DNA from: Allomuricauda sp.
Lineage (GTDB): Bacteria; Bacteroidota; Bacteroidia; Flavobacteriales; Flavobacteriaceae
Length of the DNA: 64,000 nucleotides
NCBI GenBank assembly: GCA_030148335.1
Contig: JASBTQ010000032.1
Span: 124,001-188,000 of the forward strand
Direction of reading: 5' to 3'
Under the pieces are notes generated by a model. That model saw only the letters and a program-made list of their open reading frames with translations, ran no database searches and had not been told where the DNA came from. The position numbers and the translations under genes were made by a program. The number at the start of each line of letters is the position of its first letter. Position 1 is the first letter of the stretch. Positions 1 through 64,000 of this stretch are shown piece by piece.

Positions 1-810
1 TTTTTGTGCTGACAAAAGTTCGAAAAGCCGCTCTGGCTCGTTGGTGGTGATAAAATCGACCTTTTTCTGGATCATGTCCATCATGTCTTCCTTCGTATTT
101 ACGGTCCACACATTGACGGTCATGTTTTCCTGGTGTGCCTCTTCGATCCATTCGGGATGGTTCCGATAGACTTTGATGTTGTAATCGATGCTGGTATATC
201 CTGATTTCTTGGCCTCGGAAGGAGCCATGTCGCCATTTAGGTAGGCCACTTCGGATCCTGGTGTCAATTGACTGACCAAAACCCCGGCGTCAAAATCAAA
301 GGTGATATACTCCACTTGGTCCTCACCACCCAATTGCTTCACCATATCCACGGCCTTTTCGGTCAATAGTAGGGTATGCTCCTTGCCCGAGGGCGCTTTT
401 TTGATTTCCAGAATCAAACGGGTCTTGTCCTGTTGCAGCCCTTCTTTCAGATAGGCTTCCAGCGTAGGGATTTTTTCGCCGTTTGAGAGGGAAACGGACA
501 GTAAATCGGCATAATTGGTGTGTTCAATGTCCATCCCCATAAAGTCAGCGTCGTGGTTTACCACCGGTACACTGTCCAAGGTCATGTGGACATCAAACTC
601 GGCCCCATAGCAGCCCAATTCGATGGCATGATTCAAGGCAGCGATCGAATTCTCGGGAAGATTTTGTGTTTTCCATGCTCCTCGATGGGCGATCACACGG
701 GTGCCTGAGTCCATTTCTTCTGAACAAGAGACATTGTATAATAGGAGAAAGGGGAGCAACAAAAGTGCTCCCCGTCCCCAAAAATGAGAACTAATGGTTG
801 AAAATTTCAT
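1..810 (-). CDS. Glycerophosphodiester phosphodiesterase, exported (3' end cut by window edge)
   Basis: Hydrolyses glycerophosphodiesters to glycerol-3-phosphate and an alcohol. The frame is open from an ATG at 810 to base 1 (270 codons) without a stop, so the C-terminus lies outside the window. After a hydrophobic signal segment ending near NVSC (a weak lipobox, so probably surface or periplasmic), residues about 41-44 read AHRG, followed by LPENS, an E-F-D metal pair and VNHD, the classic GDPD signature (metal ligands and catalytic histidines). It is the last visible gene of the leftward operon with SusC, SusD, a BACON lipoprotein and a metallophosphoesterase, 36 bp after the latter. The context suggests it cleaves a glycerol-phosphate-containing polymer or deacylated phospholipid. 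Family assignment is firm; the substrate is inferred. Confidence 0.93.
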   Translation of the reverse strand, partial: MKFSTISSHFWGRGALLLLPFLLLYNVSCSEEMDSGTRVIAHRGAWKTQNLPENSIAALNHAIELGCYGAEFDVHMTLDSVPVVNHDADFMGMDIEHTNYADLLSVSLSNGEKIPTLEAYLKEGLQQDKTRLILEIKKAPSGKEHTLLLTEKAVDMVKQLGGEDQVEYITFDFDAGVLVSQLTPGSEVAYLNGDMAPSEAKKSGYTSIDYNIKVYRNHPEWIEEAHQENMTVNVWTVNTKEDMMDMIQKKVDFITTNEPERLFELLSAQK

Positions 811-846
811 AGTGATTATTGAAATATCGATAATTTAATTAATGCT

Positions 847-2838
847 TTAGATAATGGCTGTTGAAAAAGTCTTCGGGCGTTCCATACTCTCGGTATATAC
901 CCTCCCAAAACGATCGGTTACCTTGATTTCCAATGTTGAATCCGGTGCTGATGCCTGAACCTTGAACAAGTGTGCCGTCTCATTGCTGGTAAAGGCTCCA
1001 GTGGGTTGGGCACCAACGTTCAATCTCTTGGCTTCATAGGAAATGATGTGCAGCGGATCCAGAGTTTTCACCCGTTCCACTTCCAAAGGCTGCCCGTTCT
1101 CGGTCACTTCGATCTGCCATTGCTGATCATAGCCCCAGATATTGATCAAAACCTCATTGTTAAGGTTGGGCTGGGCAAATGGTCCGGCATATTGGGCCAT
1201 GTCCTCTTCTGAAGCGTTCGGTGCAAATTCGGCCGCCGTAATGTGAATTGTGTTCAAATCGTAGGCACGGAACTGATAATCGGTATCAAAACCAATGCTC
1301 TTGTACTGCCATTGCATTTGGTTGCCATTGATTTCCCAAATCCCATATCCTCCCGGACTCCCGTCCTTGCAGATATGGTTTCCGGCATAACCTTCGCGAC
1401 CTGTCCACCACCAAGTGGCGCAAATGGCGGCGGTGTTGTGTTCCATAATGCCAAGTTCTTCTTCAACAGTGAAGTTGATATGGGTGTGACCCGTAAGAAT
1501 GTGTACTGTTGTGAACTCTTGAAGGCTGGCCATGAGCTCTGGTGCATTGTCCAATTTATAGGAGTTGACCTGATTTCCACTTTCGTCAAGTGACGGGTTT
1601 TTATACACAGGTGTATGCGTTGCTATGACTATCGGAGTGCTCTTGTCGGTGATCATGGCCAAGTCTTTTTTCAGCCATTCCAACTGTTCCGTTGCCAAAC
1701 GCTCCCTGTAATTGCGGCTTCCAACGGTTCCCTGTGAACCGCCCGAGTTCAAATATTCCACATCATCGAGCACCACATAATGGATCTGGCCCAGATTGAA
1801 GGAATAATAGGTCGGCCCAAGAACGTTCCTGTATCGGTCTTCGGCCAAGCGATCGTTGGCGAAGTAGGGGTCGTAATCGTGGTTGCCGATCACGTTGAAC
1901 ACTGGGGAATGCAATTGGTTCATGTATGGGATATAGTCGTTGAGCCCAAAACCATTACTGTACCAATAAAGGTCCCAAGTCATATCGCCAAGAGTGAGCA
2001 CATATACTTTTTTACCTCCTGCGGTGTACGAATCGATCATGGCATTCACATCGGGCAGCACCATATTCTGGAACTGTTCCAGGTCGTTGTTTCTATTGGC
2101 GAGATGCCAATCGGCCATGGTCAACACCACATGCTCCGCATTGTCGGTCTCGATCAACGAGAAATCGTGTTGTTCCACTGTTCCGGCACTGGTCGTCAGC
2201 CTTTTGAAGAATTGGGGTGCGTTTCCATTGGCAGGAACTTCGTAGTTTCCAGGCACGGAGATGAATACAAATCCAGATTCTTTGCTGGAAGGCAGGTAAT
2301 AAATGCCCTCTTCATCGGTAGTGGTGACTTCATGGCCATCGGAAACCACAACGCCGGCCACACCGACCCCATTGCTGAACACGATTCCCTTGATGGTCAT
2401 CCCCTCGATGTCCGGGATGTCCGACTCGGCAACAATGTTCAATTGAACGGTCCCCAATGTCAAGGTTTCCCCATTTCGGGAGAGTATCAAGCGATAGCTG
2501 CCCGAAGGAATATCGGAAGGCAATACGAAAGCAGCCGATGCTTCAGTGGCGGAACCAATGGTGACAGTGAAGTTTTTGGAGTCGTCCGAAACCGAGGTCC
2601 ATTCGATTTTATCACCGACCTTGAACCCTTTTCCATTAATGGTGAACTCACTTCCTGCCGGGGCATTGATCACCGGAGGTACGGAGACCCCGGTGATGCC
2701 CAGGCCATTGTTCGGGGGTACATCATTATTGCTATCAGAACTACAGGCAATCAATCCAAAAAAAGGGAAATTGAAAGTGGTGATGGAGGCGAGGCTCCCA
2801 ATACCGGTTTTTACAAACTTTCTACGGGTATGCTTCAT
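847..2838 (-). CDS. Calcineurin-like metallophosphoesterase, twin-arginine lipoprotein
   Basis: A 663-aa exported phosphoesterase. The N-terminus has a twin arginine (RRKFVK) followed by a hydrophobic stretch and a lipobox-like IACS, suggesting Tat export and lipid anchoring. Residues about 50-140 look like an Ig/IPT-type sandwich and about 145-200 like a carboxypeptidase-regulatory-like fold (the N-terminal domain typical of this Bacteroidota family). The catalytic core spans about 235-460: DWH near 242, GD near 283, GNHD near 314, ATHTP near 408 and GHTH near 450, all metal-binding motifs of the calcineurin superfamily. A C-terminal beta-rich domain follows. It lies 8 bp after the BACON lipoprotein gene and 36 bp before the GDPD gene, so it is co-transcribed with them. 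Inferred role: phosphomonoesterase or phosphodiesterase on glycerol-phosphate products; specificity cannot be read from sequence. Confidence 0.9.
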   Translation of the reverse strand: MKHTRRKFVKTGIGSLASITTFNFPFFGLIACSSDSNNDVPPNNGLGITGVSVPPVINAPAGSEFTINGKGFKVGDKIEWTSVSDDSKNFTVTIGSATEASAAFVLPSDIPSGSYRLILSRNGETLTLGTVQLNIVAESDIPDIEGMTIKGIVFSNGVGVAGVVVSDGHEVTTTDEEGIYYLPSSKESGFVFISVPGNYEVPANGNAPQFFKRLTTSAGTVEQHDFSLIETDNAEHVVLTMADWHLANRNNDLEQFQNMVLPDVNAMIDSYTAGGKKVYVLTLGDMTWDLYWYSNGFGLNDYIPYMNQLHSPVFNVIGNHDYDPYFANDRLAEDRYRNVLGPTYYSFNLGQIHYVVLDDVEYLNSGGSQGTVGSRNYRERLATEQLEWLKKDLAMITDKSTPIVIATHTPVYKNPSLDESGNQVNSYKLDNAPELMASLQEFTTVHILTGHTHINFTVEEELGIMEHNTAAICATWWWTGREGYAGNHICKDGSPGGYGIWEINGNQMQWQYKSIGFDTDYQFRAYDLNTIHITAAEFAPNASEEDMAQYAGPFAQPNLNNEVLINIWGYDQQWQIEVTENGQPLEVERVKTLDPLHIISYEAKRLNVGAQPTGAFTSNETAHLFKVQASAPDSTLEIKVTDRFGRVYTESMERPKTFSTAII

Positions 2839-2846
2839 GGATAGGC

Positions 2847-4076
2847 CTAGTTGATGATTTCTACTTTGATGTCGTCAATAAAGATTCTGTTTTTGCCTTT
2901 TCCCACCCCGTTCAGGTCGAAAGCTCCACCCAAAAAACGGATCTGGGTCTCGGAAGTAGCTCCTGTAACGGTGAAACTGTAGGTGCTACTCTCGTCTTCC
3001 CAAATCAAGACACAATCGGGATCGGCATCATAATCAGGGTAGTTGCTCACAGTAAAGGAAGGCACGCTGGTGGTTCCGGGGCCTACAACACCCACTATAA
3101 GATTGTTGTCATCTTGGGTTCCGCCTGCCGTTTCATACGGAACGGCCTTGAAGGTGACCTGTACGTTGGTAGGTCCATCCAGTGCTGCCAGTGGGGGAGA
3201 GATGAGGTCTCCACCATAGTTGGTCTTGCCCAGTTTCACAAACCCTGGTCGAGCATAGACCACTTTTTGGTTGCTGGTAAAGGTATTTTCAGTACTTGTC
3301 CAACCACGGGCCATTTCCTCCTCGGTCCAGCTGTCCATTCGGGTTTCGCCAGTGGTGGTGTAGAAAATGGTGCTGCCATAGGTAAGCCAACTGAAATCTT
3401 CTTCCAGGATAACATTGCCGGCAGACTGCGTGATCTCTACTTCTTCCGAGAGGCCATTGGTGGTTGATTGGATGGTGAGAGTAATGCTTCGTTCCAAGCC
3501 TGTATTTTTTTCCGCTTGCAGTATCAAGGCGTTTTCGGATTGTTCCACCCCTGTGATCCAGCTTTCATCATCCAGCATATAGGTCCATTCCACGTTTGTT
3601 TCCAATGCGATGTTCACCTCACCACCTGCCGATGGTACGGAAATGCCATTCTCGGCATTGAGAATGGTGATGTAAGGTACATTGGCCTCTTGATTGATTT
3701 GGAACAGAACGGGTTGTTCCTCCCCATCGACCACAAAGGCAAAATTGGCGGTCCGGCTTTCAAAAGACTCATTGGGGTCCACTTTGAAACTAAAGATACC
3801 GTCTTTATCCCCTTGGTCCGGAAATGCCTCTACCCAATCGTTATCGGATTGGGCCACCACTTTCCAATCTCTGTTGGAACGGACTACATATTTTTGGCTG
3901 ATGCCCTCCACGCTCACGGAAAGGGAGGTAGGGTCTTCCTCGATCATAAAATAGGGTTCGCCCATGCTTTCTCCTCCGTTGTCGTCATCACAGGACACGG
4001 CAACGAAGCAAGAAATGACCAATGCCCAAAACAGCTTCGGGAACGATTTCGCTATACTATTTTTATTATACATCAT
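2847..4076 (-). CDS. Surface lipoprotein with two BACON domains
   Basis: A 409-aa protein with a lipoprotein signal peptide (lipobox AVSC, followed by an acidic DDD run that favours surface export in Bacteroidota). Residues about 45-125 and 135-215 are two BACON-type beta-sandwich repeats (alternating strands, SNRDW and TNVEW motifs, ending in NQEA and TQSAG). The C-terminal ~190 residues form a second beta-rich module resembling choice-of-anchor or jelly-roll binding domains, with no catalytic motif seen. It sits in the position usually held by a SusE/F-like surface binding protein, 38 bp after the SusD-like gene and 8 bp before the metallophosphoesterase. Likely role: substrate capture for the SusCD pair. 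The ligand is unknown. Confidence 0.82.
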   Translation of the reverse strand: MMYNKNSIAKSFPKLFWALVISCFVAVSCDDDNGGESMGEPYFMIEEDPTSLSVSVEGISQKYVVRSNRDWKVVAQSDNDWVEAFPDQGDKDGIFSFKVDPNESFESRTANFAFVVDGEEQPVLFQINQEANVPYITILNAENGISVPSAGGEVNIALETNVEWTYMLDDESWITGVEQSENALILQAEKNTGLERSITLTIQSTTNGLSEEVEITQSAGNVILEEDFSWLTYGSTIFYTTTGETRMDSWTEEEMARGWTSTENTFTSNQKVVYARPGFVKLGKTNYGGDLISPPLAALDGPTNVQVTFKAVPYETAGGTQDDNNLIVGVVGPGTTSVPSFTVSNYPDYDADPDCVLIWEDESSTYSFTVTGATSETQIRFLGGAFDLNGVGKGKNRIFIDDIKVEIIN

Positions 4077-4114
4077 CTTGAGATTTTTATCTAAATGTTT
4101 GTTGGCTATTTATT

Positions 4115-5683
4115 TTACTGTTCAATGGCTTGTTTGCTCCACCATACAGGGGTTTTCATGTTGTTTTCCCCGCCCATGCGACCCAATGCTTCTTGGGCGT
4201 TCTCGCCATTGGTGGCCATGGTCGTGTTCGGGTAGGCGAATCGGGTGGGCAATATAAAGTCATTGTAAATGGCGCCGTCACCTATGGTGAGTTGGGGATA
4301 ACCGGTTCGTCTGTATTCATGGTAGGCTTCCATGCCCACCCAGAAGAGGGCAAGGAATTTTTGGTTTGCAATCAGCTCTTCCTTGTTGTCCAAGCTGTCC
4401 CATGATGCCAGGTCCGATGCCAAGAAGGCAGTGATGTCCTCGCTGGAAATGGTCACTGGAGTTTCGCTGTACTGCCCAAGCGGCGCCCATTTTTCGATGG
4501 AGGCCGTAACGGCCGATTCATAATATTGTCGGGCCATTGCTTCCCCACCGGGGATTAAACCTTTTAGGGCAGCTTCTGCAAAGATGAATTGAACTTCGGC
4601 AAAATCCATGAAAAATCCTGGGGCATCGGCACGGCAGAAAACGGCCGCATTGAGCCAGGAAGTACCTCTGTCCACTTCACTTTGCTCAGACTCGGTGCAG
4701 CCGGCCACAGTACCTTTCCATACGAATGGCAGGTTGGGGTCTGTGTTCGAGTTTTTCTTTCCATAGATGGCCAATCGGGGATCTTCATAGATCTGTTCAT
4801 CACTTTCATTGGTCAGAACGGTCATTTTGATGAGCTGTTCCGTGAGCTTTCTTCCTGAACTTGTAAAACTCCCTTCATTGGTATTGTTGAATTCACTACG
4901 ATAGGGGTCGTTGCCCGAAAACACCACAGTGGCATTGTCCTCGTTGGAGGTGAAAACTGGGTATTTTGATGGATTGTTCAAGATCTCGGTCATTTTGCTC
5001 CCTGAGTTCATGGAGCTTCTTCCACTGACACGGTTCAACAAGCGTAGATAGAGGGAATTGTTGAACTTTCGCCATTGACTCATGGAGCCACCATACATAC
5101 CGTCAAGGGCAGGTTTGATGAATGTGGGGTTTGTGGCATAAATGTTATTGGCCTCTTCCAATTCGGCGAACATTTGTCGGTACACTTCTTCCTGCGAGTC
5201 AAATTTTGGTTTCACAACAGCTTCGTCCGATAGTGCCAAAAAGGCTTCGGAATAGGGAATGTCCCCGAACATGTCGGTCAAGTTGGATAGGTACATCACT
5301 TTCAATGTGATGGAAATGGCTTCCAAGGATGGGTCTTCCTGCTCGATGCTCAAATCGTGCATGTGCAGGGCATTGTTGGCATATCTGGCATAAAAGTTCC
5401 AGACACTTTGCCAGTTGGCATCACTGATGAAGTAACGGTGTTCCTGGCGAGTGGTACCGCCAGTAAAGGCAGTGAACTGGATGAGTTCATTGTTCCAGAA
5501 CCAAGTGTAGTTTTGCCAAGCATTGGCCCCGTTGTACAAAAGGGGTTCAAACATGCCGCTGGCCTGTATGTCGCCTACAATGGTCCTATTGGGATCGGTG
5601 TTCGTTTCTTCAAAATTGTCGGTACAAGCCCAAGAGAGTACCAAAATTCCTATAATAAGTGCTATTTTTTTCAACGTTTTCAT
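4115..5683 (-). CDS. SusD/RagB-family outer-membrane lipoprotein (SusD-like_2 type)
   Basis: A 522-aa lipoprotein; the signal peptide ends at SWACTDNFEE, so Cys20 is the probable lipidation site. The body has the helical TPR-like SusD arrangement and the late-sequence signatures ALFWVGMEAYHEYRRTGYP and PTRFAYP. These place it in the SusD-like subgroup with an 'N-x-DPN' start rather than the classic starch SusD type. It is the surface lid of the TonB-dependent transporter encoded immediately upstream (9 bp gap). Associated phosphoesterase genes rather than glycoside hydrolases suggest a phosphorylated, non-glycan or mixed ligand; that is inference. Confidence 0.93.
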   Translation of the reverse strand: MKTLKKIALIIGILVLSWACTDNFEETNTDPNRTIVGDIQASGMFEPLLYNGANAWQNYTWFWNNELIQFTAFTGGTTRQEHRYFISDANWQSVWNFYARYANNALHMHDLSIEQEDPSLEAISITLKVMYLSNLTDMFGDIPYSEAFLALSDEAVVKPKFDSQEEVYRQMFAELEEANNIYATNPTFIKPALDGMYGGSMSQWRKFNNSLYLRLLNRVSGRSSMNSGSKMTEILNNPSKYPVFTSNEDNATVVFSGNDPYRSEFNNTNEGSFTSSGRKLTEQLIKMTVLTNESDEQIYEDPRLAIYGKKNSNTDPNLPFVWKGTVAGCTESEQSEVDRGTSWLNAAVFCRADAPGFFMDFAEVQFIFAEAALKGLIPGGEAMARQYYESAVTASIEKWAPLGQYSETPVTISSEDITAFLASDLASWDSLDNKEELIANQKFLALFWVGMEAYHEYRRTGYPQLTIGDGAIYNDFILPTRFAYPNTTMATNGENAQEALGRMGGENNMKTPVWWSKQAIEQ

Positions 5684-5692
5684 GCTTTATGG

Positions 5693-8600
5693 TTAGAATG
5701 AAAGTTTAACATTAAGTCCGTAGGTACGGGTCATTGGGAAGGTCACGGATTCGATACCCATCATGATGTTTGAACCGTTCAGCATACCCGTTTCGGGGTC
5801 GTATTGGGGGAAGTCGGTCAAACAGAATACATTCGTCGCAAAAATCCCAAAACTCATGTCCTGGAAAATACCTGTGCTCTCCATTATTTTTCGTGGCATC
5901 TGGTAATCCAGCCGTAGCTCCCTCAACTTCAAGAAGTCGGTGCTGAAGGTGTTCATTTCGGTATTGTTCCTGTTCCAGATGTAGGCGTTGTAGTAGGTTT
6001 GGATGTTTTCTGTCACCGTTGTGTTCTTGGTATAGGTAACGGTGCCGTCCGTGTTTTCCACTACATTGACCCCTTCGTGGACCAATCCGTCATAACGGCC
6101 TTCCAAGGAGTTTTTGAGTTTTCCTTGATAGGAAAGCGCAAAATTGGTCACTGAATACGCATGTCCGCCCATTTGCGCTGAAAAAGATGCCGATAGGGAA
6201 AGGTTCTTGTATCTGAAACGCTGCGTCATACCTCCCCTCCAATCGGGGTTCACTTTGGCAATCTCGCGATCTGGGGATTCATCCAAGACAGGATAACCTT
6301 GGGAATTCACAATGTGCATTCCGGAAGCATCGACCGTTTCCCCATTTTCATCGATATAAGTAGCTCCTTCTGGTGCCCTTTGGAATCCACGACCATAAAT
6401 GTTGTGCATTTCACCACCCAAATAGGAATAGACATAGACCCTGCCGCCAATGGTTGTCCCCATATCGGTCTGTAGGGGTTCCTCAGGATCCCAACCTTCC
6501 TGCAGGCTGACCAAGGTGTTGTTGTTCTTGGACCAGTTGGCATCAAACGACCATTCAAAATCCTTGGTACGTATCGGGACAAATCCAGCTGCAATCTCAA
6601 TACCTTCATTGGTGATTTCCCCCGCATTGATGATCCTGCCGGTCGCACCGGTAATTTGGTCCACATTAACGGACACAATCTGGTCGGTTGTTGACGAATA
6701 ATACTTGGTGATGTCAAAAGACAATCTGTTTTTGAAGAACTTGGCCTCAAGTCCCACTTCCCAACTTTCGATGTTCTCAGGTTTGATGAGTGGATTCCTG
6801 ATAGTGCCCGGCAATACGTATCCACCTGGAAAAGAGGTGTTTCCGTAAGGTTGGGACAAAGAGTAGGCTCCGGTATCGTTACCTACGTTGGCCCATGAAA
6901 AACGCAACTTGGTGAAATCTATCCAAGGGGCGTTTGTCTGGAAGTCAAGGACTTTGTCAACAAGGACACTTGCTGCCACAGAAGGATAGAAGAACGACCA
7001 ATTGCCTGGGGACAAGGTGCTGGACCAGTCATTACGTGCGGTAACATCCAAAAAGTAAGTATCGTCCCAACCTAAGGACAACATGCCGTAAAAACTGTTC
7101 ACGACCTTTTTGCTCCTGTAGTTGTAATTGTCTGGATTGACCCCAGTGGGCAGGTTGGTGGTATGGTAGATGCCTTCCTCGCCCAATTGTTCCAAAGTAA
7201 TCCTGCTGTTGTAATATTCGTTCACCCTATTGTTTCCGCCCACAAAAGCTGAGAGTGTGAATTTTCCATCAGCCATGTCGTTGTTCTCGTAACGTAGCAT
7301 GAAGTCGTTGTTGTTCTCCAAATAACGCACGGTCTGTTCCCTATAAAAACCATTTTGGTAGTCCGTTGTGTAGAAGGGCCTGCGTTGTGTTCTAAACTCC
7401 GTGGACCAGTCCAGACCTGAACGAAGATCCAAAGAGAACCCATTTCCTAGATCAAAGTTCAGCCCAATGTTTCCAAACACCCTGTTCTTGTCGTGTGCAC
7501 TGAGGGCTTCATACAAGGTACGATATGGGTTGTATGAATTTGCAGAGGGGAATACCAGTCCCTGCCCGTTTTCACCTTGTGCAGACCAATTCAAGAAATT
7601 GTAACGGCCATCAAAATATTCGTTTTTCCAATCGTCAATACTGTTTACATTGAAGCCCCAGATCAAGGCATACATGGGATTGGACTCATCATAACCTCCT
7701 CCGGGCATGTTGTCGCTTCTTTTTCGATAGTAATTGACCTTGGAGTTCAAGGAAATCCAGTCATTGATAGGTGTGTTGAACGCTAAGGACACCGATTGAC
7801 GGTCAAACCCGGTGTTGGGCATGATCCAATCATTTTTGAAATCGGTGATGGAAAGCCTACTGGAAGTTCCTTCCCCATTGTTTCCATTGATGCTCACTGT
7901 ATTGATGGTAGTGACGCCCGTACGGAACAATCCAGTGTACCAATCGTCCTGATAGACCCAGGGCAATTTGGTGAATGTGCCGGTCTCCCAGTTTTTGGAG
8001 GCATATAGGTAACGCATCTTGTTCGGATCGAACCGTTCCCCAAACGTATATCTGGAGTAATTCCTGTTGGTGGGCACACCATCTGGAGCCATATCCTCTG
8101 TCAGTTCCCAAAGGGAATAGGGTTGTTGTCCCATATCGGAACCATTTCCATATTCTGTTTGGAAATCGGGGAAGAACCCTGCCTGTTCAAAACTTACGGT
8201 CGTGTTTACGGTAATGCCCAGTCCCTTTCCTTTTTTGCCGGACTTGGTTGTGATCATGATGGCGCCATTCGCTGCCCGAGAGCCATAAAGGGCTGCGGCC
8301 GCGGGGCCTTTGAGCACTGATACGGACTCTATGTCCTCTGGGTTGATATCGCTCAACCCATCACCAAAATCCACCGGGGCATCGGCCTGGGCATAGTTGC
8401 TCACCGCGCGAGTGGCTGTCATTCCGGAACTGATAGGCACACCATCCACTACGATCAGGGCTTCGTTGCCGCCATAATTCAATGACTGGTCTCCCCTGAG
8501 GGTTACACGAATGGAGCCACTGGGTCCAGACCCTGCCTGGGCAAAGAATAGTCCCGGAACCTTTCCGGACAGGCCGTTCATCCAGTTTCCAGAGACAGAT

Positions 8601-8995
8601 TTGGTGACTTCCTCACCTTCTACCTTGGCGACGGCATACCCTAATGATTTTTCCTCTCGGGTGATGTTGAGGGCGGTAACCACTACCTCGTCCAGCAAAC
8701 TGGCATCCTCCTCCATGGTAATTTCTTGAAAAGACCCCGATCTTGCCGAAACTTCCAAGGTCTTATAACCTACATAGGAAATTTCAAGGGTGACCTGGTT
8801 TTTCGTGGGAGATAAGCTGAACTGTCCGTCAAAATCTGAAACGACACCATTGGAGGTGCCCTGTTCAACGATCGAGGCCCCGGGAAGGGGCACGCCCGCT
8901 TGATCGGTTACTGCCCCCCTGATCACATTATCCTGTGACCAAGCAGATAAGGAGAGCAAGAAGCACAAGAGCAAATACACATAACTTTTTTTCAT
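5693..8995 (-). CDS. SusC/RagA-family TonB-dependent outer-membrane transporter
   Basis: An 1100-aa outer-membrane protein. A signal peptide (cleavage after about residue 20) is followed by a carboxypeptidase-regulatory-like domain (about 25-100), the SusC signature DEVVVTALNITREEKSLGYA near 105-125, a plug domain with the VLKGPAAAALYGSRAANGAI motif near 230-250, and a beta-barrel ending in aromatic-terminated LSF. The 'TALxITREEKSLGYA' variant differs from the 'VVGYGTQKK' variant of the second SusC in this window, so the two belong to different SusC subclasses. It is the first gene of the leftward five-gene operon, divergent from glpD. Energised import of the ligand captured by the adjacent SusD. 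Confidence 0.96.
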   Translation of the reverse strand: MKKSYVYLLLCFLLSLSAWSQDNVIRGAVTDQAGVPLPGASIVEQGTSNGVVSDFDGQFSLSPTKNQVTLEISYVGYKTLEVSARSGSFQEITMEEDASLLDEVVVTALNITREEKSLGYAVAKVEGEEVTKSVSGNWMNGLSGKVPGLFFAQAGSGPSGSIRVTLRGDQSLNYGGNEALIVVDGVPISSGMTATRAVSNYAQADAPVDFGDGLSDINPEDIESVSVLKGPAAAALYGSRAANGAIMITTKSGKKGKGLGITVNTTVSFEQAGFFPDFQTEYGNGSDMGQQPYSLWELTEDMAPDGVPTNRNYSRYTFGERFDPNKMRYLYASKNWETGTFTKLPWVYQDDWYTGLFRTGVTTINTVSINGNNGEGTSSRLSITDFKNDWIMPNTGFDRQSVSLAFNTPINDWISLNSKVNYYRKRSDNMPGGGYDESNPMYALIWGFNVNSIDDWKNEYFDGRYNFLNWSAQGENGQGLVFPSANSYNPYRTLYEALSAHDKNRVFGNIGLNFDLGNGFSLDLRSGLDWSTEFRTQRRPFYTTDYQNGFYREQTVRYLENNNDFMLRYENNDMADGKFTLSAFVGGNNRVNEYYNSRITLEQLGEEGIYHTTNLPTGVNPDNYNYRSKKVVNSFYGMLSLGWDDTYFLDVTARNDWSSTLSPGNWSFFYPSVAASVLVDKVLDFQTNAPWIDFTKLRFSWANVGNDTGAYSLSQPYGNTSFPGGYVLPGTIRNPLIKPENIESWEVGLEAKFFKNRLSFDITKYYSSTTDQIVSVNVDQITGATGRIINAGEITNEGIEIAAGFVPIRTKDFEWSFDANWSKNNNTLVSLQEGWDPEEPLQTDMGTTIGGRVYVYSYLGGEMHNIYGRGFQRAPEGATYIDENGETVDASGMHIVNSQGYPVLDESPDREIAKVNPDWRGGMTQRFRYKNLSLSASFSAQMGGHAYSVTNFALSYQGKLKNSLEGRYDGLVHEGVNVVENTDGTVTYTKNTTVTENIQTYYNAYIWNRNNTEMNTFSTDFLKLRELRLDYQMPRKIMESTGIFQDMSFGIFATNVFCLTDFPQYDPETGMLNGSNIMMGIESVTFPMTRTYGLNVKLSF

Positions 8996-9085
8996 TGGAT
9001 TCCTAAAATTTAGTTTTAGCAGTTGGTTTTTTTAAAAACATAAGACAATAGTAACGATTACGAAAGTAACAAAAAAAAATAAAAA

Positions 9086-9093
9086 CAAATATA
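9086..9093 (-). promoter_or_regulatory. Candidate -7 element for the leftward SusC operon
   Basis: Read on the minus strand the site is TATATTTG, an exact match to the Bacteroidota -7 consensus TAnnTTTG, about 90 bp upstream of the SusC start codon. No clear -33 TTTG was found at the right spacing, so this rests on the -7 box and position alone. The 188-bp divergent region (8996-9183) is AT-rich and otherwise shows no hairpin or repeat I recognise. Confidence 0.4.
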
Positions 9094-9152
9094 AAATTGA
9101 CATTTTACGGAATTTTTTTTGCATTTATGTTATTTTAAAGTTGTCTTTATGT

Positions 9153-9160
9153 TACATTTG
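9153..9160 (+). promoter_or_regulatory. Candidate -7 element for glpDKF
   Basis: TACATTTG matches the TAnnTTTG consensus exactly and lies 23 bp before the glpD start codon, implying a short leader of under 20 nt. There is no strong -33 TTTG at the usual spacing. Together with the minus-strand box at 9086-9093 it suggests back-to-back promoters for the two halves of the glycerol-phosphate locus. Confidence 0.45.
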
Positions 9161-9183
9161 TTTCGATTTATTTCTAATTATAC

Positions 9184-10824
9184 ATGAAAAAAGAACCAAA
9201 GAAAACTTTTTTTGATCGTAATCATTTACTGCATAAAATAGAAACAGAGCATCAGATTTGGGATGTTTTGATCATTGGTGGAGGGGCTACTGGACTCGGA
9301 GTGGCCTTGGATGCCAGTTCACGAGGTTTGAGTACCGTACTTTTTGAACAGTCTGATTTTGCAAAGGGAACCTCAAGCCGAAGTACCAAACTGGCGCATG
9401 GTGGGGTCCGTTATTTGGCCCAAGGAAACATCAAATTGGTTTTTGAGGCCCTACGAGAAAGAGGACTTATGCTGAAAAATGCCCCACATTTGGTCAGTTC
9501 CCTATCCTTCATTATTCCTAGCTATCGTTGGTGGGAAAAATACTTCTATGGCATAGGGCTGAAGATCTATGATTGGATGGCTCAAAAGTTCAGGATGGGG
9601 AATACCTCTTTGCTCAAACGCAAAACAATATTGGGGCAGATGAGCAATCTAAATCCAAACAGACTCAATGGAGGTGTACAGTATTATGATGGACAGTTCG
9701 ATGATGCCCGTTTGGCCATCAACTTGGCCCAGACCAGTATTGAACAAGGAGGTGTCCTGCTCAATTACATGAAAGTCAATCAGCTGAAAAAGGATAAAGA
9801 GGGCAAAGTGACCGGAGTGGAGGTCATCGATTTGGAAAAAGGCAAAACGTACCACATACAGGCCAAAGTTGTGATCAACGCCACTGGAGTTTTTGTGGAT
9901 GATATCCTTAAAATGGACAATCCAGATGCCAATGCACTGCTAAAAGTGAGTCAGGGAATCCACTTGGTATTGCCCCAATCCTTTCTCAAAAGCAAGCATG
10001 CCCTTATGATCCCATCCACTTCTGATGGTAGGGTACTTTTTGCCGTCCCTTGGCATGGGCATCTCTTGGTGGGCACTACGGATACACCCTTGGATCGCCA
10101 TCAATTGGAACCCAAACCCCTGAAGGAAGAGATCAACTTCATTTTGGAAACCTTAAAGGATTATTTGAAGGAAGTGCCAACGGAAAAAGATGTGCTGAGT
10201 GTTTTTGTGGGTCTCAGGCCCTTGGTGCTCCCTGAAAACAAGGAGGTGGGCACCAAGGAAATATCCAGGGACCACAAACTAAAGGTCACTGCGTCCAAAT
10301 TGATTACCATTACAGGAGGAAAATGGACCACTTACAGGAAAATGGCCGAGGATACGGTGGACCAGGCCATACTGGTGGGCGGCTTGTCCACAGGTCCTTG
10401 CCAAACGCAGACCTTGAAAATACATGGGTATTCCAATAGTCCCGACAAGGATGAAGCCTTTGGGTTTTATGGAGCAGATGCGAAAAGGATTGTACAACTC
10501 AAAAGAGAGAATCCAGACCTTGATTATCCGTTGCACCCTCATTTTCCTTTTACGGCAGCCGAAGTGGTATGGGCGGTCCATTATGAAATGGCCAGGACTG
10601 TTGATGATGTACTGGCCCGCCGTTTACGCATCCTCTTCTTGAATGCCAGGGCAGCTATGGAACTGGCACCAACAGTGGCGGCTATTATGGCAGAGGAAAT
10701 GGATAAAGATCAAGATTGGGCAGACCGTCAGACCAAGGACTTTCTGAACATTGCAAAGAATTACCTCGTTGATCCCATCCTTGGTGATGTATTGATTTCC
10801 ATGAGATTGCAAAAGGTTGAATAG
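9184..10824 (+). CDS. glpD: Glycerol-3-phosphate dehydrogenase, FAD-dependent (aerobic type)
   Basis: A 546-aa flavoprotein that oxidises sn-glycerol-3-phosphate to dihydroxyacetone phosphate and passes electrons to the quinone pool at the inner membrane. The dinucleotide fold GGGATGLGVALDA is at about residues 32-44, followed by the family motifs FAKGTSSRSTKLAHGG and GGVRYL. Later come the FAD/substrate region LVGTTDTPLD, the ITGGKWTTYRKMAED motif and the C-terminal DAO_C-like domain. Length is normal. First gene of a three-gene operon with glpK (19 bp downstream) and glpF. The opposite operon encodes a GDPD and a phosphoesterase that could supply its substrate precursor. Confidence 0.96.
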   Translation: MKKEPKKTFFDRNHLLHKIETEHQIWDVLIIGGGATGLGVALDASSRGLSTVLFEQSDFAKGTSSRSTKLAHGGVRYLAQGNIKLVFEALRERGLMLKNAPHLVSSLSFIIPSYRWWEKYFYGIGLKIYDWMAQKFRMGNTSLLKRKTILGQMSNLNPNRLNGGVQYYDGQFDDARLAINLAQTSIEQGGVLLNYMKVNQLKKDKEGKVTGVEVIDLEKGKTYHIQAKVVINATGVFVDDILKMDNPDANALLKVSQGIHLVLPQSFLKSKHALMIPSTSDGRVLFAVPWHGHLLVGTTDTPLDRHQLEPKPLKEEINFILETLKDYLKEVPTEKDVLSVFVGLRPLVLPENKEVGTKEISRDHKLKVTASKLITITGGKWTTYRKMAEDTVDQAILVGGLSTGPCQTQTLKIHGYSNSPDKDEAFGFYGADAKRIVQLKRENPDLDYPLHPHFPFTAAEVVWAVHYEMARTVDDVLARRLRILFLNARAAMELAPTVAAIMAEEMDKDQDWADRQTKDFLNIAKNYLVDPILGDVLISMRLQKVE

Positions 10825-10843
10825 ACACAAATAAATAACTGAC

Positions 10844-12337
10844 ATGTCAAAATACATTCTCGCCCTTGACCAGGGCACAACAAGTTCCCGTGCTTTGATC
10901 TTTGATCAAAATGGGAAGGCCATCAACATGGCCCAAAAAGAGTTTACACAGCTATTCCCCAAACCGGGATGGGTGGAGCACGATGCCAATGAGATTTTGT
11001 CGTCCCAAATTGGAGTGGCTGCCGAGGTGGTCTCGATGTCCAAGCTCAAATCAGAAGACTTGGCTGCCATAGGCATAACAAACCAAAGGGAAACCACGGT
11101 TGTTTGGGACAGAACCACGGGGGAACCCATCTACAACGCCATCGTATGGCAGGATAGGCGCACTTCTGACTATTGCGATGAACTGATCGCCCAAGGTCAT
11201 GAACCCATGATTCGAGAAAAGACCGGCCTAGTGATCGATGCTTACTTTGTGGCAACGAAGGTCAAATGGATTTTGGACCATGTGGAGGGTGCCCGTGAAA
11301 AGGCCAAGGCCGGACAATTGGCACTCGGAACAATCGACTCATGGTTGGTATGGAACCTGACCCAAGGCGAGAAACACATCACCGATAGCACCAATGCTTC
11401 ACGATATCTTTTGTACAATATCCATACCCTTTCTTGGGACGATGAGTTGTTGGAACTTTTTGACATCCCCAAAAACATGCTGCCGGAAGTATGCGATTCC
11501 AGCGGGGCCTTGGCCACTACTTCTGGGGCCATATTTGCAAGAAAAATACCCATCACCGGAATTGCGGGAGACCAACATGCCGCCTTGTTCGGGCAAATGT
11601 GTACCGAACCCGGGATGGTAAAGAATACCTATGGTACAGGTTGTTTCATGTTGATGAATATTGGTGACAAACCTATTATTTCCAAGAACAAACTGCTCAC
11701 TACCCTTGGTTGGAAGATCGGCGATGAGGTAGTGTATGCCTTGGAAGGCAGCATCTTTATAGCTGGGGCGGTGGTACAATGGTTAAGGGACGGATTGGGG
11801 ATCATCCATTCTGCTCCAGAAATCGAAGATTTGATAAATAATACGGAGGACAATGGTGGCGTCAGTTTTGTTCCTGCTTTTACGGGGCTGGGAGCTCCCC
11901 ATTGGGACCAACATGCGCGCGGGACCATTGTGGGAATAACAAGGGGAACCACTTCGGGCCATATTGCCCGTGCGGCCTTGGAGAGCATCGCTTTTCAGAC
12001 CTATGATGTGCTGAAGGCTATGGAAGCGGACGCGGACATTGAGATTAAGGAACTTCGGGTCGATGGTGGGGCCACCACCAATCGTTTTTTGATGCAATTT
12101 CAATCCGATGTGCTGCAATGTGGTATCGTAAAGCCGGAAACCTCGGAGGTTACGGCATTGGGAGCGGCATATCTGGCAGGATTGGGCATTGGTGTGTGGG
12201 ATGATGTGGAACAGATCAAAAGGCAATGGAACGTGAAAACTGGATATGAACCCAATACCGATTTTCAGGTAAAGGAGAGTGTCGGACAATGGCACAGGGC
12301 CATCAATACCACCAGTTATTGGTCTAACAATAAATAA
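10844..12337 (+). CDS. glpK: Glycerol kinase
   Basis: A 497-aa FGGY-family kinase that phosphorylates glycerol to glycerol-3-phosphate with ATP, trapping glycerol in the cytoplasm. The N-terminal phosphate loop [14 protein letters not shown], the RRTSDYCD and [11 protein letters not shown] regions, [24 protein letters not shown] and the C-terminal [17 protein letters not shown] all match glycerol kinase at normal length. It begins 19 bp after glpD and ends 11 bp before glpF, so the three are one transcript. Because no glycerol-3-phosphate transporter is visible, this kinase would be required if phosphodiesters are stripped to free glycerol outside the cytoplasm. Confidence 0.97.
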
Positions 12338-12348
12338 ACTATAAACAA

Positions 12349-13083
12349 ATGACAGCATTTATAGCAGAGATCATCGGAACCTTTTTTCTGATTCTCATGG
12401 GTAATGGCGTGGTGGCCAATGTGGTCTTGCAGGACACCAAGGGAAACAATAGTGGCTGGATCGTGATCACCACAGGATGGGCCTTGGCCGTTTTTATCGG
12501 TGTGGTCGTGGCTGGTCCGTATAGCGGTGCCCACTTGAATCCTGCCGTATCCATTGGCTTGGCCATAGCGGGCAAGTTTTCATGGGAACTGGTGCCCACC
12601 TATATTTTGGCACAAATGGTAGGGGCCATGTTGGGCAGCTTTATGGTCTGGGCCTTGTACCGCAACCATTACCTCCGAACAGAGGATGCTGATACCAAGA
12701 GGGCCACTTTTTGCACCGCTCCGGCCATCAGGGATTGGCCTTCCAATTTGTTGAGCGAGATTGTTGGCACCTTTGCCCTCATTTTTGTCATCTTTTACTT
12801 TAGTGACCCTCTTTTGGGTGAAGGGGATGCCCAAGTTCCCATGGGGATGGGGTCTTTAGGGGCTGTTCCTGTGTCACTTTTGGTATTTGTGATAGGACTT
12901 GCCCTCGGTGGGACAACAGGTTATGCCATCAATCCTGCACGTGACCTTGGTCCGAGGCTTGTGCACGCCTTTCTTCCCATCAAAAAGAAGGAGGGGAGTG
13001 ATTGGGGTTATTCTTGGGTTCCTGTAATAGGTCCCATTATGGGTTGTGGTCTGGCCGCTCTTTTGTATGGCATTTTATCTTGA
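12349..13083 (+). CDS. glpF: Glycerol uptake facilitator (aquaglyceroporin)
   Basis: A 244-aa MIP-family channel with six predicted membrane helices. The two half-helix NPA motifs are present as SGAHLNPAVSIG and GYAINPARDLGPRL; the Asp after NPAR is characteristic of glycerol facilitators rather than water-specific aquaporins. It passively admits glycerol, which GlpK then phosphorylates. Last gene of the glpDKF operon; no obvious rho-independent terminator lies between its stop and the promoter of the next unit, which starts only about 20 bp downstream. Confidence 0.96.
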   Translation: MTAFIAEIIGTFFLILMGNGVVANVVLQDTKGNNSGWIVITTGWALAVFIGVVVAGPYSGAHLNPAVSIGLAIAGKFSWELVPTYILAQMVGAMLGSFMVWALYRNHYLRTEDADTKRATFCTAPAIRDWPSNLLSEIVGTFALIFVIFYFSDPLLGEGDAQVPMGMGSLGAVPVSLLVFVIGLALGGTTGYAINPARDLGPRLVHAFLPIKKKEGSDWGYSWVPVIGPIMGCGLAALLYGILS

Positions 13084-13100
13084 GGAGCTAGAAGCACTTA

Positions 13101-13129
13101 TTTGAAATGGGAACTATTCCCTACCTTTG
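13101..13129 (+). promoter_or_regulatory. Promoter of the TPP-riboswitch transcript
   Basis: TTTG at 13101-13104 and TACCTTTG at 13122-13129 (exact TAnnTTTG) with a 17-bp gap form a good Bacteroidota promoter. The predicted start near 13136 coincides with the beginning of the riboswitch P1 stem. Confidence 0.6.
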
Positions 13130-13130
13130 T

Positions 13131-13229
13131 GATTAAATGGGGTGTCCTGTGAAGAATAGGGCTGAGATCAAACCCGGAAGTTGACCACTTCACACCTGAT
13201 CCAGATAATGCTGGCGTAGGGAATTTGGC
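13131..13229 (+). promoter_or_regulatory. TPP (THI-box) riboswitch aptamer
   Basis: The conserved aptamer parts occur in order: GGGGTGTCC at 13139-13147, CTGAGA at 13162-13167, ACCC, a small P3a hairpin (GAAGT at 13177-13181 with ACTTC at 13187-13191), ACCTGAT at 13194-13200, and CCAGATAATGCTGG followed by CGTAGGGAA to 13223. P1 is formed by TTAAAT (13133-13138) with ATTTGG at the 3' end, using G-U pairs. No U-tract terminator follows, so control is more likely on translation of the transporter gene downstream. Thiamine pyrophosphate binding normally turns the gene off. Confidence 0.96.
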
Positions 13230-13302
13230 AAGGCCGTTTTGGCCTATGTTCCATTTTGGGGATCCCATTGATTTTTAACAACCCGTGGATAACCCAATAA
13301 TA

Positions 13303-13902
13303 ATGGAATTCTTTTCACAATTGACTTTATTGCAATGGCTGGGGACGGCCTTCGGCGTGGTACAGGTGCTTTTGGCCCGACAGAACAATGTCCATAACTA
13401 TCTTTTTGGCATCATCGCCATCTTGATCAGTATTTGGGTATTGTATCAGTCCAGATTGTATGCCGATATCTTGCTCAACCTCTACTATCTGGTGATGAGT
13501 ATCTATGGGTGGTTCTATTGGAAAATGGGCAGGCAAAAGCAGGAATCTCCGATTTCATACGTTACGCGAAAGGAACATGGTATTGCCATGGGGATTGTCT
13601 TGGGCTGTTTTGCGCTGATGGCCTATTGGCTGGTGGGCCACACCGATTCCGATGTACCGTATTGGGATGCCGTGGTATGTGCCTTCGCTTGGGCAGGTAT
13701 GTGGCTTATGGCGAAGCGAAAAATGGAGAATTGGATCTATTTGAACATCAGCAATCTGATATCCGTTCCATTATTGATCTACAAAGAACTGTACATCTAT
13801 GCAGGTTTGACCACATTTTTGTTCGTAGTGGCCATATCAGGATATATCCGATGGAAACGAATTTTGGACCAAGAAGGAGATAAGGAATATGCAAAAGCTT
13901 AG
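13303..13902 (+). CDS. pnuT: PnuC-family transporter under TPP control, probably thiamine transporter PnuT
   Basis: A 199-aa membrane protein from the ATG at 13303; an in-frame GTG at 13285 would add six residues but is less likely. It has about seven hydrophobic segments and the PnuC-family features: a Trp-rich N-terminal helix region (QWLGTAFGVVQV), the NLYYLVMSIYGWFYW helix, and a TWL/RKMENWIYLN region near the C-terminus. PnuC proteins carry nicotinamide riboside, but those preceded by a TPP riboswitch form the PnuT thiamine branch. The riboswitch 75 bp upstream is the reason for the name. It overlaps the next gene by 14 bp. Confidence 0.88.
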   Translation: MEFFSQLTLLQWLGTAFGVVQVLLARQNNVHNYLFGIIAILISIWVLYQSRLYADILLNLYYLVMSIYGWFYWKMGRQKQESPISYVTRKEHGIAMGIVLGCFALMAYWLVGHTDSDVPYWDAVVCAFAWAGMWLMAKRKMENWIYLNISNLISVPLLIYKELYIYAGLTTFLFVVAISGYIRWKRILDQEGDKEYAKA

Positions 13903-14905
13903 GGCGCTCTGTTTTGGACAAAGGGAATTTCCACAAGAGGTATTGGATTGGATAGTCCAAGAAAACCTATGGAACATTTGGGTCCCAAAAGAATATGGTG
14001 GTTTGGAGATGTCATTGGCCAAAGGTTTGGAAAAACTACGGGCCCTTGCCCAGATGGATGGAAGCTTGGGGTGGACGGTCACTCTTTGCAGTGGTGCCAA
14101 TTTCTTTATAGGAAACCTTCGGGAAGGGGTGGCCAAAGAAATTTTTGACGATCCAAGGGACCCCGTGTGTTTTGGGGGTAGTGGTGGTGTCTTCGGAACT
14201 GCGGAAAAGTTAGGCGATGGATACGTCATCTCCGGAGTATGGAAATATGCTACCGGCGCACCCTACCTTACCCATTTTACCTTGAACGCCAAGATTCTGG
14301 AAAAAGGTGAAGAGGTACTTACTGCAGAAAATACCCCTTTGGTACGGTCTTATGTCGTAAAAAGGGAAGATGTTGAAATCATCAAGGATTGGAATACGAT
14401 GGGGCTGAAGGCAACGGCAACACACTCCTTTGCGGTCAAATCCAAATGGATCCATGAAAAGTTCGGTTTTGTGTATGACGAATCCAAGTTGCCCCACACC
14501 ATTTTCAAAGTGCCGTTTGCAGTTTTTGCCGATCTGACCCTATGGGTCAATTATATCGGCATGGCCGCACATATATTGGAAGAAGCGCAAAAAATAGCAA
14601 GTCACAACGTGGCTTTATACAGGTTACTTGCCTTGGTGACCAAGGCCGATCACGATGTCATGGATTTTGCGGGTCGGGTACAACGGTTGATCGATGGAGG
14701 GGAAGGAGTGCCGGACTCCCTTGTGGATGAAATACATAGGGAAGCTTCGGATACGGTAAGGTCACTCTCCGAGGCAATTATCTCGGTCTATCCCCAATTG
14801 GGCATACGCGCAGCTACTGAAAACCATCCACTGAACCAAGCGTTCAGGGATTACTTTACCGCCACCCAGCATCATATTTTCAGTGAATTGGGTAGGAGAA
14901 GTTAG
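13889..14905 (+). CDS. Acyl-CoA dehydrogenase-like flavoprotein (short form)
   Basis: A 338-aa protein of the acyl-CoA dehydrogenase fold. Visible landmarks are the N-terminal helical region with WVPKEYGGLE, the mid beta domain with FGGSGGVFGTAEK and the GYVISGVWKYATGAP motif, DWNTMGLKATATHSF, and a C-terminal helical bundle ending with NQAFRDYFTATQHHIFSE. It is shorter than typical 380-400-aa family members and resembles the flavin-dependent monooxygenase (HsaA/DszC-like) branch as much as true dehydrogenases. No clear catalytic Glu could be assigned. Start at ATG 13889 is preceded by AAGGAG. The 14-bp overlap with pnuT means it shares the TPP-controlled transcript; whether it has any thiamine-related role is unknown. 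Confidence 0.78.
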   Translation: MQKLRALCFGQREFPQEVLDWIVQENLWNIWVPKEYGGLEMSLAKGLEKLRALAQMDGSLGWTVTLCSGANFFIGNLREGVAKEIFDDPRDPVCFGGSGGVFGTAEKLGDGYVISGVWKYATGAPYLTHFTLNAKILEKGEEVLTAENTPLVRSYVVKREDVEIIKDWNTMGLKATATHSFAVKSKWIHEKFGFVYDESKLPHTIFKVPFAVFADLTLWVNYIGMAAHILEEAQKIASHNVALYRLLALVTKADHDVMDFAGRVQRLIDGGEGVPDSLVDEIHREASDTVRSLSEAIISVYPQLGIRAATENHPLNQAFRDYFTATQHHIFSELGRRS

Positions 14906-14989
14906 AGGTATAATTCTATTTTATGATAAGTGAGCACGGCCTTTCCCAAAGCTGTTTACTTTGTCAATCAGTCTTTTGGGAGAATAGAT

Positions 14990-15997
14990 TCAGGGATTGC
15001 CCACCCCCTCAAAAGTCATTTTCACAGGTTTGATGGTACCATCCGCATTGAACTCCATTTTGTCCATACAAGTGACCCGATGGTCACGATCCAGGTTTGG
15101 TATCGGTCTTCTATGATAAACGATGATCCATTCATCCGTTCCCGGCCTGTTGATCACGGAGTGGTGTCCTGCCCCAGTGGCAATGTCACCTTCCTTGGAT
15201 TCCAAAATGGTGCCAATGCGCTTATAAGGGCCTGTGGGTTTATCGGCCATGGCATAGGCCACTTTGTAGCTGCCATTCGTCCAGCCGCCTTCCGACCACA
15301 TAAAATAGTAGATTCCATTACGTTTGAACATGAAGGGCCCTTCCACATAGCCTTCGGGTGTGATTTCCTTGAACAGGCTTCCGTCTTCCCAAGGCAGAAA
15401 ACCTGTAAAATCAGAGTTGAGCCTTCCCAAGTTGCAATGGCTCCAGCCACCATAAAAGAAATAGTAAGTACCATTGTCCTCAAACACAAATTGATCTATG
15501 GGCTGGGCGTTATTGTGGAAATCCGAGATCAATGGTTTTCCCAAGTAATCCTCAAACGGGCCACCCGGGCGATCGGAAATTGCCACCCCTATGCCCCCAA
15601 AATGGTTGATATCATTGTTGGGGTTATAGCCGTCCCTACCAGGCCGCTGAATGTCATTTGCTCCAAAGAACAGGTAATATTTTTCATCTTTTTCAATAAT
15701 GGATGGAGCCCAAAGTGCCTGTCTCAACCATTTGATCTTGGTGGTGTCCAAGATCCGTTCGTGTTTTTCCCAATGCACAAGGTCCTTGGACGAAAAGGCA
15801 TCAAAATGGAGCTGCTTGTCATAATCATCAGAATACGTGGGATAGACCCAATAGGTGCCCCCGAACACAATTCCTTCGGGATCGGCATACCATCCTTCAA
15901 AAATGGGGTTGTTGTGCTGTTTTTCCTTTGTTTCTTGTGCAAATGTCCGTCCTCCGAACATTGTACAGCCCACTAAAAAGAGAATTTTGATTTTCAT
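14990..15997 (-). CDS. Glycoside hydrolase family 43, secreted
   Basis: A 335-aa enzyme from the ATG at 15997 (an upstream in-frame GTG at 16024 is less likely because the signal peptide MKIKILFLVG...FAQE begins at 15997). GH43 five-bladed propeller with the catalytic triad visible: Asp in WYADPEG (base), Asp in AQPIDQF (pKa modulator) and Glu in YVEGPFMF (acid). GH43 enzymes are mainly beta-xylosidases, alpha-L-arabinofuranosidases or related exo-enzymes; the subfamily could not be fixed. It lies 138 bp beyond the end of the co-oriented propeller/LuxR regulator gene and converges on the acyl-CoA dehydrogenase-like gene. The 84 bp between the convergent stops (14906-14989) show no terminator. 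No SusCD is directly adjacent on this strand. Confidence 0.9.
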   Translation of the reverse strand: MKIKILFLVGCTMFGGRTFAQETKEKQHNNPIFEGWYADPEGIVFGGTYWVYPTYSDDYDKQLHFDAFSSKDLVHWEKHERILDTTKIKWLRQALWAPSIIEKDEKYYLFFGANDIQRPGRDGYNPNNDINHFGGIGVAISDRPGGPFEDYLGKPLISDFHNNAQPIDQFVFEDNGTYYFFYGGWSHCNLGRLNSDFTGFLPWEDGSLFKEITPEGYVEGPFMFKRNGIYYFMWSEGGWTNGSYKVAYAMADKPTGPYKRIGTILESKEGDIATGAGHHSVINRPGTDEWIIVYHRRPIPNLDRDHRVTCMDKMEFNADGTIKPVKMTFEGVGNP

Positions 15998-16016
15998 AAG
16001 ATGCTTTTTGAATTGA

Positions 16017-16046
16017 GGGTCCACGCCCTAATGTTGTTGTGGACCC
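16017..16046 (-). repeat. Perfect 8-bp inverted repeat in the GH43 leader
   Basis: GGGTCCAC at 16017-16024 and GTGGACCC at 16039-16046 form a perfect stem with a 14-nt loop, 20 bp upstream of the GH43 start codon and downstream of its candidate -7 box. No T-run follows on the minus strand, so it is not a good terminator. It may be a leader hairpin or an operator. Confidence 0.5.
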
Positions 16047-16068
16047 CCGATCTTGTACAGGTTTTTCA

Positions 16069-16076
16069 CAAAATTA
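16069..16076 (-). promoter_or_regulatory. Candidate -7 element for the GH43 gene
   Basis: On the minus strand the site reads TAATTTTG, matching TAnnTTTG, about 72 bp before the GH43 ATG at 15997. No convincing -33 element was found. It suggests GH43 has its own promoter rather than depending on read-through from the regulator gene. Confidence 0.35.
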
Positions 16077-16135
16077 ATATAATTATCAAGTTGCTTTAAG
16101 TTGGTTGCAATAGTCATATTAAGGGTAATAAGGAT

Positions 16136-19078
16136 TTAGATATTCATCAAAAACCCTGTAAGGTTTTCCTTCCTGGACAGGCCGAGTTTTTTTCGCAATC
16201 GGTAACGGGCCAATTCCACACCGCCATTGGATATGTTCATCACCTCTGCAATTTCCTTGGTGGACATATTCATGAGCAGGTAGGTGGAAAGATCTAGTTC
16301 CCTTGGCGAAATATCGGGATATTTTTCCTTGAGTCTCTTCAAAAACTCAAAGTGTACATTTTTGATATGTTTTTCCAGGTCTTTCCAACTGTTGCCACTG
16401 ATTTCCTTTGTAATGCTTCTTTTCAGGGTGGTCAGTTGGGACTTGGTTTCCTCGTTCATGGACTCGATATCCATTTCCTTTAGTTTTTGGACGATATTGC
16501 TCAAGGTCTTGTTCTTTTTGACCACTTGTAGGGAGTTGCTCACCAATTCCTTGTCCTTGGACAGGATCTTGGTTTTTAACCTGTCCCTATTGAGTTTTTG
16601 GATCTTTTTTTCCAATCGGTACTGCTCCATCCGTATTTTGGACTCTTTTTCCAGGTATAATTTACGCTGCTCAATGGTCTCATAATATTTGTTCTTCCTG
16701 ATTTTGGCCCTGATCTGCAACCTGATCAAATAAATGGCCAAACAGCCCAAAACAAAGTATCCGATGTAGGAAATGGGATGTCGGTACCATGGCGGGCTTA
16801 TAGTAAAGGTCAGGGACGCTTGCTCGGACTCCACTCCATAGCTGTTCTTTTCCTTTACCCGCATGGTATAGGTACCTTCCCTGAGATTGGTATATTCCTT
16901 GAGGGCCTGTTTGGACCAATTGCTCCATTCATTGTCAAAAGGTTCCAGTTGGTAGGAATACTGGATATTGTCATTACTTTCAAAATCAGGGGAAGAAAAA
17001 GTGAATCTTACATTATTGTTGGCATACGGAAGTTCATGCTCCCTGTTTTTATGCTGTGGATTGCCTTGTACGATGGTTTTGTCCCCATAGGAAAAACTCC
17101 GGATGAACACTTTGGGCAAGGTCATGTTTTCCCGGGAAAATTGTGAATCGTAATGGGCAAGGCCATTGATTAGACCTATAAAGATATTGTTTGGGTCGAT
17201 GGTGTTCACGGATAGATAGTTGAAAACAAGGTTTCCCGTAAGGTTGGAAAATGGCTCCAGTACATTGACATATCCGGGGCCTTCCGATTTCATCAAAACA
17301 CCGATCCCATTGGATTGATCATAGGTGTACCATATATTTCCATACGCATCTTTATATACTGAATTTATTAAGGGGAGATCTTTGAACAGTTCGCTCATGA
17401 TCGGGTCTTCCCGAAAAACATCCAACTCTTTGGAATAGGTATAGAAGTGGTTTTCCGAAATGAAGTAAAGGGTATTGCCTATTTTTTTGAGGGTGTTTAT
17501 GCCAGTGTCATTATCATTCAGGGATGTAAACTTGTTCTTTATGTTGAGCTTTTGCAGATCATCTGCCAATTCGAGCTGGTACAGGAATTGATCACGGAGG
17601 AGCCAGACAAAATCGCCGTCCAACTCAAAATCCTTGGAAGAATTATAAAACCCGTCTATGGTCTTTTGAAACCTCAGCCCATGCGGACCGGTCATAAATA
17701 GAGAGAACCCCCCGTAGTTGGATCCAATGATATATCCCGGGTGACCTGGGATTTCCTTAAAACCAAAATATCCAGTATGGCCCAATACCCGATCCACCTT
17801 GTCCCTATCAATGACCAATGCCCCTTTGTTGTTGGCACAGATCAGTTCATCCCCGATAACCTGTATGTTCCATGATTGGGCCGCGGTCCCTTCCACCAAA
17901 CTGAAGGTGTCGTCCTTGAACGTCCCGTTCAATTTGTGATAGAATACCCCTTGGTTGGTGGCCACATACAGATTGCCATGGTGGGCAACAGTGGCATAGA
18001 CAGAACTCAAGTTGAGACTGGAGCTGAAATAGGTGAAGGGGGAGTTGATGTTCAGATAAGAGATTCCATTGTCCAGTCCCAGCCAAAGATTGCTCGAACT
18101 GTCTATAAATGAACTCAGGACCGTATTGTTCTTCAGGCCCTTTTTCAAATCTATTTGTTGAACGATCTCACCTTTGGAATTACAAATGACAATCCCTCCC
18201 AAAACTGAATTTAGTACAAAGAAATCGTCATTGATCTTTACCCCGCCCAGCGAACTGTTGTTTTTGATAAATTGATTTGCTTCGGTGTCCCAAGGGGAGA
18301 CACATTGCCCATCATAGATAAAAAGACCTGCTTCCAAGGTGGCAATCAATAATGTATTTGTTCCCAGCGAAAAAATACCCCAGATTTCATAGCCATTCAG
18401 TGACGATGTCCCTGGCAAAGTGACCATGTTACCACCCCTATATTCCAATATCCCTTTGGTCACCTCCTGAAAGTAAAGCCTATCCTCGGCCTTGAAGGAA
18501 AACTGGAACCTGCCCTCTGATGGCAATGGGGTTATAAGGTCATTTTTTAGAACATACACAGCTCCAAAAGACTGAAAAATGACCTCATCCTTAAAAAGAT
18601 GGATATTCCAGATAAAATCGGTCGACCTGAATTTGGTTTCCAAGATTTTTGGAATCAGTGAAACGTAGGTTAGCTCCCCATTTTCGTCCGATTCAAAATA
18701 TCCAAACTCATTGTATGCCCCTACATAAATCCGTCCTGATGCAGGATCGACCTTTACAGAGCGAACATTGTTCGAGTTGGGAATCTTATAGGTCTGCCAA
18801 GTGGAACCATCAAATTGTAACAGTCCGTTATTATTGGCAAAATAAACATTGCCATTGGTGTCCTGGTCAATATCCCAATTCTGTGTGCCACTCTGATATT
18901 CTGTCTTTGTGTAATTCGTGATACTGGGCAAACCATTGCCCTTGATCTGGCCATACATTGGCGTAAGGAACTGTACGGAAAATAGCACCACAAAGATCCA
19001 TTTGAACGGGATTTTCTGACTGTTTTCCTTGATGTTCCCATCGCGGCTGCAAAGCCTAAAAATGAGAAGAAAGACCAT
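16136..19078 (-). CDS. Membrane-spanning beta-propeller / triple-tyrosine / LuxR-type transcriptional regulator
   Basis: A 980-aa one-component regulator from the ATG at 19078 (a GTG at 19102 would add eight residues; the long N-terminal extension before the hydrophobic segment leaves the start uncertain). After a signal-like segment, residues about 60-700 carry repeated two-component-regulator propeller blades, then a Y_Y_Y domain (region with YSYQLEPFDNEWSNW), one membrane helix (ISYIGYFVLGCLAIYLI), a long charged coiled coil, and a C-terminal LuxR-type helix-turn-helix (SPRELDLS, STKEIAEVMNIS, VELARYRLRKKLGL). There is no histidine kinase or receiver domain, so a periplasmic signal would act directly on a membrane-tethered DNA-binding domain. 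It is divergent from the beta-glucan PUL and probably controls it. Confidence 0.9.
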   Translation of the reverse strand: MVFLLIFRLCSRDGNIKENSQKIPFKWIFVVLFSVQFLTPMYGQIKGNGLPSITNYTKTEYQSGTQNWDIDQDTNGNVYFANNNGLLQFDGSTWQTYKIPNSNNVRSVKVDPASGRIYVGAYNEFGYFESDENGELTYVSLIPKILETKFRSTDFIWNIHLFKDEVIFQSFGAVYVLKNDLITPLPSEGRFQFSFKAEDRLYFQEVTKGILEYRGGNMVTLPGTSSLNGYEIWGIFSLGTNTLLIATLEAGLFIYDGQCVSPWDTEANQFIKNNSSLGGVKINDDFFVLNSVLGGIVICNSKGEIVQQIDLKKGLKNNTVLSSFIDSSSNLWLGLDNGISYLNINSPFTYFSSSLNLSSVYATVAHHGNLYVATNQGVFYHKLNGTFKDDTFSLVEGTAAQSWNIQVIGDELICANNKGALVIDRDKVDRVLGHTGYFGFKEIPGHPGYIIGSNYGGFSLFMTGPHGLRFQKTIDGFYNSSKDFELDGDFVWLLRDQFLYQLELADDLQKLNIKNKFTSLNDNDTGINTLKKIGNTLYFISENHFYTYSKELDVFREDPIMSELFKDLPLINSVYKDAYGNIWYTYDQSNGIGVLMKSEGPGYVNVLEPFSNLTGNLVFNYLSVNTIDPNNIFIGLINGLAHYDSQFSRENMTLPKVFIRSFSYGDKTIVQGNPQHKNREHELPYANNNVRFTFSSPDFESNDNIQYSYQLEPFDNEWSNWSKQALKEYTNLREGTYTMRVKEKNSYGVESEQASLTFTISPPWYRHPISYIGYFVLGCLAIYLIRLQIRAKIRKNKYYETIEQRKLYLEKESKIRMEQYRLEKKIQKLNRDRLKTKILSKDKELVSNSLQVVKKNKTLSNIVQKLKEMDIESMNEETKSQLTTLKRSITKEISGNSWKDLEKHIKNVHFEFLKRLKEKYPDISPRELDLSTYLLMNMSTKEIAEVMNISNGGVELARYRLRKKLGLSRKENLTGFLMNI

Positions 19079-19206
19079 TTGGAGACTACCTATACTTTTC
19101 ACTGGTTCTGTGCTTGCGGTGCAATTTATCCGTTTGTTGTGTTTTTTACAAAATGCAGCATGACCAAGATAAGTATTATTAAATATTTAAATAAATGTAA
19201 ATCAAT

Positions 19207-19214
19207 CAAATATA
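19207..19214 (-). promoter_or_regulatory. Candidate -7 element for the propeller/LuxR regulator
   Basis: The minus strand reads TATATTTG, an exact TAnnTTTG match, about 130 bp upstream of the regulator start and immediately next to the direct repeats at 19223-19269. No clear -33 was found. Confidence 0.35.
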
Positions 19215-19222
19215 ATTTTTTA

Positions 19223-19269
19223 TGATGTGTTTTTGTAAGATTGTTTTTTTGTTTTGATGTGTTTTTGTA
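19223..19269 (+). repeat. 15-bp direct repeat upstream of susC, candidate operator
   Basis: TGATGTGTTTTTGTA occurs at 19223-19237 and again at 19255-19269, exact copies 32 bp apart (three helical turns, same face of DNA). They lie between the divergent regulator and susC, about 93 bp upstream of the susC start. The adjacent LuxR-type regulator is the obvious candidate to bind them. I found no exact TAnnTTTG box for susC between the repeats and its ATG, which would fit an activator-dependent promoter. Confidence 0.6.
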
Positions 19270-19361
19270 GGGGAATTTGATTGTGATATTGCCAAAATCA
19301 TATCTATTATCGCTGCAAAATGCACATTTTTTTAACATTAATTAACTTAAACTAACAACAC

Positions 19362-22300
19362 ATGAAGCTAACAAAGTCATATGTATTATGTGCTTTATCT
19401 TTACTGTTTACCGTGTTCGTACAGGCCCAGGACTCAACTGTCCGAGGCACGGTCAAGGATGAAAGTGGTGCTCCGCTTCCAGGGGCATCTGTTATTCTCA
19501 AAAATACATCCAGGGGTACCACCACGGATTTTGATGGGAATTTTGAAATAGAGGCCCCTTCGGATGGAACCTTGGTTTTCACTTATGTTGGTTACACACC
19601 AGCTGAGGAAGCAATCGCGGGTAGGTCTCAAATAGATGTCACATTGCAACCTGATGTGAGTCTTCTGGATGAAATTGTGGTCGTAGGGTACGGTACCCAA
19701 AAGAAGAGCGTGGTCACAGGTGCCATATCCGGGGTAAAGGAAAGTGATCTTCAAGATCTGCCCATCAATCGGGTGGAGCAATCCTTGCAGGGTAGGGCGT
19801 CCGGTATCACCATCGCTGCAAATTCTGGGCAACCCGGTGCAGCATCCACCATTCGTGTCCGGGGAATCACTACCCTGAACAACAACGAACCCCTTTGGGT
19901 AGTTGACGGTGTGATTGTGGATGCAGGAGGAATCGGCTATCTCAACCAATCCGATATTGCTTCCATTGAAGTATTGAAGGACGCCGCTTCTGCGGCCATT
20001 TACGGATCTCGGGCGGCGGCCGGGGTTATCCTTGTCACTACCAAAAGCGGTAGATCTGGCAAATTGTCCATTAATTACAATGGCTATACAGGTATGTCGG
20101 CTCCGGCAAGAAAATTGGACCTTCTGAATGCCACCCAATATGCCACTTTACGAAACGAAGCCTCTGTGGCCGGGGGAGGGAATGTCCTTTTTCCGAATCC
20201 GGAATCCTATGGAAAGGGAACAGATTGGCAGGAACAGATCTTTAGCAACAGTGCCAAGCGGGAGAACCATGAGATCAGTGTGAGCGGTGGAAGTGAAAAA
20301 TCCACGTTTTATGCCTCTTTTGGTTACTTGGACCAAGAGGGTATCGTGGTTTCTGACATTTCCCATTACATCAGAAAAAATTTCCGGTTGAACTCCACAC
20401 ACCAAATCAACGATTACCTCAAGGTGGGCCAGACTTTTGGATACTCCAATGAAAAGAACGCGGCAATCGATGGGAACACCTTCTATGGTGGTCCTTTATC
20501 ATCTGCGGTCAATTTGGATCCGATAACACCTGCAATAGAGACCGATCCTGCTGTTTTGAGCGGGGTTCCCTATGTGGATGGAACCGGAAGTTTACGACCT
20601 GACCTTATTTTGGCACCAAATGGCTTTCCCTATGGCATTTCCACTTTGGTGGGACAAGAGATGACCAATCCCTTGGCCTTTACCAAAACAAGGTTGGGGA
20701 ACCATAGCTGGTCGGACAATTTTGTGGGCAATGCGTATGTTGAGGTGGAGCCCATCGAAAATTTGAGGATACGGAGCACCTTTGGGGGCAAGCTGGCCTA
20801 TTGGGGAGGGGAATCATTCAATCCGGTTGCCTTTTTGACCTCTTCTTTTGTGACATCCCAAAATAGCTTGAGCAGAAACACCAACAAGGGTTTTGGCTGG
20901 AACATTGAAAATACCGCTTCCTACAACAAAGCTCTAGGAGGCCATGATTTTACGGTGCTATTGGGCCAAGGTGTCTATGTGGACAATATCACCGAAGGAC
21001 AGTCTATCACCTATAACAACATTCCGGTCAACAATTACAAGGATGCATCTTTCAATTTTGACATTCCCACAGAACAGATCAATGCCAGTGCCTATACTGG
21101 GGTGATCCATAAGGTGACCTCTCTATTTGCAAGGCTGAACTATGCCTTCCAAGAAAAATACCTGTTTACGGGCATTGTGCGACGGGACGGTTCAAGTCGT
21201 TTCGGGTCCAATAATAAGTTTGGGATATTTCCATCCTTTTCAGCGGGGTGGGCGGCCAATAAGGAAAATTTTTGGCCAGAGAACAATATTGTGAACCAAT
21301 TGAAGATCCGGGGAAGCTATGGCGTAACGGGTAGTGACCAGATAGGTGACTTTAAATACCTGTCCACTATAGGTGATGGCCGAAACTACGCAGTGGGAAA
21401 CACAGGATCGGTGGTCATCGGAAACAGTCCCGATGCACCTGCAAACCCAGATTTGAAATGGGAAGAGACCAGCCAGACCAATATTGGGTTGGATGCGACC
21501 CTTTTCAATGGATTGAACGTGACCTTTGATTGGTATTACAAAAAAACCACGGGCATTTTAAGGGATGTGCCCCTTCCAGGCTATGTCGGTGCCACCGGAA
21601 GTCCGGCAGGCAACGTGGCCGATATGGAAAACAAGGGTGTGGACCTAGGGTTGAGCTATAACCGAAGTTTTGGTGATTTTCGGTTTTCGTTGAGTGGTAA
21701 CATGTCCACAGTGCACAATGAGGTCACCTTTTTGGGAGAAGGCGTTGAGTTTTTATCAGGGGGTACTACGGTGCAGGCCAGTACCTTTCCGATTACGCGA
21801 ACCCAAGTGGGCCAGCCCGTCAATTCATTTTATGGATTTGTGACCGATGGCATCTTCCAGAACCAAGCCGAGATAGACGCCTATGTAAATTCTGAAGGGG
21901 CGCCGATGCAACCTGTCGCCAAACCAGGGGATTTTAGGTGGAAGGATGTCAATGGCGATGGTTCAATAACGGATGATGACAGGGATTTCATAGGAAGTTC
22001 CATACCCAAGGTGACCTTTGGTATCAACCTTAATTTGAACTACAAAAATTTTGACCTGCTTGTATTTGCACAAGGCGCAGCGGGAAACAAGATTTTCCAA
22101 GCCTTACGCCGATTGGATATTGGGAGTGCCAATTTCCAGGCATCGGCTTTGGGCAGATGGTCCGGGGAAGGTTCGTCCAACTCTTTTCCAAGGCTTACGA
22201 CCAACGACACCAATAAGAACTTTACCAATCCCTCCGATTTCTATTTGGAGGATGGGGACTACCTGAGGTTCAAGACCATACAGTTTGGGTACACCTTGCC

Positions 22301-22484
22301 ACAAGAAGTTTTGAACAAAGTGGGTATCTCCAAAATTCGGTTGTATGTGACAGGGGAAAACCTGTTCACGTTTACAAAATACACAGGATTTGACCCGGAA
22401 ATAGGGGGCAATGTATTTGGGATAGATCGGGGCTATTATCCACAGGCCAGATCAGGAATGTTGGGCATTAATCTACAATTCTAA
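19362..22484 (+). CDS. SusC/RagA-family TonB-dependent transporter of the beta-glucan-type PUL
   Basis: A 1040-aa outer-membrane transporter. Signal peptide ending at VQAQ, then a carboxypeptidase-regulatory-like domain (about 25-100), the SusC signature LLDEIVVVGYGTQKKS near 105-120, a plug domain with VLKDAASAAIYGSRAAAGVI near 205-225, and a barrel ending GINLQF. It imports oligosaccharides captured by the SusD partner encoded 10 bp downstream. It heads a rightward unit SusC-SusD-PKD lipoprotein, followed after a terminator by GH30 and GH5. Confidence 0.97.
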   Translation: MKLTKSYVLCALSLLFTVFVQAQDSTVRGTVKDESGAPLPGASVILKNTSRGTTTDFDGNFEIEAPSDGTLVFTYVGYTPAEEAIAGRSQIDVTLQPDVSLLDEIVVVGYGTQKKSVVTGAISGVKESDLQDLPINRVEQSLQGRASGITIAANSGQPGAASTIRVRGITTLNNNEPLWVVDGVIVDAGGIGYLNQSDIASIEVLKDAASAAIYGSRAAAGVILVTTKSGRSGKLSINYNGYTGMSAPARKLDLLNATQYATLRNEASVAGGGNVLFPNPESYGKGTDWQEQIFSNSAKRENHEISVSGGSEKSTFYASFGYLDQEGIVVSDISHYIRKNFRLNSTHQINDYLKVGQTFGYSNEKNAAIDGNTFYGGPLSSAVNLDPITPAIETDPAVLSGVPYVDGTGSLRPDLILAPNGFPYGISTLVGQEMTNPLAFTKTRLGNHSWSDNFVGNAYVEVEPIENLRIRSTFGGKLAYWGGESFNPVAFLTSSFVTSQNSLSRNTNKGFGWNIENTASYNKALGGHDFTVLLGQGVYVDNITEGQSITYNNIPVNNYKDASFNFDIPTEQINASAYTGVIHKVTSLFARLNYAFQEKYLFTGIVRRDGSSRFGSNNKFGIFPSFSAGWAANKENFWPENNIVNQLKIRGSYGVTGSDQIGDFKYLSTIGDGRNYAVGNTGSVVIGNSPDAPANPDLKWEETSQTNIGLDATLFNGLNVTFDWYYKKTTGILRDVPLPGYVGATGSPAGNVADMENKGVDLGLSYNRSFGDFRFSLSGNMSTVHNEVTFLGEGVEFLSGGTTVQASTFPITRTQVGQPVNSFYGFVTDGIFQNQAEIDAYVNSEGAPMQPVAKPGDFRWKDVNGDGSITDDDRDFIGSSIPKVTFGINLNLNYKNFDLLVFAQGAAGNKIFQALRRLDIGSANFQASALGRWSGEGSSNSFPRLTTNDTNKNFTNPSDFYLEDGDYLRFKTIQFGYTLPQEVLNKVGISKIRLYVTGENLFTFTKYTGFDPEIGGNVFGIDRGYYPQARSGMLGINLQF

Positions 22485-22494
22485 AAAAAAGAGT

Positions 22495-24006
22495 ATGAAA
22501 CTGAGAAACATAAATAAATTGGTTTTTGGTTCAATCTTGGTTTTGGCATTCACTTCCTGTACCAAGGAATTTTTGGATGTGGAACCCAAAGGGACCTATC
22601 TGGAAGAGAACTACTATAGCAATGAAAATCAAGCCTACTCAGGTTTGATAGCCATTTACGATGTACTGGGCAAGGAGTCCAGGGGGTTTGAGAACATGGT
22701 CACGATGATGAACGCCGGATCGGACGATCACCACGCTGGCGGTGGGGGACCGGATGATGGAGCGGGAATCCATGCGTTTGCCAATTACACCATTACGGCC
22801 TCCAACATTCCTGCAAGCTATTGGAACGACTATTTCCAAGGCATATTCAGGGCCAATGTGTTGATTTCCAAACTGCCCGACATCCCTATGGGGGAAGGCA
22901 ATAGGATCAGGTTTACTGCAGAGGCCAAAGCCCTTCGTGCCTATTTTTACTTTCAATTGGTGCGGATGTTCGGAAACATTCCGCTCATTGTGGAACCGCT
23001 TCCAACAGCGGAGATATACAATGTGGAGCAGGCTCCAAAAGAAGCTGTATATGCACAGATCGAGACCGATTTGGAAGAGGCAAAGAACGGCCTTCCCGAT
23101 ATGGTGAACCTTTCCACAGAGGCAGGGCGTTTCTCCAAAGGAGCGGCACAGGCTTTGTTGGGCAAGGTATATCTCTACAATGGCAAGAGCAGTCAAGCGG
23201 CTGCAGAACTGGCAGAAGTAAATGGAACACCGGGCGGAACCAGTAAATATGGGTACCGCTTGTTGGACGATTTTGCCGATCTGTGGGATTTCACCAATAC
23301 CTTCAATTCGGAATCCATTTTGGAAACCACCAATACCAATCAAAGTAATGCCGATTGGGGTTTTTGGGGCTCTGGTGCCGATGAGGGCAACAGCATCAAT
23401 ATTATGGTGGGTCCTCGCAGTTATGTGAGAAGTGCCACTTCCACCGCGCCGGACTTTGCACCTGGCTGGAGTTTCAATGTGTTTACCGACGAGTTCTATG
23501 ATGTGATCGAGAACGATCCCAGATTTGACGAGACCATCGCCAATCTAAAAGCATATGAGGAAGCAGGGGAGATCGAATATTTGTATGGTGATCAAGACAC
23601 GGGGTACTATTTGAAGAAGTTTATGCCATTGAACAGCGATGCCACCACTGGCGGAGGGGTCAAGGAGTTGAACTATCAGCAACACGTATATATGATCCGT
23701 TTGGCCGATACCTATCTTTTGGAAGCAGAGGCCTTGGGCGGTTCTGGAACAAGGGCACAGGCCTTATTGGATGCAGTCCGTGCCAGGGTAGGATTGTCAC
23801 CGGTTCCCGTTTCCCTTCAGGCCATATGGAATGAAAGGCGTATCGAGTTGGCAGGGGAAGGACATAGATGGTTCGATTTGGTCCGTACAGGGAATGCCGC
23901 CACTGCCTTGGCAGATAAGGGGTTTGTTGCAGGCAAAAACGAAGTGCTGCCCATTCCGTTACGGGAAATGGAAAACACTCTGATCGTTCAAAACCCCAAT
24001 TATTGA
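22495..24006 (+). CDS. SusD/RagB-family outer-membrane lipoprotein
   Basis: A 503-aa glycan-binding lipoprotein with lipobox FTSC at about residue 22, the N-terminal CTKEFLDVEPKGTYLEENYY motif, the EAKALRAYFYFQLVRMFGNIPL motif near 140-165 and the C-terminal IWNERRIELAGEGHRWFDLVRTG signature typical of SusD. Complete and of normal length. It pairs with the SusC encoded 10 bp upstream and forms the lid that delivers oligosaccharide to it. Confidence 0.97.
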   Translation: MKLRNINKLVFGSILVLAFTSCTKEFLDVEPKGTYLEENYYSNENQAYSGLIAIYDVLGKESRGFENMVTMMNAGSDDHHAGGGGPDDGAGIHAFANYTITASNIPASYWNDYFQGIFRANVLISKLPDIPMGEGNRIRFTAEAKALRAYFYFQLVRMFGNIPLIVEPLPTAEIYNVEQAPKEAVYAQIETDLEEAKNGLPDMVNLSTEAGRFSKGAAQALLGKVYLYNGKSSQAAAELAEVNGTPGGTSKYGYRLLDDFADLWDFTNTFNSESILETTNTNQSNADWGFWGSGADEGNSINIMVGPRSYVRSATSTAPDFAPGWSFNVFTDEFYDVIENDPRFDETIANLKAYEEAGEIEYLYGDQDTGYYLKKFMPLNSDATTGGGVKELNYQQHVYMIRLADTYLLEAEALGGSGTRAQALLDAVRARVGLSPVPVSLQAIWNERRIELAGEGHRWFDLVRTGNAATALADKGFVAGKNEVLPIPLREMENTLIVQNPNY

Positions 24007-24017
24007 TCAACCATTAA

Positions 24018-24890
24018 ATGAATTTTGTTATGAGTTTAAAACATAAAATAACCAATAACTATAGATTGATCATCCTGGTCATATTCGGTATGGTCACATT
24101 GGCTTCATGCACCCCGGAGGACTCCTTTGGCAACAATGGATTGACCGATAACAATGTGGATGCATCCTTCACCATAACTCCTGTCGAGGGTGAATCCAAT
24201 AGATATGTGCTGGAAGCAAACACCACCAATGTCATTGCCTCCAAATGGAACATCGGGGAGGGAATATACCAAGGCAAGTCCACCGAGGAAATCTTTCTAC
24301 CTGATGCAGGGAACTATACCATTACCCACATTGCTATAGGAAGGGGAGGTACAACCATAAGCAGTTCCCAAGAACTGGTTGTGGAAGAGTCTGATCCCAA
24401 TGCTGGAAACTTGGTTGTAGGAGGCAAGTTTGAAACTGAAGAGGATATTGCCCAATGGACCATTTTGAACATAAGTGCATCAGGGGCAAATTGGACCTTC
24501 GGTTCAGGCACCGCTACCATTACGGCAAGTGATTGGAACCAACAGGGCATCTTTCAGGCCATAGAAGTGCAAGGCGGTAAAAACTATGCCGTGGATATGA
24601 CCGTGCAAGGTGAAGGATCAGTGGATACTTGGTTTGAGGTCTATGTGTCCACAACAGCACCGGTCCAAGGATCCGATTATTCCGCCGATGGCACCAAGAT
24701 AGGTTTGAACACCTGGAACGGTTGTGGCAATGCCCCATTTAGTGGCAAACTCTCCCAGCTTAGTTGTGCTGGTGAAGGAAATATTGTAAGTTTTGATACC
24801 GACACCACGGTCTATCTGGTCATCAAGTGCGGAGGTGGAAACGTGGGAGCTATCACAATTGACAATGTGGAACTTAGAGGGACCAATTAA
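24018..24890 (+). CDS. PKD-domain surface glycan-binding lipoprotein (SusE position)
   Basis: A 290-aa lipoprotein (lipobox LASC; start ATG 24018, with an alternative ATG at 24030). Residues about 50-130 form a PKD-like Ig domain (ASFTITPVEGESNRYVLE ... NYTITHIAIGRGGTT), and the C-terminal ~150 residues form a beta-sandwich resembling carbohydrate-binding modules (GGKFETEEDIAQWTIL ... VYLVIKCGGGNVGAI). No catalytic motif. It follows SusD by 11 bp and ends just before a strong terminator. Inferred role: second surface glycan-binding protein that concentrates substrate for the SusCD transporter. Confidence 0.78.
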   Translation: MNFVMSLKHKITNNYRLIILVIFGMVTLASCTPEDSFGNNGLTDNNVDASFTITPVEGESNRYVLEANTTNVIASKWNIGEGIYQGKSTEEIFLPDAGNYTITHIAIGRGGTTISSSQELVVEESDPNAGNLVVGGKFETEEDIAQWTILNISASGANWTFGSGTATITASDWNQQGIFQAIEVQGGKNYAVDMTVQGEGSVDTWFEVYVSTTAPVQGSDYSADGTKIGLNTWNGCGNAPFSGKLSQLSCAGEGNIVSFDTDTTVYLVIKCGGGNVGAITIDNVELRGTN

Positions 24891-24928
24891 AAATAAATTA
24901 GTTGATTTGAGTTAGTTTTTTTAATTCA

Positions 24929-24962
24929 AGGCCCATGGTCTTATTGGCCATGGGCTATTTTT
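24929..24962 (+). terminator. Rho-independent terminator after the SusC-SusD-PKD genes
   Basis: Perfect 8-bp GC-rich stem GCCCATGG (24931-24938) with CCATGGGC (24948-24955), a 9-nt loop, followed by TATTTTTAAA. It separates the transport/binding genes from the two glycoside hydrolase genes. Confidence 0.85.
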
Positions 24963-25042
24963 AAAGTATTGCCATCATTGACATACAATAGGTATATATG
25001 GTTTGCATATTGTCAAGATAAAGCTAAAGAAAGAAGATAAAG

Positions 25043-26524
25043 ATGATTAGAAAGAATGTATTTGTAATGGCGGTCTGGGCACTTCTACTGCCTATGACCC
25101 ACTGTTCCTCTTCAGGGGATAGTGGTAGCGATGATGTAGGACAGATACCGGATAACAATCCTCCGGGCAATAACCCACCGGCCACCACAAGTGATGTGGA
25201 GGCTTGGTTGACGCTCTCGGACCAGACCGTGTTGTTGAAAAAACAGGACAATGTCCTGTCTTTTGGGACCACTTCGAATACTTTTCCCACCATTACCGTG
25301 GATAAATCCTTGACCTATCAGACCATAGACGGTTTTGGGTTTACCTTGACAGGTGGCAGCGCAGCGGTCATCAATCAATTGGATACAAATAAGAAATATG
25401 CACTTTTGCAGGAACTTTTTGGTACTTCGGAAGGTGATATAGGCATAAGTTATCTAAGGATAAGCATCGGGGCATCCGATCTCAATGAAGCTCCTTTTAC
25501 CTATAATGACATGCCCGAAGGGGAAACCGATGAAGCGTTGGCACATTTTAGTTTGGAACCGGATATGGACGGTGTCGTGGCCGTTCTCAAGGAAATTCTG
25601 GAGATCAATCCCAACATCAAGATCATGGGCTCCCCATGGTCTGCCCCAGTTTGGATGAAGGACAATGGCAGCTTTGTGGGTGGAAGCCTTCAACCCCAAT
25701 ATTATGGGGTGTATGCGCAATATTTTGTAAAGTATCTCGAAGCTATGGAAGCGGAAGGGATAGTTTTGGATGCCATCACCATACAAAACGAACCCATGCA
25801 TGACGGGAATAATCCCAGCATGGTCATGACTGCCGAGGAACAGTCGGATTTTATCAAAAATCACCTTGGCCCTGCCTTTTCCAGTGCAAGGATCACCACC
25901 AAGATCATCGTTTGGGACCATAATTGCGACAATCCACAATACCCGATCACCGTACTTAGCGATCCAGATACCAATCCCTATGTGGATGGTTCCGCATTCC
26001 ACCTGTACAATGGTGACATTAGTGCACTCTCAACTGTCCACAATGCTTTTCCCGAAAAGAATCTATATTTTACAGAACAGTATACCTCTTCAAGCGGCTC
26101 TTTTGAAGGGGATTTGAAATGGCATTTGAAAAATGTGATCATTGGGTCCATGCGCAACTGGAGCAAGAATGCGTTGGAATGGAACCTGGCTAACAATGAA
26201 AACTTTGGCCCGCACACCGATGGAGGTTGTACCGTCTGCAAAGGAGGGCTTACCATCAATTCAGGCGGGAACATTACCCGCAATGTGGGCTACTATATTG
26301 TGGCCCATGCCTCAAAATTTGTTCCTTCGGGTTCGGTACGGGTGGGCTCCAACATACAGGGCGACCTTCAAAATGTGGCCTTTAGGACCCCAGAGGGCCA
26401 GATGGTCCTTATCGTGGAGAACGATGGAGAGGCCATTACATCATTCAATATCAAATACAAGAACCAATGGGTCACCGCCACGCTGGACAGTGGGGCTGTT
26501 GCCACGTATATTTGGGAACAATAA
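25043..26524 (+). CDS. Glycoside hydrolase family 30, lipoprotein
   Basis: A 493-aa secreted glycosidase with a lipobox-like MTHC in the signal peptide. The GH30 (beta/alpha)8 barrel plus side beta-domain is evident: FGFTLTGGSAAVIN near 100, ISYLRISIGASDLNE, the acid/base Glu in TIQNEP near residue 250, and the nucleophile Glu in LYFTEQY near 344. A C-terminal beta domain follows (QNVAFRTPEGQMVLIVEN). GH30 includes endo-beta-1,6-glucanases, glucosylceramidases and xylanases; the sequence form NEP...FTEQYTSS with a SusCD partner fits the beta-1,6-glucanase/glucosidase branch (GH30_1 or _3) better than xylanase. It starts 80 bp after the terminator and is 9 bp upstream of GH5. Confidence 0.9.
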   Translation: MIRKNVFVMAVWALLLPMTHCSSSGDSGSDDVGQIPDNNPPGNNPPATTSDVEAWLTLSDQTVLLKKQDNVLSFGTTSNTFPTITVDKSLTYQTIDGFGFTLTGGSAAVINQLDTNKKYALLQELFGTSEGDIGISYLRISIGASDLNEAPFTYNDMPEGETDEALAHFSLEPDMDGVVAVLKEILEINPNIKIMGSPWSAPVWMKDNGSFVGGSLQPQYYGVYAQYFVKYLEAMEAEGIVLDAITIQNEPMHDGNNPSMVMTAEEQSDFIKNHLGPAFSSARITTKIIVWDHNCDNPQYPITVLSDPDTNPYVDGSAFHLYNGDISALSTVHNAFPEKNLYFTEQYTSSSGSFEGDLKWHLKNVIIGSMRNWSKNALEWNLANNENFGPHTDGGCTVCKGGLTINSGGNITRNVGYYIVAHASKFVPSGSVRVGSNIQGDLQNVAFRTPEGQMVLIVENDGEAITSFNIKYKNQWVTATLDSGAVATYIWEQ

Positions 26525-26533
26525 ATTTTTCGC

Positions 26534-28270
26534 ATGAAAAAATCAATATACTTTTTATTCATTTTGATCAATTCCACCGTTTTTGGGCAAGGGTTTCTGC
26601 ACACCGATGGACAGAAGATCGTGGATGCGCAAGGAAACAATGTGCTCCTGAGAGGTCTCGGACTTGGCGGGTGGATGGTGCAGGAAGGCTATATGTTGCA
26701 AACAGCCAGTTTTGCCGGACCACAACATGTCATCAAACAAAAGATCACGGAACTCATTGGCAAGGAAAATACCGAAGCCTTCTATGAGGCCTATCTGGCC
26801 AACGGGATCACTAAAAGGGACATTGACTCGCTGAAGGCGTGGGGTTTCAATTCGGTGCGATTGCCCATGCACTACAACCTCTACACACCTCCCATCGAGG
26901 AAGAAAAGAATGGGGAGATCACGTGGTTGGAAAAGGGGTTTGCCATGACGGACGATCTTTTGGAATGGTGTGCGGACAACGAAATGTACCTTGTCCTTGA
27001 CCTACATGCGGCCCCGGGCGGACAGGGGCATGATGCCAATATTTCAGACTATGACGCCACCAAACCTTCCCTTTGGGAAAGCGAGGCCAACAAGCAGAAA
27101 ATGATAGCCTTTTGGGAAAAGATGGCCGAACGCTACAAAGATCATCCATGGATGGGAGGGTATGATATTGTAAATGAGCCCAACTGGAACTTTGAAGGGG
27201 AAAACCCAAACGGTTGCGACGAAAAGAACAATGCACCCTTGCGCCAGTTGATGGTGGACATCACAACCGCCATCCGAAAGATCGATACCAATCACATCAT
27301 CTACATCGAAGGGAATTGCTGGGGCAACAACTACAATGGCATCTTTCCGCTTTGGGACGATAATATGGTCATCAGTTTCCACAAATACTGGAACTTCAAT
27401 ACCACGGAATCCATCCAGCAAGTATTGGACTATCGCGAGAAGTACAACGCCCCGATTTGGTTGGGGGAAAGCGGCGAAAACTCCAATGTGTGGTTCAAGG
27501 ACGCACTGACCCTGATGGAATCCCATAATATTGGCTGGGCGTTTTGGCCCATGAAAAAGGTGGACAATATAGCCGGGGTCACCTCGGTGACGAAAACCCC
27601 CGAATATGAAACGCTATTGGACTATTGGCAAAATGGGGGGGGAAAGCCTACGGTCGCCTTTGCCCAAAAAACCTTGATGCAGTTGGCCGAAAACTACAAA
27701 ATGGAAAATGTGACCGTCAAGCCCGATGTGATCGACGCCATGTTCCGTCAAGTGCAGACCTTTGAGACCAAAGCCTATAAAAACCATTCGATTCCTGGGC
27801 TTATCTATGCCACAGATTATGATATGGGGACCCAAAATTATGCTTATAGCGATGTGCATTATATCAACTATCGTGTAAGTACCGGGGAACAGGGCGTATG
27901 GAACAAAGGGCGTAAGATGCGGAATGACGGTGTGGACATCCAAAACTCTTCGGACAGCAAGAGCAATGGCTATGAGGTTTTTGATATTCAGGACGGGGAA
28001 TGGCTTCTCTTTACTGTAAGTGTTGAAAAATCAGGGACCTATGCTATGAATGTGAGATACTCCGGTATGGAAGGCACGGGCAAACTTCATTTAAAAATTG
28101 ATGGTTCCACCACTTCGGAATCTATAGTCTTGCCGGCGGCAGAAGGAGCAACTTCGTATAAAACGGCAACGCTCTCAGGAATTGATTTGAAAAAAGGGAC
28201 CCACAAAATAAAAGTGGCGTTTGAAAAGGGCGGGTTCAATCTCAACTATCTTGAGTTTAAAATGCAATAA
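26534..28270 (+). CDS. Glycoside hydrolase family 5 with C-terminal CBM6-like module
   Basis: A 578-aa secreted enzyme. Signal peptide ending at VFGQ, a GH5 barrel over about 25-370 with RGLGLGGWMVQEGYM, WGFNSVRLPMHY, LDLHAAPGGQG, the acid/base Glu in VNEPNW near 213 and the nucleophile Glu in WLGESGEN near 311. Residues about 420-578 form a carbohydrate-binding module of the CBM6 type (GVDIQNSSDSKSNGYEV, GEWLLFTVSVEKSGTY, HKIKVAFEKGGFNLNYLEF). The active-site layout resembles exo-beta-1,3-glucanase and beta-1,6-glucanase GH5 enzymes. It follows GH30 by 9 bp and is last in the PUL. Confidence 0.9.
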   Translation: MKKSIYFLFILINSTVFGQGFLHTDGQKIVDAQGNNVLLRGLGLGGWMVQEGYMLQTASFAGPQHVIKQKITELIGKENTEAFYEAYLANGITKRDIDSLKAWGFNSVRLPMHYNLYTPPIEEEKNGEITWLEKGFAMTDDLLEWCADNEMYLVLDLHAAPGGQGHDANISDYDATKPSLWESEANKQKMIAFWEKMAERYKDHPWMGGYDIVNEPNWNFEGENPNGCDEKNNAPLRQLMVDITTAIRKIDTNHIIYIEGNCWGNNYNGIFPLWDDNMVISFHKYWNFNTTESIQQVLDYREKYNAPIWLGESGENSNVWFKDALTLMESHNIGWAFWPMKKVDNIAGVTSVTKTPEYETLLDYWQNGGGKPTVAFAQKTLMQLAENYKMENVTVKPDVIDAMFRQVQTFETKAYKNHSIPGLIYATDYDMGTQNYAYSDVHYINYRVSTGEQGVWNKGRKMRNDGVDIQNSSDSKSNGYEVFDIQDGEWLLFTVSVEKSGTYAMNVRYSGMEGTGKLHLKIDGSTTSESIVLPAAEGATSYKTATLSGIDLKKGTHKIKVAFEKGGFNLNYLEFKMQ

Positions 28271-28312
28271 GCAACTGTAAAAAGGTGATCCACCTTCGCG
28301 ATACTTTTAAAT

Positions 28313-28519
28313 ATGCCAAAACAAGTGCTATGTATTGGGATATTCATACTGCTCCTTTTAGTCATCAAAGAAATGGCGCAGCCGATACCAAGGAACTGGC
28401 AACCTCTACTTTTTTACTACCAAAATTTGGAAAGGTCAGCGGCACTGAAATGTAGGATTGAAACTAACGTAAAGTGCTATGAAACTGGTCTTTTGAACAA
28501 AGTGTGTTCGGACGTTTGA
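28313..28519 (+). CDS. Possible small ORF or gene remnant, 68 aa
   Basis: An ATG-started frame with a hydrophobic N-terminus (IGIFILLLLVIKEMAQ) that resembles a signal peptide, followed by about 45 residues with no recognisable domain and two cysteines. It could be the decayed start of a secreted enzyme that once belonged to the PUL, a small real gene, or chance. I do not recognise it. Confidence 0.2.
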   Translation: MPKQVLCIGIFILLLLVIKEMAQPIPRNWQPLLFYYQNLERSAALKCRIETNVKCYETGLLNKVCSDV

Positions 28520-28545
28520 ACAAAGCTGATTTAAAGTATCCCCTG

Positions 28546-28553
28546 TAGTTTTG
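28546..28553 (+). promoter_or_regulatory. Candidate -7 element for the SDR-AraC pair
   Basis: TAGTTTTG matches TAnnTTTG exactly, 25 bp before the SDR start codon. A TTTG at 28515-28518 is 27 bp upstream, longer than the usual spacing, so only the -7 is credible. Confidence 0.4.
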
Positions 28554-28578
28554 TCCCATAATATCAATTATATTCAAT

Positions 28579-29577
28579 ATGGAACAAAACAATTATCAGG
28601 GTGTGTTACAACAACCCATAGGATCGGGTTTCAATGCAGGATCGACTGCCACGGAAGTGATCAAGGGCATTGACCTTAGTGGAAAAATAGCGATTGTTAC
28701 AGGAGGTAATACAGGCATAGGGTTGGAAACGGTAAAAACACTTGCCAGTGCAGGGGCCAAGGTCATTGTCCTTTCCAGGGACATTGAAAAGGCCCAAAAA
28801 AACCTTCAGGACATCAACCATGTGGAGATTGGGGCAATGGACTTGATGGATCCTGCATCCATAGACACCTTTGCCCAAACATTTTTGGCATCTGGAAGAC
28901 CATTGCACCTACTCATCAACAATGCAGGGATCATGTGGGTACCTTTGCGAAGGGATGACCGAGGGATCGAATCACAACTGGCTACAAACTATCTGGCCCA
29001 TTTCCAATTGACGGCGGCACTTTGGCCAGCATTGAAGAAAGCCAATGGAGCGAGGGTGGTCCATGTGTCTTCCGGAGGGCACCAATTCTCGGATTTTGAC
29101 TTTGACGATCCCAATTTTCTGCATCGCGAATATGAGACCTTAAAGGGATATGGACAGTCCAAAACTGCGGTCAACCTTTTCTCCCTGGAGTTGGACAACC
29201 GTGCGAAGGCATTCCAAGTAAGGAGCTATGCCCTTTGTCCCGGTGCTGTCGGGGAGACCGAACTGGCAAGGGAGGCACCCTTGGATCTGTTCCAACAATT
29301 GGGCTATTGCGATGCGGAAGGCAATATCCTCCCCGAAGTGGCCGCATCCCTAAAGACCATACCACAAGGTGCAGCGACCACGGTCTGGTGTGCCACAAGC
29401 CCATTGCTCAACAATATGGGCGGAGTGTACTGCGAAAATGTGGATGTGGCCCGTTTGGTTGCCGATGTGTCCATAATTGGTGGTGTCAAACCCTATTCCC
29501 TGGATCGGGAAAATGCAAGGAGATTGTGGAAATGGAGTGAGGAAATGATCGGTAGGACGTTCCATCTTGAGGGATAG
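28579..29577 (+). CDS. Short-chain dehydrogenase/reductase (retinol-dehydrogenase-like)
   Basis: A 332-aa NAD(P)-dependent oxidoreductase. The Rossmann motif TGGNTGIG lies near residues 40-47, NNAG near 114-117, a catalytic Ser in HVSSGG, and YGQSK (Tyr-x-x-x-Lys) near 193-197. The ~30-residue N-terminal extension and ~330-aa length fit the retinol dehydrogenase / WW-domain oxidoreductase-like SDR group. The substrate is unknown. It is 27 bp upstream of an AraC-family regulator gene and probably co-transcribed; the two precede an RND efflux operon. Confidence 0.88.
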   Translation: MEQNNYQGVLQQPIGSGFNAGSTATEVIKGIDLSGKIAIVTGGNTGIGLETVKTLASAGAKVIVLSRDIEKAQKNLQDINHVEIGAMDLMDPASIDTFAQTFLASGRPLHLLINNAGIMWVPLRRDDRGIESQLATNYLAHFQLTAALWPALKKANGARVVHVSSGGHQFSDFDFDDPNFLHREYETLKGYGQSKTAVNLFSLELDNRAKAFQVRSYALCPGAVGETELAREAPLDLFQQLGYCDAEGNILPEVAASLKTIPQGAATTVWCATSPLLNNMGGVYCENVDVARLVADVSIIGGVKPYSLDRENARRLWKWSEEMIGRTFHLEG

Positions 29578-29604
29578 TTATTACCTTTAAACCATACGAG
29601 CACA

Positions 29605-30423
29605 ATGGAATATCAAGTGACATACATCAGCCCTGAGATCAAACTGTCCGAATATCAGGGGAAGTTGTTCAAAACGGAAGCGGCATTTGATGAACACCTG
29701 CTCGTATGGTTGATTTCCGGGGAAACCAAGATGGTACAGGCCGATCAAAATGTGGTGTTCGGTCCAGGGGATACTTTTTTGATTCCTCGAAATTTGTTGG
29801 CGACCATCATCAACTATCCCAAAGATGGATTGCCCCACAAAGCGGTCGCGATGCATTTATCCACACAAAGGCTCCGGGAAATTTTTAAGACTGGTGATCC
29901 GATACCAAAGACCATGGTGGCCCAAAGGATCGTCAGTTTTCACAAGCATCCTTTATTGGACAGTTGCCTAGCTTCGCTCATACCATATTTTGAGATACAG
30001 GATAATTTTCCAGCAACCATCGCATCCCTAAAGATCAATGAGGCCATCAGCATCTTGAGAACAATTGACCCGTCTGTGGAAGCAATTTTGGCCAATTTTG
30101 AAACCCCAGGAAAAATAGATCTGGTCCGTTTTATGGAAAAGAACTTTATGTTCAATCTTCCTTTGGAAAAGTTCAGCTATTTGACCGGACGGAGCCTGAC
30201 CACCTTTAAACGGGATTTTGGCAAGGCCTTCGATACCACCCCGCAACGGTGGCTTACCCGCAAGCGTTTGGAACTGGCCTATTACCAGTTGATGGAAAAA
30301 GGAAAAAGACCTGTGGAGATCTGCTATGAAACAGGTTTTGAAAACCTTTCCCATTTTTCGTACGCTTTCAAAAAGCAATACGGCGCTTCACCATCCGAAC
30401 TTTTAGGACAGTTAAAGCGTTAA
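29605..30423 (+). CDS. AraC-family transcriptional regulator
   Basis: A 272-aa regulator with an N-terminal cupin-like sensing domain (VVFGPGDTFLIPRNLLATI) and a C-terminal double helix-turn-helix over about 170-272: LEKFSYLTGRSLTTFKRDFGKAF, then RPVEICYETGFENLSHFSYAFKKQYGASPSE, the AraC signature. It follows an SDR gene by 27 bp and precedes the RND efflux genes by 163 bp on the same strand, so it is a candidate controller of either. The inducer is unknown. Confidence 0.93.
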   Translation: MEYQVTYISPEIKLSEYQGKLFKTEAAFDEHLLVWLISGETKMVQADQNVVFGPGDTFLIPRNLLATIINYPKDGLPHKAVAMHLSTQRLREIFKTGDPIPKTMVAQRIVSFHKHPLLDSCLASLIPYFEIQDNFPATIASLKINEAISILRTIDPSVEAILANFETPGKIDLVRFMEKNFMFNLPLEKFSYLTGRSLTTFKRDFGKAFDTTPQRWLTRKRLELAYYQLMEKGKRPVEICYETGFENLSHFSYAFKKQYGASPSELLGQLKR

Positions 30424-30549
30424 TGGGCATTTGGGTATGCTGACTGTTTTTCGTCCTATCTGACAGGAATGGTTCACTTACAAGAGGGTAGTTAAGATTT
30501 TGGTCATTTTTGAAAATGTTATGGTTACCACAGAGGACAACTGCAACCA

Positions 30550-30557
30550 TAATTTTG
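30550..30557 (+). promoter_or_regulatory. Candidate -7 element for the RND efflux operon
   Basis: TAATTTTG matches TAnnTTTG, 29 bp before the adaptor start codon. No -33 TTTG at normal spacing, consistent with an activated promoter, but weak evidence. Confidence 0.4.
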
Positions 30558-30586
30558 TTCCCGTAATCTAAATCAAGGAAAGAATC

Positions 30587-31801
30587 ATGGTACGACTAAA
30601 TTTCAACACAAAAAAAAACCTGACCATCGGTCTAATGGTTTTGGCGATAGCAGTATTCATTTATGCCTTCACAACAGCGGACACTGAAAGCAATGGACAA
30701 CAAGCTGAGATGGCTGCCCTTCCAGTGGAGGTGGCCCAGCCCTTATATGAAAGTATTACCGAATGGGACGAATACACCGGGAGGTTCGAGGCCAGTAGTA
30801 GGGTAGAGGTCCGTGCCCGGGTCAGTGGATTTTTGGAAAAAGTGAATTTCCAGGACGGTGAACTTGTCAAAAAAGGACAGGTGCTTTTTGTCATCGACCA
30901 AAGACCTTACAAAATTGCCTTGGATGAGGCAAATGCCAATTATGCCCAAGCTTTGGCAACCCTTAAGACCGCACAGGATAACTTTGAAAGGGTAGAATCC
31001 TTGCGGGAGACCGGAGCCTTGTCCATTGAGGAATACGACAGAAGAAAGCAGGCATTGGTACATGCAGAGGCCAGTATACAATTGGCACAGGCAAAGGTCG
31101 ATAACGCCAAACTCAATCTGGAATTTACCGAAGTGAAGGCGCCTATTTCCGGATTGGTTAGCCGTGACAGGGTCAATGAAGGCAATATCGTGGATGGCGG
31201 TAGTGCCAATTCAACCTTGCTGACTACCATTGTCGCCACCAGCCCGATACATTTTTACTTTACCGGAAGCGAATCCGATTACTTGAAATATGTACGGTTG
31301 GCCAGAAATGGGGAACGTGGGGAAGCCCGTTCCGAAGCATTGCCGGTGTTTATCAAACTGTTGGACGAAGAAGATTTTGTACATGAGGCCAAAATGGACT
31401 TTGTGGACAACGAGATCGACAATAATTCTGGAACCATTGAAAGTAGGGCGGTGCTTGAAAATAAAGATCATTTGTTGGAGCCCGGGATGTACGGTAAAGC
31501 TCGATTATTGGGAAGCGCCGAACATAAAGCATTGATGGTCCCCGATGAAATCATTGGCACAAACCAGTCCATTCGGTTTATTTATACCTTGTCAAGTGAT
31601 AATCAAGTGGTCAGCAAGGCCGTAACATTGGGACCTTTGCATTCCAACGGACTTCGAATCATAAGGGAAGGCATCTCACCGGACGATAAGGTCATTCTCA
31701 ATAACATACAAAAGATAGGACCCGGTATGGTGGTGAGCCCCACAAAAGTGGCCATTCAAGGGGAGGTCAATAATCTGACGACAATCGCCCAAGCCCATTG
31801 A
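30587..31801 (+). CDS. RND efflux periplasmic adaptor (membrane fusion protein)
   Basis: A 404-aa MFP subunit linking the inner-membrane pump to the outer-membrane channel. An N-terminal membrane anchor (residues about 12-30) is followed by the biotinyl-lipoyl-like half motifs (VRARVSGFLEKVNFQDGELV and FTEVKAPISGLVSRDRVNEG), an alpha-hairpin between them (about 110-170), beta-barrel and membrane-proximal domains. There is no lipobox, so it is anchored by a transmembrane helix. First gene of a three-gene tripartite pump operon. Confidence 0.95.
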   Translation: MVRLNFNTKKNLTIGLMVLAIAVFIYAFTTADTESNGQQAEMAALPVEVAQPLYESITEWDEYTGRFEASSRVEVRARVSGFLEKVNFQDGELVKKGQVLFVIDQRPYKIALDEANANYAQALATLKTAQDNFERVESLRETGALSIEEYDRRKQALVHAEASIQLAQAKVDNAKLNLEFTEVKAPISGLVSRDRVNEGNIVDGGSANSTLLTTIVATSPIHFYFTGSESDYLKYVRLARNGERGEARSEALPVFIKLLDEEDFVHEAKMDFVDNEIDNNSGTIESRAVLENKDHLLEPGMYGKARLLGSAEHKALMVPDEIIGTNQSIRFIYTLSSDNQVVSKAVTLGPLHSNGLRIIREGISPDDKVILNNIQKIGPGMVVSPTKVAIQGEVNNLTTIAQAH

Positions 31802-31854
31802 TCTAGGAAAAACAATAGGAATTCAACAATCAACAAAAGTGTACTTCCCTGCCC

Positions 31855-31882
31855 TCCAATCCTTTTAAATAAAGGGATTGGG
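31855..31882 (+). repeat. Hairpin between the RND adaptor and permease genes
   Basis: CCAATCC (31856-31862) can pair with GGATTGG (31875-31881) within the 119-bp gap. There is no T-run after it, so it is more likely a processing or stability element than a terminator. Confidence 0.35.
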
Positions 31883-31920
31883 ATGGGTACTGGGGCAGCT
31901 ATCATCAAAAAATAAGAACA

Positions 31921-34900
31921 ATGAAATTCAGTCATATATTCATCAGAAGGCCCATATTCGCCGCAGTACTCAGCGTACTTATTCTGATTGTGGGCGGTCT
32001 GGCCTATGTCTCTCTGCCCATTTCACAATTCCCTGACGTGGCACCACCGACCATTGAGGTAGTGGCGGTTTACCCTGGCGCGAATGCACAGACGCTTTCC
32101 GAGAGCGTGGCAGCGCCGCTGGAAAAAGAGATCAATGGGGTGGAGGACATGATCTACATGACCTCACAATCATCAGCAGATGGTCGGGTTGTCCTCCAAG
32201 TTGCCTTTGAGCTTGGGACCGACTTGGATAGGGCGCAGGTGCAGGTACAGAACCGTGTGGCCATAGCGGAGCCCCGTTTGCCCGAATCCGTGAAAAGATT
32301 GGGGATCACCACCAAGAAGATATCCCCGGATATGCTCCTCGTGGTGAATATGTATTCCCCCAACAAATCTTTTGACCAGACCTATATGGGCAATTATGCC
32401 GTTCTCCAATTGAAGGACGAATTGGCCCGTATCAAAGGTGTTGGTGATATTCAAATTTTTGGGGCCGCCGAATATGCCATGCGCATCTGGCTCAACCCGG
32501 ACAAAATTGCAACCCTGGACATTACCGCTGGAGAGGTCGTGGCGGCCCTGAGGGCACAAAACATACAGATTGCCAGTGGTACGCTCAATACCTTACCTTC
32601 CGGAAACCAGTCCGCCTTTGAGGTCAACATTCAGACGCAGGGCAAACTGGTGACCACCGAACAGTTCGAGAATGTCATCATCAAATCCAGCGAAGATGGA
32701 CGGATTGTACGGCTCAAAGACATAGGCCGTGTGGAACTTGGGGCACAGAACTATGCCACCAAAGGATACTTGGGCAAAGACCCTGCGATAGCCATGCCGA
32801 TATTTCAACAACCAGGCGGAAATGCCCTGGAAACGGCTTCACAGATCCAGGATAAAATGGAGGAACTCTCCAAAAACTTTCCAAAGGATTTGGAGTATAA
32901 AATAGCCTACAATCCTACGGAATTTATCCAGAAATCGGTGGATGAGGTGTACCGAACCATTTTTGAGGCGGTAATCTTGGTGGTCTTGGTCATCCTGTTG
33001 TTCCTGCAATCGTGGAGGGCGGCCATTATTCCAATCTTGGCGATTCCAGTATCCCTCATTGGTACTTTCGCGGTGATGCAGGCCATAGGATTCTCACTGA
33101 ACAACCTTACCCTTTTTGGATTGGTACTCGCCATCGGTATTGTGGTGGATGATGCCATTGTGGTGGTCGAAAATATGGAACGGTATCTGGCAAAGGGGCT
33201 ATCCCCCAAAGAAGCAGCTTTTAAGACGATGGATGAGGTTGGGGGAGCCCTGGTTGCCATTGGATTGGTTTTGATCGCCGTTTTTATTCCCACCGCATTT
33301 TTGGAAGGCATTTCAGGACAATTTTATAAGCAATTCGGGATGACGATTGCCGTTGCCACAGCGATTTCGGTTTTTGTATCCCTTACCTTGAGCCCGGCCA
33401 TGGCCGCATTGCTCATGAAGCATGAAGAAAAATCGAGTACAAAGAAAACACCGATTTGGTTGCGGCCATTGGCCTTTATCGGAAACCGATTCAATGGTTT
33501 TATGGATTGGATTTCGGATAAATACGGTAAGGCCGTTCAAAAATTGGTGCGCACGGCAACGATGGTCATGGTGGTCTATTTTGGATTGATTGCCATCACC
33601 GGATTTGAGTTCAATAGGGTGCCCCAAGGATTCATTCCCGCCATGGACCAGCAGTATTTTATCACCATTGTACAGCTTCCTCCAGGTTCTTCTTTGACGA
33701 GGACCGATAAAGTGGTCCGCGAGGTACTTGATTTGGGATTGGATATTGATGGTATCGAAAATGCAGTCTCATTTACGGGCTTCGATGCGGCTTCCTTTAC
33801 CAATGCCTCCAATGCTGCTGCGGTGTTCCTGACTTTGGAAGATTTTGGACTGCGCAATGATAAGGGACTTGGTTATGAGGAACTTTTGGGGACGGTAAGA
33901 GCAAAGTTCTCCCAAATCGATGATGCCATTGTATTGGTCATCCCACCTCCATCAGTAAGGGGAATCGGTAACGCCGGAGGATTCCGGATGATGGTTCAGG
34001 ATAGGGGCAACCTCGGAACGGATGAACTGCTCAAGGCCACCAACGAGTTGGCCATGGCAGCCAATCAGGACCCGATATTGAACAACGTGTTCAGCTTTTT
34101 CAATAACCAGACCCCGCAATTGTTTTTGGACATAGACCGGGTAAAGGCTGAAAAATTGGGAATCGATGTGGGCGATATATTCCAGTCCTTGGAGATTTAT
34201 ATGGGTTCCGCCTTTGTGAACGAGTTCAATTATTTGGGAAGAACCTTTCAGGTCACCGCCCAAGCCGATGCTCCAAACCGATTGACACCCGATGATATTT
34301 CAAGGATTAAAGTCCGTAACGATAAAGGAGAGATGGTTCCCTTGGGTACGGTCTCCAAACAAGAAGATATTGCGGGACCTTCGCGGATACCGCGCTTCAA
34401 CCTGTATCCATCCGCTTCCCTGAATGGGGATTTTGCCCCAGGCTATAGCTCAGGCGAAGGATTGGACCGGATGGAAGAATTGGCCGCAGAAATACTGCCA
34501 CAGGGCATTTCCTATCAGTGGACGGAAATCGCTTATCAGGAAAGGAAAGCCAGCAATACGGCAGGGATCGCCTTTTTCTTGGCCGTTGTATTTGTATTCC
34601 TGTTGTTGGCCGCCCAGTTTGAAAGTTTGGTACTGCCTCTGGCCGTAATCTTTATTGTGCCGATGGTATTGCTATCGGCCATGATCGGGGTGGATTTAGC
34701 TGGACTTGACAATAACATCATGGTGCAGATAGGACTTGTGGTACTGGTCGGTTTGGCGAGTAAGAATGCCATTTTGATCGTGGAGTTCGCCAAACAATTG
34801 GAAGATCAAGGAGAAGATTTGAAAACAGCGGTGATAGAAGCATCCAAACTGCGATTGAGACCTATTTTGATGACCGCCATGGCCTTTATCCTGGGAGTTG

Positions 34901-35091
34901 TGCCGTTGGCCATTGCCACTGGCGCTGGAGCCGAATTACGTGTCTCCTTGGGTATAGCCGTATTCAGTGGGATGCTTGGCGTGACCGTCTTCGGAATTTT
35001 CCTGACCCCAGTGTTCTATTATTTGGGTCGAAAATGGTCCATCAAAAAAGCGGCAAAGCAAAAAGAGAAATTGGTACATCAATTTAATTAG
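31921..35091 (+). CDS. RND multidrug efflux permease (HAE1 family)
   Basis: A 1056-aa inner-membrane proton/drug antiporter of the AcrB/MexF type: N-terminal FIRRPIFAAVLSVLILIVGGLAYVSLP helix, two large periplasmic loops, twelve predicted helices, and the proton-relay GIVVDDAIVVVEN motif in TM4 at about residues 405-415. The FLAAQFESLVLPLAVI and GLASKNAILIVEFA motifs in the C-terminal half are also present. Length and motifs are complete. It works with the adaptor upstream and the outer-membrane factor 9 bp downstream. Substrates cannot be read from sequence. Confidence 0.97.
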   Translation: MKFSHIFIRRPIFAAVLSVLILIVGGLAYVSLPISQFPDVAPPTIEVVAVYPGANAQTLSESVAAPLEKEINGVEDMIYMTSQSSADGRVVLQVAFELGTDLDRAQVQVQNRVAIAEPRLPESVKRLGITTKKISPDMLLVVNMYSPNKSFDQTYMGNYAVLQLKDELARIKGVGDIQIFGAAEYAMRIWLNPDKIATLDITAGEVVAALRAQNIQIASGTLNTLPSGNQSAFEVNIQTQGKLVTTEQFENVIIKSSEDGRIVRLKDIGRVELGAQNYATKGYLGKDPAIAMPIFQQPGGNALETASQIQDKMEELSKNFPKDLEYKIAYNPTEFIQKSVDEVYRTIFEAVILVVLVILLFLQSWRAAIIPILAIPVSLIGTFAVMQAIGFSLNNLTLFGLVLAIGIVVDDAIVVVENMERYLAKGLSPKEAAFKTMDEVGGALVAIGLVLIAVFIPTAFLEGISGQFYKQFGMTIAVATAISVFVSLTLSPAMAALLMKHEEKSSTKKTPIWLRPLAFIGNRFNGFMDWISDKYGKAVQKLVRTATMVMVVYFGLIAITGFEFNRVPQGFIPAMDQQYFITIVQLPPGSSLTRTDKVVREVLDLGLDIDGIENAVSFTGFDAASFTNASNAAAVFLTLEDFGLRNDKGLGYEELLGTVRAKFSQIDDAIVLVIPPPSVRGIGNAGGFRMMVQDRGNLGTDELLKATNELAMAANQDPILNNVFSFFNNQTPQLFLDIDRVKAEKLGIDVGDIFQSLEIYMGSAFVNEFNYLGRTFQVTAQADAPNRLTPDDISRIKVRNDKGEMVPLGTVSKQEDIAGPSRIPRFNLYPSASLNGDFAPGYSSGEGLDRMEELAAEILPQGISYQWTEIAYQERKASNTAGIAFFLAVVFVFLLLAAQFESLVLPLAVIFIVPMVLLSAMIGVDLAGLDNNIMVQIGLVVLVGLASKNAILIVEFAKQLEDQGEDLKTAVIEASKLRLRPILMTAMAFILGVVPLAIATGAGAELRVSLGIAVFSGMLGVTVFGIFLTPVFYYLGRKWSIKKAAKQKEKLVHQFN

Positions 35092-35103
35092 AATCGGAAA
35101 GTG

Positions 35104-36573
35104 ATGAAAAATTCAATCATAGTAGTGGCAATTGCATTCCTATTGGCCTCTTGTGGGGTTACAAAAAGGGATTACGATGTGCAAAGTAAGGCGCAGGTCA
35201 AGGAGGATTTCCTTAAAAAGGAAATCAGTGAAAAGGCCTTTACCGAAGCAGGGATAACCAGGGAATGGTGGTCAGAATTCAATGACCCCATTCTTGATAC
35301 CCTTATTGAGAAGGCCAGAAAGCACAACTTGGATATCAATTCTGCCGTAGCCAATTATAAGGCTTCACGTGCCTTTCTCAAAGAGAACAAGTTGGATAGG
35401 TTGCCAACGGTGACCGCCAATGGAAACTATACCCGCACCCGGTTGGGGGAAAACGTGTTTGTGCAGGGCAGTAACCCAACTTTTAACACTTACAATGCGA
35501 GTTTTGACGCTTTTTGGGAAGCGGACCTGTTCGGCAGGGTGACTCATAGGATCAAAGGGGCGTATGCCAATAGCAACCTTGCCTTGGCGGATATGCACGG
35601 TATGTACGTGAGCATTTTTGCCGAAGTGGCCAACAATTATATGGAGCTTCGCGGGACACAATACCTTTTGGACATTGCTCAGCGAAACTTAGAGGGACAA
35701 CAGGAAACCTATGACCTTACTGTAAAATTGACGGAGGCCGGTACCAGCAACAGCCTTGATGTGTCGAGGGCATTGGCCCAGTTGGAAAGCACCCGTGCCA
35801 GTATTCCACCCTTGGAAGCTAGGATAGAGGCCATAAAGAACAGCTTGAGTGTTCTGATAGGGGAAGTGCCTGGAAATTTGGAGAATGAAGTTGTCAACAA
35901 GCAACCATTGCCGAGTCTGCCGGAAACTGTCGCTTTGGGCGATATCAGGGAAATGCTCAGAAGGAGACCCGATGTGCGCCGTGCGGAGGCAGCCCTTCAG
36001 GTGCGGATAGCGGCCTACAATATTTCCGTGGCCGATCTTTATCCCAAGATTGAGTTTGGTGGCTCCGTTGGGTTTTCGGCTGTGGATTTTGCCAATTTTG
36101 GTGAAAAGCCATCCTTTACCTGGACGCTTATGCCCAGTATCAGTTGGGCCGCATTCAACCTGGGCCGTGTGAAACAACAGATCAAACGAAACGATGCATT
36201 GACCATTGCTGCCTTAAATCAGTATGAGAAAGCGGTTTTGCAGGGACTTGAAGAGATCAAGACCTCGTTGGGCAACTATACCAAAGAGTTGGAGCGAAGG
36301 GAGATCTTGCGGATTTCATCGCAGGCAAGTGCCCAGGCCGCAACGTTTGCCAGGCAGCGATTTAACTCAGGATTGGACAGTTTTATTGATTACCTAAATG
36401 CCGATAATGCTTTGTTGCAGGCGGAGAATGCACTAGCTTTAAGCGAGATTTCTTCGGCAACTTCCCTGATAGCCATTTACAAGGCTTTGGGCGGTGGATG
36501 GGAAATCATTTCGGAAGAAGAATTGGATACTAAATTTGAAACCTTGCATGAGGCGAAAGCCGATGCCTATTAA
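35104..36573 (+). CDS. Outer-membrane efflux channel lipoprotein (TolC/OprM, NodT type)
   Basis: A 489-aa outer-membrane factor from the ATG at 35104 (an in-frame GTG lies directly before it). Lipobox LASCG near residue 17, then two OEP repeats with long alpha-helices: EWWSEFNDPILDTLIEKARKHN, FWEADLFGRVTHRIKGAYANS, and in the second half LRRRPDVRRAEAAL and the ARQRFNSGLDSFIDYLNAD helix. It is the exit duct of the tripartite RND pump. No terminator is evident after it. Confidence 0.96.
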   Translation: MKNSIIVVAIAFLLASCGVTKRDYDVQSKAQVKEDFLKKEISEKAFTEAGITREWWSEFNDPILDTLIEKARKHNLDINSAVANYKASRAFLKENKLDRLPTVTANGNYTRTRLGENVFVQGSNPTFNTYNASFDAFWEADLFGRVTHRIKGAYANSNLALADMHGMYVSIFAEVANNYMELRGTQYLLDIAQRNLEGQQETYDLTVKLTEAGTSNSLDVSRALAQLESTRASIPPLEARIEAIKNSLSVLIGEVPGNLENEVVNKQPLPSLPETVALGDIREMLRRRPDVRRAEAALQVRIAAYNISVADLYPKIEFGGSVGFSAVDFANFGEKPSFTWTLMPSISWAAFNLGRVKQQIKRNDALTIAALNQYEKAVLQGLEEIKTSLGNYTKELERREILRISSQASAQAATFARQRFNSGLDSFIDYLNADNALLQAENALALSEISSATSLIAIYKALGGGWEIISEEELDTKFETLHEAKADAY

Positions 36574-36588
36574 AACCAGTGTGTAAGG

Positions 36589-36628
36589 TGGGTCGGATAT
36601 TTTGGACAAAAAAGATAGTGCCGACCCA
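36589..36628 (+). repeat. Perfect 8-bp inverted repeat before an AraC-family gene
   Basis: TGGGTCGG (36589-36596) and CCGACCCA (36621-36628) are perfect complements spaced by 24 bp, ending 11 bp before the regulator's start codon. It could be an operator (autoregulation) or a leader hairpin that limits translation. No T-run follows. Confidence 0.5.
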
Positions 36629-36639
36629 TCAACCTATTT

Positions 36640-37527
36640 ATGATCAAAGCCGAGATACCTGTTTTTGAAAATACAAATGATCTGCATGAGGCCATTGGGT
36701 TTGCCCATAGGAGCCATATACCCAATTTTGATGTGTTTCCGGTGGAGGAAATGGCGACTTCCGCCAGAAGGTGTATGCCGCCCTATCGCCAAGGATTTTA
36801 TCAGGTCGGGTTGTTGAACTATACGGGCGAAAGCCAGCTCAACCTCAATACAGATACGTTGGAGCTCAATGAGTTTCCGTTGTGGTTCGTGGTACCGGGG
36901 CAAGTGTTCTCTTGGTTCAGGGATGAGAAGATGTCAGGCTATTATGTGATGTTCAGAAAGGAGTTTTTGATCAGTACCTTTCCGGACCTACAAAAGGATT
37001 TTCCCTTTTTGAAAATGTCCGAGAACAGTGTGTTGATGCTCACCAAGGAAGAGCATGAATCGTTGTACTTTGACATGGAACGGATGCATTTGGTATTTAA
37101 GAACCCGCATCCGTATCAGGAAAAGATGTTGGAAGGTATGCTAGGGTCCTTGTTATATTTCTGCAAGGCCATCTATGAGCGGCACAAGACAACGGAAAAC
37201 CATTTGAGCCGATCGCAGATCATTGCAAACCAGTTTGAAGCATTGGTGGACAAAATGTATGTGGACACCAAAAATGTGAGCGATTATGCCGAAGAACTGA
37301 ACATAACGCCCAATTACCTGACCACGACCATCAAGAAATTGACGGGCAAAAGTGCCAAGGATGTTATTCAGGAACGGCTTTTGATGGAAAGTAAGAGTCT
37401 ATTGAAATATTCCGGGCTCGATATTGCTGAGATAGCGTACCGTTTGAATTTTCAGGAACCGACCCATTTTACCCGGTTCTTTAAAAATTTGAGCGGTGTA
37501 ACGCCCAACCAATTCAGGAGAATGTAA
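36640..37527 (+). CDS. AraC-family transcriptional regulator
   Basis: A 295-aa regulator: N-terminal cupin-like sensor region (about 1-160) with FPLWFVVPGQVFSWF, and C-terminal HTH_18-type DNA-binding domain with NVSDYAEELNITPNYLTTTIKKLTGKSAKDVI and LDIAEIAYRLNFQEPTHFTRFFKNLSGVTPNQFRRM. It begins 66 bp after the outer-membrane factor gene on the same strand and precedes a small SDR gene. Likely a local regulator of the efflux operon and/or the SDR; the effector is unknown. Confidence 0.93.
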   Translation: MIKAEIPVFENTNDLHEAIGFAHRSHIPNFDVFPVEEMATSARRCMPPYRQGFYQVGLLNYTGESQLNLNTDTLELNEFPLWFVVPGQVFSWFRDEKMSGYYVMFRKEFLISTFPDLQKDFPFLKMSENSVLMLTKEEHESLYFDMERMHLVFKNPHPYQEKMLEGMLGSLLYFCKAIYERHKTTENHLSRSQIIANQFEALVDKMYVDTKNVSDYAEELNITPNYLTTTIKKLTGKSAKDVIQERLLMESKSLLKYSGLDIAEIAYRLNFQEPTHFTRFFKNLSGVTPNQFRRM

Positions 37528-37628
37528 AATTTTCAACAGTACAGAACAACGACCAAATAATGAACAAGTTACGATCAACGATGAAAAACCATGTGCTAAA
37601 TTTGTAAAATGAAATAAAATGAGCAGTG

Positions 37629-38306
37629 ATGAATGAGAAGTATGTTGCCTTAGTGACGGAGGCCGGTAACGGATTGGGCCATAAGTTTGCCAAGATCCTA
37701 CTGGACAATGGGTATGAAGTTGTTCTTGCCGCCTGTGGGAAAAGTTTTGAGTTACTTTCCAAAGACGGGGAGAATTTACACGGATATGAACTTATGGAAG
37801 TGGATCTTACCTCCGAGGCAAGTTTGGGATTGCTCGAAAATTCCATTCGAAAATCGTATGGTAAATTGGACTTGTTGATCAACAACGCCGAAATGGTCAA
37901 TGGTTTTGGGCAAAAAATCGATCAGATCAATATCGAGGATATCAAGGAGGTCTATGAGATCAATTTCTTCTCCGTCATACGGACCATACAAACCTTCAAA
38001 CCTTTGTTGAAGGAAAGTGATGCCCCCCGGATCATAAACATCGCCAGTTCGCTGGGTGACATCAATAAGATGAAAGATGAATCTTTTTGTTATTCCGGAT
38101 ATAGCCTTACCGCTTATTCAACTTCAAAAGCGGCCCTGAACATGTTCACCCATTTACAGTGTAAGGAATTCAAACCTTCCAAGATAAAAATGTACAGTTT
38201 TGATCCCGTGAACATGAAAAATTGTACCTATAACTCCGTAGCTATTTGTGATGGCATCAAGGATGAATTTATTTCGTTGATTGAAAGAAAGCCGTTGCGT
38301 GCGTAA
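37629..38306 (+). CDS. Short-chain dehydrogenase/reductase with atypical cofactor motifs
   Basis: A 225-aa SDR-fold protein from the ATG at 37629 (a GTG lies directly before). The cofactor loop reads VTEAGNGLG where most SDRs have TGxxxGxG, so the first glycine is Glu. The motif NNAG reads NNAE. The catalytic Tyr-x-x-x-Lys (AYSTSK) and an upstream Ser (NIASSL) are intact, as is DLTSEAS for the DL/V motif. It may bind NAD(P) differently, act on an unusual substrate or be decaying. It sits alone 101 bp after an AraC regulator. Confidence 0.82.
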   Translation: MNEKYVALVTEAGNGLGHKFAKILLDNGYEVVLAACGKSFELLSKDGENLHGYELMEVDLTSEASLGLLENSIRKSYGKLDLLINNAEMVNGFGQKIDQINIEDIKEVYEINFFSVIRTIQTFKPLLKESDAPRIINIASSLGDINKMKDESFCYSGYSLTAYSTSKAALNMFTHLQCKEFKPSKIKMYSFDPVNMKNCTYNSVAICDGIKDEFISLIERKPLRA

Positions 38307-38641
38307 GTATTTCCTAAAGGATTACTGGAACAAGGCGTTGTATATTCTTTTGGTCAAGATGGATTGGCTTGGATAAGGTGATTGTCCAACCAAGCTTTTA
38401 GGTTATGGCGAAGGATGAAACCCCCATTCTGCAATAGGAATTAGGTTAGACTACTAATTAATTTTAAATTCCATAATCCCATATTGTCATTCACTTCTCC
38501 AAAAGGGGATATGAGGAGGAGAGTACAGAAATACAACTTTTGATACCCATGGAAAAACCTTGATCAATCTGGGATTGTCAAGGTTTATCGTTGTTTTCTA
38601 CAATACCAATGTGCGATGGCTATGATGGATGATGATTCATT
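38307..38641. other. 335-bp convergent intergenic region
   Basis: It lies between the stops of the atypical SDR (plus) and the sugar symporter (minus). Apart from the terminator hairpin at 38550-38590, I see no gene, repeat or RNA in it. Confidence 0.5.
38550..38590 (-). terminator. Rho-independent terminator of the xylose operon
   Basis: AAACCTTGA (38555-38563) and TCAAGGTTT (38578-38586) form a perfect 9-bp stem extended by CAAT/ATTG toward the loop. On the minus strand the stem runs directly into TTTTT, so it terminates the leftward xylB-xylA-symporter transcript, about 55 bp past the symporter stop. On the plus strand the T-run is weaker, so it may act both ways. Confidence 0.75.
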
Positions 38642-40294
38642 TTATCCCGTGAAATAGGATAGGATGGCAACCACAATCACTACCAAAAGAATGGAAAGCA
38701 CTACATCTACCTTACTGTAACTGCCCTTGGTGGCTGCTTTGTCCTCGGCTGACAATGTTCCAAAAGAGAGCCCTTTGATCTTCACATAATCGGGGGGTGA
38801 AGTGGCCAAGGTGACCGAAATGCATAGGATTACGGAAAAGATGAACATGAAAATGGCCATGTGGGCAAAGTTCACCGTGGCAAACTGGAAAAGAAAGCCT
38901 GAAGCTTCTTCTCCAGTAATGATTTGTGGTTGATAATATATTTCGGAGCCCAATCTGAGAATCAAGAGGACTAGACCCGCCAAAAGTGTCGTAATCGCAG
39001 CTTTGGAATTGATCCGTTTCCAGAGAATGCCCAGCAAGAACACTGCTGTTACCGGAGGTGCAATATAGGATTGCACATTTTGCAGGTATTGGTACATGAC
39101 CCCGCCACCTATTTTGTCCATAATCGGAATCCAGATGATTCCCAGGACCACGATGATGCCCGTGGCCACCTTACCAATGGTCAAAAGCTCACGTTCGGTC
39201 TTTTCCGGACGGAGTTTTTTATAGATATCCATGGTGAAAATGGTGGAACAGGAGTTGAACACCGATGCCAAGGAACTCATTAGGGCCGCCATAAGTCCGC
39301 CGGCCACCAATCCTTTCAACCCTACGGGAAGAAGGGTTTTCACCAACATAGGGAATGCCCTATCGGCACGATCAACGTTGAAAACCTCTGGATTTTGGAT
39401 GGTCAAGGCAAAGGCAATGATCCCTGGGACCAAAAAGATCAAGATGGGCATCAGCTTCAGATAGGCACCAAAAATGGCCCCCCGTCTTCCAATTTTAATG
39501 TTGTTGGCAGCCAAGGTACGCTGCACAATGTACTGGTCTGTGCACCAATACCAGATTCCCACTATGGTCCCACCGATCAATAGGCCTGTCCATGGGAACT
39601 GGGGGTCGCTCATGGGGCGCCACATATTGAAATGATCTGGACTAACGGAGGTGACGGTTTCCCTGAGCTGTCCCCAGCCACCCACTTCTTGTAATCCCAG
39701 ATAGGTGATGGTCAACGAACCCAGAATCAAGATGACGGTCTGCAAGGTCTCGGTATAGATCACGGCCTTCATTCCACCGATGATGGTGTAGATTCCAGTA
39801 AAGACCACTACGCCAATGGCACCATACCAAAAGGGGATGCCCAAAAGTTCCGATACCACAATACCACCGGCATAAATAGTGACGGAAACCTTGGTCAATA
39901 CATAAGCAACCAACGAAAAAATGGAAAGGAACCAACGGGAACGACTATCGAACCTTTTTTCAAGGAACTCTGGCATGGTGAACGCCCCGCTCCTGATATA
40001 GAAAGGAAGAAACAACCAACCGAGCAAGAGTACGATCCAGGCATGAAGCTCATAATGGGCCATGGGCGTACCCGATTCAAACCCGGTACCGGCAAGTCCC
40101 ACAACGTGTTCCGAGCCAATGTTCGATGCAAAGATGGAAGCCCCGATCACAAACCAGCCAACGTTCCTTCCCGCCAAAAAGTAATCCTCTGTGTCCTTGT
40201 TCTTTTGGAGGACCACCCATGCCGCCACTCCGATAAGGGCCAAGAAATAAATGCCGAGAACGATCCAATCCGGTCTTTCTAAAACTGATTCCAT
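38642..40294 (-). CDS. Sodium/solute symporter (SSS/SLC5 family), probable xylose or sugar importer
   Basis: A 550-aa inner-membrane symporter with about 14 predicted helices and SSS-family features: NVGWFVIGASIFASNIGSEH in TM1, the sugar-type GLAGTGFESG, IYTIIGGMKAVIYTETLQ, and MSSLASVFNSCSTIFTMDIYK in the later helices (sodium-site region). The N-terminus resembles vSGLT-like sugar symporters. Position 32 bp after xylA in the xylB-xylA operon suggests it imports xylose or short xylo-oligosaccharides across the inner membrane; substrate is inferred from context. Confidence 0.88.
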   Translation of the reverse strand: MESVLERPDWIVLGIYFLALIGVAAWVVLQKNKDTEDYFLAGRNVGWFVIGASIFASNIGSEHVVGLAGTGFESGTPMAHYELHAWIVLLLGWLFLPFYIRSGAFTMPEFLEKRFDSRSRWFLSIFSLVAYVLTKVSVTIYAGGIVVSELLGIPFWYGAIGVVVFTGIYTIIGGMKAVIYTETLQTVILILGSLTITYLGLQEVGGWGQLRETVTSVSPDHFNMWRPMSDPQFPWTGLLIGGTIVGIWYWCTDQYIVQRTLAANNIKIGRRGAIFGAYLKLMPILIFLVPGIIAFALTIQNPEVFNVDRADRAFPMLVKTLLPVGLKGLVAGGLMAALMSSLASVFNSCSTIFTMDIYKKLRPEKTERELLTIGKVATGIIVVLGIIWIPIMDKIGGGVMYQYLQNVQSYIAPPVTAVFLLGILWKRINSKAAITTLLAGLVLLILRLGSEIYYQPQIITGEEASGFLFQFATVNFAHMAIFMFIFSVILCISVTLATSPPDYVKIKGLSFGTLSAEDKAATKGSYSKVDVVLSILLVVIVVAILSYFTG

Positions 40295-40326
40295 AATTGA
40301 TTTGGTTTAGCTTGTTCGGTTATAAT

Positions 40327-41652
40327 TTATAGGTACTGGTTGATGATATTTTCAAACAACTCCTGCTTTCCACTCCGTTTTTTGATGGTCGGGTTGGAAG
40401 AGGCATGTGCATAAAGGTCTTCCAAAGTGAGTTTTCCGTCTTCGAACGCTTTTCCGTTCCCAGAATCAAAAGAGGCATAACGATCGTTTCTCATGCTGAC
40501 ATAGTTGGAATTTTCCAATATGGCATTTGCAGCCAGCAATGCCCTTGAAAATGCATCCATCCCACCGATGTGGGCATGGAAAATATCTTCCAAATCTGTG
40601 GAATTTCTTCTGATCTTGGCGTCAAAATTGATTCCACCACCCTGAAAACCACCTGCTTGTAAGATGACCAGCATCGCTTGGGTGAGTTCATACACATCCA
40701 CAGGGAATTGGTCGGTGTCCCATCCGTTTTGATAATCGCCCCTATTGGCATCGATACTTCCCAAGAGGTTATTGTCCGCGGCCACTTGGAGTTCGTGCTC
40801 AAAAGTGTGTTGGGCCAAGGTGGCGTGGTTCACCTCAATGTTGAGTTTGAAATCGTCCAAGAGGTCATATTTGGTCAAGAAGCCGAGCACGGTCGCCGAA
40901 TCAAAATCATACTGGTGCTTGGTGGGTTCCATGGGTTTTGGTTCAATGAAGAACGTTCCTTTGAACCCTTGTTTACGGGCATAGTCCTTGGCCATGTGTA
41001 GAAAACGGGCCATGTGGTCCAGTTCTCGGCCCATATCCGTGTTCAACAGGGACATGTAGCCCTCACGTCCTCCCCAGAATACGTAGTTTTCCCCACCTAA
41101 TTTAATGGTGGCGTCCAAGGCGTTTTTCACCTGTGCACCGGCAAAGGCGACCACATCAAAATCGGGGTTGGTCGCCGCACCGTTCATGTAGCGGGGATTA
41201 CTGAAACAATTGGCCGTTCCCCAGAGCAGTTTTACCCCAGAGGCTTTCATTTTTTCTTGGGCGTAATCTGTGATAAGGTCCAATCGTTTTTCAGATTCAG
41301 CAAGGGTGGCACCTTCCGAGATCAGATCAAAATCATGGAAGCAATAGTAAGGAGTGCCTATCTTCGTCATGAACTCAAAAGCCGCATCCATTTTGTCCTT
41401 GGCCTGCTGGATGGGGTCAGTGCTTGTAAGCCACGGGAAATCTTGGGTAGGTGCACCAAAGGGATCTCCACCTGTTCCGGTGAAGGTATGCCAATACGCT
41501 ATGGCAAACCTGAAATGCTCCTTCATGGTCTTGCCTCCCACAACTTTGTTCTCGTCATAGTAATTGAAGGCCAGTGGGTTATCGGATGATTTTCCCTCAT
41601 ATTGGATTTTTCCTATCCCTTTAAAATATTCTTTGTCTCCTGTTGTGATCAT
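40327..41652 (-). CDS. xylA: Xylose isomerase
   Basis: A 441-aa metal-dependent isomerase converting D-xylose to D-xylulose in the cytoplasm. Family landmarks are all present: [13 protein letters not shown], the catalytic His in [18 protein letters not shown], the metal-binding [36 protein letters not shown] and [20 protein letters not shown], and [13 protein letters not shown]. Length matches the class II xylose isomerases. It lies 13 bp after xylB and is transcribed leftward with it and the symporter. Confidence 0.98.
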
Positions 41653-41665
41653 GATTGTGGTTTAT

Positions 41666-43150
41666 TCAGTTATCAATATATTTTTTCAATTCTTTTTTCC
41701 ATGCTTGATAGGCTTCGTGGTACACTTCGGATGAAACCACAGGTTCATGGGTCATCTGTATGGCATCCGATGCCGTTGCCTCGCCGATGCTCTTGAAATC
41801 TCCATGGGCAAAGGCAGCTGCCCTTGCTGCACCTACGGCCCCAGTGGTCTGTACAATATCTATTTGGCTGTTGGTAAGAGTAGCTATGGTTTTGGAGAAC
41901 AACCCTGCCCTGAACAGATTGTCGTTGCCCGCTTTGATGGAATTGATCTCCACCCCATCATTTTTGAGTATTTCCATGCCATACACAAATGAGAAAGCAA
42001 TGCCTTCGAGTGCTGCCCTGAACACATGGGGGGCTTTGTGCACATTGAAGTTGAGGTTCAACATCCGAGAGCCTTTGTTGCAATTTTCCAACATTCGCTC
42101 CGCCCCGTTGCCAAAGGGCAAGATCTGGAGTCCTTGGGAACCCACTGGTATGGACTCGGCTTGTTGGTTCATGTTGTCATAAGAAAGGCCATGTGTGAGT
42201 TCGTTCTTGATCCAACTGTACTGGATCCCGGTGCCGTTGATGCACAACAATTTTCCAATCCTTGGATTCTTGGCAGTATGGTTGGTATGGGCAAAACTGT
42301 TGATGCGCGTGTGTTCCCTTGTCTTTTCATGTCCGGAGATGGCATAGACCACCCCGGAAGTGCCCCCAGTGGCGGCTATCTGTCCGGGTTCCATCACATT
42401 GAGGGAGAGGGCATTGTTGGGTTGGTCCCCTGCGCGGTACATGATGGGAATGCCTTCGGGCAGACCGGATTCCGCTGCGCCCTGTTTGCTTACAAAGCCT
42501 TGTTCCGAAAAGGAGGGGCGTATTTCGGAAACCATTCGCGGATCAATGCCTGCATCTTCCAGAAGCCATTCGGCCAGCTGGTTTTTCTTAAAGTCCCATA
42601 GAATACCTTCGGACAATCCGGAAGGGGTGGTCACACACTCTCCGGATAACTTTAGGGCGATATAATCACCTGGCAACATGAATTTGTGGATTTTTCCATA
42701 GATGTCAGGTTCGTTGTCCTTGACCCACTTAAGTTTTGAAAGGGTAAAATTGCCAGGGGCATTGAGCAAATGCTCTACACATTTTTCTTTTCCAGCTTTT
42801 TGGAACAGCTGCTCCCCGGTTTCCACCGCCCTGCTATCGCACCAAATGATAGAGGGTCTCAGCGGCTCTAATTTTCTGTCGACCAATACCAGTCCATGCA
42901 TTTGATAGGATATACCAACTCCTTTGATGTCAGATTTGGCAATATTGCTTTTTGATATCAGTTCGTGGGTGGCGGCACAGACATATTTCCACCACAAGTT
43001 GGGATCCTGTTCCGCCCATCCACGGTTCGGGGAATCAATGGGCATTTCCATTTTTGGCTGTTGCGCCATATTCACCACACTGCCATCAATGGCACTTATC
43101 AGTGCAGCTTTTATGGACGAACTACCAATGTCGAATCCTATCCAATACAT
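41666..43150 (-). CDS. xylB: Xylulokinase (FGGY family)
   Basis: A 494-aa carbohydrate kinase phosphorylating D-xylulose to xylulose-5-phosphate for the pentose-phosphate pathway. The N-terminal phosphate loop IGFDIGSSSIKAAL, IWCDSRAVETGEQL, LPGDYIALKLSGE, the Asp-containing RAGDQPNNALSL and the C-terminal IKAGNDNLFRAGLFSKTIATL match FGGY xylulokinases. First gene of the leftward xylB-xylA-symporter operon, with a -7 box and LacI-type operator just upstream of its start. Confidence 0.94.
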   Translation of the reverse strand: MYWIGFDIGSSSIKAALISAIDGSVVNMAQQPKMEMPIDSPNRGWAEQDPNLWWKYVCAATHELISKSNIAKSDIKGVGISYQMHGLVLVDRKLEPLRPSIIWCDSRAVETGEQLFQKAGKEKCVEHLLNAPGNFTLSKLKWVKDNEPDIYGKIHKFMLPGDYIALKLSGECVTTPSGLSEGILWDFKKNQLAEWLLEDAGIDPRMVSEIRPSFSEQGFVSKQGAAESGLPEGIPIMYRAGDQPNNALSLNVMEPGQIAATGGTSGVVYAISGHEKTREHTRINSFAHTNHTAKNPRIGKLLCINGTGIQYSWIKNELTHGLSYDNMNQQAESIPVGSQGLQILPFGNGAERMLENCNKGSRMLNLNFNVHKAPHVFRAALEGIAFSFVYGMEILKNDGVEINSIKAGNDNLFRAGLFSKTIATLTNSQIDIVQTTGAVGAARAAAFAHGDFKSIGEATASDAIQMTHEPVVSSEVYHEAYQAWKKELKKYIDN

Positions 43151-43184
43151 GAATTTTGATGATTAGATTAATTTCTATGCTTTT

Positions 43185-43192
43185 CAAATATA
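43185..43192 (-). promoter_or_regulatory. Candidate -7 element for xylB
   Basis: Minus strand reads TATATTTG, exact TAnnTTTG, 34 bp upstream of the xylB ATG. The LacI-type palindrome at 43198-43213 lies directly upstream in the spacer, a position where bound repressor would block polymerase. Confidence 0.55.
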
Positions 43193-43197
43193 AACAA

Positions 43198-43213
43198 CGG
43201 AATCGATTGCGTA
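43198..43213. promoter_or_regulatory. LacI-type operator upstream of xylB
   Basis: CGGAATCGATTGCGTA is identical to the site at 46121-46136 and differs in its left half by one base (CGG for CGC) from the perfect 16-bp palindrome at 58377-58392. The central CG and 16-bp dyad are typical of LacI-family operators, and a LacI-family gene starts 237 bp away. Confidence 0.75.
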
Positions 43214-43400
43214 CCTTTATTTCCTTAAATTGTACAGAAAGGATAAATTTTTTTACAATACCGAACCTTTATTTTTTTCATTGGGGAAAATTAAGATGAA
43301 ATATGTAAAAAACAAGGTATTTTTTATTAATAAGTGTTTTTTCAACAATTTAAAAAAATTATTCTATAAGAAAACTAAAAACTAATTTAGTGAATTGAAA

Positions 43401-43428
43401 TTCAAGCTTATCCATTATTGAGCTTGAA
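43401..43428 (+). repeat. 8-bp inverted repeat before the LacI-family gene
   Basis: TTCAAGCT (43401-43408) and AGCTTGAA (43421-43428) are perfect complements with a 12-bp spacer, ending 21 bp upstream of the regulator start. It has a different sequence from the AATCGATT operators, so it could be a leader hairpin or a site for another regulator. Confidence 0.45.
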
Positions 43429-43449
43429 AAACCTAACGGTATTTGACAG

Positions 43450-44505
43450 ATGAAGATTAAAAAGGAGGTTACCATCTATGATCTCGCCAAAGAATTGAAC
43501 TATTCCCCCTCGACGATTTCAAGAGCTTTGAACAACCATAAAAGCATCAGTAAGAAAACAATCAAGCTGATCAAAGAGGCTGCGGAGGAAATGGGGTACC
43601 GCCCCAACAATTTGGCCGCGGGTCTCAGGAACAATAAAAGCAATACCATAGGAGTGCTAATCTCCCGGATAAATCGACCCTTTATGGCCTCCTTGATCAG
43701 TGGTATCGAGGAAACCGCGCGAAAGGCGGGGTACAATGTGCTGATCAGCCAGTCCAACGATATGTATGAAAATGAGGTGAGCAACTGCAATGCACTATAT
43801 GACAGCAGAATCACAGGGCTTATCGTTTCCCTATCCATGGAAACAGTGGACATGGCCCATTTTCAAAAATTTATAGATCAGGGGATTCCCATTGTCTTTG
43901 TGGATAGGGTGCCGGACAATTTCAATTCGTACAAAGTAGTGATAGACAACTATACTGCGGGATACTCGGCCACCAAACATTTGATAGACCAAGGGTGTAC
44001 CAGAATTGCACATTTTGCGGGCGCGCAGCACAGGAACATCTATGAGGAAAGGAAAAAGGGCTATCTGGATGCGCTACGGGAATCTGGCCTGCCCATTAGG
44101 GACGAACTCATCATCCATTTTAAGACCTTGAGTTTTGAGGAAGGGAACAAGGCCACCAAAAAACTTTTGAAAATGCCCGAACCACCCGACGGTATATTTT
44201 CTGCAAACGACACGGCAGCCGTGAGTGCCATTATGTGCGCAAAAAAAATGGGAGTGGAGGTCCCCCAAGAACTGGCCGTGATAGGGTTCAATGACGACCC
44301 GATAGCTTCGATCATGCAACCTTCCCTGTCCACCGTATCGCACCCGGCCAGTAAAATGGGAGCCATTTCGGCCAAGCGCATCCTGAACCATTCCGGACAT
44401 AATTATGATGCCGATCTCACGGAGATAACGGTCCTTGGTACGGAGATCATTGTAAGGGACTCCTCACTGAAGAAAGCCAAGATGCTCCATTCCAAGACCA
44501 GTTGA
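43450..44505 (+). CDS. LacI-family transcriptional regulator of the xylan/glucuronate locus
   Basis: A 351-aa regulator. The N-terminal LacI helix-turn-helix (TIYDLAKELNYSPSTISRALN) and hinge helix (RPNNLAAGLRNNKS, with the leucine that intercalates at a central CG) are followed by a periplasmic-binding-protein-like effector domain (IGVLISRINRPF ... FSANDTAAVSAIMCAKKMG ... VIGFNDDPIASIMQPSLSTV). Its gene lies between xylB and uxaC, and three matching palindromes lie upstream of xylB, between uxaC and GH67, and upstream of GH10. Inferred: repressor released by a xylose-, xylo-oligosaccharide- or glucuronate-derived effector. Confidence 0.92.
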   Translation: MKIKKEVTIYDLAKELNYSPSTISRALNNHKSISKKTIKLIKEAAEEMGYRPNNLAAGLRNNKSNTIGVLISRINRPFMASLISGIEETARKAGYNVLISQSNDMYENEVSNCNALYDSRITGLIVSLSMETVDMAHFQKFIDQGIPIVFVDRVPDNFNSYKVVIDNYTAGYSATKHLIDQGCTRIAHFAGAQHRNIYEERKKGYLDALRESGLPIRDELIIHFKTLSFEEGNKATKKLLKMPEPPDGIFSANDTAAVSAIMCAKKMGVEVPQELAVIGFNDDPIASIMQPSLSTVSHPASKMGAISAKRILNHSGHNYDADLTEITVLGTEIIVRDSSLKKAKMLHSKTS

Positions 44506-44536
44506 GACGATCAAGTAAGGAGCGCTGCCCACTTTA

Positions 44537-45967
44537 TCAATTTTCCAAAGAGACTTTTTCCATATAACTGGGAAACTGGAAAAAATCCTTGGCATTGTGG
44601 TAGGTGATGTCGCTTACAATTTTCCCGATCCATTCCATATCGTTCGGCAAAAGACCGGCCTTGATGTCGTTGCCCAGCACATTGCAGAGGATCCTTCTGT
44701 AATATTCATGCCGTGGGAAGGATAGGAAACTCCTACTGTCCGTCAACATCCCAACGGAACAGCTCAACAGTCCCATATTGGAAAGGGCGTTCAACTGATT
44801 GGTGATGCCATCCATTTGATCGAGGAACCACCACGCCGCCCCAAACTGAACCTTGCCCTTTATGCCATCCCCGTTGAAGTTGCCCGCCATGGTGGCAAAC
44901 AGTTCATTGTCATTGGGGTTGGAGTTGTAGAGCACGGTCTTTGGAAGATGGCCTTTGTTGTTCAGTTTGTTCAACAGACCGGCCAATTGTTCCGCTTGCT
45001 GGAAATCACCTATGCTATCCACCCCCGCATTGAAGCCGACCTTGGACAATATGACCTCGTTGGTGTCCCGGATGGGCCCCAAATGGAGCTGCATGGTCCA
45101 ATTTTTCTCCGTGTAGAGACCGCCCAAAAGGCCAAGGACGGCAGATTTGTATTGAGCCACCTCTTTTTTGGAGATGGTCCCGCCCTTCAGACGGTCCGAC
45201 AGAATGTTATTGATTTCCGCCTCGGTAAAATCCATGGCATAAGCGTGTGGAAGGCCATGGTCTGAAAGTCGGCAACCATTTTTATGAAAATATTCCACCC
45301 TTTTCTTGATGGCTAGTCCCAAAGTTTCAAAATCGGTGATTTTGATATCGGTGATCTTGGAAAGTGATGACAGGTAGTCGATAAATGCTGCGCCTTCAAT
45401 AGTGATCAGTCCGTCTGGCCTGAAAGTGGGGAGCACCTTCACGGGCCACCCAGATCCAGCAAGGTTCCTGTGATGGTCCAAGCTGTCCAAAGGGTCATCC
45501 GTAGTGCAGACCACCTCAACGTTCATCCTTTGTACCAGGCCACGTGCCGAATAATCCTCCAAACCAAGTTTGGCGTTGCATTCTTCGTATATTTTTCCTG
45601 CAGTCTTGGGGGTCAAAAGGTCACCGATCCCAAAATAACGGCTAAGTTCCAAGTGGGTCCAGTGGTATAGGGGGTTTCGAAGGGCATAGGGAACAGTTTC
45701 TGCCCATTTATTGAATTTTTCACTGTCCGGTGCCTCCCCTGTTATGTATTTTTCAGGGATGCCCAGGGCACGCATGGCCCTCCATTTATAGTGGTCCCCA
45801 TCGATCCAGAGCTGGGTCATGTTTTCAAACACTCTATTCCCGGCAAGCTCCTCGGGGGGCAGATGGGAATGGTAATCTATGATGGGCTGGTTTTTTGCAT
45901 GGACGTGATAAAGTTCCTTGGCATGGTCGGTCTCCAACAAAAAATCGTCATGTATAAAGTTTTTCAT
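44537..45967 (-). CDS. uxaC: Glucuronate isomerase
   Basis: A 476-aa amidohydrolase-fold isomerase converting D-glucuronate to D-fructuronate. The metal-binding DYHSHLPPEELAGNRVFENMTQLWIDGDHYKWRAMR region is diagnostic, with RNPLYHWTHLELSRYFGI, TTDDPLDSLDHH, HLGPIRDTNE and SVGMLTDSRSFLSFPRHEYYRRILCN also matching UxaC at normal length. It is divergent from GH67-SDR-uxuA and shares an operator region with it, converging on the LacI-family gene with only 31 bp between stops and no terminator seen. Confidence 0.97.
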   Translation of the reverse strand: MKNFIHDDFLLETDHAKELYHVHAKNQPIIDYHSHLPPEELAGNRVFENMTQLWIDGDHYKWRAMRALGIPEKYITGEAPDSEKFNKWAETVPYALRNPLYHWTHLELSRYFGIGDLLTPKTAGKIYEECNAKLGLEDYSARGLVQRMNVEVVCTTDDPLDSLDHHRNLAGSGWPVKVLPTFRPDGLITIEGAAFIDYLSSLSKITDIKITDFETLGLAIKKRVEYFHKNGCRLSDHGLPHAYAMDFTEAEINNILSDRLKGGTISKKEVAQYKSAVLGLLGGLYTEKNWTMQLHLGPIRDTNEVILSKVGFNAGVDSIGDFQQAEQLAGLLNKLNNKGHLPKTVLYNSNPNDNELFATMAGNFNGDGIKGKVQFGAAWWFLDQMDGITNQLNALSNMGLLSCSVGMLTDSRSFLSFPRHEYYRRILCNVLGNDIKAGLLPNDMEWIGKIVSDITYHNAKDFFQFPSYMEKVSLEN

Positions 45968-46120
45968 ATGTCAATCTCTAAAAGGTGGATGAAAAGTATT
46001 GTGGTTGTGACAAGATAGCATTTTCTTTACTGCTCCTGTTGTTCGGACTCGTGGGAGGATTTTGGTGTTTGGCTGTTTTTTAAGCATTTGGAATCTAAGT
46101 TTTGTGTAAATTCCCATTTT

Positions 46121-46136
46121 CGGAATCGATTGCGTA
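46121..46136. promoter_or_regulatory. LacI-type operator between uxaC and the GH67 operon
   Basis: CGGAATCGATTGCGTA, identical over 16 bp to the xylB operator, in the divergent region between uxaC (start 45967) and GH67 (start 46218). A weaker look-alike (ACGCAATTGGTTGAT, 46178-46192; left half-site conserved) lies nearer GH67. Confidence 0.75.
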
Positions 46137-46217
46137 AATATTTTGTAAATCTATAAATATTTTAGTTATTTTACCGAACGCAATTGGTTGATATATAAAT
46201 TTATCAACTTCTCCATT

Positions 46218-48413
46218 ATGAACTTTCAACTGATGAAACTTACCAAGAAAACAAGAGCGGCCTACTTAGTTGGTTTGTTGCTTTTGCTGTTCAATATGTC
46301 ATTTTCCATGGACAATGGCTACAACCTTTGGTTGAATTACACTAAAATCGATGATGCGTCCCTTTTGGAAACCTACAGGAACCAGTTGCAGACCGTGTTC
46401 GTAACGGATGGTGGGGCTACTATGGATATCATCAAAAAGGAACTGGACAGGGGTCTGGGAGGGTTGTTGCAGCAAGAGGTAAGGTTTGAACCAAACCCTA
46501 CCTTCCAAAATCAATTGATCGTTTCCCGATATGCAGATCTTGGAGAAGACCTTCGGATTTTGGTCGACCCTGCCGGTCTTACAAGTGAGGGTTATTTTAT
46601 CAGAACCATCGAAAATAAAAAACATCGTATGGTGTTGGTCACGGCCCAAACGGACATTGGACTGCTCTATGGGACCTTTCATTTTCTCCGTATCCTTCAA
46701 ATGCACCAAGCATTGGATGACTTACAAGTGGTGGAGTCTCCCAAAGTGGATATCCGCATGCTGAACCATTGGGACAATCTCGACCGCACCGTTGAAAGAG
46801 GATATGCCGGGTTTTCCATCTGGAACTGGCATACGCTGCCCGATTACATAGACCAACGCTATATCGACTATGCCAGGGCCAATGCCTCAATAGGAATCAA
46901 TGGCACGGCACTGACCAACGTCAATGCCAATGGGCTGGTCTTGACACCGCATTATCTGGAAAAGGTCAAGGCATTGGCCGATGTGTTCCGTCCCTACGGA
47001 CTAAAGGTTTATCTCACGGCAAGATTTTCCGCACCTATTGAAATAGGTGGCCTGAAGACTGCCGATCCCTTAGATGCCGACGTGATCCAATGGTGGAAGG
47101 ACAAAACCAAGGAAATTTATGACCTGATTCCTGATTTTGGTGGCTTTCTGGTCAAGGCAAACTCAGAAGGACAGCCTGGACCGCAAAATTACGGACGCAC
47201 CCATTTGGATGGGGCCAACCTATTGGCAGATGCCCTAAAGCCCCATGAGGGAGTGGTCATCTGGCGCGCTTTTGTATATTCTGAACATGATGATACGGAC
47301 CGGGCCAAACAGGCCTATAGCGAATTTGTTCCCGATGATGGAAAATATCGTGACAATGTATTGATCCAAGTGAAGAACGGTGCCATTGACTTTCAGCCGA
47401 GGGAACCTTTTCATCCCATGTTCGGTGCCATGCCAAACACTCCACAGATGATGGAGTTTCAAATCACCAAGGAATATTTGGGCTTTGCCACACACCTTGT
47501 CTATTTGCCCAAGCTTTTTGAAGAGGTACTCCAGAGCGATACCTATCAAAAAGGAAAAGGATCTACGGTTGCCAAGGTCGTCGATGGTTCCCTGAACAAT
47601 AAAAAAGTGACAGGAATGGCAGGGGTTGCCAACATTGGAACGGACGCCAATTGGACCGGACACCCTTTCGGGCAGGCAGACTGGTATGGTTTCGGACGGT
47701 TGGCATGGAATCCTTACCTTGATTCGGGATCTATTGCCGAAGAGTGGCTGCGCTGCACTTTCACCAACAATGAAAACTTTGTGGAGCCCGTGAGGGAAAT
47801 TCTACTGGAATCCAGGGAAGCCGTGGTCAACTACATGAACCCGTTGGGATTGCACCATATGTTCGATACGGGTCATCATTATGGCCCTGGACCTTGGGTG
47901 GACAATCTTTCCAGACCGGAATGGAATCCTGTATACTATCATAAAGCAGATGAAGAAGGCATTGGTTTTGACAGGACCAAGACAGGCAGCGATGCCCTAT
48001 CCCAATATGCACCTGAGCTAAGGGAGAAATTTGGCAACTTGGAAACGTGTCCCGAGGAATACCTCCTATGGTTCCATCACTTGCCATGGGATTACCAGCT
48101 AAAGAATGGAAGAACACTATGGGATGGTTTGGGAATCAAATACCAGCAAGGAGTTGACCAAGTCAGGGATATGATAAAAACTTGGGAGAACATGAAGCCC
48201 TTTGTGGATCAATATAGGCACAATCAAGTAAGCATGTTATTGGGTATACAACTCAAGGAGGCCAAATGGTGGCGGGATGCCTGTATGCTGTATTTTCAAA
48301 CATTCTCAAAAATGGATTTTCCAAAGGAAATGGAAAAGCCGGAGAATACCCTCGAACATTACAAATCATTACAGTTTCCATTCGCTCCGGGAATCCGGCC
48401 CACATGGAATTAA
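46218..48413 (+). CDS. Alpha-glucuronidase, glycoside hydrolase family 67
   Basis: A 731-aa enzyme from the ATG at 46218 (ATG at 46233 is also possible; a TTG at 46188 is unlikely). It releases glucuronic or 4-O-methylglucuronic acid from the terminal xylose of aldouronic acids. A signal peptide (LVGLLLLLFNMSFS) points to the periplasm. GH67 landmarks: MLNHWDNLDRTVERGYAG, VKANSEGQPGPQNYGRTH (probable acid Glu), KNGAIDFQPREP and MMEFQITKEYLG (probable base Asp/Glu pair), and HHYGPGPWVDN with WFHHLPWDYQLKNGRTLWD. First gene of the rightward GH67-SDR-uxuA-GH43 operon; the downstream enzymes consume the glucuronate released. Confidence 0.95.
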   Translation: MNFQLMKLTKKTRAAYLVGLLLLLFNMSFSMDNGYNLWLNYTKIDDASLLETYRNQLQTVFVTDGGATMDIIKKELDRGLGGLLQQEVRFEPNPTFQNQLIVSRYADLGEDLRILVDPAGLTSEGYFIRTIENKKHRMVLVTAQTDIGLLYGTFHFLRILQMHQALDDLQVVESPKVDIRMLNHWDNLDRTVERGYAGFSIWNWHTLPDYIDQRYIDYARANASIGINGTALTNVNANGLVLTPHYLEKVKALADVFRPYGLKVYLTARFSAPIEIGGLKTADPLDADVIQWWKDKTKEIYDLIPDFGGFLVKANSEGQPGPQNYGRTHLDGANLLADALKPHEGVVIWRAFVYSEHDDTDRAKQAYSEFVPDDGKYRDNVLIQVKNGAIDFQPREPFHPMFGAMPNTPQMMEFQITKEYLGFATHLVYLPKLFEEVLQSDTYQKGKGSTVAKVVDGSLNNKKVTGMAGVANIGTDANWTGHPFGQADWYGFGRLAWNPYLDSGSIAEEWLRCTFTNNENFVEPVREILLESREAVVNYMNPLGLHHMFDTGHHYGPGPWVDNLSRPEWNPVYYHKADEEGIGFDRTKTGSDALSQYAPELREKFGNLETCPEEYLLWFHHLPWDYQLKNGRTLWDGLGIKYQQGVDQVRDMIKTWENMKPFVDQYRHNQVSMLLGIQLKEAKWWRDACMLYFQTFSKMDFPKEMEKPENTLEHYKSLQFPFAPGIRPTWN

Positions 48414-48430
48414 TTTTCAGAGAAAAATTG

Positions 48431-49171
48431 ATGGACAAAAAAATAGCCATAGTTACAGGGGGCAACTCAGGATTGGGCCTTGCCACTGCCAAAAAGTTTT
48501 GCGAAAAAGGCATAAGGACATACATCCTGGGAAGGAACAGGGAAAAAACGGAGCGGGCCTGCGCCGAAATAGGCCCAAATGCCGTTCCCGTCATCATGGA
48601 CCTCACCCATTTTGAAGGGATTCCGGCCATGGTCGATGACATTTTCAAGAAAGAGGGGCAGATAGACATTTTGGTCAACAATGCGGGCATCAATATGAAA
48701 AAAGACTTTGTGGAGGTGACCGATACTGAGTTTGAAGAAGTAATGCGGACCAATGTGTCCAGTGTTTTTTCCATCAGTAGGGAAGTGGTCAAAAAAATGA
48801 AGCAAAGGAATGGTGGGAGCATCATCAACATCAGTTCCATGGCGGCACAGTACGGGATGCCCAAAGTGATCGCCTATTCGGCCAGCAAGACCGCCATAGA
48901 GGGTATGACCCGGGCCATGGCCGTGGAACTGGCGGAACATGGGATACGGGTAAATTGTATCGCACCAGGTTTCATCAAGACCGAAATGACCGCTAAGGCA
49001 CTCGACTCCGATCTGGAACGGAAGGCCAAAGTATTTTCACGGACACCTATGGGTAAGATGGGGGCGCCCGAGGACATTGCGGAAGCCGTTTATTTTTTTG
49101 CTTCGGATGCATCAAAATTTGCGACAGGGAGCGTACTCCCCATTGATGGCGGCAATAGTATAGGATTTTGA
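48431..49171 (+). CDS. SDR-family oxidoreductase, probable fructuronate reductase (UxuB substitute)
   Basis: A 246-aa classical SDR from the ATG at 48431; an alternative ATG at 48404 would overlap the GH67 stop. TGGNSGLG near residues 9-16, NNAG, catalytic Ser in INISSM, YSASK (Tyr-x-x-x-Lys) and the PG motif IAPGFIKTEM are intact. It resembles gluconate 5-dehydrogenase and KduD-like sugar dehydrogenases. Between GH67 and uxuA it fills the step from fructuronate to mannonate normally done by UxuB, which is not present in the window. The assignment of the reaction is from context. Confidence 0.85.
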   Translation: MDKKIAIVTGGNSGLGLATAKKFCEKGIRTYILGRNREKTERACAEIGPNAVPVIMDLTHFEGIPAMVDDIFKKEGQIDILVNNAGINMKKDFVEVTDTEFEEVMRTNVSSVFSISREVVKKMKQRNGGSIINISSMAAQYGMPKVIAYSASKTAIEGMTRAMAVELAEHGIRVNCIAPGFIKTEMTAKALDSDLERKAKVFSRTPMGKMGAPEDIAEAVYFFASDASKFATGSVLPIDGGNSIGF

Positions 49172-49188
49172 ACACTGAGGAACAACAT

Positions 49189-50370
49189 ATGATCAAAATG
49201 CAACAGACCATGCGATGGTATGGTCCCCAGGATGGGGTATCCCTTCGGGATATCAAGGAATCCGGTGTCACGGGAATTGTTACGGCCTTGCACCAAATTC
49301 CAGTCGGAGAAGTTTGGGAGGTGAAAGATATCCAAGAACGGCAACAGATCATCCGAAGCGAAGGTATGGAATGGACCGTGGTTGAGAGTTTGCCCGTTCA
49401 CGAAGATATCAAAAGACGAGGGGGAGACCACGAGCAATACATTTTGAACTATAAAAAGAGCTTGCGAAACCTTGCCGAGTGTGGTATCAAGGTGGTCACT
49501 TACAACTTTATGCCCATTTTGGACTGGGTGCGCACGGACCATGCCTATACCAATCCCGATGGCACCAAGGCATTGTTGTTCGATGAGACAGCCTTTATAT
49601 TTTTTGACGTGTATCTGCTGAAAAGACCCGGAGCAATCGACGGTTACACCAAGGAACAATTGGATGAGGCCAAGGCCTACGGAGACACATTGGATGAGTT
49701 GAAAAAGGAAAAACTCTTCAAAAATGTGTTGTTGGGATTGCCCGGCAGCGATGAAAGCTTCACGCCTGAAAAGATTTTGGATCTATTGAACGCTTATAAG
49801 GGTATCGATGATGAAGCCCTGAGAAGGAACCTGATCCATTTTCTTTCCGAAATTGCTCCTGTGGCACAAGAACTTGGGTTGAAATTGGCCATACACCCCG
49901 ATGACCCTCCTTTTTCGGTACTGGGACTTCCTCGGGTAGTATCCACGGAAAAGGATATCGCAGAAATTTTATCGGCAGTTCCGGAAAACGCCAATGGACT
50001 TTGTTATTGTACTGGTTCTTTGGGAGCACAACCCTACAACAATTTGGTTCGGATTATAGATGAACACGGAGATCGCATCCATTTTTTGCATTTGCGGAAT
50101 GTAAAGAGAGAGAATGGAAAACGGTTTAGGGAATCGGAGCATTTGAATGGGGACAATCCCATGGAGGAAATCATCGAAAAGCTCTTGCTGTTGATGAACA
50201 AGAACAAAACGGCACTTCCTATGAGACCCGACCACGGATTTCTGCACTCTTTTGAGGGCAAGGAAAAGTACCCAGGCTATTCGCTGATTGGAAGACTTAA
50301 GGGTTTGGCCGAAATACGAGGATTGGAACTTGGAATTTCCTATAAATTGAAACCATCAAAAGCAAAATGA
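49189..50370 (+). CDS. uxuA: Mannonate dehydratase
   Basis: A 393-aa enzyme dehydrating D-mannonate to 2-keto-3-deoxygluconate. The N-terminus (MRWYGPQDGVSLRDIKESGVTGIVTALHQIPVGEVW, read in pieces) is the UxuA signature, and YNFMPILDWVRTD, IHPDDPPFSVLGLPRVV, LCYCTGSLG, FLHLRNV and MRPDHGFL hold the metal ligands. ATG 49189 is used; ATG 49198 fits the family N-terminus equally well, and an upstream TTG is unlikely. It starts 17 bp after the SDR stop and overlaps the following GH43 gene by 4 bp (ATGA), so translation is coupled. Confidence 0.96.
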   Translation: MIKMQQTMRWYGPQDGVSLRDIKESGVTGIVTALHQIPVGEVWEVKDIQERQQIIRSEGMEWTVVESLPVHEDIKRRGGDHEQYILNYKKSLRNLAECGIKVVTYNFMPILDWVRTDHAYTNPDGTKALLFDETAFIFFDVYLLKRPGAIDGYTKEQLDEAKAYGDTLDELKKEKLFKNVLLGLPGSDESFTPEKILDLLNAYKGIDDEALRRNLIHFLSEIAPVAQELGLKLAIHPDDPPFSVLGLPRVVSTEKDIAEILSAVPENANGLCYCTGSLGAQPYNNLVRIIDEHGDRIHFLHLRNVKRENGKRFRESEHLNGDNPMEEIIEKLLLLMNKNKTALPMRPDHGFLHSFEGKEKYPGYSLIGRLKGLAEIRGLELGISYKLKPSKAK

Positions 50371-52052
50371 AGAAAATAGTTTTACTCCCGCTGGTCTTAC
50401 TGCTATTGCTAAGCCCCAAGGACACAAAGGCCCAATCGACCACTATCGTAAATCCTATACTGACCGGATTTTACCCAGATCCAAGCATCGTAAAGGTTGA
50501 TGCTGACTATTATTTGGTCAATTCCACTTTTTCCTACTTTCCGGGTATTCCGGTTATGCACAGTAAGGACCTTAAAAACTGGAAGCAGATTGGTAACGTT
50601 ATCCATCGTCCATCGCAAATGGATTTTATGGGTGAACGGATGACTCGGGGATTGTTTGCCCCTGCCATTAGTTATTACAAAGGGATATTTTATGTCAGTT
50701 GCACCGATATCGATAATGTGGGAAATTTTGTGGTGACGGCGACGGACCCTGCTGGACCTTGGAGCGACCCTGTTCGACTTCCAGAAGTCAGGGGAATCGA
50801 TCCGTCCATCTATTTTGACAAAGATACCGACAAGGCATACATCCTTTATAATAGTGATGCCCCGGATAACAAACCACTGTATTCCGGGCACAGGACCATC
50901 AGGATGTATGAGTTTGATTATAAAAACCTGAAAGTTGTTGGTGAAGAAACACAACTGGTGAACGGGGGAGTGGACATTTCGCAAAAACCGGTTTGGATAG
51001 AAGGTCCGCACATTTGGAAAAGAAACGGCTGGTATTATCTGTACGCAGCGGAAGGAGGCACTTCGGTCAACCACTCCGAGGTGGTTTTCAGGAGCAAATC
51101 TCCAAAAGGCCCTTATGTGGCCTACGAGAACAATCCCATCCTTACCCAAAGGCATTTGCCGGAAGACCGGGACAATCCCGTGACCTCCACAGGTCATGCG
51201 CAATTTGTGGAAGGACCGGATGGGAAAACCTATTCCATTTTTCTGGCCGTAAGACCCTATGAAGGGGATTATTACAACACCGGGCGCGAAACATTCATTG
51301 CTCCCATCGAATGGAAAAACGACTGGCCCCATTTTGATTTGGGCGGAGAAGAAGTAAAATACGCCTATGAGGTCAATTATAAGGAAATACCGCAGGAAGG
51401 AGCTTTGCCGCAATCGGGGAATTTTGAGTACACCTTGGACCTTAAAAAAGGATTGGACCCTTCATTGCTTTTTATGCGTACTGTGGACAGTGCTTCCTTT
51501 TCCATTTCAAAAAAGAACGGATTGATCCTAAAACTAAAACCAGAGACCATTGCAGAATATGGCAACCCCTCTTTTGTGGGGAAGCGTCAGCAACATTTAT
51601 TATACAGTAGGGTGGAGACCATAATGCAGTTCAGTGCGGAGGATGAAAATGAAAAAGCGGGCTTGGTGGCCTTTCAAAACGAAGAACACTTTTATTTTCT
51701 GGCCCTATCCCAAAAAGAAGGTCAGCGGGTCATCCAACTTTATAAGAGCAACCTGGATGGTGGAGAAATGGAAGAGCTGGTTGTAGTTTCCTTAAAAGGA
51801 CAACATGATGAGATTAAACTGGCCATTGAGTCAAAGGGAGATGTGTATAGTTTCCAATATTCCATAAATGGAAAGGACTGGCAGTTGGTCAAAGATGATG
51901 TGGATGCCAAATTTCTAAGTACCAAGGAAGCGGGCGGATTTATCGGCTGCTTGTATGGAATGTATGCCACTTCATCAGGAGAAAAAGCGGATAACACCGC
52001 TTCATTCAAGTATTTAAAATATACCGGAAACGACCCTGTTTTCAGAAAATAA
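50367..52052 (+). CDS. Glycoside hydrolase family 43 beta-xylosidase/arabinofuranosidase with C-terminal beta-sandwich
   Basis: A 561-aa secreted enzyme (signal peptide ending near TKAQS). N-terminal GH43 propeller with the catalytic acids visible: Asp in FYPDPSI (base), Asp in RGIDPSI (pKa modulator), Glu in WIEGPHI (acid). Residues about 360-555 form the XylB-type beta-sandwich (GH43_C2/DUF1349-like) found in beta-xylosidases. It overlaps uxuA by 4 bp as the last gene of the operon. Expected role: trimming xylo-oligosaccharides to xylose in the periplasm. It converges with the acetylesterase gene with 23 bp between stops. Confidence 0.92.
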   Translation: MKKIVLLPLVLLLLLSPKDTKAQSTTIVNPILTGFYPDPSIVKVDADYYLVNSTFSYFPGIPVMHSKDLKNWKQIGNVIHRPSQMDFMGERMTRGLFAPAISYYKGIFYVSCTDIDNVGNFVVTATDPAGPWSDPVRLPEVRGIDPSIYFDKDTDKAYILYNSDAPDNKPLYSGHRTIRMYEFDYKNLKVVGEETQLVNGGVDISQKPVWIEGPHIWKRNGWYYLYAAEGGTSVNHSEVVFRSKSPKGPYVAYENNPILTQRHLPEDRDNPVTSTGHAQFVEGPDGKTYSIFLAVRPYEGDYYNTGRETFIAPIEWKNDWPHFDLGGEEVKYAYEVNYKEIPQEGALPQSGNFEYTLDLKKGLDPSLLFMRTVDSASFSISKKNGLILKLKPETIAEYGNPSFVGKRQQHLLYSRVETIMQFSAEDENEKAGLVAFQNEEHFYFLALSQKEGQRVIQLYKSNLDGGEMEELVVVSLKGQHDEIKLAIESKGDVYSFQYSINGKDWQLVKDDVDAKFLSTKEAGGFIGCLYGMYATSSGEKADNTASFKYLKYTGNDPVFRK

Positions 52053-52075
52053 GCGGAGCCATATCCGGTGTTGAT

Positions 52076-54037
52076 CTATTCCGTGCTGAAAGGTGATGCG
52101 GGTAAGCCTTCTTCGTTATATAGATTTGGATTATCGGGATTGTCGGCCCATGCGTAGCGCACATATTTTGGATTGGGGATATCATCGCTCCAAACAGTGA
52201 CCTTGTTTCCTTCAATTTTTGCATCGGCCCACACAAACTTTTTATCTTCCCCTGCAATCTCAAAGCTACTTGGGGCCTCACCATCATTGGTTGTTAATCC
52301 GCCGCCTATATGGGAAAAGGAAATGACGATTTTATCTCCGTCTATCTGGGAAGCTTCATAAAGTGGTCCTGAATACACTAGATCTTCGCCATAGGAAATC
52401 TTTTTGGCCGCCAAGGCCATTCGTTCCCCCACATCTTTTTTGTTGTCCGGATGGATATCGTTCCATTCCCCCAAATCAATATTTACGGTCATTGCGGTGT
52501 TGGGGTCGCCCAGCGCTTTAAGCTGTGCTTCCCTAAGTTCGGCCCAATTACTCTCCGTTGGGGAGTAGGTCACATCCCCAAAATTGGGCAGCTGTGCATA
52601 GACAAAGGGCAGCTCGGGATTCTTGTAAATTCCTCTCCACCCATTGATCAGGGCATGCATAAGGTCTAAATATTCTTCAGGTTTACCCGCATTGCTTTCC
52701 CCTTGGTACCACAACACGCCTTTTATGGAAAGCTGAATATAGGGCGCCACCATACCATTGTACAAGGCCGTGGGCTCATTCTGGGGGTTTACGGTCCTTT
52801 CGCGGTGCTCTTCGTCCTCATTTCTTGAAAAAGATGAGAAATCAATGGGAGGGAACACTTCTCCCACCTTATACTGCCAATATCCTTTTAGGTCGACGGT
52901 ATCCTTGTCCGTAAAAATATAATAAGGCTTGTCCGGCACAAAACCACCTTTTCCAAAATTATTGGTCACCCGTATTACAAAAATGTTCTTGCCGGCTTTT
53001 AAGAGGTCTGCGGGCACGTCATATCTTCTTTGGGGGTATTGATAGGTAGTGTTTCCCACTTTTTTTCCGTTGATGTACAACTCATCGGCATCCACAATTC
53101 TGCCCAAGAAGACGTTGGCCTCCTTAGCCGACATGGAGTTGGGCAATATGATTTCCTTTCGGTACCAAACTACCCCGTTAAGGTCCCTTGCTCCTTGATC
53201 TTCCCAATAGCCAGGAATGTTGATTCTGCGCCAGTTTTTGGGCGAAAAATTCACATCATACCAGGGGATTTCACCAGTAAGCCCTTTGTCTGAAGGCTCC
53301 TTCGCACCTTGATTTCCGGAAAAGCCTCTTCTTACATGACTGTTCACAAAAGCGGTATCCTTGTTTTCTTCAATGATTTTTAATTTTTCAGGGAACCCTT
53401 TATAACCTTCTTCATTTATCCATGATTCTATGGGCGTACCCCCAACGCTGGCATTGATCAACCCGATGGGAACCTGATATTTTTCATACAATTTGAGTGC
53501 AAAAAAGTAGGCAACGGCAGAGAAAGGTCGGACTTCATCGGACACAGCAGCCTTCCAAGTCCCACCTGCCAGATTTTTGCTCGGACCCTGCAAGTCTGTT
53601 TTTGTGGGCACTTTAAAATGTCTTATTTCTGGATAATTGGCATTGGCAATATCCTTGGCATAGGTTACATCATGGATATTCATTTGGTGCACCATGTTGG
53701 ATTGCCCGGAACACAACCATACATCCCCGATCAAGATATCCTTTAGCAGAATATCGTTTTTACCTGAAATCTTGAGTGTATGGGGGCCACCTGCTTTCAT
53801 TTTGGGAAATTCCACACTCCAATTTCCTTCTGTTGAGGCAGTCGCTTTTCGTTGCTTGCCGTTAAACGTAGCGGTTACCTGCTCTCCTGCTGATGCCCAT
53901 CCCCAGATAGTGATGTTTGCATTGCGCTGCAAGACCATGCTGTCCCTGATGATTTCTGGGAGTGTTACTTGGGCCATTCCGGCAGTGGCGGTAAACACCA
54001 GTAGGATGAATGTTATTAAAAATTGCCTGTTTTTCAC
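52076..54037 (-). CDS. Sialate-O-acetylesterase-family carbohydrate esterase, probable acetyl-xylan esterase
   Basis: A 653-aa secreted SGNH-type esterase of the SASA family. Signal peptide ending at GMAQ, an N-terminal beta-sandwich, catalytic Ser in WLCSGQSNM near residue 110, an inserted galactose-binding-like jelly-roll (GYWEDQGARDLNGVVWYRKE, about 270-380) and the Asp-His pair in GEWNDIHPDNK near 545-555. Family members remove acetyl groups from sugars; next to GH10, GH115 and xylose genes, acetylated xylan is the likely target. Third gene of the GH10-GH115-esterase operon (35 bp after GH115). Confidence 0.9.
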   Translation of the reverse strand: MKNRQFLITFILLVFTATAGMAQVTLPEIIRDSMVLQRNANITIWGWASAGEQVTATFNGKQRKATASTEGNWSVEFPKMKAGGPHTLKISGKNDILLKDILIGDVWLCSGQSNMVHQMNIHDVTYAKDIANANYPEIRHFKVPTKTDLQGPSKNLAGGTWKAAVSDEVRPFSAVAYFFALKLYEKYQVPIGLINASVGGTPIESWINEEGYKGFPEKLKIIEENKDTAFVNSHVRRGFSGNQGAKEPSDKGLTGEIPWYDVNFSPKNWRRINIPGYWEDQGARDLNGVVWYRKEIILPNSMSAKEANVFLGRIVDADELYINGKKVGNTTYQYPQRRYDVPADLLKAGKNIFVIRVTNNFGKGGFVPDKPYYIFTDKDTVDLKGYWQYKVGEVFPPIDFSSFSRNEDEEHRERTVNPQNEPTALYNGMVAPYIQLSIKGVLWYQGESNAGKPEEYLDLMHALINGWRGIYKNPELPFVYAQLPNFGDVTYSPTESNWAELREAQLKALGDPNTAMTVNIDLGEWNDIHPDNKKDVGERMALAAKKISYGEDLVYSGPLYEASQIDGDKIVISFSHIGGGLTTNDGEAPSSFEIAGEDKKFVWADAKIEGNKVTVWSDDIPNPKYVRYAWADNPDNPNLYNEEGLPASPFSTE

Positions 54038-54072
54038 AATGATGGGTTTACGGTATGGTTTAATTTAAAAAA

Positions 54073-57057
54073 TCATTTAATGATCTTGCTTTCTGGTGGA
54101 CCCAAATAGCTCTCTGCATTTACGCCTTCTTTTTGCAACACCATCTTTTGCAGCACCACCCCGGGATCAACGGCCCAGTACTTTAGGGTGTGGGCTCCTG
54201 CGGACAGTTCTTTTTCAATTACGGTCTGTTTCATGATGTTGTCCTTTACCGCTTCGTTCCACCAAGTGGGGTAGGTCCAATCCGCTGCTGTGGCATCTTT
54301 GTGCAAGTTTACCATTTGCGGCGCATCGCCATCAATGGAAACGGCATAGATCAAACCTTCATCTTTTTGAAAATTGAGGGTAGGTGAAAAATAAGTGGTG
54401 AGACTATAAGTTCCTCCATCTAAAAGATAAACTTCATATTCCAAATAAGGGCTGTTTTCGCTTGGATTTTGTTTGGATGCGGTCACGGGCATGGAAGTTA
54501 TCGCCGATCCTGTGCGTCCCAAATTGGGTATGGTCTGCCATGAGACGTTAGCTGTTTCCTTGGCATTTTGATAATTCACTGCATCAATACTAACAATGCC
54601 GTTGTTCTCCACAAAACCAGTTATGCCTTCAGGAAGGTCATTTCGAATGGGGACGCTCACCTTTATGCCTTCTTCCGTATTGGCGGCGCTGATGACAATT
54701 TCCCCGGAAACCTGTCCTTTTGGGGCTTTGTCCCAATCAATGCTCACATAGACCTTTTCCCTATATTGAACGGTTCCTCCCGCTGAGGACAATTTTATCC
54801 AATCGTTTTCTGTGGTAATGGTATAGGTCAAAGCTTCTTTGCCCTTGTTGAAGATCTCTACATAATAGTTTTGATCGTTGATGGGGTCAAAAGTGGAAAA
54901 GCTGCGGCTGTTGAGCCCACTTGGAAGCCATCGGGACCTGGTGATGCCATTTTCCACCACGTGACCCAAATTGGCCTCGGTGCCGGATTGGATATAGGAC
55001 ACCGCAGGCATTTTATTGTAAGCGGGATCGCTCCAACTGATATGCCCCATGTGGGTCTGGGACATCATATGGTTCCATTTGCCATTGGCCACAGCATCGT
55101 GATAATAGGTTGTGAATTCAGCGTCTTTATAAAACAGTTCTTTTGTTTTATCGGCATAGAAATTGGTCGAGGCCCGGTCTTGAAATCCGTATAACCTGTT
55201 CTTGCCAGCAGCTACGTACATTTCGTTGAGGTTTGCACAGGCTTCCACCGGATATTGTAACAATTGGTAAAAAGCATCATGCGCTTCTTTGGGCAATTGT
55301 TCCTTCACTTTTTTTACTCTTTCCAAAAGGGAATTGTAATCTTCCACCATGTTTTCCGCTTCATTGAAGTTTTGAAGGCTGTACGTGGTCGGTTCTATCA
55401 ATTCCGGTTTTCTACGGGAATTGTATTTGGTGTACAATGCTATGATTTCTCCAATTTCTTTGGCATGCGTGGCTCCAAATTGATTTCGGGCCCATTCGGT
55501 ATAAAAATCGGGTAATTTTTCTGCAGGAAAGGCCTCTGGGTTCCAAGCATAATCCAAAAAGAAACTGATGGGAAATTCCATGGGCTTGATGTCGCCCACG
55601 TTCACCAACCAAATCTCATCCACACCGTAGGAGTAGGTGAGGTGCATTTGCTCCCATACACGCTCAATTTGGGTGGTGTTCAGCCATTTATAACTTCGGG
55701 GTCCGCCGACAAAATCAAAGTGATAGTACATGCCGTAACCTCCCTTTCGGGGTTCACTGTCCAAAGCGGGCAAAACGCGTACCTGTCCCCAGTTGTCATC
55801 ACAGAGCAAAAGCGTCACATCATCCGGAACCCGCATTCCCTTGTCATAATAATCCTGGACTTCTTTGTACAGTGCCCATACCTGAGGGGTTTCTTCAATG
55901 GGCCTGCCGGTGACTTCTTCAATGATCTCCCGCTGATCTTCCACTATTTTTTCGAGTAGGTCTATGTTGGTTCCTTCGCTCATGGCCTCGTCCCCATCTC
56001 CACGCATGGCAAGCGTCACGACTTTTTCCTGACCTTTTGAACGTTCCATGCCTTCTCTCCAGAACTCTTGGAGTTTTTTGGGATTCTTTTCATAATCCCA
56101 CGGACCTTCCCCATGCCGTTCCCATTCCACATGGGAGCGCATCAGGGGTTCATGGTGCGATGTGGCCAAAACCACCCCCATTTCATCTGCCAAGGGAGCA
56201 CTGGTCGGGTCGTCGTCCCAAAGCGACCTTCCCCACATGGCGGGCCACAGGTAGTTGCCCTTCATCCGAAGGATGAGTTCAAACACCTTTTCATAAAATT
56301 GCTTGTTGAAGTCCCCGTATTTTTCTGTCACCCAACCGGATAGGGCCGGAGCTTCATCATTGATAAAAATGCCCCTGTATTTCACTTTGGGCTCGCCAAG
56401 GGTATAGGTTTCTGGTTTTGCATAGATGTTTTTGCGGACCTTTATGGGAACATCGGCCCACCAATACCATGGTGAAACCCCCATTTGTTCTGAAAGGTCG
56501 AACATGCCAAAGATGGTGCCCCGTTTGTCGCTTCCAACGATGACCAATGCATTGTCCACCCCATCCATGGGATTTTGAACGGGAATGATCAAAAACTGCT
56601 CCCATTTGCCCTCCAGTTCGGTGACATCAATTTTGCCTTCTTGGGCCAACCTATCGATCAAACTGCTTTTGCCCACAGTGCCCACAATGATGAGGTTTTG
56701 TGTTTGATGTGCTTCACCCACGATCAGTTCCGGTTCTTGCCCTGAGACATGGCCTAGATCTTTTTGAAACATTCCGGCTATCCGTAGAACACCGGGATGA
56801 TCGGACTCACTGACCAAAATATTGGCAGGAACCCCGTTTTCAACCAATGTGAACCCACTTTTTGCCTTATCGGTTGTCAAGAATGAAGTTTCGGGAAAAG
56901 AATCTTCGGTAGGAAGGGTGTTTATTTTCACCAAATTGTTTGCTTCACCGCCGGTTTGTTGTGTTGGTTCTCCTTTGCAGGATACGAACACCAAAAGCAG
57001 GAGCAATCCTGCTAGGCAATGGGATATGAAAAAACGAAATCGTGTACTTATTTTCAT
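54073..57057 (-). CDS. Alpha-glucuronidase, glycoside hydrolase family 115
   Basis: A 994-aa enzyme that removes (4-O-methyl)glucuronic acid from internal as well as terminal xylose units of glucuronoxylan. Lipoprotein-type signal (FVSC). The diagnostic core is present: GVSPWYWWADVPI, KYRGIFINDEAPALSGW, FYEKVFELILRMKGNYLWPAMWG, HHEPLMRSHVEW, LLCDDNWGQVRVLP and WLVNVGDIKPMEFPI; a C-terminal beta domain (about 730-990) follows, as is usual in the family. It starts 24 bp after the GH10 stop and is co-transcribed with it. Confidence 0.96.
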   Translation of the reverse strand: MKISTRFRFFISHCLAGLLLLLVFVSCKGEPTQQTGGEANNLVKINTLPTEDSFPETSFLTTDKAKSGFTLVENGVPANILVSESDHPGVLRIAGMFQKDLGHVSGQEPELIVGEAHQTQNLIIVGTVGKSSLIDRLAQEGKIDVTELEGKWEQFLIIPVQNPMDGVDNALVIVGSDKRGTIFGMFDLSEQMGVSPWYWWADVPIKVRKNIYAKPETYTLGEPKVKYRGIFINDEAPALSGWVTEKYGDFNKQFYEKVFELILRMKGNYLWPAMWGRSLWDDDPTSAPLADEMGVVLATSHHEPLMRSHVEWERHGEGPWDYEKNPKKLQEFWREGMERSKGQEKVVTLAMRGDGDEAMSEGTNIDLLEKIVEDQREIIEEVTGRPIEETPQVWALYKEVQDYYDKGMRVPDDVTLLLCDDNWGQVRVLPALDSEPRKGGYGMYYHFDFVGGPRSYKWLNTTQIERVWEQMHLTYSYGVDEIWLVNVGDIKPMEFPISFFLDYAWNPEAFPAEKLPDFYTEWARNQFGATHAKEIGEIIALYTKYNSRRKPELIEPTTYSLQNFNEAENMVEDYNSLLERVKKVKEQLPKEAHDAFYQLLQYPVEACANLNEMYVAAGKNRLYGFQDRASTNFYADKTKELFYKDAEFTTYYHDAVANGKWNHMMSQTHMGHISWSDPAYNKMPAVSYIQSGTEANLGHVVENGITRSRWLPSGLNSRSFSTFDPINDQNYYVEIFNKGKEALTYTITTENDWIKLSSAGGTVQYREKVYVSIDWDKAPKGQVSGEIVISAANTEEGIKVSVPIRNDLPEGITGFVENNGIVSIDAVNYQNAKETANVSWQTIPNLGRTGSAITSMPVTASKQNPSENSPYLEYEVYLLDGGTYSLTTYFSPTLNFQKDEGLIYAVSIDGDAPQMVNLHKDATAADWTYPTWWNEAVKDNIMKQTVIEKELSAGAHTLKYWAVDPGVVLQKMVLQKEGVNAESYLGPPESKIIK

Positions 57058-57081
57058 GGGTTTTGTATCGATATAAATATG

Positions 57082-58197
57082 TCAGTCTTCTACGGTTTGG
57101 ATGACTGCTTCGTAAGCCTTTTTGGGTTTCATGTCCCGATCGAACAACAAGGTGTAATCCGTTCTTCCGCGGATGGGGAAGTTGTTTTTCCAAGACAGCC
57201 CATCATGCAATCCCCAAAAGGTGACCCTGCTGATTTTATCGGAATGCTTATTGAAAAGTTCAAAAATTTCAGCGTACCGGTTTGCCAATTGGGTCTGCAC
57301 TGAATCGGGTAGGCTTTCTGGGTATGGATTCATGGTAGGGCTGTTTTCGAACCTTGTTGAAACTTCCGCTGTTGATTTTTCCCAAGGGCTTGGCAAGACT
57401 GAAATGTCCAGTTCGGTGAACATTACTTTAACCCCGGTTGCAGCATACATTTCAATGGCAGTTTCAATTTCCTCGATGGAGGGTTCATTCAAACTCCAAT
57501 GGGCCTGGACTCCCACACCATCTATTTTGATTCCTTTGCTTTTTAGGTTTTTTACGATGCGGATGGCACCGTCTCTTTTGTCCGCATTGATCAAGTTGTA
57601 ATCGTTGTAATACAGCTCGGCCTCTGGGTCTGCTTCGTGGGCAAACCGAAACGCATTTTCAATAAAACCTTCGCCGCCAATTTTAAAGAATGGGGATTTT
57701 CTGTAGGATCCATCTTCAGCTAAAGCTTCATTGACCACGTCCCAGCCTTTTATCCTTCCTTTGTACCTGCCTACTATAGTGGAAATATGGTTTTTTAGGC
57801 GGTTGGTCAGTTCGGCATTGTCAATGGTGTCACCTTCAGTCGTTTTAAATACCCACGGGGCCAATTGGCTGTGCCAAACAAGGGTGTGGCCCACCACAAA
57901 CATATCATTCGCTTCTGCCAATTCCACCAATTTGTCGGACTGCTCAAAATTGAATTCGTCCTGTTTGGGGTGCAGATACATCCATTTCATGTCATTTTCT
58001 GCGGTCAATGCATTGAATTGGGATGTAATAAGGTCGGTTTCTTCCTTGTTTGCTTGGTTTATTTGGGAGCGATTGATGGCAACGCCCATTAAAAATTTAT
58101 CCTTGAACGCTTCTTTCAAGGAATTTGTTTGCGCTTGTGTGGATTGATTACCTGCAAAGACGATTGCGGATAAAATCAGGATCAGGAATTTGTTCAT
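57082..58197 (-). CDS. Endo-1,4-beta-xylanase, glycoside hydrolase family 10
   Basis: A 371-aa secreted xylanase with a signal peptide (ILSAIVFAGNQSTQA). The (beta/alpha)8 core has TAENDMKWMYLHP, VGHTLVWHSQ, the acid/base Glu in GWDVVNEAL near residue 154 and the nucleophile Glu in MFTELDIS near 260, with WGLHDGLSWKNNFP closing the active site. No lipobox and no CBM. First gene of the GH10-GH115-esterase operon; it would act on the backbone or on large oligosaccharides in the periplasm. A LacI-type operator and -7 box lie upstream. Confidence 0.97.
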   Translation of the reverse strand: MNKFLILILSAIVFAGNQSTQAQTNSLKEAFKDKFLMGVAINRSQINQANKEETDLITSQFNALTAENDMKWMYLHPKQDEFNFEQSDKLVELAEANDMFVVGHTLVWHSQLAPWVFKTTEGDTIDNAELTNRLKNHISTIVGRYKGRIKGWDVVNEALAEDGSYRKSPFFKIGGEGFIENAFRFAHEADPEAELYYNDYNLINADKRDGAIRIVKNLKSKGIKIDGVGVQAHWSLNEPSIEEIETAIEMYAATGVKVMFTELDISVLPSPWEKSTAEVSTRFENSPTMNPYPESLPDSVQTQLANRYAEIFELFNKHSDKISRVTFWGLHDGLSWKNNFPIRGRTDYTLLFDRDMKPKKAYEAVIQTVED

Positions 58198-58351
58198 GGT
58201 TTGTTTTTATGTGCATGTTTATACATTAATCACGTTGATTTGTACTGAAAAACCCTCATTTTACCCTGTTCAGCATTTCCTTTGGTCAGCAATCGATTTT
58301 GCATAATTGTTAAAATAATCTCAGTAAATTAGCGATGGTAGTGATTTCCTT

Positions 58352-58359
58352 CAAAAATA
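58352..58359 (-). promoter_or_regulatory. Candidate -7 element for the GH10 operon
   Basis: Minus strand TATTTTTG matches TAnnTTTG; the palindromic operator begins 17 bp upstream of it, overlapping the place where the -33 element would be. About 155 bp from the GH10 start codon. Confidence 0.5.
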
Positions 58360-58376
58360 ATTAATAAATTTAGAAA

Positions 58377-58392
58377 ACGCAATCGATTGCGT
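58377..58392. promoter_or_regulatory. Perfect LacI-type palindromic operator upstream of GH10
   Basis: ACGCAATCGATTGCGT is its own reverse complement over all 16 bases and is the best of the three sites sharing AATCGATTGCGT. It sits between the GH10 operon (minus) and the SGNH gene (plus). Confidence 0.8.
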
Positions 58393-58514
58393 ATGAAATG
58401 CGATACTTGTTTTGTTGAATCAATCCAAACCACAATTTCATTAACCCTATGGGTTTGTCGATTCATTCCGATTGTCCAAAAAGTTTTGATTTTGAATACT
58501 AATACACACTGGAT

Positions 58515-60179
58515 TTGAAGAAAAAGATATTGTTTAGAATCATCGCTGCCGCACTTCCAATTATCCTGATTTTGTTGGTTGAGGTAGTTTTACGCCTCTT
58601 CGGATATGGGGAGGGATACCAGCTTTTCAATAGGGTGAGAGGGGAAAACGGGGTAGAGTACCTTGTTGTGAACCCCAATCTATCCAAAAAATACTTTAAG
58701 GACACTGATTTTAGAGCGGACAGTCAATCGGATCTGTTCCTGCGGCAAAAAACCGACAGTACTTTTAGGGTGTTTGTCCAGGGGGCTTCAACGGTGGTGG
58801 GGTATCCATTTTATCGGGGGGCCTCGTTTCCAAGGTTATTGAAGCATCGACTCTCCCGAACTTTTCCTGAGAAGAACGTTGAAGTGGTGAATACGGGAAT
58901 CACCGCCGTCAATTCATATACCTTGTGGGATGTAACGGACAAGATCATAGATCAGAAGCCCGATTTGGTCATCATTTATGCCGGACACAATGAGTATTAT
59001 GGTGCTTTGGGCGTGGGATCCTCGGCTTCGGTTGGGAGTCACCCCGTTTTGGTAAGGAGTTATTTAAAGCTCAAGAACCTTCGGTTTTTTCAACTGATTG
59101 AAAATGCTCTAACGGGCTTGATGGGTACAGGTGCCCAAAATAAGAAATCGGTTACCGAGACCACTTTAATGGAGGTCATGGCAAGGGAGCAGGAAATTCC
59201 GTTGAATTCAGAAGCCTTTACTGCTGGAATATCCCAATTTGAGGGTAATTTGAAACGAATTTTGAATAAATATGAACGTCATGGGATTCCAGTAATCCTT
59301 TCCACCTTGGTGTCCAATGAAAAGGATGTAAAACCTTTTATCAGCGATGATCTGGACAAAGAAAACTTTGTTGAATCAATAGAAAAAAACACACCGGAGG
59401 TGCATGAATTGGCACAGAATAATGCGGATGCCGCCTACATTTTGGGACAACACTATCTGGAGCGAAACCCAGATTCCGCCAAAAAGTACCTGCACCTAGC
59501 CAAAGAACTGGACTTGCTTCGGTTTCGGGCTCCGGAGAAAATCAATGAGGTGATTATGCTGCAGGCCCATGAGCGCAAAATACCTTTGGTAGATATGAAG
59601 AAAATATTTGAGTCAAAGGTACCCAATGGGATTCTAGGTGATGAATTGGTGGCCGAGCATGTGCACCCCAATGTGGAAGGTTATTTTGTAATGGCAGATG
59701 CTTTTTATGAGAAGGTAAAAGCGTTGAACCTATTGGAAAATTGGGAACATTATGTGCCTTATGAAGAGGCATTTGATGATATTCCAGTGACCCAAATCGA
59801 TTCGCTCAAAGGAAAATTGGCGGTGGAAATCCTTAAACAGTCATGGCCTTATGATTTGAGCATGTCCGGAACCAAACCGGTCGGGTACAATTATGTGACC
59901 CAAAACCCAGCCTTTGAGGAAAGAACCGCCATCAATCTACATAACCATCAGGGGCAATGGCAGTATCTAATTACGCAGGCTTACCACAAATACAATGAGG
60001 ATGGGGATTACAAAAAAGCCCTTAAAGTGGCCCAGACCTTAATTTTTGAGTTCCCGGAGCAGTTTAAAGTATATGAAATGGCAGGGGAGATGTGCCAGAA
60101 ATTAGGGGACGATGCCTATGCGGAATATTACTTTAAGAAAAGCCAGTATCTCAAGAGCATGAAAGCTTCACAGGAGTAA
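58515..60179 (+). CDS. Membrane-anchored SGNH/GDSL hydrolase-fold protein with C-terminal TPR region
   Basis: A 554-aa protein. The only sensible start is TTG at 58515: an in-frame stop lies at 58500-58502, no ATG precedes the hydrophobic anchor (residues about 5-25), and the resulting N-terminus MKKK is normal. SGNH landmarks: the block I Ser in VQGASTVVGYP near residue 96, NTG, the block III Asn in YAGHNEYYG near 157, and the block V His in AEHVHPNVEGY near 380. The C-terminal ~90 residues look like TPR helices (GDYKKALKVAQTLIFEFPEQ). It converges on the carbamoyltransferase-DUF5989-SxtJ operon (15 bp between stops); saxitoxin clusters also pair these with a GDSL protein (SxtL). Substrate unknown. 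Confidence 0.8.
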   Translation: MKKKILFRIIAAALPIILILLVEVVLRLFGYGEGYQLFNRVRGENGVEYLVVNPNLSKKYFKDTDFRADSQSDLFLRQKTDSTFRVFVQGASTVVGYPFYRGASFPRLLKHRLSRTFPEKNVEVVNTGITAVNSYTLWDVTDKIIDQKPDLVIIYAGHNEYYGALGVGSSASVGSHPVLVRSYLKLKNLRFFQLIENALTGLMGTGAQNKKSVTETTLMEVMAREQEIPLNSEAFTAGISQFEGNLKRILNKYERHGIPVILSTLVSNEKDVKPFISDDLDKENFVESIEKNTPEVHELAQNNADAAYILGQHYLERNPDSAKKYLHLAKELDLLRFRAPEKINEVIMLQAHERKIPLVDMKKIFESKVPNGILGDELVAEHVHPNVEGYFVMADAFYEKVKALNLLENWEHYVPYEEAFDDIPVTQIDSLKGKLAVEILKQSWPYDLSMSGTKPVGYNYVTQNPAFEERTAINLHNHQGQWQYLITQAYHKYNEDGDYKKALKVAQTLIFEFPEQFKVYEMAGEMCQKLGDDAYAEYYFKKSQYLKSMKASQE

Positions 60180-60194
60180 ACCTTACTCTGACAC

Positions 60195-60554
60195 TTACCA
60201 AGGATTGTCGATGTCTTTGCTGGAATAGTGGTGGTTGCGATGATGAAAATAAGTGTTCCCGTTTGTTTTGCGTCGAATCTGATTGTTGCCAAACAAACGT
60301 TGTAAGAACGCCAAGGGAATCAAAATAAAATGGAAGATGATGAACATCAACACAAAGTTCATCACAATGCCCAGATAATGTGAGAGGCCCAGCCATATTT
60401 TGGCAATGGCCATTGAAACACTCTTGGAGATAATGCCGATGGCCATAAAAGCAATGGCGACATACCCCAACCAGTCCACATTCAGCCATAGGGAGATTAT
60501 GAGCGATGCAAGCGCCAAAACAAGGATGGTCTCAAATGCTTTTTCCCGGGTCAT
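60195..60554 (-). CDS. SxtJ-family small membrane protein
   Basis: A 119-aa protein with about three hydrophobic helices (residues about 8-25, 27-45 and 57-88) and a polar C-terminal tail ending HHYSSKDIDNPW, which is typical of the SxtJ family. Function is not established; SxtJ homologues are found beside O-carbamoyltransferase genes. Its ATG overlaps the stop of the 49-aa DUF5989 gene (TAATG), so the two are translationally coupled. Likely an accessory membrane subunit for the carbamoyltransferase; inferred from conserved adjacency only. Confidence 0.82.
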   Translation of the reverse strand: MTREKAFETILVLALASLIISLWLNVDWLGYVAIAFMAIGIISKSVSMAIAKIWLGLSHYLGIVMNFVLMFIIFHFILIPLAFLQRLFGNNQIRRKTNGNTYFHHRNHHYSSKDIDNPW

Positions 60555-60703
60555 TAAAATAGGGTATAAATAAAGGGTGCCAATGCGGAACTACTGGTCA
60601 GATAAATAAGGATGCCAAATAGTACAAATATGATGATCAAAGGGACCAACCACCACTTTTTGCGCTCTTTTAGAAATAGAAAGAATTCTTTTAAAAACTC
60701 CAT
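60554..60703 (-). CDS. DUF5989-family (SxtK-like) single-helix membrane peptide, 49 aa
   Basis: A very short gene read directly on the minus strand: ATG at 60703, stop TAA at 60556-60554. The peptide begins MEFLKEFFLFLKERKKWW, has one hydrophobic helix (about residues 19-36) and ends LTSSSALAPFIYTLF, which I recognise as DUF5989. It is held between the carbamoyltransferase stop and the SxtJ start by single-base overlaps on both sides (TAATG), strong evidence that it is real and translated. Function unknown; one membrane helix and fixed position suggest a small subunit of a membrane complex with the neighbours. Confidence 0.88.
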   Translation of the reverse strand: MEFLKEFFLFLKERKKWWLVPLIIIFVLFGILIYLTSSSALAPFIYTLF

Positions 60704-62502
60704 TATTTTTCAATTACATAATTTTCCAAAACCAAAATATCCATACCTGAGTTGATGAAACATTGATAAGCATCCTCTGGCGTGTTTACAATGGGCTCAT
60801 CCTTAACATTAAAGCTGGTGTTGATGAGCACTCCGTTCCCTGTCAATTTTTTAAAGGCCTGCAGTAGACTCCAAAATGTGGGGTTGACTTCTTTCTTGAC
60901 CACCTGTACCCGGGCTGAACAATCCACGTGGGTTATGGCGGGCAAATCGGATTTAGGGGTTCTACGCTTTTCTTCCAGACTAAGTTCGTCAAAATTTTTG
61001 GGCAGGGGTTTTCTGAGGGATTCCTTCATGGGATTTGTGAACAACATATAGGCCGAATGTTTGCCTGGCTCAAAATAATCCTCATAATCCTCTTCGCAGA
61101 CTGCTGGGGCAAAAGGACGAAAGCTTTCCCTAAACTTGATTTTTAGGTTGAGCTTGGACTGCATTTCAGGGTCTGAAGGGTCTGCAAGGATGCTCCGATT
61201 GCCCAACGCCCTTGGGCCAAATTCAGTACGTCCCCTAAACCATCCCACCACTTTTTTATCGGCGATATGTTGTGCGGTTAGTTGTAGAAGTTCATCGGTG
61301 GATTCAAAATGTTGATGGGAGCATTTGTGTTTGCGCAACAATCGTTCTATTTCTAAATTGGAATAACATGGGCCCACATAGGGGTTGAACGCTTTTTTAA
61401 GGCCAGTGAAGTTCAAATCTTGTTTTAAATGGGCAGTGGCCAATGCTGCCCCAATGGCCCCTCCGGCATCACCTGCAGCGGGCTGTACATAAATATCCTT
61501 AAAAATGTTTTCATTGAATATTGCCGAATTTGCAACACAGTTCAGGGCAACCCCTCCGGCCAAGCACAAATAGTCTGCTTGTGTTTCCTTTTTAATGTGA
61601 TGGGCCAGCTTATGGACGATTTCTTCCAAAACCTTTTGTGCAGCAAAAGCCAAATCGGCATGCATTTGCGTTAAGGGCTCATCGGTTGTTCTTTTTTTGA
61701 ATCCGAAGAGGGTTTCCCATTTTTTTGGATTGACCATCCGTAAACCAACGGGATATTCAAAATAGTCCATGTTCAGTTTGATGGAACCATCGGCTTTGAT
61801 GTCCACCAATTTTTCTTTGATAATGGCAACAAAATTTTGTGCAGCTTTGGAGTTGTGGTTACTGTAGGGGGCAAGGCCCATCATTTTGTATTCCCCGGAA
61901 TTCACTCTAAATCCCAAGAAATAGGTGAAGGATGAATAAAATAGTCCCAATGAATCTGGAAAATGGAGTTCTCCCAATACTTCAATTCCTTTGTCACCAG
62001 AAGCCAACCCATATGAGGTTGTTGTCCATTCACCAACCCCATCTACGGTCAAAAATGCACTTTTGGGAAATGGAGAGGTGTAAAAAGCACTGGCTGCATG
62101 GGATAAATGGTGCTCTGGAAATACAATGGAAATTTTTTGTGCATGTGGTCCGCCGATTTTTTTCAGTTGTTTTCGGATTACCTGCTTTGTAAAGAGTTTT
62201 TCCTTCAACCAAACGGGCATTGCCATGGCAAATGAACGAAAGCCTTTGGGTGCAAATGCGTAGTAGGTTTCCAGAAGCCGTTCAAATTTTAGGAAGGGCT
62301 TATCATAGAATGCTACGTAATCGAGGTCTTCAAGGGCATATCCAGATTCGGTCAGGCAAAATTGAATGGCTTCCGCAGGAAAGGAAGCATCATTTTTTAT
62401 CCTTGAAAACCGTTCTTCCTGGGCGGCATACCTTACTTCGCCATCCACAATTAGTGCAGCGGCAGCGTCGTGATAGTAGGCAGATATTCCAAGTATCTTC
62501 AT
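60703..62502 (-). CDS. Carbamoyltransferase (NodU/CmcH/SxtI family)
   Basis: A 599-aa enzyme that transfers a carbamoyl group from carbamoyl phosphate to a hydroxyl group of a small molecule or glycan. The start at 62502 (MKILGISAYYHDAAAALI) matches the family; an ATG/alternative start upstream to 62544 would add 14 atypical residues. N-terminal Kae1/YrdC-associated-type domain: EERFSRIKNDASFP, FPEHHLSHAASAFYTSPF (metal-binding HxxxH) and FLTVDGVGEW; C-terminal domain: CLAGGVALNCVANS, GDAGGAIGAAL, GRTEFGPRALGNRSILADP, and NTSFNVKDEPIVNTPEDA. It is first in the operon with DUF5989 and SxtJ (1-bp overlaps). The acceptor is unknown. Confidence 0.95.
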   Translation of the reverse strand: MKILGISAYYHDAAAALIVDGEVRYAAQEERFSRIKNDASFPAEAIQFCLTESGYALEDLDYVAFYDKPFLKFERLLETYYAFAPKGFRSFAMAMPVWLKEKLFTKQVIRKQLKKIGGPHAQKISIVFPEHHLSHAASAFYTSPFPKSAFLTVDGVGEWTTTSYGLASGDKGIEVLGELHFPDSLGLFYSSFTYFLGFRVNSGEYKMMGLAPYSNHNSKAAQNFVAIIKEKLVDIKADGSIKLNMDYFEYPVGLRMVNPKKWETLFGFKKRTTDEPLTQMHADLAFAAQKVLEEIVHKLAHHIKKETQADYLCLAGGVALNCVANSAIFNENIFKDIYVQPAAGDAGGAIGAALATAHLKQDLNFTGLKKAFNPYVGPCYSNLEIERLLRKHKCSHQHFESTDELLQLTAQHIADKKVVGWFRGRTEFGPRALGNRSILADPSDPEMQSKLNLKIKFRESFRPFAPAVCEEDYEDYFEPGKHSAYMLFTNPMKESLRKPLPKNFDELSLEEKRRTPKSDLPAITHVDCSARVQVVKKEVNPTFWSLLQAFKKLTGNGVLINTSFNVKDEPIVNTPEDAYQCFINSGMDILVLENYVIEK

Positions 62503-62591
62503 CCAAATAAAGGTATTCATTATAAAAAGAAGGGCTTTGGCCAAGGGATTAAATTTTACGGGCCGTTCGTTGGCCGTTGCCCTCCATAATC

Positions 62592-62628
62592 AAAGAAGGC
62601 TGTCTTTTGGGACAGCCTCCTTCTTTAC
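62592..62628 (-). terminator. Rho-independent terminator after the right-edge SusD gene
   Basis: GGCTGTC (62598-62604) pairs with GACAGCC (62611-62617), extended by AAAGAA (62592-62597) and TTCTTT (62621-62626) around a small bulge. On the minus strand it ends in TTCTTT, about 55 bp past the SusD stop and 90 bp before the carbamoyltransferase start, so it separates the two units. Confidence 0.75.
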
Positions 62629-62682
62629 GCAACTAAAATAACTAACTCAAACTAATTATATGAAATTTACTCAATTACTATT

Positions 62683-64000
62683 CTAATATCCAGGATTTTG
62701 GTATGTGGCTTTTTCGGCATCGGTCATATCCAAATTGTCTATTTGACCTTGCGGTATAGGCCTTAAGTAATGATAAGGCTGGATTTCCCGTGATATGGTA
62801 GTCGCAGGGCCATGATCTGTTGCAATGATACTTGCGACAATTTCAAATGATCCAGCAATTTCACTCCATTTTTGGGTACGTACCAGATCATACCATCTGA
62901 CACTTTCACCAAAATACTCACGTGAACGCTCAGCCAAGATATAATCGATATCAATGGTCATGGGAGTGGCAGCCACCATTGCGGCACTGTTGTCTTCAAT
63001 CCGCTCCTCTTGCTCTCCATTGTCAAATCGCCATTTACCCGCACGGGCACGAATCACATTTATCAAATCCCTAGCACTCATTGTTCCGGATGCACCTTTT
63101 ACGGCAGCTTCAGCAGCAATAAAGTAGAACTCCGAAAACTTGGCTATGGGATAAGGGCGCGTATTTGGTACATTGGGCTGGCCCAGACCTCCTTCGTTAT
63201 CGGTGCGGTAGGGTCCTGTCTTCCATAAACCGGGATAGAACCTTCTATTGAATTCGTTTAAATTGATCACATAATCTGCTCTTCCTGGTAATACTCCGCC
63301 ACCAATATTGGCACCGTTTATGGGCGCTCCATTGTCTTCATACACCACAGCCGGATCATATTCATCCAAAAATGAGATGACAGCGTCGCCCGGTTCTATT
63401 TCCAAGCCGTTGGCACCAGTCAATGATGGGGTAGGATCGCCTCCTTGGTCCCAATTGCCTCGATAGCTGGTCGTAAAAGTACCATCGTAACGCGAATCTA
63501 TATCCTTATCGGTAAAGTTCTCAGTCAAAGCGTTGATGGTAGGTGCCATACGGGTCCATGGTCTACCAAGGCTCTGAACAGATTGCCGTTGCACTGCAGG
63601 AACACCATCGACACTGATGGTGGTGTAATTGGATGTCGCCATCCAAACTGCGGTGTTGGCACTGTTGGAAGTGGTGCCCCAACCTGTTACCGGCGCACCA
63701 TTGAATTGTTCGTTATCCTGGGTACGGTCGGCATACAACATCATCTCCGCGTGTCGATCATTAGAGCCTTCGTGAACATCATAAAAATACTCCAACAAGC
63801 CGTAAGGGCCAGGGTTTTGAATACCATCCATGGCCAAATCGTATGCCTCTTGAAAATAAAATGAAGCACCGTTGCCATCAGGATCGTTTCTTGGAGTTTC
63901 GGGGTATGTGGGAATCCCTTCTGGATTCTCCAACCACCAACCATAGGTCAAATACGCCTTGGCCAAAATGAGTCTGGCCACATTTTTGGTTACCGTACCG
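62683..64000 (-). CDS. SusD/RagB-family outer-membrane lipoprotein (N-terminal part beyond the window)
   Basis: The frame is open through the right edge, giving at least 439 residues of the C-terminal part. Near the edge it reads GTVTKNVARLILAKAYLTYGW, the conserved SusD TPR helix. Further on are RRFYPGLWKTGPYR, PIAKFSEFYFIAAEAAVKG, ARDLINVIRARAGKW, the signature YILAERSREYFGESVRWYDLVRT and the terminal HYLRPIPQGQIDNLD. An apparent start at 63981 is an internal GTG, not the real start. A SusC partner should lie just outside. Given the neighbouring xylan genes it may be the xylan SusD, but the carbamoyltransferase operon and a terminator intervene. Confidence 0.93.
   Translation of the reverse strand, partial: GTVTKNVARLILAKAYLTYGWWLENPEGIPTYPETPRNDPDGNGASFYFQEAYDLAMDGIQNPGPYGLLEYFYDVHEGSNDRHAEMMLYADRTQDNEQFNGAPVTGWGTTSNSANTAVWMATSNYTTISVDGVPAVQRQSVQSLGRPWTRMAPTINALTENFTDKDIDSRYDGTFTTSYRGNWDQGGDPTPSLTGANGLEIEPGDAVISFLDEYDPAVVYEDNGAPINGANIGGGVLPGRADYVINLNEFNRRFYPGLWKTGPYRTDNEGGLGQPNVPNTRPYPIAKFSEFYFIAAEAAVKGASGTMSARDLINVIRARAGKWRFDNGEQEERIEDNSAAMVAATPMTIDIDYILAERSREYFGESVRWYDLVRTQKWSEIAGSFEIVASIIATDHGPATTISREIQPYHYLRPIPQGQIDNLDMTDAEKATYQNPGY

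What the first reader, a model, noticed from the sequence alone, without database searches (positions are those of the whole stretch)
58515..62502. Saxitoxin-cluster-like SxtI-SxtK-SxtJ module plus an SGNH/TPR protein, without toxin genes
Carbamoyltransferase, a 49-aa DUF5989 peptide and an SxtJ protein are joined by single-base stop/start overlaps, and an SGNH protein gene converges on them. Saxitoxin clusters contain the same four families (sxtI, sxtJ, sxtK, sxtL), with the roles of sxtJ and sxtK unknown. Here the module stands alone near surface polysaccharide genes. It may be a general membrane-associated O-carbamoylation system: carbamoyltransferase recruited by two small membrane proteins, with an SGNH enzyme that transfers or removes the group. 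The acceptor could be a surface glycan or lipid.
Basis: partly seen in the sequence, partly recalled or inferred. Interest (0 to 1): 0.72.

Follow-up and report, generated by a model that had tools for sequence, protein, structure and literature searches.

The report
Carbamoyl system with acyl-shuttle-like peptide
Four neighbouring genes found together across many bacteria look like a machine that carries a carbamoyl group to the cell surface, and its 49-residue peptide ends in the same six-residue motif that known envelope-acylation systems use to hand over their cargo.

Summary
In detail: a class III carbamoyltransferase (CT), DUF5989 and SxtJ are joined by two TAATG overlaps, and a membrane-anchored SGNH/TPR gene converges on them. 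The surroundings are a glucuronoxylan-utilisation locus, not surface-polysaccharide synthesis.

The set is not an accident. In 296 genomes of the window's phylum, 103 of 104 with DUF5989 have this CT subfamily, 93 SxtJ and 92 the SGNH protein; of 192 without DUF5989, 3, 0 and 1 do. A second phylum (158 genomes) repeats it for CT and SxtJ.

The new point is mechanism. DUF5989 is a one-helix, predicted N-in/C-out microprotein ending in F-x-Y-x-x-F (110 of 111 loci; 12 of 18 low-scoring members, the other 6 keeping Tyr and the last Phe). That is the acyl-shuttle motif of DltX and of MBOAT C-termini, whose Tyr hands an acyl group to an SGNH transferase. MBOATs of the same phylum mostly end in FIYFQF, yet 57 of 104 DUF5989 genomes have no MBOAT match. 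Best reading: CT plus SxtJ replace the MBOAT, DUF5989 Tyr46 carries carbamoyl, and SGNH places it on an envelope glycan or lipid. Nothing here shows the chemistry or the acceptor.

The parts
60703..62502 (-). Class III O-carbamoyltransferase (599 aa): Kae1-like N-domain plus YrdC-like C-domain; predicted to make carbamoyl-AMP from carbamoyl phosphate and ATP
   Evidence: PF02543 + PF16861; PDB relatives NovN 9s2t, GdmN 7vyj, TobZ 3ven; H131, H135, D154, D345 in all of 94 module and 20 comparison CTs
60554..60703 (-). DUF5989 microprotein (49 aa), one TM, predicted N-in/C-out
   Evidence: PF19451 85.5 bits; TM 19-37, mean charge +2.6 at residues 1-18 and -0.1 at 36-49 over 111 loci
60557..60574 (-). 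C-terminal hexapeptide F44-I-Y46-T-L-F49 directly before the stop: FxYxxF acyl-shuttle motif; proposed carbamoyl carrier Tyr46 (codon 60568-60566)
   Evidence: sequence; 110 of 111 loci end in F.Y..F and one in F.Y..Y; 120 of 120 listed homologues; 12 of 18 low-scoring members, the other 6 keeping Tyr and last Phe; motif named in PMC12148441
60195..60554 (-). SxtJ family membrane protein (119 aa, three hydrophobic segments); proposed scaffold or gate between CT and DUF5989
   Evidence: PF19588 25.4 bits; segments 6-24, 32-50, 61-79; AlphaFold2 pLDDT 90.8, pTM 0.59
58515..60179 (+). SGNH/TPR protein (554 aa) with N-terminal membrane anchor; proposed extracytoplasmic carbamoyl transferase. Ser92 (58788-58790), Asn159, His384

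Best explanation
The four genes encode one envelope-modifying carbamoylation machine. (1) CT activates carbamoyl phosphate with ATP to carbamoyl-AMP in the cytoplasm (established for class III CTs; active-site residues shown here). (2) CT is held at the membrane by SxtJ and the basic cytoplasmic end of DUF5989 (inferred). (3) The carbamoyl group is passed to Tyr46 in the C-terminal FIYTLF of DUF5989 on the far side of the membrane; CT and SxtJ thus do the job that an MBOAT does in Dlt, Pat and alginate acylation (inferred; how the group crosses is unknown). (4) O-carbamoyl-Tyr hands the group to Ser92 of the anchored SGNH protein, which transfers it to an envelope glycan or lipid (inferred from DltX/DltD and PatA/PatB). 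Partnership of the four is shown statistically; steps 2 to 4 are inference.
For: Co-occurrence in 296 genomes (DUF5989 over its cut-off; SxtJ at E up to 0.001; SGNH at E up to 1e-5): DUF5989 with CT of 270 bits or more 103 of 104 against 3 of 192 without; with SxtJ 93 of 104 against 0 of 192; with SGNH 92 of 104 against 1 of 192. 19 genomes whose best listed CT has 68 to 260 bits have neither DUF5989 nor SxtJ. MBOAT as a contrast family: 47 of 104 against 63 of 192, p 0.04. Second phylum, 158 genomes: CT 49 of 50 against 5 of 108, SxtJ 48 of 50 against 2 of 108. The genes co-occur even when apart: in the single-contig genomes G030 and G179 CT, SxtJ and DUF5989 lie more than 200 kb from each other, and five draft genomes keep CT+SxtJ on one contig and DUF5989+SGNH on another. 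Motif: 111 of 111 loci end in F.Y..[FY] then stop, 120 of 120 listed proteins end in F.Y..F; in loci found by profile rather than by words of the window peptide, 30 of 30 and 30 of 30, and 12 of 18 low-scoring ones, with Tyr and last Phe in 18 of 18. Only 1 of 1061 neighbouring ORFs ends so, and that one is an MBOAT. 25 of the 30 best-scoring MBOATs of the phylum end in F.Y..F. 57 of 104 DUF5989 genomes have no MBOAT match. SGNH catalytic residues kept; SGNH lies within 400 bp of DUF5989 in 21 gene pairs, 19 on the same strand. Natural SxtJ-DUF5989-like fusions in 2 genomes and 3 more proteins. Carbamoyl-phosphate synthase genes adjoin the module in several loci.
Confidence: 0.57

Rival explanations
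1. Inner-leaflet carbamoylation: CT, tethered by SxtJ and DUF5989, carbamoylates a lipid-linked sugar or lipid on the cytoplasmic face. The product is flipped, and the SGNH protein acts on it outside in a separate step. The FxYxxF end would be a docking peptide, not a carrier.
For: CT is a soluble-type enzyme with an intact acceptor domain. [quoted passage not shown] Some neighbours are glycosyltransferases (10 of 178 neighbour proteins match Glycos_transf_1).
Against: Does not explain why the last residues of DUF5989, on the predicted outer side, are the most conserved part and equal the acyl-shuttle motif, nor why an SGNH gene is tied to the set.
Confidence: 0.27
2. The SGNH protein removes carbamoyl groups (decarbamoylase), as proposed for SxtL in the saxitoxin literature.
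For: SGNH fold closest to esterases; decarbamoylation proposed for SxtL (PMC2679770, passages).
Against: A near-obligate maker-plus-remover pair is less parsimonious; SGNH sits beside DUF5989 in places where CT is not (G035, G082, G176, G019, G148 and the second copy in G249).
Confidence: 0.08
3. The module serves the xylan locus around it, for example by modifying xylan-derived sugars or the uptake machinery.
For: A SusD gene neighbours the module in the window and 13 other loci of this clade.
Against: L080, L081 and L082 have the module without that SusD cluster, and no SusD or xylanase family is among the 25 commonest families of either batch of neighbours from L089 to L153.
Confidence: 0.05
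4. The FxYxxF ending is coincidence and co-occurrence reflects shared ancestry only.
For: DUF5989 gives no DltX-family hit; genomes within a clade are not independent; search words favoured the motif.
Against: Two phyla, 71 of 140 genera with a match in the first; partners kept when genes are far apart; 1 of 1061 background ORFs has the ending; Tyr and last Phe in 18 of 18 low-scoring members.
Confidence: 0.03

Closest known systems
Dlt D-alanylation system (DltB MBOAT, DltX microprotein, DltD SGNH)
   Same: Separate membrane microprotein with an extracellular C-terminal FxYxxF and an SGNH partner (described in PMC12148441, passages; DltX length of about 50 residues recalled)
   Different: No MBOAT and no acyl-carrier protein in the set; a carbamoyltransferase and SxtJ instead; no DltX model hit
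MBOAT-SGNH O-acetylation (PatA/PatB, alginate, cellulose)
   Same: FxYxxF at the extreme C-terminus of a membrane protein; 25 of the 30 best-scoring MBOATs of the same phylum end so, mostly in FIYFQF
   Different: The motif is on a free microprotein; donor chemistry would be carbamoyl, not acetyl-CoA
sxtI-sxtJ-sxtK-sxtL of saxitoxin clusters
   Same: The same four families by name; gene sizes printed in PMC2679770 (1839, 405, 165, about 1280 bp; passages) are those of module genes; order CT-SxtJ-DUF5989-SGNH occurs for instance in a cyanobacterial locus (L118)
   Different: No toxin-cluster context in the flanks scanned; SGNH here is the longer form and is convergent. Toxin-cluster sequences were not fetched
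Class III O-carbamoyltransferases TobZ, GdmN, NovN
   Same: Both domains and the metal-site residues
   Different: Module CTs form their own clade (100/96) with 24 private conserved positions and membrane partners

Membership tests
Class III O-carbamoyltransferase | Kae1-like and YrdC-like domains | tested here: met
   PF02543 and PF16861 over cut-off
Class III O-carbamoyltransferase | Metal ligands 2 His + 2 Asp (GdmN H133, H137, D156, D333) | tested here: met
   H131, H135, D154, D345 in all 94 module and 20 comparison CTs (ligands from PMC9633730, passages)
Class III O-carbamoyltransferase | Carbamoyl transfer from carbamoyl phosphate and ATP | not testable with these tools
   Needs an assay
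DltX / MBOAT acyl-shuttle | C-terminal FxYxxF outside the membrane | tested here: met
   FIYTLF-stop in the window, predicted C-out; 6 of 18 low-scoring relatives lack the first Phe
DltX / MBOAT acyl-shuttle | SGNH partner with catalytic Ser and His | tested here: met
DltX / MBOAT acyl-shuttle | MBOAT that loads the Tyr | tested here: not met
   57 of 104 DUF5989 genomes have no PF03062 match; the window's genome has three, none at the module
DltX / MBOAT acyl-shuttle | Acyl-Tyr intermediate | not testable with these tools
   Needs mass spectrometry
DltX protein family | Sequence match to a DltX family model | tested here: not met
   Only DUF5989 and one chance family at E up to 1 in Pfam
sxtI-L block of saxitoxin clusters | Same four protein families | tested here: met
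   Pfam names and the published gene list
sxtI-L block of saxitoxin clusters | Direct sequence relationship to the toxin-cluster copies | not tested
   Toxin-making genes were not fetched
sxtI-L block of saxitoxin clusters | Lies among toxin biosynthesis genes | tested here: not met
   12 flanking proteins scanned between 38645 and 63999 are carbohydrate-use, transport or regulator genes; the 994-aa ORF at 54073-57057 and the window left of 38645 were not scanned

The most novel reading that the evidence does not exclude
A third kind of transmembrane group-transfer system beside MBOAT-SGNH and AT3-SGNH: a soluble Kae1/YrdC-type carbamoyltransferase with a small three-helix membrane protein loads a carbamoyl group onto the tyrosine of a DltX-like microprotein, and an SGNH enzyme puts it on the envelope. 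It is spread over many bacterial phyla, and the sxtI-J-K-L block of saxitoxin clusters would be a recruited copy, so SxtK would be a carrier and SxtL a transferase.
Probability: 0.5. Interest if true: 0.9.

Novelty: new variant of a known kind. Interest (0 to 1): 0.8.

Why it matters
It gives a testable role to three protein families whose function is unknown or only guessed (DUF5989/SxtK, SxtJ, the linked SGNH) and predicts a covalent intermediate, O-carbamoyl-tyrosine. It would extend the acyl-shuttle mechanism beyond MBOATs and to a new chemical group, predict carbamoylated envelope polymers in many phyla, and recast four saxitoxin-cluster genes as parts of a widespread system that is not tied to toxin making.

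Tried and rejected
Module as part of a surface-polysaccharide synthesis locus: rejected for the flanks scanned here. MBOAT as a hidden fifth partner: rejected, 57 of 104 DUF5989 genomes have no match; two genomes (G275, G283) do carry an MBOAT inside the locus. A SxtJ protein search found 17 close relatives and no fusion; fusions appeared in the two genomes that seemed to have CT without DUF5989, and 3 more. Structure search with the SxtJ model gave no PDB match at E up to 10, which does not show a new fold. Promoter and terminator scan was not above chance (11 against 9.8, 6 against 5.5). Among neighbours, glycosyltransferases (10 of 178 match Glycos_transf_1) and carbamoyl-phosphate synthase (6 of 84 in the first batch match CPSase_L_D2; it is not among the 25 families shown for the second batch of 94) recurred most. 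178 of the 188 proteins listed were scanned; itself left out the window, all loci below L089, and L110, L112, L148, L149 as near-duplicates. Paper searches found no paper naming DUF5989, none with SxtJ, SxtK and polysaccharide, and none of the ten listed for acyl shuttle, SGNH and carbamoyl joins the three; the library holds open-licence papers only. Of 41 papers, 15 listings were seen and none read; of 22, 20 listings were seen and one (PMC12148441) was read in passages. No multimer or covariation test was possible.
Full report
What is there. On the minus strand a carbamoyltransferase (62502-60703), a 49-residue DUF5989 protein (60703-60554) and an SxtJ protein (60554-60195) follow one another with TAATG overlaps of one base; an SGNH/TPR gene (58515-60179, plus strand) converges on them with 15 bp between. 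Pfam confirms the families, SxtJ only just over its cut-off and the TPR part below it. DUF5989, SxtJ and CT each give one match in the genome. The flanks scanned are not surface-polysaccharide synthesis: GH10 and SusD lie next door, and GH67, GH43, glucuronate isomerase, mannonate dehydratase and a SASA-type esterase further left (the 994-aa ORF at 54073-57057 was not scanned). The same SusD neighbour occurs in 14 loci of the clade including the window, but the related loci L080, L081 and L082 are not in that SusD cluster.

Is it a unit? I searched the same 296 genomes of the window's phylum for each family. CT hits fall into a high group (270 bits or more, 106 genomes) and a lower one; this cut was chosen after seeing the scores. 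DUF5989 is over its cut-off in 104 genomes. Of these 103 have the high CT, 93 SxtJ and 92 the SGNH protein; of the 192 without DUF5989 the numbers are 3, 0 and 1. All four are found in 83 genomes. The exceptions are instructive. The one DUF5989 genome without CT, G047, has a DUF5989 hit with a stop inside, near a contig end. Of the three CT genomes without DUF5989, one (L186) starts inside CT at a contig edge and two (L184, L185) carry one gene in which SxtJ is fused to a diverged DUF5989-like part ending in NYTLY or TYTLY; all three nest inside the module clade of the CT tree. Three more database proteins are of this fused type. The SGNH-only genome G226 has side-by-side remnants of CT and SGNH, as a deletion inside a module would leave (L053). 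A genome just under the cut (G174, 260 bits, L187) has CT next to an SGNH gene but no DUF5989; it branches as sister to the module clade with weak support (97/54). Of the 12 DUF5989 genomes without a match to the window's SGNH, 5 have a short SGNH in the module.

Linkage is not just gene neighbourhood. Of 105 DUF5989 places, 68 are within 10 kb of CT, always on the same strand; 20 have no DUF-CT, DUF-SxtJ or SxtJ-CT pair within 10 kb, and 19 of those 20 genomes hold both partners. Many of these are draft genomes, where different contigs need not mean far apart, but in the single-contig genomes G030 and G179 the three genes lie more than 200 kb from each other. In G035, G082, G176, G019 and G148 the set is split over contigs: CT with SxtJ, and DUF5989 with SGNH; G249 has a second DUF5989 next to a second SGNH. 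An independent phylum, that of L121 (a Nitrospiraceae MAG), with the same 270-bit cut fixed beforehand, gives CT 49 of 50 against 5 of 108 and SxtJ 48 of 50 against 2 of 108; SGNH was not searched there. As a contrast, MBOAT shows little association: 47 of 104 against 63 of 192. Among 80 named loci from many phyla (the best 80 of 264), CT and SxtJ are each found in 70, SGNH in 56 and all four in 53; among the 46 with full flanks 42, 42, 34 and 33. Of the ten loci without CT, six genomes have a CT over 310 bits elsewhere and four MAGs do not. Within 400 bp, SGNH pairs with CT 26 times, with DUF5989 21 times and with SxtJ 18 times, in loci other than the window and 11 near relatives.

The peptide. 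Over 111 loci the TM part of DUF5989 varies while both ends are fixed: the cytoplasmic R14-K15-K16-x-W18-L19 (105 to 110 of 111) and the C-terminal P43-F44-I45-Y46-x-L-F49 (P43, F44 and Y46 in 111 of 111). The charge pattern predicts N-in/C-out. All 111 end exactly at F.Y..[FY], and the 120 listed of 248 database matches all end in F.Y..F. These sets are biased: LAPFIYTL was one of the six words used, and one search also works by shared words. In loci found by the Pfam profile, 30 of 30 (best matches) and 30 of 30 (regions, some of the same genomes) end in F.Y..F; of 18 low-scoring members in the two phyla 12 do, and the other 6 end in P[LA]IY[TS][VI]F, so Tyr and the last Phe are kept in 18 of 18 while the first Phe is not strict. 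Among 1061 neighbouring ORFs one ends in F.Y..F, and it is an MBOAT. [quoted passage not shown] in PatA the same motif ends the MBOAT and hands acetyl to the SGNH protein PatB. I looked at the 30 best-scoring MBOATs of the window's phylum, one a genome: 25 end in F.Y..F, mostly FIYFQF; the other five end in PIYLQF, again with the first Phe lost. Profile comparison aligns DUF5989 with MBOAT C-termini over 34 columns (41 per cent, control stretch 1 per cent), which is suggestive only. DUF5989 does not hit a DltX model. 57 of 104 DUF5989 genomes have no MBOAT match, so the module does not depend on one.

Mechanism and confidence. That the proteins work together I hold at about 0.97. That DUF5989 carries carbamoyl on Tyr46 to the SGNH protein I hold at 0.57. 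The main gap is how the group crosses the membrane: CT is soluble and SxtJ shows no catalytic signature. The chief rival is carbamoylation of a lipid-linked acceptor on the inner face, with DUF5989 as a docking peptide.

Relation to saxitoxin clusters. The published gene list names sxtI, J, K and L next to one another with J and K unknown and L proposed as a decarbamoylase; [quoted passage not shown] PMC2684587 (passages) noted that these four genes are shared with Lyngbya and/or Trichodesmium. The new points are the breadth of the set, its strict co-occurrence and the shuttle motif. Toxin-cluster sequences were not fetched.

Noticed in passing
window 38645-63999: Glucuronoxylan-utilisation locus (SSF transporter, FGGY kinase, LacI, UxaC, GH67, UxuA, GH43, SASA esterase, GH10, SusD) with the module between GH10 and SusD; a SusD neighbour recurs in 14 loci of the clade, so module and PUL may travel together.
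   Followed up: partly
L053 7830-8018 and 8034-8516 (G226): Remnants of CT (N-terminal) and SGNH (N-terminal, one stop) side by side, as a deletion inside a module would leave.
   Followed up: partly
L036, L041, L115, L097, L108: Carbamoyl-phosphate synthase large-chain genes directly beside the module; in L097 and L108 the two halves flank it.
   Followed up: partly
L068 11758-13239: An MBOAT ending in FIYFQF lies inside the module locus of G275 (also G283), between DUF5989 and CT.
   Followed up: no
L154, L157, L170, L173, L176: Five of 30 MBOATs end in PIYLQF instead of F.Y..F: Tyr and last Phe kept, first Phe lost.
   Followed up: no
L206-L210: Diverged DUF5989 copies ending in PAIYS[VI]F in the second phylum; four of the five (G450, G314, G417, G434) lie in genomes that also have a typical copy.
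   Followed up: no
L184 7555-8142, L185 7219-7773: Natural SxtJ-DUF5989-like fusion genes ending in NYTLY and TYTLY; neither is recognised by Pfam.
   Followed up: partly
neighbours in alignment A2: Three of 94 neighbour proteins match exosortase (PF09721), hinting at a link with PEP-CTERM/EPS loci in some lineages.
   Followed up: no
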